From: Tetraselmis striata
Taxonomy: Eukaryota; Chlorophyta; Chlorodendrophyceae; Chlorodendrales; Chlorodendraceae
Assembly: GCA_006384855.1 (NCBI GenBank)
Contig: VCJN01000123.1
Location: forward strand, 1-64,000
Reading direction: 5' to 3'
Length of the DNA: 64,000 bases
Shown one piece after another: positions 1 to 64,000 of this stretch; the first letter of the stretch is position 1, and each line of letters begins with the position of its first letter. Position numbers and translations under genes: made by a program. Below the pieces are notes generated by a model, which worked only from the letters and a program-made list of their open reading frames with translations, was not told the origin of the DNA and did no database searches.

Positions 1-1060
1 TTTGTGCGTTGGCTGCCGTATATAAGCTATGTTGACTTCTGGCCGTTGTCGATAGCACATGCACTACTGCTAGGGGTAGTCAAGGACTTTTGGGAGTGTG
101 TCGCCACCTTGAAGGTTTGCGACCTTTTACATCGTTGTTGCTGCCTGTCCGTGGTTCCCACCGCAAGGGGCGTTGCTGAAATGTGTGTGCCCTCACAGAT
201 ATACGGCCCAAGATGAAGCAGACGGACAAGCGGATGGCGTTGATCGCCCTGACTTTGGCAGGCCAGTCCGGCCGATGTTGCCGTCAGCCGGCACTAGCTT
301 TGTGGTGTGTATGTGCCAACTGGACATGCGAGGACTTTTTGCACCTCGCGGAGACTGCGGCAGTGCTGGTCCTTGGGTGAGGCCCCCTCGTTGCTATTGC
401 TAGCGCTAGGCACATCTCAGTTCCGCTGTAGGTGTGTGCTGTCTACCGAGTACGTGCCATGCGTGGCGATTCCTGCAGGGATATCTTTGACAGCGCGGAG
501 CATAAACACCTGACAGTCATGTGGCATATGCTGCAAAGAGCAGTCATCCACTACCTGAGGGACTTCGAGGAGTGTGACGCTCCTGTTGACAGTGAGGAGT
601 GCTAGCGTGTCAACGAGTCCATCAAGAAGCAGCGGGAGGAGGGCTTCAACTGCTTGCTGGCCTATGCGCATATGTGCAGCATTAATTTGGATTATGAGAT
701 GATGAAACTGAACATGCAGAATCTGGTTTGCCGAGTCAGAGCCCAGGAGACGGCCGAGGGGAGCATTGCCCGGGACTCAGAGCTCTAGACGGAGCGTACA
801 GTGCGCACCCCCCCCCCCCCCCCCCCCCCCGCCTTGCATGGAGATAGGGTCCCCCCTCGGCACTGATGTGTGGCAGAGCAAGGCGCCCCTTCGGGTAATC
901 ATTCGCAAGGGGCATCGCGCCTTCCCTGTCGCGCTGAAGCACATCGAGGAGAAACGGTAGTGCTGCTTCTATGCTGATCCGGACATAGTGGCAGACCCGC
1001 ACTTATCCCGGTTTGGCATGTCCTCATAGGATGTGGGGCAGTATGTGCGTGGTGCACAAA
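1..1060 (+). pseudogene. Decayed transposase-like coding stretch, family not recognised
   Basis: Plus-strand translations give coherent peptide pieces separated by stops and frame changes: HALLLGVVKDFWECV near 58-105, MKQTDKRMALIALTLAG near 213-263, WHMLQRAVIHYLRDFEEC near 521-575 and LNMQNLVCRVRAQE near 706-750. A C23 run at 808-830 directly follows GTGCGCA and may lie in an intron. The wording recalls long transposase proteins of large DNA transposons, but no catalytic motif is visible and the 5' end lies outside the window. I infer a decayed mobile-element gene. A decayed host gene is also possible. Confidence 0.3.
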
Positions 1061-3148
1061 TAACACAATGACCCTGCACTATTAGCTGAATTTTCGTATA
1101 GCTGGTAAATGTAATCGATCAAAGATATGCTGCCCAGCAATTCCGCCCAGTGCCCCGGCCGCCGCTGCCCTTCGCACCCAAGCAGCGCCTACCGCCCGAG
1201 ACCTAGCCCCCTTGCGGCTTTGATCAGCGGCGGCTGTGAGGTCTCCACCATCTAAATCGACGGCGGTTTACAACCGCCCGTGCTGGCAGTCTGCTGGGTG
1301 GGGGGGGGGGGGGGGGGGGGGTGCCAGGGGATGTGACATAGTTGGGACAATCATAGGAGTAGGGCTTGTCAGATTGTTACACCACGGCCAAGCACGGATA
1401 CTTCGCACCCGAGTTTTACGAGTATTCCCATGTCCATATATATATATATATACGAGGATCTCAAAAGAACAACTACCCATATCAATTTTACGTTGCGACC
1501 CTCTCAGTTCTGGCGAGGACACACGCTAATATGCACTTGCCATCAGTTGGCCCGAGCGCATTCGAGCCGCACCGGGTTCCGCGATTTTCTAGTACTTCAA
1601 ATACTGTCCGGCAGCCCTCCTATCAACGTTGTAATAATTCGTATCCTGTATGGCGGACGAGTGTATGAAGCATTACTTCTAATCCTTATAATAGTACCAG
1701 TAGTAGTAATAAGCTGGACGATTAACCACTGCAGCATTTAAGGATAGGAGCCGCGCGCGCGGGGGCGGCGCACATACACCCTTCCACATAAGTCCTGGGC
1801 CCCTTTCTCGCGAAATCCGAGCTTACGAATACCAGGGCTCCTGAATCTAGGGTTCTTGACTTGAAATCCTAGAATCGTGCACATGTATGCTCAGCCATTA
1901 TCATCATAGGGTGTAAGCAGGCCCTTTGGCCCTAACAAGTGTCATACACCAGTTCCACTTGCGCCACAATAAGCGTTTCTAGTACCCCCACAACAACGTG
2001 GGTTGGTGCCCCGCATGTCCCGCCGCGCATGCATAGACCATTGCATGGGGGATGGCCATGAGTGGGCGAGGAAACATGTCAGCAAAGAGGCTAGGAGATT
2101 CTTGGGTGGGGCCGGTGGGCCTATAGTGGCGTGCGCCCGTGCACGATTTGGCGTGATGCTACCATCGCCACTGCACTTTTGCCTTGTGGTGCAGCTCTCA
2201 AACTTGCGGTATCGCGCTCAGTGCGTTGCTAGGAAACGTCAGAAAATTTTCATTTAAATGCCACTAACATCTGCGCGAGCAGGGCTACAATTTCGTCGCC
2301 TCCGGCATGGCCGTCTGAGGTCATTTAGGCACTTTTTCGATTTCTTATAAACAAATAGGTCGATGTAATGTGACCTACGTCTGTGTTAGCGCGTGGTCAA
2401 CACAGTGGCGTGAAACTTTCCGCCAAGTGGATCTCGAAACCTGATGCACGGTGGCGGGACAGTGTGTTGAGTGCACGGACCATGCATATTTGGCACATGT
2501 CCCCCTTGAGCAATAACCACGGCCGCCATGCATGCCGGACCGCCCCTTTCACAACATAATGTTCCTGCCTTAAACATACACGCATGAAGGTGCACGCCAT
2601 TGCCGTCCCACTGGGCTCACCATGGCGCGCTATGAGCATGCGGCCATGCACTACTATAGAAAAAATTGCCCTACGGCAAGGACCGCGAGAACCCTCTCCC
2701 GCATGCGCGTGCAAGAATCATAGCCGCATTTGTCTATGATTTTGCCCATAGACCGTGGTCATCGGCACGTAGGGCTTGGTCCAGATCGTGAATGACCTGA
2801 TTTCAATGCCTCACGTGTATGATGGATAGTCATCATACCAATGGTGATATGGTATGAGTACGGGGGCAGTGATGTCCCATGCCCCTTGATGCACACGAGT
2901 GGAGCAATTTGTGGTTTTGAAGCGCTAAGCTGCGCCAGAAGGCCTGCTTTTTGCCTGAATGAAAGCGTTGACGGCAACGGCTACCGCGTGGCAATATATC
3001 GGGTGTAATGCGCTATCGCGGCATCCCCCCCAGGCGTACGACCCTGTAACATGCATGCATGCACGCGCGGACGGTCTCAGTGTAGCCGCGCGCGGGCATG
3101 TGGATCGAATTCGCAAACCCCATGCTTATGTGGAGAGGTGTATGTGTA
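1061..3148. other. Stretch without a recognisable gene
   Basis: About 2.1 kb with only short, non-conserved frames. It holds a G22 run at 1300-1321, a short TA microsatellite near 1436-1452 and a TGCATGCATGCA stretch near 3052-3063. I see no coding signal, RNA gene or element end before the Harbinger terminus at 3149. Confidence 0.5.
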
Positions 3149-3185
3149 GGCATGTATGACACGGGACATGCTCTACCGGTAGACC
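3149..3185 (+). repeat. Left terminal inverted repeat of the Harbinger element
   Basis: Exact inverted match to 8076-8112 over 37 bases. It begins GGC, as many Harbinger ends do. Confidence 0.9.
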
Positions 3186-3291
3186 ACTCGTAATTTATAC
3201 ACGCATAGCGCGCCACGTCGCAAAAAGTGCAATTTGGCCGTAAAGCGGTCACCCCTAGAGCGGTATACCGGTCTAGCATTTCGGCGGTAGG

Positions 3292-3317
3292 GTGGCATCG
3301 GTAGCTACCGATGCCAC
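3292..3317. repeat. Perfect 26-bp palindrome inside the Harbinger left end
   Basis: Each half reads GTGGCATCGGTAG, and the two halves are exact reverse complements with no spacer. It lies about 145 bases inside the left end and overlaps the first codons of the plus-strand frame that starts at 3311. It could be a transposase-binding site or a cruciform-forming site; that is inference. Confidence 0.85.
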
Positions 3318-4417
3318 TCCCCGCTCTACCGCTCTATTTTGAACGCGGCACCCTGTCGCCTGCGAATCCACCTTCATCGCGCTATCCCTCGCCCGCCCCA
3401 TCTTGTAGTCCCACCGAAACTTCGCGCGGGCGGTACATGGATTCCACGCCTCACGGCCATGGCTGCGCGCCCGGAATCACCCCGCAAGGCGCCACGGGCG
3501 ACCGGTCAAGCGGCCAGTCAAGCGTGTTCTCTGTCTCCATCCGGCCGATCTCGCCCCGTAGTCGGTTGAATCCTACCTATCCCCTTGGCACGTTCGCATC
3601 CGGAGGGCCACTGCCCGCTCGCCCGCAGACAATGCGCCTTGGCAATGGCGCCGCCAACTCGGCGTTTCGGGCGCCGTGGGCGCCGGGCGCCATGCCGTTG
3701 TCCCAGTGGCACATCTCGCCATCCGGTGCGCCCAGCGGGGCGCTGCCTCCTAGCGTGTTTCGACCGGAAGGGCATCGCCCCGCTGGCCTCGCTGACCCGT
3801 CCCCCTCTGGATCTCATGTCGCGCGCGGACAGCGCCCAACCGACTTGAGCCCAGCAGACCGAGCAGCAAGTGCGGTTGGTCCTGCGATGCTCGGCGCCCC
3901 GGAGGACCCGTCACATGCGGCAGAGCCGGAGCCCATGGAGCCGGGCGACTACTTCACGAGGATGAACCAAGAGTACACCGATGATGAGGATGACGCGGCC
4001 GCGAAGGCCTCTGAGCAAGCTGACAACAGCGGCGAGGCTCATCCGCCGGCGCCTGGGGCTGTCCGTGTTCGATGCTGCGTGCCGATGTGCCGCATGGTGC
4101 AGTCGCCGCTGTGGACCAACATTCCAGCGACGGAGGGTTGCTCGCAGCATCGTTGCAAAGTATGCCACGGCCACTTTTACCCGCCTTGCTCTTACCACTA
4201 CTACGGAGCCGAGGAGATGGACCACTGCGGCTGCGGCAGCACTAACACTGCCATCCTAGCTGGTGTTGGTGCTTCCCAAGCTAGTGGTGCTCCCCCGGCA
4301 CCACCCTCCACATGGGCATATACAGATCATGACATGGACAGCGATAACGGCTTCCTTGAAGAGAAGGTGCCCCCTTTCCCATGCTGCAAGTCGAGCATTG
4401 TTTTGCTTCGTAAATAA
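3311..4417 (+). CDS. Harbinger-borne Pro/Ser-rich protein with Cys-rich end
   Basis: An open frame of 368 codons inside the Harbinger element. The first ~200 residues are low-complexity, rich in Pro, Ser, Gly and Arg. An acidic patch follows (YTDDEDDAAA, about residue 220). A Cys/His cluster then occupies residues ~255-310 (CCVPMC, CSQHRCKVCHGHFYPPC, HCGCG) and may bind zinc. I do not recognise the family. It may be the first exon of the ORF1 protein continuing at about 4484, or a separate zinc-finger-like protein. The start is the first ATG, which overlaps the palindrome at 3292-3317. The neighbours are all element sequence, so the role is presumably DNA binding or transposition. Confidence 0.55.
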   Translation: MPLPALPLYFERGTLSPANPPSSRYPSPAPSCSPTETSRGRYMDSTPHGHGCAPGITPQGATGDRSSGQSSVFSVSIRPISPRSRLNPTYPLGTFASGGPLPARPQTMRLGNGAANSAFRAPWAPGAMPLSQWHISPSGAPSGALPPSVFRPEGHRPAGLADPSPSGSHVARGQRPTDLSPADRAASAVGPAMLGAPEDPSHAAEPEPMEPGDYFTRMNQEYTDDEDDAAAKASEQADNSGEAHPPAPGAVRVRCCVPMCRMVQSPLWTNIPATEGCSQHRCKVCHGHFYPPCSYHYYGAEEMDHCGCGSTNTAILAGVGASQASGAPPAPPSTWAYTDHDMDSDNGFLEEKVPPFPCCKSSIVLLRK

Positions 4418-4483
4418 TTACAACACATAATTATGGTTGTGCATAGTGTGCGAGAATAGCTTATACGCTATGCGCTGCATATG

Positions 4484-6131
4484 TAGGACGATCCGTCAAA
4501 GCACATGTGGTTTGATGACCTCATTGCAGAAGACAAGTGGCTGTGCCGTCAACATGACGTACCAATCCTATAGTAGTTTAGGGATGATCCGAAATTGGTG
4601 TATGCGTGGAGGTCTGCACATTCTTATGCCCCGGATCTGACATCGAAGAGTAAGCCACCACGTACGTACACTGACCAAGAGAGCGGTGCGTGGTTCGAGG
4701 CGAGGGATATGCGTGCCCAGTTGATGGAGAAGAAGAGGAACCTCAAGAAGCATGGCCAGTTGATCGTTGACCCAGATGGTAGGGACATGCGGCCAACGTC
4801 CAAAGACCAAGCTAATCATGTGCACGCTGTTGCACCTGCTTTTGCGGCGGCTGCTGGAAAGGTACGCCCCCCGCCCTCCCCCCCTCTATCTACCGCCGTC
4901 TCCCATGGGTCTTTGCTCCTCTCAATTATAAATGCACATGAATACCAATCACATGTTTGGTGTTGACCTATTACACAGGAGCTCAACAAGAGTGGTGCCT
5001 CATCTACGCTGGGCCAACACGAGATCGCTCGCATGGTACATGTGATGCACCATCCTGATGCATCACCTGCTATGCAGCTCATCATGCTCGGCAAGACCAG
5101 GGGGATGATTGACGACAAGCGAGGGTGCCTCAGCCCATGGGAGCTCATTGCCAGCATCTTCTGTGATCCAACCTTCATGTCGAACAATTACTTCATGGAT
5201 GACATCAAGTATGGCAACACCATCACCAAGAGCGTGAACCCTTCTGTGTGGACGCCGGGGCGCTCAGACGACTGCCTGAAAACCAACTTTGTTCGCACCC
5301 GTGGCGTTCTAACTAGGTGAGTTCCATCATTTATCAAATGCATGTGTATGTATGTACACACATATGTATGTAACAAATAACCATGATAACATGTTTTTGT
5401 ACTCGCTGACCCACTGCGAATTTGCATAAGTCATGCAGGTATGAGGCAAACTACACTAAAAGCGGAGGTGGGGACCCCTGCCTGTTACCCAACTTCCTGC
5501 ACTGTGGGCATGGCGGCAGGTGCGCGCCAATCGCATACCAATTACATGCATTCAAATTGCTGCATATGTTGCGCAGAAACATAGTTTTATAATGCGGACC
5601 TTTTGTTTCTCTCGCAAGCTGTGCTTTTGGCAATATGCTCACATCCATGGCCTTTGGGATATGGTGACCTGCATCATGCATGATGACTGCGCGATGGAGA
5701 TGGACTTCACCGGCGATGGGCCAGGCGCCAGCAAGACAATGCCTGACCCACGGCACACGATCAGGAGGGCTCCACCTAAGATTCAGCAGGCACCGTCCAG
5801 CAACGCAAGCATCTCATCAAACTTCTGGAGAGCTGTGACTGAGTCTCTGCAGAAGGAGAACATGCAGCCTCGCAGCGGGGCGGCGACGAATACCCTGTCC
5901 ACGCCTGAGAAGGAGCGCATCATGGCGAAAGCCAGCACTGAGAAGAAGAAGGGGATGCGCCACGATCAGAAGCTTCGGCACTCTGAGCAACTACATGAGG
6001 CGGAGAAAGGGATGAGGCGCAAGTGCGACCTCATTTCCGACATAATGCGTAGTGACGCCGCGCAACTGACAGAGGACAACAAGGCTTCTCTCCGTGAGCG
6101 GATCATGAGCATCATGATGCATGCCGACTAA
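4484..6131 (+). CDS. Harbinger ORF1-type accessory protein, several exons
   Basis: Coding blocks separated by probable introns: about 4484-4860 (SGAWFEARDMRAQL), 4981-5317 (HEIARMVHVMHHPDASPAMQ, LGKTRGMIDDKR, WELIASIFCDPTF), about 5440-5517 (YEANYTKSGGGDP) and about 5607-6131 (LCFWQYAHIHGLWDMV, then a charged helical tail). Harbinger elements normally carry a second, DNA-binding protein beside the transposase. The pattern of a WELIASIFCDPTF-like block, then YTKSGGGDP, then LCFWQYAHIHGLW is what I recall for ORF1 proteins of algal and animal Harbingers. Donors such as GTGAG at 5318 and acceptors ending CAG fit the exon edges. Two adjacent stops near 4594 imply either a small intron or decay. 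The gene converges on the transposase, with stops about 270 bases apart. Confidence 0.6.
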
Positions 6132-6401
6132 ACCCCCTCCGCCCCCGCCAGTTGCATAGCTCCCAATGCTGTCCCCAAACAATGTAAGCCACCGTTCTGC
6201 CGTTGGGAATGCTCATTATAACCCCTGCCCCCAATGCTTCCTGAAATGGTGCGCACTACTACTGGCATGGGCTCGCACATATTCTGCGCCCAATTGCGGT
6301 GTTGCGTATGATGCACACAACCAGCTATTACATATTCATGTATGCATGATATTCACAGCTTTTACATTTCATGATTTCAGTCCACAGCGAAGCACTCCTC
6401 A

Positions 6402-7530
6402 TTACATTCCTAGCTTACGCTTTGAGTGAGCCGGGCGACGCCATCCACCGTCACAGATCTGCTTCGCAACCTCAATTCTGAGCATGCTAGGACAGCCCTT
6501 CGTCTTCAAGTCCCAAGGGGGATACGCCACGCGATGCTGTTGCACCGGCAACATCTCATCTCCATTAAGGACATCACGGTTCAGGGGCTTAGGTGCATGC
6601 ACCCCAGACTCATCAACGCAGATATTATGGAGCTTCATGCACACTGAAACTGCAACCACAGTGATGTGAGGGAGGGTGGTGGTCAGTGGCCTGCGTAGAA
6701 TGCCAAACCGTTTAACCGGCTCTCCGAAGGCGCACTCGACGATGATTCGGCATCTGCTCTGGTAGTAGTTGAAGCTGTCCTTCCGGATGTCCATAACGCC
6801 ATGAGAAGAGCACGGCACCAACATATACTCTGACGCCACATACGCCTCATCTCCGGCACCCCACGGCAGTGGATGTTTACGCATGTGTGTAGCCAGACTA
6901 GTTGCTTTGACTCCCAAGCCAGGGAGTCGTGTGTGCCTGCCTCCGGTGCATGCCATGCTCCATCACAAGAACTTCCGCTCCGCCGTTGCAAGCGTCTGCA
7001 AGTTTATCGCGAAGAAGCCCTTCATGCACATGCAAGCCATGGGGTTGGGAGTGTCGCGGCGGCTCGGATGCCCGATCTTCACTTTCATTCCCGTCGATTG
7101 CATCGATGCAATAACCGCTTACCACCCGCTTGCTGCGGAGATACATGTTCTGGGACAAGATTTGCAGGTGTGGCTCAGAGGAGATGTCAAAGTCGACAGT
7201 GAGAATCTTGTCGAGCGCGTAGATCGTCTGTCACAGCACGCATTTGTAAAATGTCGAGCTGTCCATCATGTACAAGTCCTCGATGTCTAGAAAGTTGCTG
7301 CCAGCAAGCCACCTTAGAGTCGCAGCTAGCTTGAGCTCGACAGTAATCGCAGATCCTGACGAAAGAATTGCGAAGAAGGAGTTCGATGTGAGGGAGGGCC
7401 TGAGCTTCACGACTAGGTCAGCGAATGTCGCCTTCGTGATCATGAACCTGCGGCGGAAACCGCGCTCGGTCAGGTTGTCGCAATAGGACGCTTAGTCCAT
7501 GCGCGTTGGCCGACGGGTGTTTGCACGCTT
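6402..7530 (-). pseudogene. PIF/Harbinger transposase (DDE_Tnp_4), damaged
   Basis: Read on the minus strand. The N-terminal part has the helical region typical of the family (LAATLRWLAGSNFLDIEDLY and SSTFYKCVL, 7231-7443). Then come CIDAIDG and NPMACMCMKGFFAINLQTLA (about 7110-6980), a GGRH block that normally reads GGRHDSLAW with the second catalytic Asp, and YYQSRCRIIVECAFG with RFGILRRPL and MKLHNICVD, which hold the catalytic Glu (about 6760-6600). The protein normally cuts and rejoins element ends in the nucleus. Here an in-frame TGA replaces the first Trp of the usual FLWW block near 6957, and a small insertion near 6925 shifts the frame at the second Asp. Further stops lie upstream, around 7493. 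It is therefore a pseudogene, although the family assignment is firm. Confidence 0.85.
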
Positions 7531-8075
7531 GTTCTTGATCTTCCTGCCTACGTTGCCGTGGCCAGTGAAACGAGCTGAGAGCTCGTCCACAATGGCGATG
7601 CAGCTGTCGCAGGCGCCGTTGGCAGCCTCTGTGGCCATATGGTTGCGGCGGCGACCAGGAACAGCTTTCCGGCCCGATCGTAGTCACTACGGCAGTGCAC
7701 GAGGGCAGTCGCAATGCAACCGATGAAGGCCATCGGCAGACCGCCGTACAGTGGTAGCACGGTCATTTTGCGAGTTCGGGAAGGTCGAAGGTGGTGCTTG
7801 GTTGTCGGAGGGAGTGCACGGTGGCGGGCGATGCGGCGTTTTGAAAACTCGTCAACGCTTTACGGACATGTTTCAAAATATGCGCTCAACGGTAGCGGTA
7901 GGGCGGTAGCGGCTAGTTTGACCGGTAAATAGAGTTGTTCCCGAGTCGTACCGTTCTGAAGGCTCAAAAAGGAACTGAAAAAGTGAAAAGACTGCATGGA
8001 AAGACAGATTGGCTGGTCGCCATTTGCTTTTTGCGACGTGGCGCGCTGTGCGTGTAGAAATTAAGGCGGTAGAGC

Positions 8076-8112
8076 GGTCTACCGGTAGAGCATGTCCCGT
8101 GTCATACATGCC
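8076..8112 (-). repeat. Right terminal inverted repeat of the Harbinger element
   Basis: Reverse complement of 3149-3185 without mismatch. TTA follows directly at 8113-8115. Confidence 0.9.
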
Positions 8113-8146
8113 TTAATCCTTGCTACTTTCGACTACTACATTTCAG

Positions 8147-8342
8147 GTACCTTGGGCGGCATTCTCTCTGCCGGAGTGCAGACGGCCAAGTCTGATGCGT
8201 TTGCCCGTGCTCATTCCGCACCCTCTTCTGGTGTTGCTTCCACCTCACAACTGCTGTACCTGTAATGGACGTTTTCTATTGCCTATTCGGATGGTTTCTT
8301 GACCGCCTTTTGCAGTTGGCTCATGTAACCAACACATATCAG
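8147..8342 (+). repeat. 3' fragment of the LINE-like repeat (module R3)
   Basis: Matches the last ~190 bases of the modules at 34.7-36.0 and 58.7-60.0 kb. It starts GTACCTTGGGCGGCATTCTC and ends in the GCTCATGTAAC boundary motif. It lies 34 bases right of the Harbinger end. Confidence 0.75.
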
Positions 8343-8431
8343 GTAAATAGTATACTATCGCGTCACTGTCATTACTAAGCGGCGCTTCGCGCCGGGGATT
8401 TGTGGAGGTGCCCCTACCTCTTGGGTTGAGC

Positions 8432-8515
8432 GTCTTGCGGGATGCGGGCCGCTTTCAGCCGGCTTGTATTGTTGATCTTCCAGGTCTGCTTTTAGCGGTA
8501 GATTTGTCAATATAA
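8432..8515 (+). repeat. Short dispersed repeat R4, copy 1
   Basis: A block of ~85 bases containing GCGGGATGCGGGCCGCTTT and, further on, TGCTTTTAGCGGTAG. Similar blocks lie inverted at 14988-15055 and split at 26366-26419 and 34603-34640. CCGCTTTTAG and CTAAAAGCGG-like arms let it fold back. Confidence 0.6.
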
Positions 8516-8625
8516 TGATTCTTTAAGAGCAGTATTAATTTTACAAACAGATCAAATCTACTGACCGCGTAAAAGCGGGCGCCGCTGAATCCTGGTGTGC
8601 ATTACAAAAAGGCCCGTAACAAACC

Positions 8626-8821
8626 TGTAGGGTTTCCTTGGGAGGAACGACCTAGGAAACCCTGGTTTTCGCAGCGCCGTCAGGGTTAAGTGACGACCCT
8701 GCCGGCCCGGTCCGCCAGGACCGGCCGGCGCCGGTCCGGCGGCGCCCTTTATCCGAGTATAAAGGGCGGCCGCGGACCGGGGGCACCTTCAGTTGTTGGA
8801 AGGCACCCGACTATATTGTCT
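8626..8821 (+). repeat. Split direct repeat A1
   Basis: Begins TGTAGGGTTTCCTTGGGAGG. It matches A2 at 14297-14461, which is about 30 bases shorter. Confidence 0.85.
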
Positions 8822-8912
8822 TCTACGACCGGTACATTTTCGTTTCGTCTTCGACTACAAAAAATCAAATTTCTTCTGCATTCTTCAGTGTGTTTGATCC
8901 CGGCACTCAGCA

Positions 8913-10395
8913 TGGCTCGCTCCGCGAGTACGTCTTGGGCGTGGCTCTTTGTCTCGCTCGTGGTGCTGTCGCCATGCTTTCTCGTCTCTGTTTTAGCAGT
9001 AGACAAGTTTGAACTCGTTTGGAACGAGTTACATGACTCCCGCAAAGCTCTTCGTGAGCAACTCGTTACGCGCGAAAATCATCTCACTATCCTAGGTGGC
9101 GACACGCTCCTTGCAAACGGAGTAGCCGAATCTCCCCCTCTCGTCGCCGCTAGACAGGCAGTAGCTGATACTTCTGCTGCTCTACTCCCTATCGAACGAG
9201 AGGTTTCTGAGCTTAGGCAGGCAGTCGCGTCGTCGAGCGGTCCGTCCACTTCAGCTTCGGCTTCGAAACGCGTTGCGGAGGGGGACGCCGACTACGACCG
9301 CAAGGGCAAGAGACCAGCTCAACCTCCGGCTGTGGAAGCCCCGTCTCGCACCATCAACGCACCCGAGGATGGCTGGCTGGACAAAGATGGTAAGGTTCAC
9401 CGCCGGCGTACCGCTGATGCTCGTATTCTCCAACGCGACCTAGACGACGTCTTCCAGATCTATGACCTTTTGGCACCGGCGGAGGAGCCTCTGCGTGACT
9501 TGGTGGAGGACGGCACCGATCAACCTGCTTCCTCGCCAGCTTCGTGTGCGGAGATGTTCAAGACGATTACCGCGGCAATGGCATTGTGCACACTGGCAGA
9601 CGAGTGCATGTCCGGGTAGATAATAAAAGTATGCTACCAGTTTGCCGGCACGGCTCACGCTCGAGCCTGTCACAGAACTCTGTGGCTCAACAAGTCTACC
9701 TCCTACGTCTCTCCTTGGGAGCGTCACTCTCTATTCTGTGGGCCTCCCGAGAGGAGAATCCGGATTCTGACGAGATCTCTAAGATGCTTGACAAAGGCGA
9801 CTTGCAACTGCTGCCCAAGTTTTTTCGGCGCCTCAGCTTGAAATGGGGCATTCACCATATTGACCGGTTCGCATCTGATCTGAATCATCAAGTACCGAGA
9901 TTCTACTCACGGTTTTGGTGCCCTGGATGTGAAGGTGTCGATGCTTTCAGGCACTTCTAGGGCGGTAATGTGAACAACTGGATTAATGCTCCATTTAGCT
10001 GGCATTGCTTAGCACTGGCATTTACCACTGCGGCTCTTCGGATTAACAAGCGTGGCAAGAAGCTGCATGTGGAGCACGAATACGGCGCGGAAGTCGCCAA
10101 GGAGTTCGATGCAGTGGACCCTCTCGGCGAGAAGGGCTCCGCGGACAACAAGGAGCTGAAGAAAGCGATTGAGAAGGTCAAGGCCAAGAAACCTTCCTCT
10201 TCTTCTTCGCGCGCGAAGCCTTCTTCCTCTTCTCGCAAGCCCGAGTCTTTTCGCCGTGGGAGCGACAACCGGAGGGCGGGCGGCCGTCGCGAGGAGAAGT
10301 CTCCTCCTGGTCGGTCGTCTGCTGCGGACATCACATGTTATTCCTGCCAGAGGAAGGGACACTTCAGTAAGGACTGCCCGAATGCACGTCGCTGA
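8913..10395 (+). mobile_element. Gag-like region of the DIRS-order fossil
   Basis: The first part is an Ala/Ser-rich, coiled-coil-like protein with a hydrophobic start. The last part is basic and Ser-rich and ends in a CCHC zinc knuckle (CYSCQRKGHFSKDC, near 10336-10377). A knuckle of this type binds nucleic acid in Gag proteins. The region is part of a broken element. Confidence 0.65.
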
Positions 10396-10851
10396 AGCTG
10401 TTGAGTCTGCAATCCTTCTGGCCTGGCCAGTGATGGTGTTTCGTGTAGCTGCAGTTAGGCCTCCGGGCAGCTGTTAGCCCTCCTCCGGGAGCTGAGCTCA
10501 GGCTCGTGTCATAGCAGCCCCGATCTCCTCAGGGAGAGTCACATGTTAGGTGGCGTATCTCCGAGAGATACCTCGTATGTAATACATATGATGTCCCTTG
10601 CGACTCTGTGCTGCCCCTGGCAGTTGCCTCTGTAACTTTCCATAAGTTGGCCGGCGATGCATTCGCGTAAAGAGCGGCACACCTTGTGTGACGATTCATA
10701 TCTCCCGTTGTGTCGGAGCGATATTTTATTTGAAAATACTGTTATTTTCAGTTTCAGACGATTTCGAGTTCAAACTCACTGTTTGATTCATGCAGCAGTC
10801 ATCCAGGCTGCTTGCTGACCACTATGATGCTGTCTGTGGCGTTGGCATTTT

Positions 10852-11742
10852 GTGACAGTTTTAACGTCAACTAATTTTGAGCTTCCTCATGAGCCGGCTC
10901 TGGACGTCAATTCTCCTGTGGAATCGGCCGGTGTTATCCGTAAAGGCTGGCAATTTTGGGACAGCATCACTGACCCAGTCAGAGACAGTCATGTTAGAGA
11001 TTGGGTTAGGCATGGCTACCGTATGAACTGGGCTGATGGTCCCGCACCACCCAGTCATCTGCCAAATCACCCTTCCGCGCTGCAGCACCCCGATTTTATT
11101 GATGGGCAGATCGCTTTGTTATTGCCGCTGGGCCATATGAGAGAGGAACCTATGCAACCTGTGGTGCTGAACCCTTTGGGTGTGGTTCCCAAACCCCATG
11201 GTGGACTCAGGCTGATCCGCGATCAGCGTCATGTCAACAAACACTTGGCTTACACTCCCTTCAAGATGGAGTCGCTATCTAAGTTGTCAGACCTGGTGAA
11301 TCCCGGTGACATGCTGACCAGCATGGATCTGACTCAGGGCTATTACCATGTCCGCCTCCATGACTCAGCTGCTCCTTACAGCGGGTTTGAATGGAGAGGA
11401 AGATTCTACACTTGGCGAGTTCTATGCTTTGGGCTGTCTGATGCCCCCCGCTGCTTTTCTAAAGTCATGGGAGTTCTGGTGCGACACTGGTGCAGTAGGG
11501 GCATCAGGATGCTCTGCTATCTGGATGACTGGCTCTTCATCTCTGGCTCTGTCAGTAAGGCACATTTGACTACTCAGCAAGTGCTGGCCGATGTGGAGCG
11601 CGCTCATGTCAACATCAACTTCAAAAAATCCAGTCTGAGCCCCAGCCCCACCATCACCCACCTGGGGTTTGGTGTGGACACCGTGGCTGGCACCTTCTCT
11701 GTGCCTCAGAAGCGATGGGATGCCCTTCAGCTCGACATCTAG
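10852..11742 (+). mobile_element. Reverse transcriptase domain of the DIRS-order fossil
   Basis: Shows the LNPLGVVPKPHGGLRLIRDQ fingers motif, SMDLTQGYYHVRL (motif A), FGLSDAPRCFSKVM (motif B) and CYLDDWLF (motif C, catalytic Asp pair). The CYLDDWL form is typical of DIRS-order enzymes rather than LINE or telomerase types. Confidence 0.9.
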
Positions 11743-11784
11743 TCCCTGCTGCATGGCCACCGCAAGCGCCACAGAGTCAAGTTC

Positions 11785-12213
11785 TTGGCCAGCTGTACTG
11801 GGAAATTGATTTCCATGGGGCTAGCGTTGGGCCCAGTTTCTCGTCTCTTTTCCAGAGGTCTGTGTACCAACATTGCGCAAGCAGAACGGTGGGGTCACCA
11901 CGTTGCCCTCTCTGAGGAATCCCGTGAGGAGCTACGGTTCTGGGCCCGAGTGTCTAGGCAGCAGTTTACTGGGCGCATCGTTCCTGACCTTAACAGCAAA
12001 CTGTCCGTTTTTTTGGAGTGTGATGCCTCAGGCATCGGTTGGGGCGGTCTGGCCAGACCGACCGATGGCAGCTCAGACCCCGTCGCGAAAGCTCACGGAT
12101 TCTTCCTTCCGTGGGAACGTGTAGAGTCCTCGACACACCCTGAGACTCGTGGTCTACTTTTCGTCTTGAAGTCCCTGTCACACCTGATCGCAGGCAGACG
12201 AGTGCATGTTTAG
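11785..12213 (+). mobile_element. RNase H domain of the DIRS-order fossil
   Basis: Contains LECDASGIGWGG followed by THPETRGLLFVLKSL, the arrangement of catalytic acids seen in RNase H of DIRS-order elements. It follows the reverse transcriptase directly. Confidence 0.75.
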
Positions 12214-12973
12214 GTAGATAATAAGAGTATGCTACCAGTTTGCCGGCACGGCTCACGCTCGAGCCTGTCGCTGAACTCTGTTGCTCAACAAGTCTACCTC
12301 CTGTGTCTCTCCTTGGGAGCGTCACTCTCTATTGTGTGGGCCTCCCGAGATGATAACCCGGACTCCGACGAGATCTCTAAGATGCTCGACAAAGATGACT
12401 GGCAACTGCTGCCCAAGTTTTTTCGGCGCCTCAGCTTGAAGTGGGGATGGGGCATCCACCATATCGACCGGTTCGCATCCGATCTGAACCATCAAGTACA
12501 GAGATTCGACTCACGTTTCTGGTGCCCTGGATGCGAGGACGTCCCTGCTTTCAGCCACTTCTGGGGCGGTTGTGTGAATAATTGGATTAATGCTCCATTT
12601 AGCTGCATTGGCCGGGTTATACGCAAGCTGAAAGTGACCGCGCGGTCGCTACAGTTATAGTATCTTTATGGCCTAGTCAGTCCTGGTGGACTATGGTAGC
12701 TCCTGACGGTAGGCACCTGGCTGACTGTGTGGTTGATTGGCTCGTGCTCGACAGCGGCGAGGAGCGATTCAGTTCAGGCGAGGGCAGTGGTAACAACCGC
12801 CCGAGCTGCTCCAGGAACTGGCTGGCGCGTCCTTGCTCTGCGTGTCGACTGCCGGCCTGGCGCGCGGCGCACCCCAGCACACCACCGCTGCCTCCACCCG
12901 AAGTGGTGTGACCGTCACGGCTCATGAGTCAGCCATCACCCGTGGGTGCACCTCCGCCTAGCCGAGTAACCCA

Positions 12974-14083
12974 GTGGCTTCCTCCGATGTGGCCGGCACA
13001 TCATTGTTTAATGCGTTGATCTCATCAGCTCCACAACAGTGGGCTGCTGGCTCTAATCGTGGCTATGCCTACATATGGAATCGCTTTGTGATGTTTTGCG
13101 AGGCTCGGACACCCCCCATGTGCCCAATGCCAGCAGCCCCGATTGTGGTGGCTATGTTTTTACAAGCTCGGTTGGACGCCCGTTCTACCAACAGCTATTC
13201 AGTGATCAAGTCTGCGTCTGCGGCTATATCGCAGATGCACCGGCTGAATATGCATCCCAGTCCTACCTTATCACCGTGTTGCGCCTCTGTCCGGGCGGCA
13301 GCCAAGCGAACCCTGGGGCTTGCCGTGAAGAACGCCAAGGAACCCTTCGCATGGTCTGACATCGCGAAGCTGGTCCGCCTTCGCTGCAAGGACGACTCAG
13401 GTTTTTGTTCCTGGATAGTGGCAGTCGCCGCAACCGTCAGTTTTGCCGGCTTCTGCCGCTACAGCGACCTCCGGGTCCTTCGGTGGGAGGACGTCTCCTT
13501 CCTCCCGACTTACCTAGAATTCCGCTTCGTGAAGCGCAAGAACGCCCAGCACCGCCTGTGTGGCAAGGTGCGGGTCGCTAAGATGCACGGCGCCGTGGTG
13601 TGCGTCTATAGACTCCTGCGCCGGTACCAAGCCGTTATGATCCGCTGGGCAACACCCACCCCGCCAGTGTTCCCGGGGTTCAGCGGCACAGTCCTACGGC
13701 ACAAGGGCGAGCTAGGGATAGTTCCTTCCTCCTCCCCTATTGAGTACCCCACGTTCATACGCTACCTTGCGCGGTGGTTGGGTCCGCTGCTCACCCTTGC
13801 GATGACTGAGTCCGCTTTCCTGACCCGGTTCGGCACCCAGTCCAGCCGAAGTGGCGGCGCTTCCGCCGCCGCTAATGCAGACATCCTGTTCGCAACATGG
13901 GGCCAGCATGGTGGCTGGAAGTCAACCTCTGCTCAGCTCCGCTATATGGGGCTGGATGAGGAGCACGTTATGTCCGTGTCACGTGCGATCCTGTCACTTG
14001 CCGAAGAGGACGAACTGGACGATAGTGACGGTGACGGTTCACCATCCGACACTGACTCGGATCCCTCCCGGGACGCAACTTAG
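12974..14083 (+). mobile_element. Tyrosine recombinase of the DIRS-order fossil
   Basis: A frame of 369 codons. The N-terminal SAM-like half contains NRGYAYIWNRFVMFC. The catalytic half has GFCRYSDLRVLRWEDV (first catalytic Arg), then a basic strand, and a C-terminal WGQHGGWKSTSAQLRYMG block holding the His/Trp and Tyr region. The C-terminus is acidic. Such enzymes insert circular DNA copies of DIRS-order elements. It is the 3'-most gene, upstream of repeat B1, as in PAT-like relatives. Confidence 0.85.
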
Positions 14084-14230
14084 GTCCCGTTCTAGTGGCA
14101 ATTTTATACCGTGCTGGTGATGCCCCATTCCTGTGTCTGTTCCTGATTGAATGTAATTCCCTGTATAATTTGGCTCACTTATGTCCGTGTACGGGCCCCG
14201 CCAGACCGGCCACCGTTCTTTCATCTGTTG

Positions 14231-14987
14231 GATGTTTCGGTCCCAGCCGACCCCGTACATTTTGATGCAAAATCTACGCTGTCTAGCTGCGAAAACTGTA
14301 GGGTTTCCTTGGGAGGAACGACCTAGGAAACCCTGGTTTTCGCAGCGCCGTCAGGGTTAAGTGCCGGCGCCGGTCCGGCGGCGCCCTTTATCCGAGTATA
14401 AAGGGCGGCCGCGGACCGGGGGCACCTTCAGTTGTTGGAATGCACCCGACTACATTGTCTCCCACCCACCCGCCCGGAGACAATTATTCGCTTTTGTGGT
14501 ACGTTTCCGGATGCTGCTCGATTTAGATTAGGGATAGTCTGGTTAGTTGTGAAACCGCCTGAGGTGGGGAGTGAATATCATTTTTGATATACGCCATTCC
14601 TTAGTTGGATTTCCTTCTGGACTTCCTTCGGGATTTCTGTGTAGATTTCTTGAATGTTGTGTCTAGCACATGTAATCAATATACGCCATTCCACAGGGGT
14701 GTAGCGTGTCCGATAAGCCCAGGTGCGGCAGCAATTAGTCAGGCTTTCCCAGCGTCTTAGCCGTGATGAGAGGCCGAGAGCAGCATAGCGGAATGTACCG
14801 TCCTGATGAGCCACGTGATCGCTGGTGGCATGTAGTTTACAACACCGGCGGGGCTCGGGACCGCGGGACGTGCGGCGCCTTTCCGGACACCATCCGGTCT
14901 GGCGGCCCCGTACCAGTCGTGGATCTTTCGGTCCCAGCCGACCCCGTACATTTTGATGCAAAATCTACGCTGTCTAGCTGCGAAAAC
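14231..14987 (+). repeat. Right-end repeat block B1-A2-B2 of the DIRS-order fossil
   Basis: B1 (14231-14296) and B2 (14922-14987) both run from TTTCGGTCCCAGCCGACCCC to GTCTAGCTGCGAAAAC. A2 (14297-14461) abuts B1 without spacer. About 460 bases of non-coding sequence separate A2 and B2. Confidence 0.8.
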
Positions 14988-15055
14988 CACCGCTAAAAGC
15001 AGTACTGTATCAAAAGATCAGCACTACAAGCCGCCTAAAAGCGGCCCGCATCCTG
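14988..15055 (-). repeat. Short dispersed repeat R4, copy 2 (inverted)
   Basis: The reverse complement reads GGATGCGGGCCGCTTTTAGG, then AGTACTGCTTTTAGCGGTG, like the copies at 8.4 kb and 26.4/34.6 kb. It abuts the right end of the DIRS-order element. Confidence 0.6.
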
Positions 15056-16069
15056 CACGCGCCCGCGCCGGTCGGGCCGGTCGTCAGGTCTACGGGGCGG
15101 GCACGGCGCGAAACGCCAAGCCCGCCGCGTGTACCGGAACCGGACGCCGGACGCCGTCGTTCGACCGTCGCCCGTCCGTCGACGGACGCCGGGTCCCGGG
15201 TCGGCGGACGCGGGGCTGTATGTGTGAGTGACATGAGGCGGCTACACCATACCGGTACTTTGTTGATTTACTTGAACGTTGCTTTGTTGATTTTTTAGTA
15301 CTACAGGGCACGTCTCGCTGAATCAGCAGTAAAAACGCGCTGCGGTACCGCGTTATTTTGGCGTTTTAGACGAATATCAAGTGTGAAAGTGCTAGAATAT
15401 ACGCGCATCCATTCAGAAACAAGCCGGATTCGCAACAGTATCATGAAATCAAACGACCAAATACCAAACATAAGACGGTTCATTCACGAAGACGCAGCAA
15501 GCGAGGACGGAGGAGGAGGACATTCGTGATTTTTGTACTATGTTTCAGGTGTTCCGGTAAATTCGTCTTAAATGCAGGGCTGTAGTACCAGCGCTGTGAA
15601 ATCAAACGAGCAAATATTCAACGTATGACGGTTCATTCACGAAGACGCAGCACACGCGGAGGAGCAGGACACTAGTAATTATCGTAATAGGAACGTTACG
15701 CGACCGTTATTTCTTCGCTTATACTGCGGGTGATTTCGCACCACCTCCTCCGTGTTCTCCGCTCAACCCAAGTAGAGGTAGGGGAATTTATTGTCATCGT
15801 CGACGGCGCGCCGGCGAATTGGAGGCGAGCAGGTGCGTGCGCGGCGAAAGGGCGATGACACATCGGCGCCTAGGGTCTTCTGGCCTGCGGAGACACGAAG
15901 CGAGCAAGTGAAGTGAAGCCCCCCCCCAACAGCAGCCAGTCATCCCGCTGAATCTGTTGTACAACCCAGTATATCGCGACGGAGCCGTCCGCCATTATCA
16001 GTTGATTGATGTCCTGGGGGAGCTGGGGAGCCCCGTTGATAGGTTGATCCTACCACCACGGGCTGCCTG
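15056..16069. other. Intergenic region upstream of the ATXR2-like gene
   Basis: No gene is seen. It contains a diverged tandem duplication of about 150 bases: 15443-15549 and 15595-15690 share GAAATCAAACGA, then GACGGTTCATTCACGAAGAC. The final ~300 bases before 16070 are GC-rich and probably hold the promoter and 5' UTR. No clear TATA box is seen. Confidence 0.5.
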
Positions 16070-19000
16070 ATGGCGCAGACGGCACATATACCAGCGTTTG
16101 GCCAGGGGCTGCTGGAGACATCGGCGCCGCTGGAGGCGCGCGTGCTGGCGGGACGCGGTCGCGGCTGCGTTACCACGGGAGCCTTTCGGCGAGGCGACAC
16201 CATCGCCGCGGACAAGCCTATGGCCGCCGTCCACCTCGGCTCGAGCGAGAAGCGGGTGCAGGTGGGACAGATGGAACAACCGCTCGGCCCAAAGCCCCGC
16301 GCGCACGGATAGCATTCCGCTCACAAGGGCCGTCGGGGAGCCGGGGGGGGGGGGGAGATGACATTTACTCTTGTGCATAGAGTAAATGCTACGTGCTACA
16401 TCTGCAGCACCAGTAGCACTAGGGTTACGCAAAGTGGATATTTTAGTAGGATGTTACTATGTTAGCCCCCGCCGTGGTGCGGTGATACTTGTATGCTGTG
16501 CTATATAATAGCATGATAACATATAACATAACATATCATCATATCATAACTACCATATGTCTCACTATCTGTGGCATTTGTTTAGGTAGCACCTCTTGTG
16601 GGACGTGGGCTGCTTACTTTACAGATAGCGGCTACTTCCTGTTTTGATCTCGTAGTGGTCCTTGGGCACGGCATGTCATGTGCATCCCTTTGTCAAGCCA
16701 TCAGTACATACCAGAATGCTGTGACGCCTAGTATCCGGAAAGCTCTCTTTGTATACCTATTAGACTACATTTGTTCACGTTGCGCACCTTGTGGGTATGT
16801 TTCCAACATGTGCCGTTACTCCTCTGTCTCAATGTGCATTATATTCAAGCTCCATGCATGCACTACAAGCCGATAGAACGATTTCATTCCGACCATGCAT
16901 CAGCAAGGGAAGCAAACATGCAGGGTTTGGTCGTGCCAGGGAGGCGGGCCTCCTCTAGGTGACAAGGCGGCTTCCCGGTGGCGGTGCTAGCAGCTGCGGG
17001 GGTACAGCGAGCGGTGGGTGGCAGGTGGGTGCAGGGCCTGAGCCCGGCTGACCCCCACATCGCTGCGGCGGCAGGCTTGTGCTCACTGCTTCCGGTACCT
17101 GGGCACGCTGCAGAGCCAGTTCCAGCAGCTGGCTGGCCGCGCCGACCCGTCGAGCGCCACCTCCTCCCGCGACGCGTCTCCGTACATCCTGCCGGGCCTC
17201 GCGTCCTCTGCGGACGGCCACCTCTCGCGGGTTCACCCCTGCCGGAACGGCTGCGGGGATAAGTACTGCACCGCGGGCTGCGAGGCGGCGGGCTTCGCGG
17301 GACAGCACCGCCTCCTTTGCCCGGCCGGCAGCGGCAGGAGCGCCGCCGCGCGTGAGGCCCTCCTGGAGCTGAGGGCACTGGCGCATAGCGACTGCGAGGC
17401 GTTCATGCTTGCAGGTGATGCCCCCCCTCCCCCCCTCCCCTCCCCTCCCCCTAATGACCCGTGTAGCGCCCCCATCGATGTCTCGTCTGGGCAACCCAGC
17501 GCACCCGCCCTCCTCCCCAAACCTCACCAAAGCAGCCCCCCCTCCCCAAGCAACCCAAAGCCGCCTCAGCACAGCATTCACGGTCTGTCTGTGTGTCCAC
17601 CGATCACGTCCGCAGCAAAGTTGATGGCCGCAGCTTTCAGCGCCAAGGACATCGCAGCGCAGCGCCGCCTGGAGAGCCAGATGCACATGCTGGGGGTGAC
17701 AGCGCCGTGGTGGGAGCTGGTGGTGATACCGGAGGATGTCCCTGCGCGCAAGCACGCCGCGTACCGCAGCAAGCTGAAGGTGAGCGACTCGGGGTGCCAT
17801 GTGCCGGAAGCCAGCTTGTGCCCCGTCAGCGCCTCTGGCGGCTGAGGCGGTCCGCCCATGCTCACAATCCTCGTGTCCTGCTGAGTTCGGATTTGTCCGG
17901 TACCAGGCCAAAGCGCAGCAAGCTCTCTCCTTGACGGCAGCCGTCCTCGAGCCGGCCGCTCCGCCGCACCTACGCTACATGATGGCGCTGGATCACTTTG
18001 GGCTGCTGCTTGGAGCCATCCTGCAGAATAGCGTATGCATCGAGCTGCCCAGTCCAGTGCGCCAGTGAGGGCCTGTGCCACCCTACAACATCACAACAAA
18101 CACACCGCCGCGTCTGTTGTGTCTGTTGTGCTGCCGCCACACAGCATATGGGGGGTGGACGCTGATGGAGAGTCCATTTGTGTGTGTAGGTACCTGGAGG
18201 CACAGTTGGGCCGTGACCAGCCAGAGGACATTGCGCTCCTGGTGCCGTTGGCGAGGGAGGTGCTGCAGCATCATGCGCGCTTACAGCAGGAAGAGGAGGA
18301 CGCTGAGGGAATTTCTCTCGATGGGGACAGCGGCGAGTCAGAGGTGGGCCGACTGGATGCCGCAGCCCTGTGCGCGCTCCTGATGTGCGCTCATGCGCGG
18401 AGAATGGAACAGCGCCGGAAGCTGCTTCAACTCCCCGCGTGGCGTGCGGTGACAGGCGAGCAGCAGCGAGGAGGGCAGCTCCGGTGCAGGCGGCTCGGAG
18501 CCTGGGATGCCTCCGGATGCTCCCAGCAGCGGGACGCTGTCCAATGACGAGGCCGTGGACCTGCTTGCCGCTGCCATTGCTGTCATCCCCGACGTTGAGG
18601 TGCGCCTATCCCAGCAACACTGCAGTCGCTCTCCCCCCCCCCCCCCCCCCCCCCCCCCCCGCCCTTCCCCCTTCCAACTTCTATCCCGGGTTGTGCGCGA
18701 CTCCGTGTGGCGCTGGCTGAACATAATTCAGTAACGACAACTGCAGTGGAGTTCCCCTGTTAACGTTGCTGTAGTACAGTTCCATTTCACACTTGTGTGG
18801 CAAAGATATGTGGAGTTTTCAAGGCGGCCTGCGTCACGTTGTCTCCGAATCGGTTTCCTGGCCATGGCATCTGTAGGCTTTGTCAGGTTTTTAAAGCTGG
18901 AGTTCATTTGGGGTGGGGTAATAGACACACAGGGTCCCAGACCATGGGAGGAAGGGGAGTCAAATGGGCCCCGGGATCGGGGCTGGATGGGTCAACAGCT

Positions 19001-19773
19001 GAAACTCCGCGCAACTTGCGATATTTAACACGTGATTCCCCCAAAAGCATAAATTCCGAGGTCACGTACTTTCTTAAAGCACTGCTTAATGAAGTCGGTT
19101 TAATCAAGTTAAATAACGCAACTTGAAAGCGCAGCCCGGGTTCTTTGAGTCTTTGCAATCAACCGCGGTGGGCAGTTGATAGCTGGGCTGAATGGGTTCC
19201 CACGGCGCCGGCAACGCTGCGGAATGAGCAGTGATGTTGCCACGTCCCCATGCCAGGCTTCGGGAGTCTTCCCGTTAATCTCATTCCTCAACCACTCGTG
19301 CCAGGCAAACGCCTCGATCGAGTTCAGCGGACAGGACGGCCTCCACGCCGAGATTGTCGCGACTGGTGATGTCGCCAGCGGCGACGAGCTGTACATTTCC
19401 TACATCGACGACGACGAGATGGACCTGCAGGAGCGCACGCAGGTGCGGGTGCGGGAGGGGTGTAAAGCGTCGGCTTTCCCGATGCTGGGCGAGTGCGAGT
19501 ATCGCGGCGTGGAGCCCACGAAACCTCATCACATTGCCGTTTTAGAGTTCTAGGGCTTGCGCGGCTCCCGGACCTGCCATAGTGTGGCTCACCTCTCCCT
19601 TTTGTACCGCTGCGATGCCTTGGCGGCAGGAGCTCCGGGAGTACCAGTTTGTTTGCGATTGTCAGAGATGCTGCCAGGATCGGGCGCCGCAGCCCAGCAC
19701 CAGAAATGGCAAGAATGCAATGGGCGAACTGCCCCCGGCAAAGAGAGCCAAGCAGGGAAAGCTGGAGTCCTGA
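16070..19773 (+). CDS. SET/MYND lysine methyltransferase, ATXR2 (SDG36)-like
   Basis: Eight exons fit with consistent phases: 16070-16261, 17075-17414, 17616-17779, 17907-18064, 18190-18343, 18456-18599, 19257-19442 and 19630-19773. They give 493 residues, against about 470 for Arabidopsis ATXR2. The N-terminal SET half has LAGRGRGCVTTGAFRRGDTI (exon 1). Next comes CAHCFRYLG and a MYND zinc finger (CRNGCGDKYCTAGC with later H and C, exon 2), then PWWELVVIPEDV and HFGLLLGAILQNS in the linker. The catalytic SET half has FPLISFLNHSCQANASIEF and GDELYISYIDDDE (exon 7). Post-SET cysteines CDCQRC are in exon 8. The family methylates lysines in histones; ATXR2 is linked to H3K36 methylation, and the substrate here is inferred. 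Several introns hold C or G runs, such as C28 at 18633-18660. Exon 6 is a Ser/Gly-rich insertion and the least certain exon. Confidence 0.88.
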
Positions 19774-20205
19774 GCCCGTGATGGCTGTCGAGACTCTGAG
19801 CCACCAACAAGTTACCCAGAGTGCAACTATTAACTGGATTTAGTGCAGGCTGTGGGCCATTGAATTGTGGAAATGGAATAAAGATGTTTAAAAAAGATTC
19901 GTCTACAGAATGACTGTGGACGCAGCCGTTGGAGTGTTTCGCCAACATGCGGCCAGGAATAAGAATGAAATCTCCGCTATCTGCGCCGGATATGTGTGGG
20001 AGGCGCAGGATGGGCCTTGCGTCGCGTAGCATTATTTATATACGCACGCTAAGCCCCGCAGATCAGCGGTGTGGCTGGCTCTGATGTACATTGGGTAGGA
20101 AGACAGGAAATATACGGATTTTCCTCTAAAGCTAAAGGAGAAAAAGATGCTCTCAAGCACAAAAGTGCGGATGTGACGACAGCTCCAGGGTTGCATACGC
20201 CGCCT

Positions 20206-21699
20206 TCAAACCACGGGAATCTCCTCATGGAACTTGCCCTCCAGGGACATGGCGGCGCTGGGGCTCAGCAAGTCGGTGAAGGATCCGCCCAGCTTGAGGC
20301 TGCCGACCTCCTCAAAGTGAATTTCGGAGCCAGGTGCGACGTGACCTAGTTGGCACGTGTCCCAGTCGATGCTGTTCAGCACATCGGTGGTGTCATGGGA
20401 GAGATCACGGAGGAACTCGTCCGCAAGGTCGCTGTTCGTTTGGCAGCTATCCTGCGTGGACAAGGGCGACGAGCAGTCCAGCTCATCGCAGGCATTGAAG
20501 CCCTCATCGAAGATGCTGCAAACGATCTCCATGGGATCCAGCTCCGGCCCCATTCCGCAGAGTTCCTGAGCAGGCCGCTGCTCCGGCTGCAGCCCGGCAA
20601 CTCCACTTGGCGAGCTGCTCCCCGACTTCACACAGAGCTCGACAGCGTTGATCAGAGCCATCTTGGTTCCGCAGGGAAGTTCGTCAAACACGTTGAGCGA
20701 GTCAGTCAGTGGCTCGGCGTCGAAAGGCTGCAGGTCCGCCAGCGTCATGGGGTTGTCGCTTGCTGGCGACGTCGCGGGCGTAGGCAGAAGCTCGGCGGAG
20801 GAAATGTTGACCGCTCTCTCGCTCCGGGCGGTAGGGCTCTGTAACTGCGCATCCATGGTCGCTGGCGGAGCCGAGCAAGGTGGGACAACCACGACCACAG
20901 TTGCTGCCTCCTGCGCCGACGCGGCGGACGACAGTGTCTGAAACTGCGCCCGCTGACCCGCCTTCGCCCGCCCTGAGCCGATCGGCTCCCCCGCCGACTT
21001 CCGACTCCGCGACCGCTTCGACGCCTTCGCATCGACGGGGGCCTCCGGCGCACCGCGCTTCTTCTTCGTCTTGGAAGACTTCCGGGCGCTGTTGACTCTT
21101 GGGGCGGCGGCGGCGCTGTTTCCAGCAATCTCGCGCTTCAGCATCTTCAGCAAGTCAGGTAGCGGGTGGCGCGCCGCGATGTACGGGTTCTCGCCCAGCT
21201 TGCCCCGATTCCGCAGGCGCGTTATGCTGCTGTTCCAGTGATTCTTGACTGAGTTGTCTGTGCGGCCCGGGAGAAGCTTGGCGAGAGCAGCCCACTTGTT
21301 GCCGTAGTTTACGTGCGCGGCCACGATGATGGCGTCCTCCAGCTCGCTGAACTTGGCCTTGCGTAGGTCCGGGTTGAGCTGGTTGCACCAGCGCAGCCGA
21401 CAGCTCTTGCTCGTCCGGCCGTTGCCGAGCTCGTTCGCGATGGCTCGCCAGCTTGTCGTGCCGTGCTGCTTCACGGCCCGCAGAAGTCGCTCGTCCTCAC
21501 TCGGTCCCCATGATTCCTTCTTACGGTCGCGGTTGGCGTCGCGCGACGTGGAAGCCGGCGAGGCGTAGTCGTCAGCTGGGGCGCGGCGGCCCGTCAACGC
21601 ACAGGTGGTCCGCATGCTGCAAGTACGCGTAGTATTGATGAAGGGACCAACGGGGCGGGAACGCTCCAGTAGCCGCGGAAGAGCCACAGCGCTGCACAA
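20206..21699 (-). CDS. R2R3-MYB transcription factor
   Basis: A single-exon frame of 497 codons if it starts at 21699. An inner ATG at 21615 is equally plausible because the N-terminus is not conserved. R2 begins ESWGPSEDERLLRAVKQHG and ends SKSCRLRWCNQLNPDL; R3 contains ELEDAIIVAAHVNYGNKW and LLPGRTDNSVKNHWNSSI. The regularly spaced Trp residues of both repeats are present, with Phe replacing the first Trp of R3 as is usual. The domain spans residues ~60-165 and binds DNA. The motif CRLRWCNQL resembles the plant MYB44/MYB109 group. A basic segment (SKTKKKRGAPEAP, KASKRSRSRKS) may be a nuclear signal. The C-terminal half is acidic and Ser/Pro-rich, as in activation regions. Target genes are unknown. 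Confidence 0.9.
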   Translation of the reverse strand: MCSAVALPRLLERSRPVGPFINTTRTCSMRTTCALTGRRAPADDYASPASTSRDANRDRKKESWGPSEDERLLRAVKQHGTTSWRAIANELGNGRTSKSCRLRWCNQLNPDLRKAKFSELEDAIIVAAHVNYGNKWAALAKLLPGRTDNSVKNHWNSSITRLRNRGKLGENPYIAARHPLPDLLKMLKREIAGNSAAAAPRVNSARKSSKTKKKRGAPEAPVDAKASKRSRSRKSAGEPIGSGRAKAGQRAQFQTLSSAASAQEAATVVVVVPPCSAPPATMDAQLQSPTARSERAVNISSAELLPTPATSPASDNPMTLADLQPFDAEPLTDSLNVFDELPCGTKMALINAVELCVKSGSSSPSGVAGLQPEQRPAQELCGMGPELDPMEIVCSIFDEGFNACDELDCSSPLSTQDSCQTNSDLADEFLRDLSHDTTDVLNSIDWDTCQLGHVAPGSEIHFEEVGSLKLGGSFTDLLSPSAAMSLEGKFHEEIPVV

Positions 21700-23964
21700 C
21701 TCAATGCAGATTGCGCCCGCTCTGAATCGACCGGCGAGTCGGGAGCTCTTACACCGCCGTGGGCAACGGCTTGGCGGCCTGGCGAAGCGGGCGCGTTGTC
21801 GCTAGCTTGCAAGCTGCGACAATAAACTCGAGCGCCAAATCTGTAAAACTGGACGGACAAGTGCCGATGTGACAGTAAAAGGTCGCGTGCCTGGCTTTTT
21901 AGATTCCGCCGGGAGCCGACGCAGGGAGCACTGAAGCTGATGTGGGGAACCGCCTGGATCCGGCGATGGCCACCACAGCCCCTTATGCTGGACTACGCTA
22001 GCTAGAAAGCGGGAAGGATTGCCAGTCGAGGGAGGACTGGGACGACCGCGAAAGAGTGACCGCCGACAGTGAGGTCGCGCGTCTTCTCTACTTGCCGCGT
22101 GCTGACCCGCGCTCTGGCGCAAGACCGCGCAGACCCCCGCGCGGCGTCCGCGCGCCCGACGACGTCATACGCGCGACAATGATGCGCCAAGAGTGCGCGC
22201 GCAGCATCGCGATCGTCAATAAAACGCGCCGCCAGCACGACAGCCCGCGCGGGTCGTCGCAAAGTCGTACGAGGATCTGCTTCGAGTACCGACGTACTGG
22301 CACCGTACCTCATTGTTCTTCTAAAGTACAGGCGGTATATAGTATATACGTATGTACACCTGAACAATCGCGTAGGTAGTGCCAGTAGGTGGTCGCGCGA
22401 ACATCAATCTCTCTACATCACTGTACGAGGTACCACGATCTGGTGACGGTTGAGTTGCGCGCGCTGAACGTACAGGTACGTGGATACGATTGCGCAGTGC
22501 TTTTCCCTTAACATCAGATACATACACGCAAACGAGAACTTCCAGTATGAGTCATCGTCGTCTTGCCGCGCCGCCGGCAAACACGCGAGCGCGGCGGGGC
22601 GGTCAGCGCCGGTCAAGGTCCGAGCCGAGGGGTTCTCGGAGACCGCACGGCGCCGCCGGACGGCCGGCCCGTCGCGTCGTCCACCTGGCCGCGCCGACGT
22701 GATGACTCAGGTGTTGCGAATATAATCCTCATCCGCAAATAGGTGCTGAGGGTCTTGTATAAAAACAGTCCTAAATATAGCATCTCTTATATTATAAGGA
22801 TTACGAGTGAGTGTATCTCAGAGGTCGGAGCAGTCTCGACAGGAGCAACGGGGCGGACAGTGGACAGCAGATATATTGTTGATTTTAAACGGGCGGAGAT
22901 CAGAACACACACATGCCAGGCCAGCAAAGGCGGAATCCCTGCTTAATTGTGTCACGGCCGTAGGGCCAAGAAAAAGGAGGTGGAACCACTGGTGCATTAT
23001 CCAGCGGAATTCCCAAGTCATCGTACAGTATCGCTGACTCGTACGCAGCGACCCGTCAGCGAGGATAAACACAAGGACTCGTTCCCAGACAGGCCCCGGA
23101 CCATTATTCTCCGCCCTGTCCTGTAATAAGCCTGAATCATGTTATTGTCCTGTTAATATTAGCGCCAAATCGGTGTAGCTCCCGCTAAAAAGCGTTGGCT
23201 TATTCAGGATGTCCACCCGGGATATAGCGCTAAATGACATGCGTTGGTGTAATATCATATGCTATCTCACCAAAACAGCATATTCACTTCTATCTCACCA
23301 GACTCCCTCAAATCCCACCCGGACTCCTCCGAGACTCAAAGTCTGTACGAGAGGATTATCAGCCAGCCAAGTGTTGTCAAATTAGAGAAACCGCCGGTAG
23401 GTTTACTATGCTTGCACCACTCCATGGTGCTCTCCTGTCACTCAGCTGGTGTTCGTGATCATACGCAAACATCAGCAGTATTCTGCCCTCATTGATTGGA
23501 TACACCCCTGACATCAGAAATACTAGCTAGGTTCATTCAAGACATGTTTCGTTCGCACAGGGTTGTGCCACATTTTATTTACATCATAGACATTTTATTT
23601 ACATCATAGACATTTCATTTACATCATAGACATTTCATTTACATCATATACATACATATGATAATGAATGTATGTATATCTATTGCCTAGTTCCCGATCA
23701 TACGTTACAAAGAAACAAGTTCATGATGACTTGATAGCCGCGTTGCCGCTGGGCGTCACCGCTACAATGCGTAGCAGTGCCCCGTTCGTTCGTTCATAGT
23801 TAATTCGTTCCCAATGTAGCCAGCATGTGCAAATCCAATACACAACATGGGCAGCATTGTGGAAGGAGAGCACCGGATGCGGCCGATGACGGCAGGGTAG
23901 TTTGCCCTCTACCAAGGCATACGCGCAGGAACGCTGAATCGTTCCTGTGTCACCCATCCCCGGG
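21700..23964. other. Intergenic region between MYB and the secreted orphan
   Basis: About 2.3 kb without a convincing gene. The MYB-proximal part is GC-rich and probably holds its promoter. The rest is AT-richer and contains the 20-base tandem array at 23573-23650. Confidence 0.5.
23573..23650 (+). repeat. Short tandem array, 20-base unit, about four copies
   Basis: The unit is close to ACATTTTATTTACATCATAG, with T or C at one site. The array ends in a degenerate ATACATACATATG stretch. There are no spacers, so it is a minisatellite and not a CRISPR. Confidence 0.85.
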
Positions 23965-25420
23965 TCACTTTCCTTTGCCGCCCTCGTGCATGCTCATATG
24001 GGTGAGCTCCTCCAGGCCAGGTACCGCAGAGAACAGGCTGCCGCACGGGTCCTCCCTGACTTTCGGGCAGACGCTGGACTCGTGCACCATCTCGCTCTGT
24101 CCGTCCCACTTTCCTCCTGCTGCAGCATCATCTGCCAGCTGTTGGTACTTGTCAGGGCCGAAAAGGGAATGGATGTCGATCATGGCCTCGAGCTTGTTCT
24201 GTGTGCCATGGATGGTATACTGCGAGCCGGTTGAAAAGACGTCCCGCACCCTCCGCTTGAAGAAGCGGATGAAGCTCAGGTAGTGCCCCCCCCACTTGTT
24301 TTCCTTTCCGCTGATATCGTGGTTCTTGGCCGCCTCAGCGCAGTCAAAGGCATACAGAATCACTGTGAAGGGCCCGGTGCCCTTGGAGCGCTCCAGGTAT
24401 TCCTGCTTGTGGAAGGCCTTGGTGTACGACGGAATCTTGCCGCACTGGTTATTCTGGTAGAACTGCAGGTGGCACTGGAGGGGAGGAACAGTCCATGTCA
24501 GCATCGGCTGCAGCCTCTGTCAAACTAAACAGTGAGTCGCCAGCAACCCGACTGCGCGCGACATATCTGACATTACCACATCGTCCTGCTATGGATCCAC
24601 TCATAACCGGTTACTCTATGCGTACAGAAGTGGCGTTGATACCACCGCCGTACCTGTCAGAGGCGTAATCTAGACGAACAATAGCACAAAACCCAGTGAC
24701 TATTCTTTCAATTAGCATGCCATGCCAATCTGAGGTAAATATAACGGGGTCTAACGAGGTTGTCGGCAACGGTGGTGTCTTTCCAGATATACAACGGAAG
24801 CTGGGCAAATTCTCCCACGAAAGGAATACGTGCGTGCGCAAAAACAAACACACAGACACGCACACATGCACACCCACCCTACCGCACGTCCCTCAGCTAG
24901 CAATCGCAAACAGGTAGTTTTTATGGATTTGGTATGGCGGATTATGCTCATATGTTGCATAAAGAGAGGAATATATCAGCACATGATGAGTATCTTTTTA
25001 AGTCCAGCTATGTCTTATTGTGATGACGAAGAACCCCGGGGTGCATGGGTTTCAGACACAGGGTGGCGAGAACAGGAGGTCATCTGTCACCTGTGCGAAT
25101 TTCGAGCTATGGCTCGAAAACTGCATCCGATGGACTTCAAGGATGCGCATGCCGCGAAAGTGTTTCAGGAAGTGGATGAAGCGCTGCGCGTTCTTTTCAC
25201 TCTGATTCTCCCACATGATATAAAGCTGAGGCCAGCCCAACACGTCCTGGCATCGCGCCGCGGTAGTCTGGTCCAACTTTTCGCGTCGCACGATGTGGTA
25301 CGAGTACGGGTCTCCTGATAGAAGCGAGCGCGGGGTCGCCGGCGCGGCGCGCCACGCCGTCGCGGCCATTACCACGGCCACAACGAGGACTAACCGCGCG
25401 CTCCTCTGCCTGAGCGCCAT
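23965..25420 (-). CDS. Secreted or ER-lumenal protein of unknown family
   Basis: Two exons on the minus strand, 25420-25091 and 24474-23965, joined by a phase-0 intron of 616 bases (donor CAG|GTGACA, acceptor CTCCAG|TGC). Together they encode 279 residues. The start MALRQRSARLVLVVAVVMAA is a good signal peptide. The mature part is hydrophilic with no membrane segment: WPQLYIMWENQSEKNAQRF, CHLQFYQNNQCGKIPSYTKA, GPFTVILYAFDCAEAAKN, HYLSFIRFFKRRVRDVF and SQYTIHGTQNKLEAMIDI. I do not recognise it. The conserved-looking aromatic and charged blocks and clean splice phases argue that it is a real gene. It ends in a short charged tail (HEGGKGK). Confidence 0.7.
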
Positions 25421-26419
25421 GGTGCCACGGGATGACTACTTTCAAGCGCCAGGGATAGGGGAGCTGGCTGGCGCGTCCCTCGAGATAGAATTGCGCTGAA
25501 GGCACGCTCAGGAGGACGACGCGCTGACGCTCGAGTCGGTTTGGCCGTGAAGTCGGCACCGTTACTGGAGCTGTTACCCCGTAGCGACTTCGCGCACCTC
25601 CACCATGTGGACTACCACGTGACAAATCTGTTCGGGAGAGCTGCGGCGACGACGCCCCGGCTGACTTCGTATGCGCTCTGACCCAGATCACCAAGCAAGC
25701 TGACAACGCCCAGTTGGGCCCTCAGAAAGAAGACATTGAACGTCTCGGCCCGGGCAGCAGAGGGGGTACTCGCTGTAGTCGCGGAACGTTAGTTATCTGC
25801 GCCAGAATGAGGGGAGACGTAGCCTCCCTTATTACGTCGAAGATGCTTCGATGCTTCGGTTTGACGGTTATTCCGTTTTCCCGCGCCCGCGCCACCCGTC
25901 GGCCGGCCGCAATTCGAGCCGACTGCCCGTACTGTACTCGGATGTAGTCCTGATACATAGTCGCTACTGCTGGTGTGAATTACAATTAATGATCAGTCCA
26001 TTACTAATTAATTTGAAATCCAACCTTTTTTCCCGCCCCCGGGACAGGACTGGCACCAGTAGTGAAACCCTTGCGGCGTCTCCACGACTAATCCTTACAG
26101 GGTACGGCCGTTATTAATTAAGGCAGCAATCCAGTAGTTACGGAAAGCCATGCCCTGCCTGGGTAGGCGACGCTCCGTTAGAGTCATCAAGTAAATTGCC
26201 GAAGCAAAATCCAAGCTATTACGGCCACTCCCCATGGAGTTGGTACCGGTATGGAGATACCTGTACTGATGAAGCTGCACAGCACGTCCGAGGATCACTC
26301 ACACACACGTGCACGCGTGGCCCGGGCTCTGAACCGCCGTGTGCGGAACACTCATCCATCCCGCCTCATGCGGGATGCGGGCCACTTTTAGGCGGGTTGA
26401 TGTAGTGTTGATTTTCTAG
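25421..26419. other. Intergenic region left of the 8.2-kb transposon
   Basis: No gene is seen. The first ~300 bases should include the promoter of the minus-strand secreted protein. ACTCCCCATGGAGTTGGTAC near 26227-26246 also occurs near 58671-58690. Repeat R4 begins at about 26366. Confidence 0.5.
26366..26419 (+). repeat. Short dispersed repeat R4, copy 3, left half
   Basis: Reads GCGGGATGCGGGCCACTTTTAGGCGGG and breaks at the transposon insertion. The right half (AGTACTGCTTTTAGCAGTAG) resumes at 34605. Joining the flanks across one TAA recreates the order seen at 14988-15055. Confidence 0.65.
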
Positions 26420-26422
26420 TAA

Positions 26423-26452
26423 GGCCATTCCGACAAAATGACCTGGCTAAGG
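26423..26452 (+). repeat. Left terminal inverted repeat of the 8.2-kb transposon
   Basis: GGCCATTCCGACAAAATGAC followed by a diverging CTGGCTAAGGTC. It pairs with 34570-34599. Confidence 0.88.
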
Positions 26453-26747
26453 TCAGTATCACCCGTGGAAACGGAGGGGGGGGGGGTTGTTTTGTAAATT
26501 GCGAAAGTTTTGTAATTAGTACTTTAAGCAGTTAGCTGCCTTCCAGCGCCCCCTGTGCACCTCCCGTTTGTCCTTATCCTGCGCCGCCGCCGCCGGTGCT
26601 GCCACCGTGCTCGCATGTATGCAAACCTAGCCACCTTCCAGCTACCTCCTACCGACTGACGACCGCTCCTCATCATCACACTTCCAGCGCCCGTCAGCAA
26701 CCTATGCTGGCCGCCAACTCCCACATACTAGCGCATGCGCACCATGC

Positions 26748-29700
26748 ATGGCGTCGTCGTCACAACTTGTTCCTATGCACAGGCTCCGCGTTTCCGTTAA
26801 GTGGGACGATAAAGTCCTTGGCGACACCTACAAGCTGCTCCTCAAGAGCCAAGAATGGGTGGAGAACAACGACTGCATGCAGTTGCTGAAGGCTGCAGTC
26901 GCAGCTTCCCCGGACGGGGCAACTCTGATGCCCACGTTGGAGGACGCCGGCAACATAGAGGAGATTTCGCTCAAGGTGCTGCTGCAACAGGGTTCGGTGC
27001 ACGTCTCGCCTGGCGATAGCCGGTCGAAGAAGAAACGGCTGGGGACTGGCACGATGGAGTGCACAGATGTGCTGCTATACCTGGTCGAGTACTGCATATC
27101 TCTCCCAACTGACACGTTCATCTTCAAGGTTCTCATCAAAGAGCCAGAGCAGCCTCGCAGTGGAAACCTTGTCAACGCGTTCGATAGGCTTTACGCTGCG
27201 CAGATTCCCGACGTGTTGTGCTTGCCCCCTCAGCTCAGCTTCAAGAAAATGAACGCTGAGCACATGCTATACAACGATTTGCTTGACTATTTTGAGAAGT
27301 TTCAGGTTGGGTGGACAGCCGCCGAGGTCGCCACCCACGGTGTCCCGTTCATGAAATTCTTCACGGCCGGAATATTCCAGCTCACCGGCGCTATGTGGAG
27401 GGCCTTCCAGGACAGCGAACGCAGGCAAGTGGCCATGCGCCCTACCCGTCGCCCGCCCTCTCGTATACGGTTTATAAGGGCTGAAGCCGACTACCCGTAG
27501 CTGTAGCACCCTGACGCATCGACTTCTCCGATTGCTAGGTTCCCCCCGCCGCACGCCGAACTCGAGCAGTTCTTTCGCAGAAAGGAGAAAGGGAACAAGG
27601 GTGAGCAGATCGAGACACGCGTGCGTTCCGCCGTGCTGTCGTTCGAGGATGCGTTCGCTATCAGAGGCAAGTGGGCCCTCCGAGGGAAGTGATGACGATG
27701 TACCCCCGCTTGTGGGCTGTGTGGCAATCAACCGAGGGCTACCGCAACCGAATGTTCCTGCAAGTTGATAGGCATGCAGCTGTGCACAACCTTCCTACCC
27801 CTGATGTCGAAACCCCCATGAGCATTAACGTCTTCGAGGCGCGCTCGCACAAGCCACCACCCCGTCTCGCTCGCCTAGACGCGTTGCTCGAGCAGGCCGA
27901 CTTGTACAGCCCGATAAACGTGACCGAGTTCCTCCGCGACATGCGGAAGTACTCCTTGCATGACTTCCTCCAGGCTATGAGAAAGGGGCTGTCCAATCCG
28001 TTCATGTGTTGGACATGGCGGTATGGGGGAAGCCGACCTGGGCTCGCGCTGCACCATATCTGGAAGGTACCCCCTCGCATGCCCGCCGAGGGTAGGGCGG
28101 ACATGGTGAACAAGTCGAACCAGCTGAGCAACATACCGAGGGATACAGTCGAGGTGCAGTATAGCCGAGCAGCGAAGCAAGCGTACTACGCGAACGTGCT
28201 GAAGCCGTCGTTCATGTCTAGCAAGGCAGCAGCGAGAGCTGTGTTCGAGTACCTCACCGGAGGGAAGCTGCCCTTCGATGGCAGTGATGAGGCGGGTAGC
28301 CCGGCAAGCTACGCCCTATTTGTTGACGACCCTGACATAATCTTTGACCTGGGAAAGCTGAATGGTGAGCCTGGTTCCACCGAGTTCGATGTTTTCTGGA
28401 CCAAGTTTGCTGCCCAGCTTGAGGAGCATAAGCGTGTGGACGATCGAAGGCACGGTAAGTTGTTGTTGCCCTGCTTGGCCTATCATGCTTTATACATCAT
28501 GTTGACCTTGGCACCATGCAGACATTGACATGCTTGCTGTGCCTTTATTGTAGGTCAGAACAAGCTACCATTCAATATTTCCATCAGGGCCATGGTGAAC
28601 AAGGTTGTGAAGGCCCTGGAGGAAGAGCACGGCGACTTGGAGGAGGCCGGCATCAGCGTCCCGTCCCATGCATGGGTGGAGCTGCAGTTCTGCCCAAATT
28701 TAAGAATATCTTGGCCACAAGGGCCTTGGCATTCACATGCCAGTTTTATATGTTCATGTTCTGCCTAGCATGTTGTGCAATGCTGCATGTGAGATGTTGT
28801 ATTAAACTGTGGTATATGTATGTTTGCATGGCTGCAGGGAGGCTTGACCTGCAGCACGCAGTCCAACAGAGGACGCTCAGGTCTAAGAGCATAAACGCGC
28901 ACTACTGTGCAGCTCTATTCAAGTACATGAAAGTGTATGGGGTGTTGCTGGCCACTATGTTGGATGAGCAGCCACAGCAGGCTGGACCTGTTGTTGCTGC
29001 TTTCATGGACGACAAGGCCACGGTAAGCCGTGCAGTTGATTCTGCACATGTATTGATCAGCCTTGTAGATATTTAGATGTGTTGGTAATAATTATACATG
29101 TGTGCATACGTAGGGCAACATCGGAGAGCCCAACCTGGCCATTGCAGTCACTTCCAGAGGCAAGGCGAGCATCGTCCCAACATGGGCAGAGCATGCGCAT
29201 GTTGATGGAGACCACGACTTTCACAAGGCGTCGCTCGCCCCCAGCGTGACATTCGTGCGCGAGGTCCCCCCCGCCGCTGAAACGACGGACTTCGCAAGAA
29301 TCATGGAGCAGCTGCCAAGCTACTACCGCGGTGCAATGCTGCCTCTGCCTCCATGCCCTCCCCATTCCTGCCATCATGCACACACATGTCTTTTGCGTCA
29401 TGCTGAGACATGTGGAGGGCTGCCGCATGTCAGGTGCATCTGACAATTAAGGACGCTGTCCTGGAGCCATTGTCTCCACTGCGGCACATGGCGGAGCTGC
29501 TTCCAGTCCTTGGGACACCGGCCAAACTGATCCCCATCTTGATGATAAATACTGACGGGGGCCCCGACCACAGCTGCAACCACCTGTCGGTGCAGTTGGG
29601 GCTGCTGGCCCTTGTCCTTGAAGGGGGGCATGGGCACCATGCTGGTGGCCAGGACGGCCCCGCAGCACAGCTGGGCTAGCCCTGCAGAGCGCGTCATGGG

Positions 29701-32492
29701 CACGATCAATCTCGCCTTGCAGTGCGTTGCGTTGGCGCGGATGCAGATGGGTGAGGAGTTTGAGGCTGTCATGGCCCACTGCCACGGGATGGCGCGGGTA
29801 TCCGAGCTGCTGCCGCTGCTTCCGACAAGAGAGCGGTAAGTCCGTGCATGTAGCCTTGTGCATGATTGCTCGTGTTGTAGTGACCGCTGTAAAATGGGGC
29901 CATTAATTTGGTCTTAAGCTTTCAGTTTTGCTCGCTTAAACGACATATTCTGCGGAGGAATGTATTTGGTATAATGTATCCGCCAGATCGGTTGAAAGCA
30001 ATATTAATGTTAATATTGAAAGACGTCGTCGTCACTTTACAGGCCGACAAGGCAGCAGAAGAGGCATCAGCCGCAGCTGCTCCTAAGGCTTCCACGCCGC
30101 CGCCGTCCACTCCTGCACCCGCCACAGCCGACATTGATGTCGCTGCTCCCCGAACCCAAACCCCTTCGCATGCCTACGGCACGGACACCGGCCATGTCGC
30201 GGACGGCACTGACGCCATCGACTCGTCGCAGGTTAAGTCGCCTGACGCTGTTTCCCCTGACCAAACCTCTCCGCCTCGGCACGTTATCCCACCCGCCGCT
30301 GCTTCATCTATCCCAGCAACCCCTCCCCCTCCCGACGTGGCTGTTGCTTACGCTACCCCGCCACGTCCCACTTGGCTGGCCGACTACACTGGCACACCAT
30401 CACCGTCGACTAGCCAGCCGCCGCCGTCGTCGCATGCAAGGGCCGACTCGATCAGCTCATCAGCCAAGAGTGTCAACAAGGACGACGACGACATCGTCAT
30501 GGAGGACGAGGTGATGCATGTCGACGACAACACCGCCGAGGTGGTGATCATCGACGACGATGCTGAGGCCGCCCCGCTGGCAGGCGACGCCCCGGCAGCG
30601 CCCGCTGTGCTTGACGGTGCTGCTGACAATGTCCGACCACTTGATATGCCCCTAGATGTCCGGCAACTTCAGAGCCCTGTGGGGCAAGAGCGTTAAACCA
30701 GCCCTTGATGCAGTGAAACATCAGTGCCAGCACCTAGTGTGGGATAGCAATCCGCTGGTGTTGCATGAGCCCGCTAAGCATGAGGCAATGAACGAGCTGC
30801 TGCAGGTGCTGCGACGCATCGAGCCCACCTTGCAGTCTCTGTCCGTTATACGGCTGCAGTCCAAGAACTAGATAGCCTACCGTGATGAAGGTCCTCAAGA
30901 ACCACACCAACAACAGTCAGTTCTTCCTGCAGTTCTTCAAGCACGTTGATGAGTGCGACTGCCGGGCTTGCGAGCTCGACCTGTGGAAACCACGACGCCT
31001 GCCGGCGCCCATATTTGAGGCTGTCCACACCTCGCTCCGGTTGCCCCTGCCCATCCCCCAGCCTCAGCCCGAGACTGGCGCGCTCGGCACGAAAGAGTTC
31101 CATTACATGACACTGGAGGAGGCCTTCCAGCACGGAGTGTTCACCGATGAGCACCAGCCGTCCAAGATCGCAGAACGTGCTGCGGGCCGTGGCCGTGACC
31201 GTGGCCATGGGCTAGCCGGCGCCGCGCCCGCAGTTGGCCGTGGCCGTGGCCGCCCACCGGTTGCACCAACAGCGGAGGCTGTACCAGCAGCGCAGCCCAA
31301 GGCAGTGCATGGCAACGCCCTCAGCAGCAGGGTGCTGGTCCAGCCCCACATGAAGGGGATGTCTATCGCTCACCCCTCCAAGTTACGCGGTGTCGTGGTA
31401 TGCCATTCCTTACTTTGTCTTGCTTGGTTGTCTTGCATTCCTTACGCCATGTGGTTGTTATGATTTCATGTAAAGAGTTCCATTACATGACACTGGAGGA
31501 GGCCTTCCAGCACGGAGTGTTCACCGATGAGCACCAGCCGTCCAAGATCGCAGAACGTGCTGCGGGCCGTGGCCGTGACCGTGGCCATGGGCTAGCCGGC
31601 GCCGCGCCCGCAGTTGGCCGTGGCCGTGGCCGCCCACCGGTTGCACCAACAGCGGAGGCTGTACCAGCAGCGCAGCCCAAGGCAGTGCATGGCAATGCCC
31701 TCAGCAGCAGGGTGCTGGTCCAGCCCCACATGAAGGGGATGTCTATCGCTCACCCCTCCAAGTTACGCGGTGTCGTGGTATGTCAGGAGGCGGACTGTGG
31801 CAAGCCTCGCTGCATATTCTCGCAGCCGCTGTCCAAGATGGTGCCTCCCGCTGCGGAGAACGTGACTCCGGAGGACCCTAAGTCGGCGGCCAGCAAGGAG
31901 TACCAGAAGAGAGCCCTGCATGCATTGCATTATTGCTTCCGCCCCCTCCCCTTCCCTTATCTGTGGCATGCAGCCCTTGCCAGAGGATCACCCCTTTCGC
32001 GACACCTTCGTTTGTGATGATGCCTTGACATGCGAGTCCAGGGTGGAGTGGGAGTACTACACCCACTTGAAGAAGTCGGTGGCGTGGTTCAACCCGGATT
32101 TGTGCGTGCACTGTGTTGGACAACTTGGAGCCGGATGGCGCCACAAAGACCTGCATGACGTCTATCATGTCGTGCTGCCCATCTGCGAGGTACAGCCTGC
32201 CCTTTCCGTTGCTACTGTCTGCAACCGTATTGTGTGTCACTGACAAATGTTTTCTTACATCGCACAGGCATGCGAGGCAGATGGGCTGAAGCACAACGTA
32301 CCCGGGTTCAAGCCCAACGGCGAGCAAAAGCTCAAGAACACGGACAAGCACCTGGCCGGGCAAGCACTTGCGCGCATGCGAGGCGGGCACCCGCAACAGG
32401 GAGCGACAGCCCCGACGGCGTCAGCGTCAGCGTCGGCGGCATCAGCCGCTACCACGGCTGCGGCTGCGGAGTCGGCCACTGGAGGCGATTAG
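26748..32492 (+). CDS. Large multi-exon transposase-like protein, putative D-D-E, Cys-rich C-terminus
   Basis: Coding blocks: 26748 to ~27465 (VSVKWDDKVLGDTYKLL), ~27530-28455 (YPRLWAVWQSTEGYRN), 28555 to ~28690, 28839-29022 (ending FMDDKAT), 29114 to ~29331 (GEPNLAIAVTSRGKASIV, HDFHKASLAPSVTF), ~29431-29837 (TIKDAVLEPLSPLRH, INTDGGPDH, SPAERVMGTINLALQ), ~30042-30690 (Pro/Ala-rich acidic linker), ~30890-31399 (FFKHVDECDCRAC), 31785 to ~31910 (CGKPRCIFS), ~31974-32189 (CVHCVG, VYHVVLPICE) and 32269-32492. The exon 28839-29022 joins 29114 in phase 0. I read the D of DDK, the D of TDGGPDH and the E of SPAER as a candidate RNase H-fold triad. From memory the same phrases occur in long unannotated proteins of cnidarians and sponges. 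A G6 run near 29622 shifts the frame, and another frame change near 30870 suggests decay or an unmodelled intron. An exon is duplicated at 31474-31779. Confidence 0.7.
31094..31779 (+). repeat. Recent tandem duplication of a coding exon (period 380 bp)
   Basis: 31094-31399 and 31474-31779 are almost identical over ~306 bases (one C/T difference noticed, at the codon before CCTCAGC). They are separated by ~74 bases of intron-like sequence. The unit encodes EFHYMTLEEAFQHGVFTDEH, then a GRGRDRGHG-type Arg/Gly stretch. The near-identity implies a very recent duplication, or an assembly duplication. Confidence 0.9.
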
Positions 32493-32859
32493 TAATATTG
32501 TATCGTTTGCCAATGCCAGCCGTAGACATTGTAGCACATGTGAAGGGCATGGACATGGGTGGGGACCATGGACACTGCTGGTGCAAACCAGTGTGCACAA
32601 ATTTCACATAAGGCTGCCATGTGGCACACTTAAACATTTTCATGAATCAACATCGCCATCATTGTCCGGCTACTGCATGGCACACACAGATGCATTTTGA
32701 TCATATTGTAGTTTCTCAATCTCCGCGCCACCGCCGCGCCGCGCAACCGGTTTCACTTGCTAATGCGGTTTGTGGGAAGAACGGCCCGGTTCTACTAGCG
32801 ACCTACCATACATGTATAAAGAGTAGTAGGCATGTCTTGATGTCCTGACGCCGGGCTGC

Positions 32860-34030
32860 TGCTGCTCCGAAACCAATTTCAGCACTGAAATTGCACAGCA
32901 ACGCCCAAACGCTGCCCAATGTGGCTATTCCAGCTCAAATTATGATGGCATAGTGGACCATATATAGCCAGCACATGGTATGATTTGCAGCTCGAAACGT
33001 GGCGATCGCTATCCGAGTATATAGTTGCTGCCGCTCTGTAAGGTACACCGCAGTGTTTACAGCACAACTATATATATGGCATGTATACCACCAACCCAAA
33101 CGTGCGCGGAATCTGTTCTCGCGCTGGGGATCGGAAGACCATATATATTAACTACATATCAGCACGTACAAACGGTTTTTGGGGGAGGGGGGGGGGAAGC
33201 TAGGGCCCCCACACACGGAATGTTCGCCGGGAACAACGCAGCAACAAATATTGCTCCGAAACCAGTGCTGAAACCGCGCGTCGCCGCAACGCCCGGACGC
33301 TGCTCAATATGGTGGCTATTCCAGCTCAAATCATGGTGGCATGGTGGACTATATATAGCCAGCACATGGTATGATTTGCAGCTCGAAACGTGGCGATTGC
33401 TATCCGATTATGTATTTGCGGCCGCTCCGTAGCGTACACGCACCGGAGTGTCTAGCGCAATATGGCGGTGCATGTATACCACCAACCCAAACGTGCGCAG
33501 AATTTGTTCTCGCGCTGGGGATCGGTAGACTTTGTATATGTATGACTACATATCAGGACATACAAACAGTTGGGGGGGGGGGGGGGGGGAAGCAAGGGCC
33601 CCCACACACGGAATGCTCCCCGGAACAACGAGTTCCAAATAATGCTCCGAAACCAGTGCTGAAACCGTCCCCGCAATGCCCGGACGATGCCCAATATGGT
33701 GGCTATTCCAGCTCAAATCATGATGGCATAGTGGACTATATATAGTCAGCACACGGTATGATTTGCAGCTCGAAACGTGGCGATTGCTATCCGATTATGT
33801 ATTTGCGGCCGCTCCGTACACCGCAGTGTTTACCACACAATACAGCAGTGCATGTATACCACCAACCCAAAAGTGCGCAGAATCTGTTCTCGCGCTGAAG
33901 ATCGCTAGACTATATATATGACTATATACCAGCACATATAAACAGTTTGAGGAGGAAGCTAGGGCCCCCACACACGGAATGCTCGCCGTGAACAACGCAG
34001 CCCCAAGCAATGCTCCGAAACCAGTGTTAA
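32860..34030 (+). repeat. Subterminal tandem repeats, ~390-bp unit, three copies
   Basis: The anchor ATTCCAGCTCAAAT recurs at 32927, 33318 and 33705 (spacings 391 and 387). Each unit continues with GCCAGCACATGGTATGATTT-like sequence and a purine-rich tract. A G-run precedes the last units (for example G18 at 33572-33589). The block is non-coding and lies between the gene and the right end. Confidence 0.85.
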
Positions 34031-34569
34031 AACTGTCGCCGCAGAGCACCGCACGGCCGCTGCGTCGCCGGGACATCAGCCAGTGGTTATGCTGTCGGCA
34101 TGTGCAAAGGGCTGGCGGGGCAACATCTCGGCGGCAGCAAGCGGCGATGCGTGTTGCACGCTGAATTTGCTGCGAAACCAAGAATTCCATATATGGAATG
34201 ATGGAACCGCCACCGCAGCGCACCGCACGACCGCTCATGCGTTGCCGGGACGACTCTCAACAGAGCTAGTATCCAAAACCATCAAGCACTGCAACAGCCG
34301 CACCAAGCCCGTTGCACCGCCAGATGCCCTCTGCTGGGTTGTGGGGGCACTACTCAACGCTTGTTCTCTCAACTATTTCCCACCCCCTCCGCATACTATT
34401 GGCTTACCATAGGCCGTTGGGGTGGGAGAGAGGCATGGTGCATCGCGTTGTTGTTGGAAGTGCATGCCACATGTCAAATTGGATTACATAGTGTGCCGCA
34501 GTACATAAAGTACTAGAAAATCCTTACAAATAAACCGGAGGGGGGGACTCAAAATGGAGGGGCGTGTGA

Positions 34570-34599
34570 CCTAAACCAGGTCATTTTGTCGGAATGGCC
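34570..34599 (-). repeat. Right terminal inverted repeat of the 8.2-kb transposon
   Basis: Reverse complement of the left end with only scattered mismatches. TAA follows at 34600-34602. Confidence 0.88.
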
Positions 34600-34696
34600 T
34601 AAGGAGTACTGCTTTTAGCAGTAGGTGGATTTGTTACTGCCCTTTTTGTAATTCACACCTGTACTGATGGCCCGCCTCTGTTGCCCAGCAATCGCT

Positions 34697-36045
34697 TCCT
34701 ATCGGTGGTAGGAGAACTGCCAATAAAGTTACTACATGCGCTTCTGTATCGCTCTCAAGATACCGTCGCCCCGCGAAGTAGTGGCACCCCCTCCGTCAGT
34801 GGCGACTCCCTCCCTACTAGAACCGCAGCCAGGCTGTACTACAGCTCCGCCCTCGGGTACGGGTACGGATGTTGCCTCCGATGATCAACCCACGACCACG
34901 GTTGTCCAACGCCACCTCAGCCGTGCGATTCGCTTGCGTGACTTCGTGGCCCTCGCTCTTGGCTTCCAACGTACGGGTGCCGCGGCCTCGCGACTTGATA
35001 CCATGCGTTTGTACAACGCGTGCGGGCCGGACTCACTATCGCTTTTCCAGTCGGATCACGAGTCAGTCCGGAAGATTCCCCATGTTGCTTATTCGGCCGC
35101 CGCTGCGCGGATGTTGGGCCTTTGCCCGCGCGAGGGTTCCGCGCTTGTCACATGCCATGGCCCCACGTGTGGCATTGATCCCTTATAGCTTCGCTCTACG
35201 GATGGCTCGAACCGGAACGCCACGGATTTCGTCGTGGATCATCTGCCCATCTGCCCCGTCGCGAACTACGAGCACCGCATGCATACCGCTTTGTAAAATC
35301 TGTGGGCTTCCGTGGCGATTGAAGAGGGGGCGGTGCTCGACCGGGACCGCTCGGGAATTGGCGACTTGACCCTTGCTTGAGACGAGTGGGCCGCGCCATG
35401 CAGACCGCTCACGGCCGTCAGATTTGACGCTAGCGGGGTAGTGGGGGGGCCGGCGTGCGATTACGTGATCGATTTCACGTGCGTGTCCTCCACGACCCCC
35501 ACTTGGGGCGACGACCCCCCGTTGGTGCACCCCGGGGATCGCGGCGACCAAGGCGGAGCACAACAAGCTGGCGGCGGACCGGTCGTCTTCCGCCCCATTG
35601 CAGGATGTTCACCGGTACTACCCTTTTATGGTTGAGGACCGCGGCCGCCTCGGAAAATCCGCTTTGACGGTGGTCTACATCTTCGCGGTGTTGCTTGCTC
35701 TCCGAAACTCCCCTGGCGGTCCTTCCGCCCCGACTTCATGCTTCCTTCATGGCTGGTCAGTCTTTCCAGGCTCTTCGGAACTTTGTCGCCAACCATCCCG
35801 CTGAGTTCCGCCATCACCTGTCGCGCACGCGGCGGGGGTTGTTGCAGCGAGTCTCCCCTTGCGTGCATGGTACCTTGGGCGGCATTCTCTCTGCCAGAGT
35901 GCAGACGGCCAAGTCAGATGCGTTTGCCCGTGCTCATTCCGCACCCTCTTATGGTGCTGCCTCCATCACCATGCATTTTTTGTAGTGAACGTTTCCTATT
36001 GTCTTTTCGGGTGATTTCCTGATCGCCTTTTGCAGCTAGCTCATG
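34697..36045 (+). mobile_element. LINE-like 3' module (R3), copy 1
   Basis: A 1.35-kb block shared with 58766-60040. In scattered frames it encodes RAIRLRDFVALALGFQ, RLDTMRLYNACGPDSLSLFQ, a CHGPTCGIDPL Cys motif, DYVIDF, PFMVEDRGRLGKSALTVVYI, FRHHLSRTRRGLLQRV and TLGGILSARVQTAKSDAFAR. The pattern of a Cys cluster, then D...V.DF, then PF..E..G.LG.SAL recalls the C-terminal domain after the reverse transcriptase in LINE ORF2 proteins of algae. Several frame changes (about 35170, 35370, 35600) show decay. It ends at the GCTCATG boundary motif near 36035. Confidence 0.55.
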
Positions 36046-36183
36046 CAACTACCCGATAAGTCCAAGCTGAAAGCATCGCTACCGCCAGTCTAGGAGATCA
36101 ACAAAAGCGCCGCTGCACAGAGGGACGGTTCAAAATACTGTGTGCAATACAACGGAGGGTACATTTTGAGCCGTTTGTTAGAT

Positions 36184-39017
36184 TGTTAATTGCACTTGCT
36201 TCTCACTTTCCAGCCGGCCCTTAACACCGGGCGAAGTACTGCGTATGTACTAACTCCGGGCGAGCCGGCGCGCCTACTGGTACTGATAGCGTGTTCCTCC
36301 TGCGAAGCGGTAGACCGTCCGACGACCGGACCACTAGTACCACCAGTCCCACCACCATGCCAACTGCCGGCATGCGCCCACACTGGCGTGAAGAGCAGGC
36401 CCTCCAGGCAGGAGGACACCACCACAGCCACCATGGACATCGATATCTGAGGAGCAACATGACGCCGGGGCTGGCAGTTTTCTGGCCGCACTGAGGGGCG
36501 GCAGAGTACATCAACAAGCGATCCGCACGGTCGCAACTGCACAAAATTTCGTAGGCACCCAACTCCCACCAGCAACCCGCCGCCACATACGCGTACTGCA
36601 ACGCCCATCCCACTTGCTCCTCACTAGCCTCCCCGCCGGCGCGGACGATTCCACCCATGTGGCCCTACTGTTCGGCGATCTGGTGGCCCAACATCAAGCT
36701 GTGGACGAAGAGTCACGCGGCCGGACTGTGACGAACTTGATCCGCACCCTCAGCCCCAAAATCGGTGCACAAATCCTACCGGCAGACGTCCGGGTGGTGA
36801 CTCGCCGCCCTCCCAAACCCACCGCCGCTGACCCGACCGGATCGAGTGGCACCAGCAGGCTTCCCACTGCCACCGGGTCCGCCATCCTGCGACTAGCCCG
36901 CCGAGAAACGGCCGCAAGCATGCTGAAGACCCAATGGACAAGAGAGGGCACAGCGATCCTCGACCGCCAGGGACGCCGTTGTTCCACCCGCCTGCTCGGA
37001 GCGCCGCACCTCGACGACATCGAGCGCCCGGTACACCAGGTGTGGCTCCGCTCCCCCTTGTTCAGAGGCCTCACATAGGCTGACATGTGGCAGCACCTGG
37101 CGGAGGGTCTCCTCCCGGCGTCCGACCAACCCCAATCTGGCGAAGCGGCGGTAGACCAATCGGCGGAAACTCCAGCAGACACTTTGGCACGCGCCGGGGT
37201 GAGAGCATGGGCCGAGTACGAAGCCGGCACAGATGCAGACGACCCGTCATCTGCCCCCCGACCCGCACCCTAATGGCCCTCCTGGAGGTCCGCAAGGTGT
37301 GGAAGGCCCGCCGCTCGGCCGGCTCGGTGCGACTCGAGCTCCTTGATCCCGATGCGGCGCTCCTACAACATGACGTGTGCCGCGACGCCGTATTGGCGCT
37401 GCCGTTTGGCGACGAGACGCAGGGCAGAGCGGTGGTCCAAGTAACCGTCGAACACAGCGAAGAACGCGAGGACCCGCCAAACACCCCACACCAGGGAGTG
37501 ATGCCCCCATCTCTGTCCAAGCAGTTCTTCCGATGCGCGCTGACGGCCAAAGCGAGATGCACCGCCCCCCTAGCCAACCGGGAGCTGCCGACGGTCGAGC
37601 AACTAACAGAGGCCGTCGCAGCCACCATCAGCCAGCGTATCAACACAGCCCCGGAGCTGCAGCACGCCCAATGGCTGACGGGCACCATGATGGCTGCTGG
37701 CCTTGAGATGCCACAACACCACACTGAGCCGACACTGCTGTGCATAGCGGACGACAATCTCTGCGCCATCTCCCTCGGCAAAGAGGACGAGGAGTTTGCG
37801 GACACCCTGCCTGGCAGTGGCCCTTACTTCTCATGTCGCACTACTGCGGGCGGTACGCCTCAGAACCATCGTCATCTACCTCGCGGAGTCAGAGTTCGAT
37901 CCCTCGGAACTACTTGTACACCCCTTCAGCTAGACGGTCGGGGAAGCGGGAGAACTCGGCGGCAACACCGGCCACAACCATCTCCGACGCACGGCGATGG
38001 GCATGCGCAAGAAGGCTCGGAAGACCCCTCCAGCATCCCTCGCCATTCGGGCCGAACAACGCCCAATATACACTCTCACCATGCAGCTGACCGCCCACCA
38101 CCACAGCATCATCGGCGGCACCCGCGGGACTGACAGAACGGAGCAGTGGTGTAAGACAGTCTCGACAGCGTGCGGGAAGATCAAGGCCGCGCCAACTGAG
38201 GTAACTGCCAAGGGGCGACCTGCGGGCACCACGCCGACACCACCACCAGCAGGCCCCGCCCACCGTACACCACCAGCGAACCTAACAGCCGAGGCCGAAC
38301 CCAAGACCCGCGACACTCCCCCCCTTGGGTTCGAGCACATGATACAGAAGCGAGGAGCGGTCGCTGATGCCATTGCAGCCATCGACCAGCGCCGAGCAGC
38401 AACGGATCACGCCCCCGGAGCAGCCCAGCCAGCCCCTGCACCTACAGCCACAGCCCGAACGGCCACCGCCACAACCGGAGTGCAGGTGGATGACGAGGCA
38501 GAGCTTGAACTGAACTACGAGGACAACGACAGCACCATGGATGTGGGCACCGCCCAACGCGGGGCAGCGGAGGCACCAGGTAGGTCTGGTTGACATTACC
38601 CTCAACTCCCCCCAACGCTCAACCTTGCAACGCACATTCCGCGACGGCACACCAGACGGCACCACAAAACGAATGGCCAAGCTCCAGCGCACCTCACCAC
38701 CACAACCGCAGAGCTGCTCGCCCAAACCTCCCCAGCCAGCCAGCCTGCACTCGCGGCCGAACTGGCCGGACTCACAACGGAGTCACATCAACTGCGCAAC
38801 CCACAACGCCACTCGATCCAGCTCGAACACCACCCCCGCCAGCCCCTCCAAGCAGACAAGGGCAAGGCAGCCACATCTGCCAAGCACAAGAAGAAGCAAC
38901 CTAGGGGTCGTAGCCACTCAGGCGGCACCACCCGCAACCGCAGCAGAAGCCGCGCCTCTCTGGCACTCACGACTCCGACAGCGAATGGGAAACGGACGAC
39001 GAAACAGCCCAGCGTGA
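36184..39017 (+). CDS. C-rich coding-like block, unrecognised (possible LINE ORF1)
   Basis: Three consecutive long frames lie on the plus strand in different phases: 36614-37078 (LLFGDLVAQHQAVDEESRGR, QILPADVRVVTRRPPKP), ~37230-37900 (LEVRKVWKARRSAGSVRLEL, PFGDETQGRAVVQVTVEH, LCIADDNLCAISLGKEDEEF) and 37997-38593 (TLTMQLTAHHHSIIGG, then a Pro/Ala/Thr-rich stretch and acidic DDEAELELNYEDND). A Gln/Pro-rich tail follows to 39017. Base use is strongly C-rich on this strand, unlike the flanks. No splice model I tried joins the frames cleanly. It could be a decayed ORF1 of a LINE, given the LINE module just upstream, or a host gene with short introns. Confidence 0.35.
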
Positions 39018-40177
39018 TGGTGCACTTCAATTAATCACTAGTTCGCAGTGAACAATAACATATTGAATTAATGATGTCCAAGAATTTGATGGTGCATGGA
39101 GCATTATCGAGCGATTAAGATTGGTGGACCACATGGGGCTTTGTGAGGCAATATTAAGGGGAAATGAATGGCGCTATTTCGTCGTTCAATGATGACAATC
39201 TCGGATATTTTTCTCTTATGTGTGTGTGTGTGTGGGGGGGGGGGGGGGGCTCGCTCCGCTCGGCGGTAGGTGCTCCAGCTCGAACCTTGCTCATACTCTT
39301 TTCCGCTGATCTCGCATCAGATTGTACTGACATTGTAAAATGTGCCCTGATTTTACCGACAAATCCCATGGATACAGATACCAATCCTTTAAGTCTGCCA
39401 TTGTCTGAAAATTCATATCGTACGGATACAGGCGGGCACCAGGAGAAATCCTTGCCTTGATCGCTTACCGGCATTAAAATTCATATCCCCGCGACGGAGC
39501 TTTATGAAAATCATTTTCCCGCCCCCTGGACAGTGAAACCCTAACAGAAAACCTAATTGAACCCTTCAAATCAATTAGTCACTAAACCGCCCCGCCTCCT
39601 CCTGCTACCTGTGAGTACTAAGAACGAATGATATGACCAGAAACAGCTTAGAATTAATCTGGAATAGGGAGCGGCATTTACCTCGGTATGTCGATACAAA
39701 TAGGCCGGGAATCAGGGCACGGGGCGTCCAGCGCATGCTATATAGTCCCCAACAGCGCATGCGCCAGGGGGGTACAAAGCTTGGGATACGGGAGGAAATC
39801 GCTGATCCGTCTCACAATTTCATCCTGGCCTGCCCCAGCACGAAGAGCATGCCATTCTTGATTGCTGCATGGCATTAACAGCTGCCTCAACTTAACATTG
39901 TTGGGGATTCAGCAAGATTCTACTACGCTTTGCTGCATGTGGCACCATGCTGAACAGATGAGTCTCCCATGCCATACAAGAGTGCGGCCCAGTAGCCTTT
40001 GGGATCGATTGCTTCTATGTGAGCACGGCACAATGTGTAAAAACGGGTAAGGATATAGGATGTCAGGTCCTGCTTTGCACAAACATAGGCATGTGCGGCG
40101 CCTAAGTATTTACATGAATGTCACCGATGCTCGCACAACAAGCCGAGGGTTGGATACCCGTTGTCTTTCCGATCGTT
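39018..40177. other. Intergenic region
   Basis: No gene is seen. It includes a GT microsatellite joined to a G run (about 39220-39249), and otherwise ordinary AT-richer sequence. Confidence 0.5.
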
Positions 40178-41421
40178 TTAGCACAGCAGTAGACACAGAG
40201 TGCACAAAACACCTATCCACACGAGAGGTACTGCTGCCAATGCACGCACAGCGCCGGAGGTGGGCGAAGCTTGCGGTGAGCGCCCCTCTGGCCAGACTTC
40301 CGAGTCGCAGCCGTCATTGGTGGCATCCAACTGCTCGCAGCGGCGGATGTCAGATGCCAGCTGAGTGCCTATGTACTCGATGGGCTCCATGAGGACGGAG
40401 TACGAGGGCTGGCACGTGCCCATGCGCCAAGCGCAGCCGCTGCGGCCCATGCACTGCTCGCGGGTGGCGCCATCGCCGCAGAGGGAGTACAAATTGTGGT
40501 ACCTGACAGACACAGATATACCGCACAAACCGTCAACTGCCAAACCCTTGGAGGACACAATCAAACCACTCAAGGGCAGTTCCAGGCACTTGGCTGTTGC
40601 ATACCTGAAATGTGCCAGGCTGGAGGTGATAGTTGCCGCGCACTCGTGCAAGGCTAACCGGGTCTGAGTGGTATCGAAGGTTATGCCCTTTAAGACGCAA
40701 GAGCGCGGATCCTGCGAAAACTCCAGATCCGGCCGCCAGTCGCAGGTTCCGTCCAACGCGGACAAACAATCATCCCGGGACTGGAACATGCTGCACTCGG
40801 TGGCCACCGCTGTCTCCACCTGCAACTCGGTCATCAGATCGGTGTACTTGGCCGGCTGCACCGCCCCTTCCTCGCATAGGGCCACCTGCGGGGGGACACA
40901 CGATGAACATGCACAGACCGCGTCATGGAGGGAATCTCGGGGAACTTGCAGTCTCCCGTCTTCTTCCATCGTGGCTCCTAAACCGCAGCGGTCTGTCGAA
41001 GCTTTCCTAGTTCAAGCGGAGTAGGGTACCGCATGCGCCACAGCGCTCCAACAGCACACACCCCCCCCAAAATTACCATAGGCAGCTATACCTGCAGCTG
41101 GAAGCCTGCGACAGCGTTGAGCGCAACGCAACCCTTTCCAACGTCCCATCGACAGTGGCCCCGACGCTGCAGGCAGGGTGCCGGAGCCGCGTGCTGTGAA
41201 CACCGGACCTCGTCCAAGGCTAACTCCTTATACAGAGACGGGTGCGCTGTCGCGCTGCGCACGCGGGCCGTCAGGAAGTCATGGCTCAGCGCACAGCCGC
41301 CACCACCCCCCGGCTCGTCACGGCACGCGCTGTGCGGCACAGTCCCCAACGTCGTAACCACGTGAGCTAGCAACAGCACCGCCGCTAGCATGCGCGCCAG
41401 GCCAATGATAGCGGCCGCCAT
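40178..41421 (-). CDS. Cys-rich secreted protein with repeated C-x-W modules and hydrophobic tail
   Basis: Three minus-strand exons fit: 41421-41092, 40885-40605 and 40502-40178, giving 311 residues. The last intron (102 bases) is a multiple of three and also reads through, so it may be retained. The protein opens with a signal peptide (LARMLAAVLLLAHVVTTLG). Three copies of a small module follow, each with the spacing C...C...C-x-W...C: CLQRRGHCRWDVGKGC, CLSALDGTCDWRP and CMGRSGCAWRMGTC. The C-terminus is a hydrophobic stretch ending at the last residue (LVWIGVLCTLCLLLC), as in GPI-anchor signals or a membrane tail. I do not recognise the family. The layout suggests a surface or wall protein. 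Confidence 0.72.
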
Positions 41422-42354
41422 GCCCCCGAGTCTCGGCGCGGTGCAGACGCGCAGCTCTCTCGCGAGGCGGGAGCCCTTGCTGTTCCAGACAGGTCCAAAC
41501 AGGGCTGCGCGTTGGCGCTTGCGTTACGAGCGAGCGCGTGCCTTGCTGTCGAGTTCTGCCTGGCGGGGTTCACAGTATTGTGCCAGCCCCGGCTGCGCTC
41601 AATACGCACCTATCAGCATCTAGAAACAGAAGCGTGACGAGCGCATGCGCGCACAGTTCGTTAGACGAGGTCGTTGAAGGCCGTTACCAATTTCTGATGC
41701 GCCCGAGGACCACCGCCGGATACCAGTATGGTCTACGGGCTATTTCAATTAGTTGGCGCAAGAGGTCCAGTGCTGGGGCGGCTTCGGCCGACGTCCCGGG
41801 GCGAACTTTACTTAACTTTCACCAATGTTCTCGCGCATTCTAAATACCTAACGACTAGTCGCTACTAACGATAAACAATAAAACACGCGCAGGGGTGTGG
41901 TGGGATTGTGGGCATATATTGTACGTTTTAACACCATCTATCCAGCTACATCCTGTTCGCTCGAAGCGATGTGTTTTTAGTGTAGTTCTGTATCCGACAA
42001 TCCGTGATGATGGCTGGCTGCTGTTTGCTGGACCGCGCGCTGCATGGGTCGTGCTGCTACATTCCGCGGCGCGGCAACCCGCCCCGGCGGACAGCTGCGC
42101 ACATCATCAGCAATCCGGCGCACATCAGCTGCTACTTTGCGTGCATTCTCCGGACGCTCTCCCTGTAACCAAAAAGTTACATCAGCTGCTCGCCCCCATA
42201 GCCGACATATCATACGCGTCCGCGCGGCCGTGCGCAAGCAGTCCAGCGCGATCCAGAGCTCATCCAGTGTTTCAGCCGCCCCTTGACCCGCCGAGCCCGC
42301 GAGTGCTGCCCGCTGTGGGCGAGACGACGCTGCACGTGCGAGTCGCGGGGGGGG
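41422..42354. promoter_or_regulatory. Shared upstream region of two divergent genes
   Basis: The Cys-rich gene starts at 41421 on the minus strand and the galactosyltransferase at 42355 on the plus strand. The 933 bases between presumably hold both promoters. The first ~250 and last ~350 bases are GC-rich. AT-richer sequence lies near 41830-41960. No TATA box or defined motif is convincing. Confidence 0.4.
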
Positions 42355-45300
42355 ATGGCTCGGCGGCGCTTCGCCGTGGCGGCGGTTCTGCTCGCGGCGG
42401 CGTACCTGCAGACCTGCCGCCTCTGCGGCAGCACCAGCCGGGCCGGTATGGGGGATGACGCCCCGCGCGCCGACTCATTCCACACCGTGTTCCCGGTGGA
42501 GTGCAAGTTCGACTACCTGCTGTGGCAGACGGTGGGGCTGTGGCACACCTTCCGCAAGGTCGGCATGCCCGGCTCCTTCACGCGGCTGCTCTCCTGCGCG
42601 GAGGACAAGCGGCAGCGCTTCATCGACGCCGGCGCCATGGACATCTGCCCCACCTTCGTGACGCCCTCCTTCACCGACTACCACGCTGGCGACTCATACG
42701 GACCTGTGAGCCCCCCCCCCGCCCCCCCCGCCCCCCGGGGCACCCCGCCACCTCCCCCAACGAGCTTGCGGATGGCAGATGGTGTAATTCCCAGTTGATG
42801 TTTGATCATAAATGACAATTTCTAAAAAGATGATAACACATCGTTGTGGATAAATCTTTGCGAGAAGATCCATATGCCTTAGCAAAATCATCACCTATAG
42901 AGTCCATCAATAAAATGGTATAACAGATTAAGTGTTTCAAGGGCTTTTGCTTGAGCCTGTCGGTAGGGGGATGGTGGGGTGGAGGACAGGAGGAGAGCGT
43001 GTGTGGGGGGGGGGGGGGGAGGGGGAGGGGGTATTGGTGGCTGAGGGGGAGACAGATAAGCGCCGCCACCCTCCTGGTGCTGCCGTGCAGTACAACATGG
43101 CGGGGACGGTGCTGCACTGGGTGCAGCACGCGCACATCAAGGAGGAGTACATCCTCATCCTGGACTCGGATATGGTCCTGCTGCGCCCGCTGCTGCCCTC
43201 CCACCTGGGCATCGCGCCCGGGCGCGCCGTCGCCGCATTCTACGGCTACCTCAAGGGCGTGGCCAACGACCTGGCGGAGCGGCACATCCCGGAGATCGCG
43301 CCGCGGGATGACCTGCTCGCAGGCCCTCGCGGCCGCCGCAGCGACCAAGTGGGAGGTGCTTCCTCCCCCCCCCCCCCCCCCACCCGCTTTCTCCCCCTCC
43401 CGGCGGACTGTTGCTCCCGAGTCTCCGGCTGCCGACACCCAGGTGCCATCCTCTGACATGCCAAACCCTCACTTTCCTGTGCATGCAGGCGTGCAGTCCA
43501 TGACGCTGGCGGATCTGAAGCGCGTGGCGCCGCTGTGGCTAAAGTACACTGAGGTGCGAGGGGGGGGGCTGGGGGGAGCATGGCTATGCACCTGCGCCCA
43601 CCCGGCACACCCTCTTGACCCGCCGCCGCGCCAGGACGGGGCTGAGGATAGGGCTGGGACTCGGCCGCCGGGGCGGGGGGGGGGGGGGGGGGGGCGTTGA
43701 GGAAGACGGGAGCTGATGGTGGCCGCCCGCCCCCTGTGCAGGAAGTGCGGGAGGACCCGCTGGCGTGGCGGGATAGCGGGGACGTCTACGTGCGCGAGGG
43801 CGGGAAGCCCTGGATCAGCGAGATGTACGGTTACTCCTTTGGGTGCGCTAAGGCGGGCGTGTGGCACACCGCCAACTACACCATGATGCTCTACCCTGAG
43901 TACATGCCTACAGGTGCCCCCCTCCCCCCCTGGCTCCCACGAGCTGAATTCCATAGCTCCTCTACAATCAGTCGACTTTCATTAACAATCCTCCGCTGAG
44001 AGGAACTTCCTTGACTTAAAGCCGAAACGCAGAGACTGAGAAGGGTAGTTGTGTGTTACTCGACTTAGCTGTACGAGGAGGCGGTTGGTGGTTGTGGTGG
44101 GGGGGGGGGGGGTTGGAGGTAGGGGAGGGCTCACGCCTTCCCCCAATGCCGTCTCGCTGCGGGTTGGCTGAGGGTCGGACGCATATGGAGCGAGGCCCAT
44201 CAGAGGCGCCACCTGCCTGCAAGCGGCATCCTCAACGTTGTGTGTGTTTGGATGGTTTCGCCGCTCAGGGTGCGCCGGTGGACTGCTCGCGATACATTCC
44301 TTTGGCGCCCTTTCCTTACGCTTTGCCCCCCCGCCCCCACCACCCCCCCCCGCTTTCTCCACCCCCTGCCCCCGCAGGCTTCCCTGACATCATGCACTAC
44401 GGCATCCTGTTCAACATCGGCGAGTACCGGTTCGACAAGCACTGGTACACCAACTTCGACATCCTCAGCTGCCCGGCGCCCAACCCCGCGCCCAACCCCA
44501 CGCACCCCCTCACCGGGCTGCTGCCCCCGCCGCCGCGGCCGTCGGAGCTGCCGCCGGCCGCCGCGCCGCTGCAGCGGCTGCGCCACCTGTACGCCGCCGC
44601 CACGGTGGCGCTGCTCAACGAGGCCTTCTGCAAGTTTCACATGCGGCGATGCCAGCAGACGCCGGAGCTCGTGCGCATGTGCGCCCAGGTGCGGCCAGCA
44701 AAGCCTGAGCTCTTGTTGTGGCACGTGGCGCCGCTGCCGGGGTTCCCGTCGGGTGTCACTCCTCAGCCCAAGGAAACGCGAACGCCCCTGTGGGTAAAAA
44801 TGACCTGCGTGTACAAGCCTGAAACTTGGATCGCGATCCAACTGCGAGAACAGGTGTTGTTTTTAATACTATTGTGCGCGTCTGTGTGTTTATTTGGATG
44901 TTTAAGCCGAATAGAAAATATCATTTATGGGTGCTATAATGGAATGAAACCTAACTCACCAGCCTATTAAGATGCCAGTGTGGCAATTAAAATAGAATAG
45001 AAAAGATAAGAATAGAAAATGTGTTGATAATTTGCATTTTCTTGAACGAAAACTGACAGGACTGTTTTCGTCGTATTGCGAATCGACTTCGGATGACACT
45101 AAGTACATTTTTGAGTTTGAATTGCCCACTGAGTATGGACTGGTTCACGATCATTCTGTTGAATCGGATCGCGATACAGGAATGCGGACCGATGCACAAC
45201 GATAAAGATGACGGTGGCGATTGCTACGCATTGCTAGGGTAGCAGGTACGGCCGTACGAGCATCTTGCTTGCGGTATCTGGCGGTTCTTAATCTTACGGT

Positions 45301-47225
45301 TTCTTACGGTATCTTGCAGTATCGTAACGGTAGACGGTATGTAAAACATATGGTATAATGAGAATAGTAAAATAATATTATAGCGGGATAGGTACATAGA
45401 ATACTACAAATAGAAAAACGCTAGAAGGGTGGCAAAAATAAGCACGGCCAGGCACCCCCGTTAAAAATTAGTAGCCACCTACGCGCTAGTTTTATTTATT
45501 ATTACGTGCTTTCATCTATGTCACTAAACTATATGAGAATAAGCTGCATACACTCTTTATTAAGAAATATCAATCAAGCCTGTTGGAAGATGGCGCATCT
45601 ACGGGTGCCGACGCCCCTATAAGGACCCTCATCACCAGCCTCAAATCGGGCTTGCTAGCAACACATCAGAACATTCGCTATAGCTCCGCTATGCTTTTGT
45701 CTACATTTGACCCCTGGCAGGCCGAGCAACAGGTTCGTATTCGCGGTGTTCTTATTACCGCGCCCGCACGCGTACGCCCAAGTTTGGCGAAAGCCGGCGC
45801 TGTTACTTATACAAAGCGCCTCCGCTGCGTGAAGCGTTGGCCCCGTAGCGAGGCCGTGCTTGGGTTCCCCTCCCCTCCCTGCCTCCCGGCCCGCAGCCGC
45901 TAGTATCCCACCCACCGGCAGCCTGGAGGTAGCTCCCTGGCGGAAGCAAGGAGGGCGGTCAAGTCATGCCGCGCGTTGAATCCGCGCCGGTGCACCCTGG
46001 GCTGCGGCGCCGTGTGTCCAGGCGGACCGGCTGTCGGCGGAGCTCCTGGACGAGTTGTTCCGGCAGGAGGGAACCATCCAGAGCTTCGACGCCTGCGCGG
46101 ACGAGGAGTCGGCGTGCGCGGACTGGGCCGCCAAGGGCGAGTGCACCCGGAACCCCGGCTTCATGCACCCTGCGTGCCGCCTGTCGTGCGGGCTCTGCGG
46201 CGGCCACAGCCACAGCCACGATCCGTCGCTGCCGCCGGCGTTGGTGGTCCGGCCAGAGCAGGCGGCTGGTGGCTTGGGGGCGAGCCTGCAAGACAGCGAC
46301 ACGGAGGGGCGAGAGCAGGGTGAGGAGGAGGAGGTGGAGGAGGGGGCCAACGCGGAGGCACAGGTGCGGACCCGTGTTGCCAATATGGGCCTCCATATGC
46401 GGCGACGTCAGCCCCCCACCCCCCCTTTGTTTGCTTCACCCAGCTCCGCCCCCGCGGCATTGCATGGGCGCAGGGCACCGGGGATGGGGATGGCGCATCT
46501 ATGGGTGCCGACATCCCCATAGGGACCCTCATTACCAGCCCCAAAATGGGCCTGCTAGCAGCTCATACATTCGCCATCGTTCTGCTATGGTATCGTCCAC
46601 ATTTGAACTCTGACAGGCTGGGCAACAGGTCCTTACTCGCGGTTTTCTTATCCTCACGCCGGCACCCGGACATCAATCCATGGCATGCTCGTTGCGCCCC
46701 GGTAGATGTCTTTTCTGTGCCGCGGCATCGGCCGCCGCTGGTGACGGCGGTCCCTGCACGGCTGGCAGGAGCGGGTGGCGGCGGCGCTGGAGCTGGGCGA
46801 CTTTCCGCTACCACGCGGCAGCAACGCGGGCATCGGCACCGGCGGCGCGAGTGCCGGTGCGGGCGTCCCTCCTGCGGGTAGTCGGGACGCGGGCGCGGCG
46901 ATGGACGAGCCCCTGTCTGTAGCGGTGGAGGACGCGAACGGCACGGCAGGTGAGCTGCCTGACCCCCCTCCCTCCCCTTGGCCACTGGCACTTTGGAACT
47001 CGAGCATGTGCCCCTCTTGTGTATCCCGAAACATCCCCGTCAGCTGACTGGCTGTTGAATGGCGTGTCCCCGGTTGCCGCAGACGATGGCGAGGGCGCGG
47101 GCTTTGTGGTGTGGCTGCTGCCGCTGGTGTGGATCACCGGGTTGCTGGTGCTGGCGAGCAGCTGCCGCAGCCCGCGCCCCGCCCGGCGGCGGCGCGGCAC
47201 CGGCCAGCGGCTGCAGCACGTGTAA
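42355..47225 (+). CDS. Peptidyl serine alpha-galactosyltransferase (SGT1/SERGT1-like)
   Basis: Eight exons join with consistent phases and standard GT/AG sites: 42355-42705, 43091-43355, 43489-43553, 43742-43913, 44378-44688, 46022-46363, 46769-46949 and 47083-47225, giving 609 residues. The enzyme adds galactose to Ser in Ser-(Hyp)n motifs of extensin-like glycoproteins in the secretory pathway of plants and Chlamydomonas. Order of parts: a signal peptide (RRFAVAAVLLAAAYLQ), FHTVFPVECKFDYLLWQTVG with a DSD metal-binding motif (YILILDSDMVLLRP), AGPRGRRSDQVG, WISEMYGYSFGCAKAGVWH, a YGILFNIGEYRFDKHWY block, a ShKT domain with six Cys (DACADEESACADWAAKGEC through LSCGLC, exon 6) and a C-terminal membrane segment (FVVWLLPLVWITGLLVLA) with a short Arg-rich tail. 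The start was chosen for the signal peptide; an upstream ATG at 42283 is less likely. It is shorter than the ~800-residue Arabidopsis enzyme. Confidence 0.92.
45588..45775 (+). repeat. Intronic repeat, copy 1, left of the ShKT exon
   Basis: Starts GATGGCGCATCTACGGGTGC and aligns with 46489-46675 in direct orientation over ~190 bases at roughly 70-75 percent by eye. It lies in intron 5 of the galactosyltransferase. Confidence 0.8.
46489..46675 (+). repeat. Intronic repeat, copy 2, right of the ShKT exon
   Basis: Starts GATGGCGCATCTATGGGTGC and lies in intron 6. With copy 1 it brackets the ShKT exon. It could be a SINE-like or other short element. Confidence 0.8.
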
Positions 47226-48579
47226 CACCTGCCGGGGAGCGCCAGCACCCACCCGCGCACAGCCTGATTGTTTTCCGTATGATGTGCCGTTCTGGCAGAC
47301 GGTAATCGCCTGTTCTTTTGGAGATCTGTCTTATTCGCTGACTCCCCAACTTGGCTTGTGTGGAATGCTGCTTCGGCATTTTGCTCGATGACAATAATTC
47401 AGGCGTCGCCTGTAGAGAGTGATCCGTATTACTAGATTACTGCCCCAAAAAGCCAGCGTATAGAGATGCTGCGAAGGTTTCTATGTATACCTGTAGTTGC
47501 CAGTTCTGTCCCAGCCGGGGTCGAATAAAAGCTGCATTTCATTGCTAGCGCATAATGGCGGCGACGAGGGGGGCAGCCACATAGCCAGCCGCGGCGCCTT
47601 CGCTCGAGCGATACCGTGGTCGACGCCTCTCGTCGACGAGGACCGCCATCGACGAGGTACTGACATCGCACCCAGCGACGCTGTGAAAAAAATTTCCGCC
47701 GTAAGGCGCACGGCTTGCACGGGTGCTTGGCGGCGCTGCGGAAGGGCGCTCTGCGGCGTTGGAGACATTGAGCGGTCGACGACGAAGTAGACGATATCGC
47801 GGCGCCGTTTATTCTTTGTGGACTGTTGTAGTGAGGGCGTATCGCCGTGCTATATTATTTGAAAATAAAGTGAAGTTCGCCCCGGGACATCGGCGTATCA
47901 AATATGTGTAAATTACCAGTCGCGCGTAGTACAAGTACTCATAGTATATAAGGATTACAGATTGTCGACTGTCGGGATCGCGCGCATCGTCGCGGCGCCT
48001 GCGCTGCTGCTGCGGCTGCTCGAGGGCGCGCTCGCGCTTATCGACTACTACAGGTTAATACGATCGTCATCGACGAGGCTTGTAGTTGTCGTAGTCTATT
48101 ATATAATACATGTAAAAGCACTAGTCACTTTATACAGCAGTCCACAAATAATTTAGCACTGGAGCACACGCGGCGACGATATCCGGCGACGATGACAGGA
48201 TCGTCGTCGTCTGCTAGTGGGACGATATTTAGCAGCCGATATGAGCAGCACTATTCCCACAGCCGTTAGCACGCGCGCGCTGCCGCCTATGCTACGCGCC
48301 GCTGCGACGAGGACAATGGTGCAGCATCGACTTTTTTATATTTTGCGATAATACACTCATCGAACCCGCGCGCACTACAGATCACTCGTTCAGAGAAACT
48401 GCGACATCCAATCCATGCCAATCACTCCCATACTCCGTATATATAAACCAGATATGATACCGGCAAGGGTGTGTTTGCCTCGGCGGCTTACCTGGCGTCC
48501 GATACCAGTCCCTATACTCTTTGTTTCATGGCGCTCGCAATATATTATTACTTGGAATGGAAGGGTGTTCTAGTCACCG

Positions 48580-49700
48580 TCACTCGTGACGTCACTACGC
48601 AGTCAAGCGCTCCCTCGCCTTCTTGCTCACATAATGTAGAATTGCTACCTATATCGCGATTTTTGGCTCATCTTTGGGTAGTTTGGGGATCATCCCCCTT
48701 TTCACCTTCTTACTCATCTTATGTCCGACATCCATACAGGTATAGAGTAGGGGACCTTTTGTGACCCGGTGTTTTGATGTCACGTGTTACCACGGTGATG
48801 ATCTCCTACGTGGGGAAAAACGGTCCTTGCTCTCCAATTATTGTATTGTGGAATGCCTTGCTGCGTTTTGCTGAATTATCACTGCTGACACAACCGTAGC
48901 CTACACATGGAGTTCCGTATGATAGCGAACACTTTATCTGGCGCGAGTAAAACGCAGTGGCCGGGAAGCGTCGCCAGGGTCAAAAAGCTGATACACTGCT
49001 GTGCCGGGGGCAAAAAGAAGTCGAGACGTGTGCTTTAGGCTTTACGCATCCCTGACAGCTTGCTGACGGGCTGAGCGCTCGGCCAGTTTCGCAACATCGC
49101 AGCTGTCCCAAGGAATTTACATCGTGTACATGATGTGCACGGCTTCATACGCCTTGGCGGTGGGCTCCTCGGCGGAGTCGGCGACGGCCTTCCAACCCCA
49201 TTATTGTTGCCCGGGGTGTATATGTGTTTTCAGCATCATACGTTAACATCGACTACTTGTTGACGTGCCGCTCTCCTCCGCTCAATCCGAGGTGCTCGTA
49301 TGTGTTCGCCACATGGCTATACACTTGGCGATGTACTCTCGGTTGAGAATGACGAGGTGCATCCCAACGTTGCGCCTGCCCGCAAGTCAGTGTAGTTGTG
49401 TCAACAGTTCCACACCAACTAATACCGCATGTCAGAGGCCGATATGAAATTCTTCCACCGGCAAAACATTTTTTGGGCATATATGGTTCGGAGCATGATA
49501 GTCACAACTATGCCAAAATGATGCCGCTTGACCATGCATGGCAGCGCTATGCCGCGCCGAATTGCTACCTATGTGGCCCGACGTGTACCTGTAGTCGACA
49601 ACCGATGACGGTTGTCACATCGATGTTGTAGTTTGGGCGAGCGGACCGAGGCGAGCTTTGCGTTTAGCCGTATATATACAAATAACCTGCCCTGCGTACT
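48580..49700 (-). repeat. Diverged duplicated block, copy 1
   Basis: Aligns collinearly with 50960-51960. Shared landmarks include CTTGCTGACGGG, CATCCCAACGTTGCG / CAGCCCAACGTTACG and GCCCGCAAGTC / GCCCGGAAGTC. Minus-strand translation gives AEEPTAKAYEAVHIMYTM here and DRTAEAWAAVHLMYSM in the other copy, so both probably descend from a coding sequence that I do not recognise. Confidence 0.6.
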
Positions 49701-50959
49701 TGCGGTGAAATGTACACACAACTCTAGCGAGATGACTACAGGGAATTGCATCACATGTTGCTAGCAACTAGCAGCCTGCATATTATTACTCATCTACCAT
49801 TACGGGAACGAATAATCGTTACAGCACTCCGCGCCTGCTTGTGCATGCGCTACGAGTGCTCGTATTGGCGATTTTTTTAAACGACAGAAGAGGTGTATGT
49901 ATGAGTAGAATTAGCGACTACAACTACGACTAGCAAATTTCGAGTGAAATGTATCATATTTTAGCCTGGTAGTTCCGGTAGTCATTGTAGGTGAGTCCGA
50001 ACCCGTATAGGCAAATATGCTGGCTTGAATATAATGATATATGGGCATGTTGCTCGCGCGCTCATCCACAAAACTCATAACTATTAGAGCAAGAGAACCG
50101 GAGACGGCAGCGCTTTTCAGCATGTGCTGCCGCCCTGATGCGTGAAACTCGTGCCGTGAAGCCCGCCGCCCTGCACGCACAGACATCAGTGAGCATGGAA
50201 CTTTCGCAACCGGCAGTAGCGACGACGATGCAGCCGCATGAGGTACATATATCGACCGAAGCATATAAATTAATCTTGAGATCGATGCAATAAATAATGA
50301 TATGCAGTCGACACGCTGTTAGAATCTCCCAGTGTTTGACGACACCCGCGTATCGCGCGGTCCTGATAGATGCCTTGGTTACATAATTGTGCACACCTGC
50401 CTGCTAATCTGCTACTGTCTGCCATGTATCATAGATATAATTGTTATTTGTCGATTAGTCCTCCCTTACGTAGGTAACTTCTTATTTGCTCATAATATAA
50501 TAACACTATCTATTGCATGCTTATCCCCTGATTCCATCATCAGGCCGTCGGTTGCTTTATTTATATATATTTACGCACACGCGGTCTCCGGGGCCGCTAG
50601 GTGCATTGGCGACGGTCTTGCGACGACATCGTCCTCGGACGATGTCGTCTTCGGACGCTCGAGCAGCCAAGCAGCGCACGGCAGTACAGTACGTGTAGCA
50701 GTGCGCGCGCGCGAGCAGTGCGCGCATCTTACAAGACAATTATATACTTTTCCATTAATGAAGTCAAAACCCGGGCAGAGTCTTTCGTTGGCGACAGACA
50801 TATTGACATATTTACTACTCGTACTCGTAGTCACAATTCCGGATCTGATCCCGGAAAAGAGCTGCCGAAGAGGTGTTGCCTGGGTTAACCTACCTGAAGC
50901 CAACCCCCCTTCTTCCCAATCTTTCATGGCGCCCAAAGTTTTGCTACTCGAATCGAGAG

Positions 50960-51960
50960 GCTCTTTTGGCCATCATGGCGCCACGCGCTCCCTCGCAGTT
51001 CTGTCCAATATGCGATGCACTCTATCCAGAATTTTGTGCTCATCCGTGGGTTTGGGAGTTTCCCCCTCTCGCATCACTTGATTGGAATGGCGGCCTGATG
51101 GATATGGCAGGCCCTTCGTTGCCAGATATTTTGATGGCACATGTTTAGACGGTAGTGATCCCCTACTTGGGGGAAATTCCGTCCTGGACTTTCAGCTGGT
51201 ACTGTGACATGCCTCGCCGCGGTTCGCTCAATGATCGCTGACGCAGCCGTTGCCTACACATGCCGTTCCGCATGGTAACCATATCTGTTGCCAGACAATA
51301 AAAAACCGCCATAGAGGCGTCGCATGCGGGTTGTACAACTGAGAGTACGAGCACTTAGGTGCCGTGGGGTCACAAGAAATCGCGATGTATGCTTTGGGCT
51401 CCCTGCCAACTTGCTGACGGGTTGAGTGATCAGTGTGCTTTGCAGCAACGCAGCTACCTTCCAGTAGTTGAATACGCATGCTGTACATCAGGTGCACAGC
51501 TGCCCATGCCTCGGCGGTGCGGTCCTAGGCGACGGGCTCCTTGTGTTCAACGGCGGTGCAGCTCAAATTGACACGTTGACCTGCCGCTCTCCTCCAATAA
51601 AGCCGATTTGCTCTTAGGGCCCGCCACATCGCTACACTTGGTGACACACTATGGGCTAAGAATGAGGAGATGCAGCCCAACGTTACGCTTGCCCGGAAGT
51701 CTGTGCAGCTGTGGCATAACAGACTACCCCATTCTGCCCTAGATAGGAGCATACAAATCATAGGTGACTGCCAAAATGATGCGTACGTATGCCTGACCGA
51801 GCTATGCCGCCGCCAACCTTACATGTGCCCCGATATGTCGACAACTGACCGTCATCACAACCATATTGTTGGTACGGGCGGAGGCCAGCTTTGCGTTTAG
51901 CTCGCGGATATACATGGCTCCTGAATGCCCTCACGACACGAGGTCGCAACATGACAAACT
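50960..51960 (-). repeat. Diverged duplicated block, copy 2
   Basis: Partner of 48580-49700, with many small gaps. The minus strand keeps a 78-codon frame (51761-51525) containing SVTLGCISSFLAHS. The unit repeats after about 2.3 kb in direct orientation. Confidence 0.6.
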
Positions 51961-52648
51961 GGGGTATGCCGTACGCTTTTGCCTCATGCATAGCCCTGGC
52001 GCGGCCCACATACCACCCGGCGGTGGGTGCATGTCCCCTACTCCATACCACGTCATCACTCGCACAGCGTCTTGCCTTGTCGTGCATCCTCCCCCCCCCC
52101 CCCCCCCCCCCCACCAACACCATTCACCCCCTTGCCCCCGCGCAGCCTGCTGCCTGCCAACGTTCATATCATGCCGATGGGGGGAGCGTGGATAAGGTCT
52201 GCCAGCCCAGTGCAGCGCCAGCCAGCATGCCCCCCTCCCAAATGGCAGATCGCAACGCTGCGGCTTGCCTGTGGCCAGCAGAGCGCCATCACGCAGAGCG
52301 GCGGATCGCTTGGACGCAAAATTATTGATAAAGCGTGCGCTCCGGCCTCCGTCCTTTGCGGGCGAGTCAGTGGCTTGCGCGTCTGCCTCATTTGTGGGTG
52401 GAGCACGGCCTCCCCTCATCCGCCCACCCCTGGCCCCTTCCCGCGCAGGGGAGCAGGGGGGCGACGCCACACGCTGCGCAGTCATAGCAGGCGCACGGCG
52501 CACCTGCTGGCTGACTTGCATGGACGCGAGCAGCACGGGTGTCGGGAGCTGTGCCGATGAGCTGCTGCTCAGGAAGCAGCAGCGGCGAGCAGGTCGTCTG
52601 CAGGGAGGTGGCGCAAACGGGCCATTGGCTGCCGCACCTGCCTGGGCG

Positions 52649-53511
52649 CTAGCGGCCGTTCTGCGCCTTCCAGTCGCGCACAAAGGCGGCGTAGTTGGCG
52701 GCCACCCAGATCTCGCGCTCCAGGATGAAGTCGCGTGACTTCTCGGGCTGGCTGTCCCACAGCGCTCGCGGGATGCCCAGCCGCCGGCACGACAGCAGCA
52801 CGCGCGCCTCCGCGTCGTACGGCTGCTTCAGCAGCCAGTACTTCCAGGCCCAGCGGCCCTGGCGGCCCAGCCAGGCGCCCGCGGAGAGTGGCAGCAGCGC
52901 GAGCCGCACCAGCAGCAGCTCCTGCAGGCGCGGCTTGCTGTAGCCGCCCTGGATGTTTAAATCGATCTGTTTCTCCAGCTCCGCGTCGTCGATGGTCGGC
53001 GCCGGCGCCTTGCCCTTCCCTTTCCGCCGCCCTTGCCGCCGCGCCCCGCCTGCCCCGCCCGCGCCGCGGCCTCCGCCTCCGCGCGCAGCTGCTTGAGGCG
53101 GTGCTGGTAGCGCGGCGTGCGCTTGATGGCCGCTACCGCGCTGTTGTACGCCGTGACGCGGCAGCTGTACTGCAGCGCGGTAAACACCAGCAGCGCGCCG
53201 CCCACCACCAGCCGCGGGTCCACCTGCACCGTCTTCTTGTAGTAGCCCGAGTAGTAGCGGTACTGGTTGTACAGCCGCTCCTCCGGGTGCGCCACCGCGT
53301 AGTCGTAGTCCGCGCGCCGCTCCGCGTCCGACAAAATCTCGTACGCCGTGGCCACGCGCTGGAACTTGGCCGGCGCGTCCGGGCTGCGGTTCTTGTCGGG
53401 GTGCACCTCTAGCGACAGCTTGCGGTACGCCTTCTTTATCTGGGGACAGAGCGGGCGCACGCGGGGATTGTGTGAGGCGACGTGATGGCGTGGGACGAGT
53501 GGGGCTGAGCG

Positions 53512-53543
<32 letters not shown>

Positions 53544-53688
53544 GCGCGCATAAATAACAAACAGTCCAGGTGCCGACGCACTCATTTTGCAGCCATGGGT
53601 CAAAATAAATATGATAATACCCAGTGATGCTATGTAGCACCAGATAGCCACTGCTTCCAGCTTGAAGTATGTTGCTCTCTCTCTCTCT

Positions 53689-53721
<33 letters not shown>

Positions 53722-53940
53722 GTCGCCTCTCTGGTGCACCGTCTCCCTCGATAACCCACAATCGACAGGAAAAAACCACTATCTGCATCAGCGCGCCCTC
53801 ACCTCAGACTCCGTGGCCTTTTCCGCCACGCCCAGCACGTCGTAGCAGCTCTCCTGCCCGCAGTACATGTCCGCCACAGCCGTGGCGGCCCCCATCAGGC
53901 ATAGCAGCGACGCCGCCGCCGCCGCGCGCACGGACGCCAT
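52649..53940 (-). CDS. DNAJC25-like ER membrane J protein
   Basis: Two minus-strand exons, 53940-53803 and 53439-52649 (donor GAG|GTGAGG, acceptor CCCCAG|ATA). Exon 1 holds a signal peptide ([20 protein letters not shown]) and the start of the J domain ([14 protein letters not shown]). Exon 2 continues [18 protein letters not shown] with the HPD motif that stimulates Hsp70 ATPase. [20 protein letters not shown] follows, then membrane segments ([15 protein letters not shown] and [16 protein letters not shown]), as in DNAJC25. The family acts in the ER with BiP-type Hsp70. The C-terminal part ([16 protein letters not shown] onward) is one frame away: one base appears to be missing near 53025 in a G/A-rich stretch. 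Adding one base would give 309 residues, so this may be a sequencing error or a true mutation. Confidence 0.88.
53674..53720. repeat. CT microsatellite in the DNAJC25-like intron
   Basis: A run of CT dinucleotides with a few CCCT interruptions. It shares the intron with a C28 run at 53516-53543. Confidence 0.85.
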
Positions 53941-54767
53941 GCTTGCGCTGGGTGCCGTGCTGGGAGGCTCGCAGCCGAGATGAGAGGAAGGCAAGGGGAG
54001 CCCGCAGTCTGCGTGCAGCGCCGCGCCCTATCGCTTCCCACTATGGGATAAGGGATATGACTGTTGGGCACAGAAACGATGTGGTCGGGGCTGCTGAGAT
54101 CTGTAGTCGGATGTTCCGCCGCCTGCTCATCAGCACCGGTACCGGGTACCTATATTAATTATACATGAGCTAGCAGCAGAAGGCGATATCGGAAATCACC
54201 AAAATAAAATCACCGGGTACCTTGTACCCGTAAATATTATTTGTTGGACCCATGGTACCCCGGTACCCTGAATCCGCTTTTTCTCTCTGTGAAATCCGCA
54301 TTTTTCAGTGAACAGCTGGCTGCCGTACATCAGTACATGTGCCTAATTTGGACCGTGTGACAGAAGTACGGCACCCAGTTGTTACCAAAGCATGGCACCT
54401 AGGCATCTCTGCCAGTTGGCCTTCTTAGACGGAGAGGTGTCCGTCCTAATTGACACCTAGCCGGCTGGCATAAATTGCCAGCATCGGCTCCTTGTAATTC
54501 AGTCAACTGCTCTTCCCAGAAATGTTCCGACTCACCCATTCTCTCTCGTGACACTGCCACTCAGCCATCACCACGGCGACAGCGACTACCTATCGTCCAT
54601 CGCCCACGGCTCACAGCAACCCTTTGCATTCCCAGCTTGCACCTTGCTTGCTGACACTCGACGCGATTCGACGCGTGCACGCCGACTCTCGCCGACTCTC
54701 CCCCCATCAGTGACAATGTCACTCAGCCATCACTTCGACAACCCCCCTCCGACATTATTTACTTGAG
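53941..54767. other. Upstream region of DNAJC25-like gene and start of nested mobile block
   Basis: The first ~150 bases should hold the DNAJC25-like promoter. GGTACCGGGTACC-type repeats occur near 54136-54265. The boundary motif ATGAGCTAGCAGCAGAAGGC lies near 54166, and its inverted partner near 60316. Confidence 0.45.
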
Positions 54768-54869
54768 CTAGCTGCAACAGGCAATCAGGAAATCACCCGA
54801 AAAGGCAATAGGACAAGTCCACTATAGCAATTGCGCAGTGCAATAGCGACTAACTCGGCTTGTGTAAGA

Positions 54870-55848
54870 TTGATTGCGCTGCTACGAGCCTACGAGTACC
54901 TGTACTGTGTTGATGTGGGTCGATATAGCCTACAGTCTCGTACGGCGTCTCGTGCGCCCTGGTGATGTATTGAAATGGCCCTGCTATATTTCTGCCTCGC
55001 TATCGCGGGCCCGGTGCAAGCGGTTGTGGCTCATACCGCCGCTGATACTTTCTGCCAGAGTTTCGCGGATGATTGCGACGCGGCTACTGCCGCGGCTCAC
55101 GTTCCGCGTGGTTTTGACGAGTATTGTACGGAGCTTTTCAAAGTCGGCCTGGTGGTACATGACAGTAAGACGCGGTACGTTCGTCACCCCGGTGACAGCG
55201 AGGCCGAGTGGCGGGCAGAACTAGCTAGCGAAGTTGGCCCCAAAAGGGTTTCGTATCCCGGCCGACGAACCTGTCCAAGATGGCGCCGTGTACATGGGTG
55301 CTCCTATTAGGCAATACCACGGGCGGATGACCGGTGCGTTAGTTGGGGCAGCGCCGGGTGGCCCACGCCGCACTGTTGGAGCGCATCGCCTCCTTTGGCA
55401 CGTCGGGATACGGCTGCCACCATGGGACCATGCGGTTGCTGGTCGTATGCGCGGTGCGGCAGACCGGCTTCCTCAGCCGCATGATGCCGCCGTCGGAGTT
55501 GGACCCTTCCTTGGAGGCCGTGGACGCCGCCAACATTTCGGCTGCGTTTTCGTTGCTTGGTTTGGACGCTTGCGACCAGTCTACACCGCGCATGGAGGCT
55601 GCGATCGTCCAGGTGAGTTTGCCCGCGGATTCTGGCGGTTTGAATATGGCATTGCTGCAGTCTTGGCCCCCGCGGCGTTTTATTCCGCGCAATCGGTCGT
55701 CCTTCAAAAGTTGGTACGGGAGTACTGGCCCGCCTTCGGGAGTAGTACGAGGCGGTTCGCGCCGAGGTGTGGTTCGTGGCTACGAGTGCTTTGCCATGGG
55801 CGCGAGCCGCGCCGCGCCGTATACGAGATTGTACGGACCCTTACCACG
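54870..55848 (+). pseudogene. LINE-like reverse transcriptase remnant
   Basis: In shifting plus-strand frames it encodes FCLAIAGPVQAVVAHTA, QSFADDCDAATAA (motif C, catalytic Asp pair), FKVGLVVHDSKTRYV, GTSGYGCHHGTMRLLVVCAV and ISAAFSLLGLDACDQSTP, followed by VSLPADSGGLNMALL. This is the palm-to-thumb part of a LINE ORF2 reverse transcriptase, as found in algal non-LTR elements. The upstream half is missing. Frame changes near 55250, 55340 and 55700 show decay. It is interrupted at 55849 by the short copy of the unclassified transposon. Sequence resumes at 58484. Confidence 0.65.
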
Positions 55849-55851
55849 TTA

Positions 55852-58480
55852 GGCCATTCCGACAAAGTGACCTGGTTTAGGTCAGTATTATCCGTGGAAA
55901 CGGACGGGGGGGAGGGGTTGTTTTGTAAGTTGCGAAAGTTTTGTAATAAGAACTTTAAGCAGTATACATCCTTCCGGCGCCCCCTGTGCTCCTCCCGTCT
56001 ATCCTTAATATCATGCGCCGGCGCCGCTGCTGCCACCGTGCTCGCCCGCATGTAAACCTAGCTACCTTCCAGCTACCTGTTACCGATTGACGACCGCTCC
56101 TCATCACACTTCCCACGCCCGCCACCAACCTATGCTGGCCGCCAACTCTCACATACTAGCGCCTGCGCGCCACCATGGCGTCGTCGTCAGGACCAGTTCC
56201 TATGCACAGGCTCCACGCCCTTGCCTGAGGATCCCCCCTTTTGCGACACCGTTGTTTGCGATGATGCCTTATAATAATTAGACATGCGAGTCCAGGGTGG
56301 AGTGGGAGTACTACACCGCCAACCAGAAGAAGTATGTCGTGGTTCCACCCGGACATGTGCGTGCACTGTGATGGACAACTTGCTTGGAGCCGGACGGCGC
56401 CACAAAAACCTGCAGGACGTCTATCACGTCGTGCTGCCCATCCGCGAGGTAGGTACACCCTGCCCTTTTCGTTCCTGCTGGCTGCAACTGTATTGTGTGT
56501 CGCGCGCTGACGAATGTTTTCTTACATCGCGCAGGCATGAGAGCTCAAGGCAGATGGGCTGAAGCACATCGTACGCAGGATCAAGCCCAACGGCCAGAAA
56601 AAGATCAAGAACATGAACAAGCAGCTGGCCAAGCAAGCACTGGGAGCGCATGCGAGGCGGGCACCCGCAACAGGGTGCGACAGCCCCGACGGCGTCAGCG
56701 TCAGCGTCGGCGGTATCAGCCGCCACCGCGGCTGCGGCTGCGGAGTCGGCCACTGGAGGCGCTTAGTACTATTGTATCGTTTCCCAATGCCAGCCGTAGA
56801 CATTGTAGCACATATGTAAAGGGCAGGGACAGGGGTGGGGACCATGCACACTGCTGGTGCAAACCATGGTGCTCAACTTTCACTCAAGGCTGCCGTGTGC
56901 TACACTTGTACCATTTTCATGAACATCACCATCATTGTCTGGCTACTGCATTGCACACAAAGATGCATGTTTATCATATTGTGGTCTCTCAATCTCCGCG
57001 CCACCACCACCGCGCTACCGGATTCACTTGCTAATGCGGTTTGTGGAAAGAACGGCCCGGATTTATTAGCGACCTACTATACTTGTAAGAGTAATAGGCA
57101 TGTCTTGATGTCTTGCCGCCGGGCTGCTGCTGCTCGGAAACCAATTATAGCACTGAAATCGCACGGCAACGCCCGGACGCTGCCCAATATGATGGCTATT
57201 CCAGCTCAAATCATGGTGGCATAGTGGACTACATATAGCCAGCACATGCTATGATTTGCAGCTCGAAACGTGGCGAGTGCTATCCGAGTATATATTTGCT
57301 GCCGCTCCGTAGCGTACACCGCAGTGTACACCGCACAATATGGCAGTGCATGCATACCACCAACCCAAAAGTAAGCAGAATTCGTTCTCGCGTTGGGGAT
57401 CGCTACACCATATATATGACTACATATCAGCACATACAAACAGCTGGGGGGGGGGGGGGGGCACACACGGAATGCTCGCCGGGAACAACGCAGCTCCGAA
57501 TATGCTCCGAGACCGGTGCTGAAACCGTCGCCGCAACGCCCGGATGTTGCTCAATAATATGGTGGGTATTCCAGCTTGAATCATGGTGGCATAGTGGACT
57601 ATATATAGCCAGCACATGGTATGAATTGCAGCTCGAAATGTGGCGATTGCTATCCGAGCATATATTTGCTGCCGCTCCGTACACCGTATTGTTTACCGCA
57701 CAAAATGGCAGTGCATGTATACCACCAACCCTAAAGTGCGCAGATATGTTGTCGCTCGCGCTGGGGATCGCTACACTACATATATGACTACATATCAGGA
57801 CATACAAACAGTTGGGGGGGGGGGGGGGGGGGGGCTAGGGCCCCACACCGGAATGCTCGCCGGGAACAACGCAGCTCCAAATAAGGCTCCGAAACCAGTG
57901 CTGAAACCGTCGCCGCAGAGCACCGCACGGCCGCGGCGTCGCCGGGACATCACCCATTGGGTATGCTGTCGGCATGTGCAAAGGGCTGGCGGGGCAACAG
58001 CTCGGCGGCAGCAAGCGGCGATCGATGCGTGTTGCACGCTGAATTTGCTGCGAAATCAAGAATTCACTACATGGAATGATGGACCCCCACCGCAGCGCAC
58101 CGCACGACCGCTCATGCGTTGCCGGGACGACTCTCAACATAGCTAGTATCCAAAACCAGCACTACAACAGCCGCACCAAGCCCGCAGCACCGCCAGGGGC
58201 CCTTTACTGGGTGGCCGGCGGGGCACTACGTACTCAACGCCTGTTCTCTCAAATTTTTCCCACCCCCTCCGCATGTTAGTGGCTTACAATAGGCAGCTTG
58301 GATAAGCGGGGAGAAGCATGGTGCATCGGTTGTTGTTACAAGTGCATGCCACATGTCAAAATGAATTACATAGTGTGCCGCAGTACTTAAAGTACTAGAA
58401 AATCCTTACAAACAAACCGGAGGGGGGGCTCTAAATGGAGGGGGGTGTGACCTAAACTAGGTCATTTTGTCGGAATGACC
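55852..58480 (+). mobile_element. Internally deleted copy of the unclassified transposon (copy 2, 2.6 kb)
   Basis: The same ends as the 26.4-kb element (GGCCATTCCGACAAAGTGAC at the left) are flanked by TTA on both sides (55849-55851 and 58481-58483). The gene start at 56175 is followed after ~40 bases by sequence equal to the C-terminal exon at 31974. A jump of about 5.2 kb near 56215 has removed the catalytic exons. The C-terminal exons (56218-56765) carry stops. Right-hand tandem repeats have two units (anchors at 57198 and 57568). The missing ~5.2 kb plus one repeat unit accounts for the length difference from copy 1. Confidence 0.88.
57130..57900 (+). repeat. Subterminal tandem repeats in copy 2, two units
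   Basis: Anchors lie at 57198 and 57568 (370 bases apart), each followed by a G run near the next unit edge (about 57446-57462 and 57814-57834). They are homologous to the three units at 32860-34030. Confidence 0.82.
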
Positions 58481-58719
58481 TTACCGCAAGCAGATGTGCC
58501 GCGCGCACGCGCCGCGTACGCGCACGCCCACGATATCTACGAGTTACTTACGGTCGGTACTTAATGCTACGACCACCGCTGCACCTACCGGATCCGTCAG
58601 CTGGTACTACGGCCCGTAAGGGTACGAGCACTAGCGGAGGACTGCGCGTCATCACATCTCCTTTTACAGCTACTCCCCATGGAGTTGGTACTGGTGAGGT
58701 TGCCTCTCCTATATATAGT

Positions 58720-60045
58720 TACATGAGATAGCTGCAAAAGGCGATCATGAAACCACCCGAAATCTCTTCCTATCGGTGGTACGAGTACTGCCAATACCGC
58801 ACTACATGCGCTTTTGTAGCTCTCAAGATACTGTCGCCCCGCAAATTAGTGGCACCCCCTCCGTCAGTGACATCTCCTTCCCTACTAGAACCTCAGCGAG
58901 GCGGTACTACAGCTCCGCCCTCGGGTACGGGTACGGGTGCTGCCTGCTCCGATGATCAACCCACGACGACCATGGTTGTCCAACGCCACCTCAGCCGTGC
59001 GATTCGCTTGCGTGACTTCGTGCCCCTCGCTCTTGGCTTCCAGCATATGCATGGGTGCCGCGGCCTCGCGCCTTGATACCCTGCGCTTGTACAGCGCGTG
59101 CGGGCCGGGCTCCCTATCGCTTTTCCAGTCGGATCACGAGTCAGCCCGCAAGATTCCCATGTTGCTTATTCGGCCGCCGCTGCGCGGGTGCTGGGCCTTC
59201 GCCCGCGCGGGGGTTCCGCGCTTGTCACATGTCTTGGCCCCACGTGTGGGATTGACCCTTTATGGCTTCGCTCTACGGATGGCTCGAATCGGCATGCCAC
59301 GGATACTTCGTCGTGGATCATCTGCCCTTCTGTCCCGTTGCGAATTACAAGCACCGCATACATACCGCTTTGAAAAATCTGTGGCCTTCCGTGGCGATCG
59401 AAGCGGGGGCGGTGCTCGACCGGGACCGCTCGGGAGTCGGCGACTTGACCCTTGAGACGAGTGGGCTGCGCCCAGCGGACCGCTTGCGGCCGTCAGATTT
59501 GACGATGGCGGGGTGGGGGGGGGGCGGCGTGCGATTACATGATCGATTTCGCGTGCGTGTCGTCCACAACCCGCCGCACTTGGGGCAACGACCCCCGCTG
59601 GTGCACCCCGGGGATCGCGGCGACCGAGGCGGAGCGCAACAAGCTAGCGGCGGACCGGGCGTCTTCCGCCCTGGTGCAGGGTGTTCACCTGTACCACCCT
59701 TTTGTGGTTGAGGACCTACCGCGGCCGCCTCGGACAATCCGCTTTAACGGTGGTCTACATCTTCGCGGTGTTACTTGCTGTGCGCAACTTCCCTGGCGGT
59801 CCTTCCGCCCCGACTTCATGCTTCCTTCGTGGTCTGTCCGTCCATGCTCTTCGGAACTTTGTCGCCAGCCAGCCCGCTGAGTTCCGCCATCACCTGTCGC
59901 GCACACGGCAGGGGTTGTCGCTGCGAGTCTCTGCTTGCGTGCATGGTACCTTGGGCGGCATTCTCTCTGCCTGTAGTGGACGTTTTCTATTGCCTATTCG
60001 GGTGGTTTCCTGATCGCCTTTTGCAGCTAGCTCATGTAACAATTT
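58720..60045 (+). mobile_element. LINE-like 3' module (R3), copy 2, with inverted boundary motifs
   Basis: Encodes the same peptides as 34697-36045: RAIRLRDFVPLALGFQ, RLDTLRLYSACGPGSLSLFQ, CLGPTCGIDPLWL, AEAERNKLAADRA, HPFVVED, GQSALTVVYIFAVLLAV and TLGGIL. Frames shift near 59270, 59500 and 59720. Its left edge TTACATGAGATAGCTGCAAA (58720) is the inverted partner of the right edge near 60036, about 45 bases in all. Inverted edges are not expected for a LINE, so a LINE piece may have been captured by, or inserted into, a short inverted-repeat element. Confidence 0.55.
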
Positions 60046-60061
60046 AAGCGATAGACCCTGT

Positions 60062-60320
60062 AGCGACTGCAGAGTTCCGCCGGCACCTGTCGCGCACACG
60101 GCGGGGGCTGTTGCAGCGGGTCTCGGCTTGCGTGCATGGTACCCTGGGCGGCATTCTCTCTGCCGGTGTGCAGATGGCCAAGTCTGATGCGTGTGCTCGT
60201 GCCCACTCTGCGTCTTCTCATGTTACTGCTTCCACCCCGCAGTCGCTGTAGAGGACCTTTCTGATTGCCCTTTTATTTTGGTGATTTCCGATATCGCCTT
60301 CTGCTGCTAGCTCATGTAAA
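60062..60320 (+). repeat. LINE-like 3' module (R3), partial copy
   Basis: Repeats the last ~250 bases of the module (TTCCGCCGGCACCTGTCGCG to GCTCATGTAA) directly after copy 2. Its final ~48 bases pair in inverted orientation with 54163-54211. Confidence 0.7.
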
Positions 60321-61076
60321 TAACCCTGTAGCGACTACAGGGTACAGGTTGAAGCCCTGATGTAAGGAAGAGGGTACAGGTCCGCGCTCGCAAATACGGA
60401 TGGGGTAGCGACGGGGTAGCGACTACCGTATGTATCTCATACCCGTACCTGTAGGTTCTCGCTATTGCGTACCTGGCGTACGGGTGTTGCGTAAGGTGTG
60501 TTCCCGCCGCCAGCACGTAATCACCATACTGCAGTATTTATTGTCCGAGCGATGGCAGGCGGGTAGGTTGTCATCATCGTCGATGTACCCTCCAGACAGC
60601 ATATCTAAACATCTCCCACGACCGGTACGGGTACCTGTACCCGGTCGGCAACTCGCCCGCGTCCCCCGCAAGCGCGGAATTCACATACACCGTCGCCTCA
60701 ACAGCACCTGACCCGGACCTGATGTCCACAAGCGCCTCACCTGTGCGAATACCCGGAGCTTGTACCCTGGCCGCCATATTGTATAGAAGCCCTGAGCGAC
60801 GGAGCTGTGGCTTTGCGGGCATCCTGACGACAGGCCGCGGTCTGCGTTCCGCCCAACACACGCTGACGTCATATCGGCGGCACTCCCCGGAAAATACAGT
60901 ACTGCCGCACCGGGGCGTCATAGCCTGTGCCTCCTGGCACGTACGCCCGGCAACGGCGCGTGGCGCCGACCGGTCTGCTCTGCGTCAACTGCGGTACACA
61001 TACAGTCTACGCGAGCTGGGCTTCTGCCAAGGCGCCTCTTTCCGACCAGCCTGTGCATAGGCCCAGCAACTCTACG
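60321..61076. other. Region upstream of the PC-esterase gene
   Basis: No gene is seen. GTAGCGACTAC and GGGTAC-type short repeats lie near 60330-60460. The last ~300 bases are GC-rich and probably include the promoter and 5' UTR. Confidence 0.45.
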
Positions 61077-62352
61077 ATGAGGGCGGCCACGCTCATACTG
61101 CTGCTGTGGTTATGCCTGCCTTGCCTGTGCACGTCGGCGGGGGCGGCGAGACAGGCATCGTCCCGTGACGGCTCAAATCTTCACGACAGCTCCTCCCCGT
61201 CTCTCCGACGCTGCTATCGCACCAAAGCCGGCCTGAGCATGGAGATTGCTGCGGAGGTCAAGTCAGTGAGCAGGCCCGTGGTTGCGGGGGATGCGAGCAG
61301 TGCCGAGCGCACCCTCACGAGCCACGGTTTCCCCTACTCCAGCAGCTACTGCCAGAACCGGGGGAACAAATTCTTCGAGCTGCGGCCCCGACGGCTGCTC
61401 CCTCGACCTCTTCGAGCCAAAGACGTTTCTGAAACTGATTCATGGAAGGCGACTCGTCTTTTGGGGGGATTCCGTGCAGCGCCAGTTCTATACTTACATT
61501 TCGGTGCGCCTCCAGGACTTCACCAACGGGAGCGCGCCGACGGCGACCCATGCCCACTACAATGAAGTCGGCCACGGGTGCGTTTCGCAAAAGTACCCGT
61601 TCAGGTCGACTGGCGTTTACATGAATGACGAGTGCTTCACCGTGAAGACTGACTGGTCTCAACACTGCCAGTTCTACCACGGAGGCAAGACCTCCTTCTG
61701 TTTCGTCCGAGCCGATGCCGATGTGGTGGACGCCAGCAATGTGGCCCTGTTCAACGACCTGCGGCACAATGACATCGTGCTTGTCAACACTGGGCTGCAC
61801 CACAACTACAAGTTTCTCCTCGCTCGGCACATCGAGCGATTCGCGAGCCTTCTTGGGGAGCAGATACGGCGAGGGAGGCCGATGCCTCTATGGCTATGGC
61901 GGGACACCAGCGCGCAGCACTTCAGGGGAGGTCTCGCGGGGAACTACCCCAGGGACAAGGAGCTGTCCGACAAACTGCGCCATGTAAAACGGACATTTCG
62001 ATGCAAGAGCTATCCCATTGAAGAGATGCGGCATTTCGACTGGCGCAACGCGGTCCTGGAAGACCAGGGCGTTGAGGCTTTCCGGGCAAACAAGCTCTCC
62101 ATCCCCATCCTGCGGGTGTGGAACACGACAGCGATGCTGGCAGCCAGCCACCCACAGATGCTGACCACCAGCACCATCGCGGACTGCTCTCACTTCTGCC
62201 CTACACTGGGGGGAGTGTACGAGGTCTGGTCCACACTGTTCTTCAACTTCCTCCAAAGTGCCATGGGGTACCAGAACGACCTCAAGCGAACCATGTCCCG
62301 CTCCCAACGCAAGCTATGGAGATATCCCACGAAAAACGTCGATATCGTTTAG
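61077..62352 (+). CDS. PC-esterase / TBL-PMR5-like secretory protein
   Basis: The start at 61077 gives a signal peptide (MRAATLILLLWLCLPCLCTS). The N-terminal part has YCQNRGNKFFELRP, then CSLDLFEPKTFLKLIHG, the GDS nucleophile block RRLVFWGDSVQRQFYTY, and near the C-terminus DCSHFCPTLGGVYEVW. The last corresponds to the DxxH block (DCxHWCLPG) of plant TBL/PMR5 proteins. The family transfers or removes acetyl groups on polysaccharides in the Golgi; the substrate here is unknown. The frame changes at a CCCC run near 61386-61391: one extra base separates the N-terminal frame from the catalytic frame, and without it the product would be 424 residues. It may be a sequencing error or a recent lesion. 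There are no introns. Confidence 0.82.
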
Positions 62353-64000
62353 AGCAGATCCTCCGAGCACCGCAGCATACATACACATGTTTCCTATCAT
62401 TTGCACCGATCCGCATGTGACGGATACACAGTATATTGATATCATTATCGATCCCTTACTTATTCTGTGAGAGAGACTTACCGGCAGCGAATGCTGCAGC
62501 TTGAGCGCTGTAGATAGTCCTGATGCGCACATTCGCCACAGGGCTCACCTTTTTGTCATCCAACATACATGCTGTAATTACTGAGCACACACCACCCGGA
62601 GGCAAGCCTTTTATCTGCATTCTCCCGTGACAACATCAGCAAGCAAGTCAACCTGCCACATTTATTCTGGCACAGGCATCTTGTTGCCATTATTGCCCTC
62701 GCTTGATACGGTGCAATATGCTTTATAGGGTGGCGACAATGCTGCAGAACTCGCATACAGCGGCTTCTACGCTATCATACTAACAATCTTCCATCACCTA
62801 ATATCTTCTGGTTGCTGCCCTTGCGTACATTGATCCACTTGCAGGTATGGAATTCATTCCGCACTGATTTGCCGTTCCTCGGATTTTTTGAAATCCTTTT
62901 ATGCACACTTGTGTGTTGTGCATGTTCAGATCCTAATACTCTTCGCCCAACCACCATGTTCTGCATTTGTGGAACTGCAGATGTGGCGGTAGTAGTAACC
63001 TGCGCTAGATAGCATAGCACATCTTCACAAGATAATATGTAGTTGCCTTAGGACTAAGCAATCGGTGTTCATTTGAACTAGAGCTTTTTACGCAACAGAC
63101 ACCATCACTTACCACTGGCATTATCCAGGATTGTAAGATGCCACCCCGTCGAGAAAATAATGCCCTGCCAACCTGTATGGTTTGGTCCTCATGGCTGATG
63201 TGCTTCTGCCATTACTGTTTACTCCCCTACGGTCATCGGGAAATGGGACTTCCATCAGGGAACTTGATTGAGCCGGCTGCCGCGTTGTGAAATTGGGATT
63301 TTTTGCTTGGCATGCATCTATTACACAGTGACCTCGTTGTGGAGCACTATATTCTATTAGCGCAGTTATGCATGCTACCGGTACCTGTACAAATACAAGG
63401 TATGGTATGGATAAAGGCGCCCGGCGCTCAGGCCCGGGGTCATGGCTAAAGGGCGTCATGCTACCGATATAATCATATGACAGAGAAACGGCAGACAGCA
63501 GAATGCCTATAATCCTTAATGACGATATATGGATGAGCTGCTGGCAACTGCTCTTGAATCGTCATCATCTGCGCGCAGCGCCCGGGCCCGAAGCGTTATT
63601 CGTCGACTCAGCTCGTTTCATCGTGTGGAAATGTATACAGTATCCGCTGTGCGGCGCGCGGCGCGCACGCTCATCATATCCGTTGTCATGTATAATACAC
63701 TACTGTGGGCTAGCAGCAGAAAGCGATAATACACTACTGTACTGTATTATAATTTATATTATTTCATCGTCGTCGCGCGCCACGCGATCATTCATATTAA
63801 GAAAGCGACTAAGTAGACCTTCCCTTGCGACTGATTTATTATTAAATCCATGGAGGCTATCGATTTTTATTATTGATTTATTGATGAGTGATTTATACCG
63901 TGTTATTAATAATCGCGATCATTTATACTAGTCGTACAGTTAGACCTTCCGTTGCGTCTAATTTATTATTAATAAGTCCGTGGATGCTATCGATTTTGTG
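62353..64000. other. AT-richer region without a gene
   Basis: No coding signal. GGGCTAGCAGCAGAAAGCGA near 63707-63726 is another copy of the boundary motif seen at 54.17 and 60.3 kb. The final 190 bases form a tandem repeat. Confidence 0.5.
63811..63997 (+). repeat. Tandem repeat, ~127-base period, two units at window end
   Basis: AGTAGACCTTCCCTTGCGAC at 63811 recurs as AGTTAGACCTTCCGTTGCGT near 63937. Both are followed by TTTATTATTAA and a GTGGATGCTATCGATTTT-like end. It may continue past the window. Confidence 0.75.

Follow-up and report, generated by a model that had tools for sequence, protein, structure and literature searches.

The element at positions 26423-34599 of the window (the whole 64,000-nucleotide stretch of Tetraselmis striata contig VCJN01000123.1 that was analyzed) is best read as a cut-and-paste transposon with its own DDE transposase, the core of which most likely belongs to a deep eukaryotic branch related to bacterial ISAzo13, near Zator and not Harbinger. 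A probability of roughly 0.7 was given to this reading. The original prediction had described a transposon whose protein fits no named superfamily.

The predicted inverted ends and TAA duplication were both confirmed. The terminal repeats were perfect over 24 bp and 94% identical over 34 bp (chance matches: mean 0.00, 100 shuffles), identical TAA triplets flanked the element, and the one unoccupied copy of the site that was fetched (L132) held a single TAA. The second copy in the window (55852-58480) was flanked by TTA (55849-55851 and 58481-58483), and a single TTA was found in both unoccupied sites fetched for it (L131 and L133). Genome-wide, the GGCCATTCCGACAAAATGACCTGG end was present 96 times on the forward and 93 times on the reverse strand with up to 3 mismatches (control, 0/0), and three families with this protein had 42-115 ends per strand. 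The suggested search for ends paired with TWA duplications returned identical 3-bp flanks in 28 of 35 end pairs read, with TWA in 24 of these 28. Terminal inverted repeats with a target duplication of fixed length, a general feature of cut-and-paste DDE elements, were present. The same type of protein occurred in four families that differ in their ends; the elements measured 5.7-8.2 kb and had one long gene.

Table 1. Coordinates of features of the 26423-34599 element and of its short copy (window positions)
Feature	Position	Strand	Basis or remark
Left target site duplication, TAA	26420..26422	.	Same as 34600-34602
Left terminal inverted repeat, GGCCATTCCGACAAAATGACCTGG	26423..26446	+	Matches right end
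First coding exon, transposase N-terminal region	26748..27426	+	Open frame; intron borders by eye, 3' end approximate
Pre-catalytic region, at least 2 exons (FDVFWTKF...DDRRHG; VPSHAWVELQFCPN)	27605..28690	+	Likeness to blocks of relatives
Catalytic exon 1, DDK motif	28839..29025	+	First catalytic Asp candidates 29008-29013; end of strand 1 in models
Catalytic exon 2 (GEP..., DHDFH..., YYRG)	29114..29332	+	
Catalytic exon 3, DGGPDH	29431..29640	+	Second catalytic Asp 29554-29556
Continuation in other frame (frameshift), ERVMG	29628..29838	+	Catalytic Glu 29687-29689
C-terminal Cys-rich part	30876..32492	+	CDCRAC 30954-30971, CQEADCGKPRC 31781-31813, CVHC 32103-32114
Subterminal tandem repeats, ~390 bp x 3	32888..34033	+	Similar sequence also in short copy
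Right terminal inverted repeat	34576..34599	-	Matches left end
Right target site duplication, TAA	34600..34602	.	Same as left flank
Second copy, 2.6-kb internal-deletion derivative without catalytic exons	55852..58480	+	Same family as 26423-34599

The catalytic motifs followed in the order FMDDKAT, INTDGGPDH, SPAERVMGTINLALQ (acidic codons in Table 1). Their presence and order were as predicted. They do not lie in one open frame: FMDDKAT and INTDGGPDH are split by introns, a frameshift lies between INTDGGPDH and SPAERVMGTINLALQ, and the copy is therefore damaged. An N-terminus resembling the first exon was found in the L041 element, and the pre-catalytic region resembled two blocks seen in relatives, FDVFF...DERRH and IPSxxxVRLQFxPRNP. 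The Cys-rich C-terminal part was found with all three expected motifs (CDCRAC, CGKPRC and CVHC), similar motifs recurred in the L039 and L041 elements and in animal proteins, and an exact 300-bp duplication (31092-31391 = 31472-31771) lies inside it.

As the motif block recurs in animal proteins, including those of Alosa alosa (E = 1.7e-68) and Haliotis rubra (E = 3.6e-67), it is not a product of chance. Named relatives came from fish, molluscs and a sea cucumber, all hosts named were eukaryotic, and the animal members were annotated as 'hypothetical' or 'uncharacterized protein'. Cnidarians and sponges, where similar phrases had been expected, were not among these named hosts. The description of the family as widespread and unprofiled held, with hosts spanning an alga and these animals and a precomputed Pfam domain in 0/133 relatives listed. 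No Pfam match exceeded its cut-off (zf-CW in P0122, 22.1 bits against a cut-off of 27.5; other rows weaker still), NCBIfam returned 0 families for 5 proteins, and a sequence search of the PDB gave weak rows alone, judged unrelated (best E = 0.072). A PHROGs tail fibre match of P0121 (3.5e-6) was dismissed as a low-complexity stretch, and two further PHROGs rows were weak (0.035 and 0.42). Viral origin and close prokaryotic relatives were rejected on searches with a few short patterns, in which 0 relatives were confirmed from 55 IMG/VR matches and none from 25 prokaryotic matches; the BFVD structure search gave no match at E <= 0.001. No description of the family was found in the titles, abstract starts and passages searched in the open-licence literature.

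Conservation of the acidic residues was high: the second Asp was kept in 72/74 aligned rows and the Glu in 67/68 rows with a letter at that column, and the spacing between them was 43 in 93 of 95 relatives. Like the ends, duplications, unoccupied sites and copy number, the conserved triad was observed directly. In the predicted structures the three acids sit at canonical positions of an RNase H fold, the first Asp following strand 1, the second following strand 4 and the Glu lying on the next helix, as had been anticipated, and by this prediction the protein would be a DDE transposase. Tc1/mariner proteins (Mos1, Sleeping Beauty, Metnase) were the first structural neighbors of the predicted core in Foldseek, and of the full-length model in VIA; no Harbinger, Zator or ISAzo13 entries were listed in the structure searches, which excludes none of these.

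The transposase would comprise ~900-1,250 residues, with an N-terminal part, a helical part, an RNase H core (D-about 105-D-43-E) and a Cys-rich C-terminus that is probably zinc-binding. The enzyme would bind the inverted ends and use a two-metal D-D-E site to cut both strands, the element would be inserted at a TWA target whose strands are cut 3 bp apart, and repair of this stagger would leave the TAA or TTA duplications. Shortened copies bearing these ends would be mobilized in trans.

The true Harbinger noted ~20 kb away was verified by a PF13359 match (6624-7028, minus strand, 36.2 bits) in an element bounded by inverted repeats at 3149 and 8112, with ends starting GGC and GTA/TTA flanks. 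The genome holds at least 150 Harbinger-domain matches, so the protein could be a passenger in an element moved by same-genome Harbinger transposases, which also favor TWA and GG(C) ends. This is very improbable: the same protein accompanies four families with different ends and occurs in animals, its D-D-E triad is conserved within a predicted transposase-like RNase H fold, and no Harbinger domain was present in the 9 open frames of the element that were scanned. Membership of the protein itself in Harbinger was rejected. PF13359 (DDE_Tnp_4), which had been called absent, was found in none of 22 scans of proteins or frames, and hhalign against 18 same-genome Harbinger domains gave probabilities of 0.1-0.2% and shuffle-level scores (10.8-16.0); a control comparison reached 100% but is not independent, as both of its sets contain the L041 protein. 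Two halves of the Harbinger set also matched each other at 100%. The Harbinger-like ends and target of the family are most likely convergent.

The same HMM-HMM comparison, null for Harbinger as expected, gave a weak, in-register match of the catalytic domain to ISAzo13 (30.5-33.2 in three of four set-ups), above nearly every control, with a low probability and 1 of 300 shuffles scoring higher. Given this match, and since ISAzo13 also makes TWA duplications, the statement that the protein fits no superfamily was too strong. An ISAzo13 ancestry of the catalytic domain may be inferred, and kinship to ISAzo13 would place the family near Zator. General DDE constraints might instead account for the profile match, the family being a wholly separate superfamily with no special ISAzo13 tie; the low probabilities, the lack of sequence-profile significance and the higher-scoring shuffle fit this, but ISAzo13 against Harbinger remained at shuffle level (14.8-14.9), as did the family against Harbinger, and the shared TWA duplications and near-identical D2-E spacing also count against it. 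We regard it as unlikely.

Zator was reportedly first described by Bao et al. in 2009. The family could be a divergent Zator, a superfamily already described and perhaps held in Repbase under that name. Parts of two sources give Zator as ISAzo13-related with 3-bp duplications (PMC10045372, PMC5718144), the latter present here, and a passage of a third places it in the IS630-Tc1-mariner group (PMC7386202), which agrees with the Mos1-like fold matches and the ISAzo13 profile match. Against this, the ISAzo13/TP36 domain PF07592 (DDE_Tnp_ISAZ013) gave no hmmscan match and was carried by 0/133 relatives listed, and, as a weaker point, the best 120 of 5,052 matches in an ISAzo13-domain search of long proteins all had PF07592 and none belonged to this family. 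A divergent Zator is thus judged improbable, to about the same degree as a separate superfamily. The preferred reading is still that of an unprofiled eukaryotic branch, most likely deep and close to ISAzo13 and Zator. Tentatively, and at slightly less than even odds, this branch may rank as a superfamily, with a ~1,000-residue transposase shared by green algae and animals of several phyla, an ISAzo13-like ancestor, and TWA targeting and GG ends kept.

Being outside the curated libraries searched, the transposase family is likely overlooked by usual annotation, and the similarity in ends and target can cause its short derivatives to be labelled Harbinger by mistake. If the superfamily-level branch is real, it may include many MITEs that were filed as Harbinger solely for their TWA and GG(C) ends. 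The ISAzo13 link offers a testable origin for the family, and the conserved triad points to residues worth testing.

Compared with PIF/Harbinger (PHIS group), defined by a 5'-TWA-3' duplication (PMC4482050), the family likewise makes TWA duplications (24/35 end pairs), has ends that begin with GGC, like the Harbinger of the window, and has short derivatives with the same ends (PMC4482050), but differs in its catalytic motifs, null profile comparison, lack of DDE_Tnp_4 and single long gene, the elements being 5.7-8.2 kb in size. The Myb/SANT gene that PIF/Harbinger carries as a second gene was looked for in 9 of the 43 listed frames, and none was seen there. Tc1/mariner resembles the family in the predicted fold of the core; it makes 2-bp TA duplications (PMC10045372, in part), whereas the family makes 3-bp duplications with one TAA or TTA in unoccupied sites, lacks a DDE_3 match and has a much longer protein. 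The duplications of IS3EU and IS481EU (6 bp, or about 4, 15 or 25 bp, in the same part of PMC10045372) also differ from 3 bp. ISAzo13 is bacterial and ~400 residues long, whereas the family, eukaryotic in all named hosts, lacks a PF07592 match, has a protein 2-3 times longer and adds an N-terminal region, a Cys-rich C-terminus and introns. Both share the motif order H.D...AxFxY, D-K, HDF, DGG, PG.S..N..E, a D2-E spacing of 42 (ISAzo13) or 43 (family) and TWA duplications, which were seen in the ISAzo13 copies read, with G/GG ends in two Methanosarcina families. Zator, as described in those parts of PMC10045372 and PMC5718144, has 3-bp duplications like the family and would share its link to ISAzo13.

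The DNA transposon under study was read, with a probability of about 0.9, as an element carrying its own predicted DDE transposase. Genome searches covered the 224-Mb eukaryotic assembly of 2,903 contigs to which the window belongs. The inverted ends and TAA duplication of the original prediction were both seen, and joined flanks without the element returned 44 rows, 41 of which crossed the junction at 86-91% identity. The one unoccupied site fetched (L132) held a single TAA at the junction, with a 2-base insertion three bases beyond. A second copy of the family, new relative to the original prediction, shares the ends apart from 1 and 2 mismatches and is without the catalytic exons; its joined flanks matched 40 listed places at 88-91% identity, and the two sites fetched (L131 and L133) each held a single TTA. 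Both insertions lie inside high-copy repeats, with these 41 and 40 listed places matching across the junction.

Coordinates, ends and flanks of features in the window and at two related loci
Feature	Position	Strand	Ends or detail	Flanks
Transposon under study	26423-34599		Inverted repeat perfect over 24 bp, 34 bp at 94%	TAA / TAA
Second copy	55852-58480		2.6 kb	TTA
Harbinger element	3149-8112		Inverted ends about 41 bp, starting GGCATGTATGAC	GTA / TTA (one base off TTA duplication)
Harbinger PF13359 match	6624-7028	minus
Repeat shared by two loci	L041:7547-9045		88-93% identical to the L042 copy; L041 element about 190 bp away
Repeat shared by two loci	L042:889-2491		Adjoins the L042 element, of a different family from L041

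The window gene is intron-split and damaged: the DGGPDH exon (second Asp of the candidate triad) and the ERVMG stretch (Glu) are out of frame with each other, and the gene contains an exact duplication of 300 bp. At L039, a related locus, a 739-codon frame is open from upstream of DGGPDH to the C-terminus. Conserved blocks were DDK, GEP, DHD, (K/N)D, RHA, DGGxD and ERxMS..N..LQ. Conservation was counted over 74 aligned rows, using only rows with a letter at the position: the first Asp of DDK was present in 58/61 and the second in 59/61, the DGG Asp in 72/74 and the ER Glu in 67/68. The last two acids had 43 residues between them in 93 of 95 proteins. The C-terminal Cys pairs of the window gene were also present in the L039 and L041 elements, and animal proteins had altered versions of them. 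In one relative (P0122), a weak CW-type zinc finger match below cut-off (residues 956-976, E 1.6e-4) coincided with the conserved C..C.K.R motif of this part.

A profile search returned 177 proteins at E <= 1 from 3,957 candidates, the best 120 running from a near-copy of L039 at E 1e-82 down to 8e-40; a precomputed Pfam domain was found in none of these 120, nor in any of 13 long relatives, which include two Mya arenaria proteins (1,209 and 1,019 residues). Named sources were Alosa alosa, Haliotis rubra, Dreissena polymorpha, Holothuria leucospilota, M. arenaria and T. striata. The T. striata gene model TSEL_007830 (P0121) matched an element of the assembly at 100% identity with 79% of the query covered, which makes that species the probable source of the assembly. 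FastTree analysis of 56 cores joined all five sequences from T. striata in a single clade (support 0.996).

Counted exon by exon, the catalytic protein had 109 genome matches (E <= 0.001, 97% to 32% identity), and the divergent loci proved to be further families with distinct ends, all starting GGC. The 24-mer end of the window family (<=3 mismatches) occurred 96 times forward and 93 reverse, GGCCTGGAAGATTTTATCCG of the L039/L040/L050 family 115/114 times (<=2 mismatches) and GGCCAGTGAGATTTAATTGT of the L041 family 45/42 times (<=3 mismatches), with reversed-pattern controls of 0/0 throughout; the L042 element ends in GGCGTCCACTTT / GGCGTGCTGTAT. Pairs were neighbouring opposite-strand ends among listed places, loci with a single recognisable end being excluded, and both flanks were read for 35. 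Identical 3-bp flanks were found in 28, of which 24 were TWA (TAA or TTA). By family, identical flanks were seen in 7/10 pairs of the window family (6 TTA, 1 TAA), 9/10 of the L041 family (7 TAA, 2 TTA) and 7/10 of the L039 family (4 TTA, 2 TAA, 1 CTG); counted besides these were L041 itself (TAA), L039 (TAT), L040 (TAA), L050 (TAG) and L042 (TAG). Mutation, recombination or wrong pairing may account for the 7 unlike pairs. Across 5.7 kb, L039 and L040 were 99.2% identical, which indicates that this family moved recently. Many L041-type pairs were spaced only about 0.75, 1.5 or 2 kb, and for many of the L039 type the spacing was about 1.95 kb, as expected for non-autonomous derivatives.

Elsewhere in the assembly, the strongest Tc1/IS630-type (DDE_3) matches clustered on contigs C2385, C2605 and C2441 (8, 6 and 5 listed matches), a clustering that the scattered families do not show; the three contigs may come from a bacterium or a virus. 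On C1257, C211 and C1788, DDE_3 matches recurred every ~2,680 bp, as expected if a whole element were repeated in tandem.

From ends and target, Harbinger was the obvious candidate. PF13359 (DDE_Tnp_4) was absent by Pfam from all 22 proteins or frames scanned, as had been claimed, and hhalign against 18 Harbinger domains of the same genome gave probabilities of 0.1-0.2%; Harbinger membership was rejected on both results. The algal core compared with the full-length relatives gave an hhalign probability of 100%, a control that is not independent because both sets include the L041 protein; independent support for kinship of the core came from two animal proteins (P0009 and P0013), 37-41% identical over 98-99% of its length.

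ISAzo13, described in passages of PMC10045372 and PMC5718144 as a bacterial relative of Zator, was chosen on motifs. The query consensus was recognised by Pfam as PF07592; of 565 bacterial and archaeal stretches confirmed for it, the 80 best were taken, and 31 of these aligned. Against them in hhalign, 44 relatives scored 33.2 (E 0.0033, probability 9.8%, 168 columns) and 12 full-length relatives 31.7, but the four algal cores by themselves reached only 17.7. A separate run gave the family 30.5 (61 columns). Its shuffled-column nulls averaged 15.0 (sd 2.4, max 23.1, n 150) and 16.1 (sd 3.3, max 31.9, n 150), and its reversed controls scored 21.5 and 22.2; against Harbinger, the family scored 10.8 and ISAzo13 14.8. 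Single sequences against profiles gave no significance in either direction. Given these scores, controls and single-sequence comparisons, kinship with ISAzo13 is suggestive, not proven. The view that the protein fits no nameable superfamily stood as regards PF13359 and Harbinger, but is too strong as stated, given the ISAzo13 match; the family is rather likely a deep branch near ISAzo13/Zator (Zator being compared by description only) and not an isolated superfamily.

Target duplications were read at both ends of three copies from each of two ISAzo13 families in one Methanosarcina MAG. The first, with GGAA at the start of both ends, had duplications of TAA/TAA, TTA/TTA and TTA/TTA. The second (GTATTCG at one end, GGGCTCG at the other) had TAA on both sides in 3/3, which could be element sequence since all three copies agree. 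At least one ISAzo13 family therefore duplicates TWA beside terminal GG, so that this combination is not a Harbinger signature. The 168-column alignment placed the H.D..A.F.Y, D-K, HDF, DGG and PG.S..N..E motifs of ISAzo13 and the present family in register, and the TWA duplication beside terminal GG, shared with at least one ISAzo13 family, agrees with that profile comparison.
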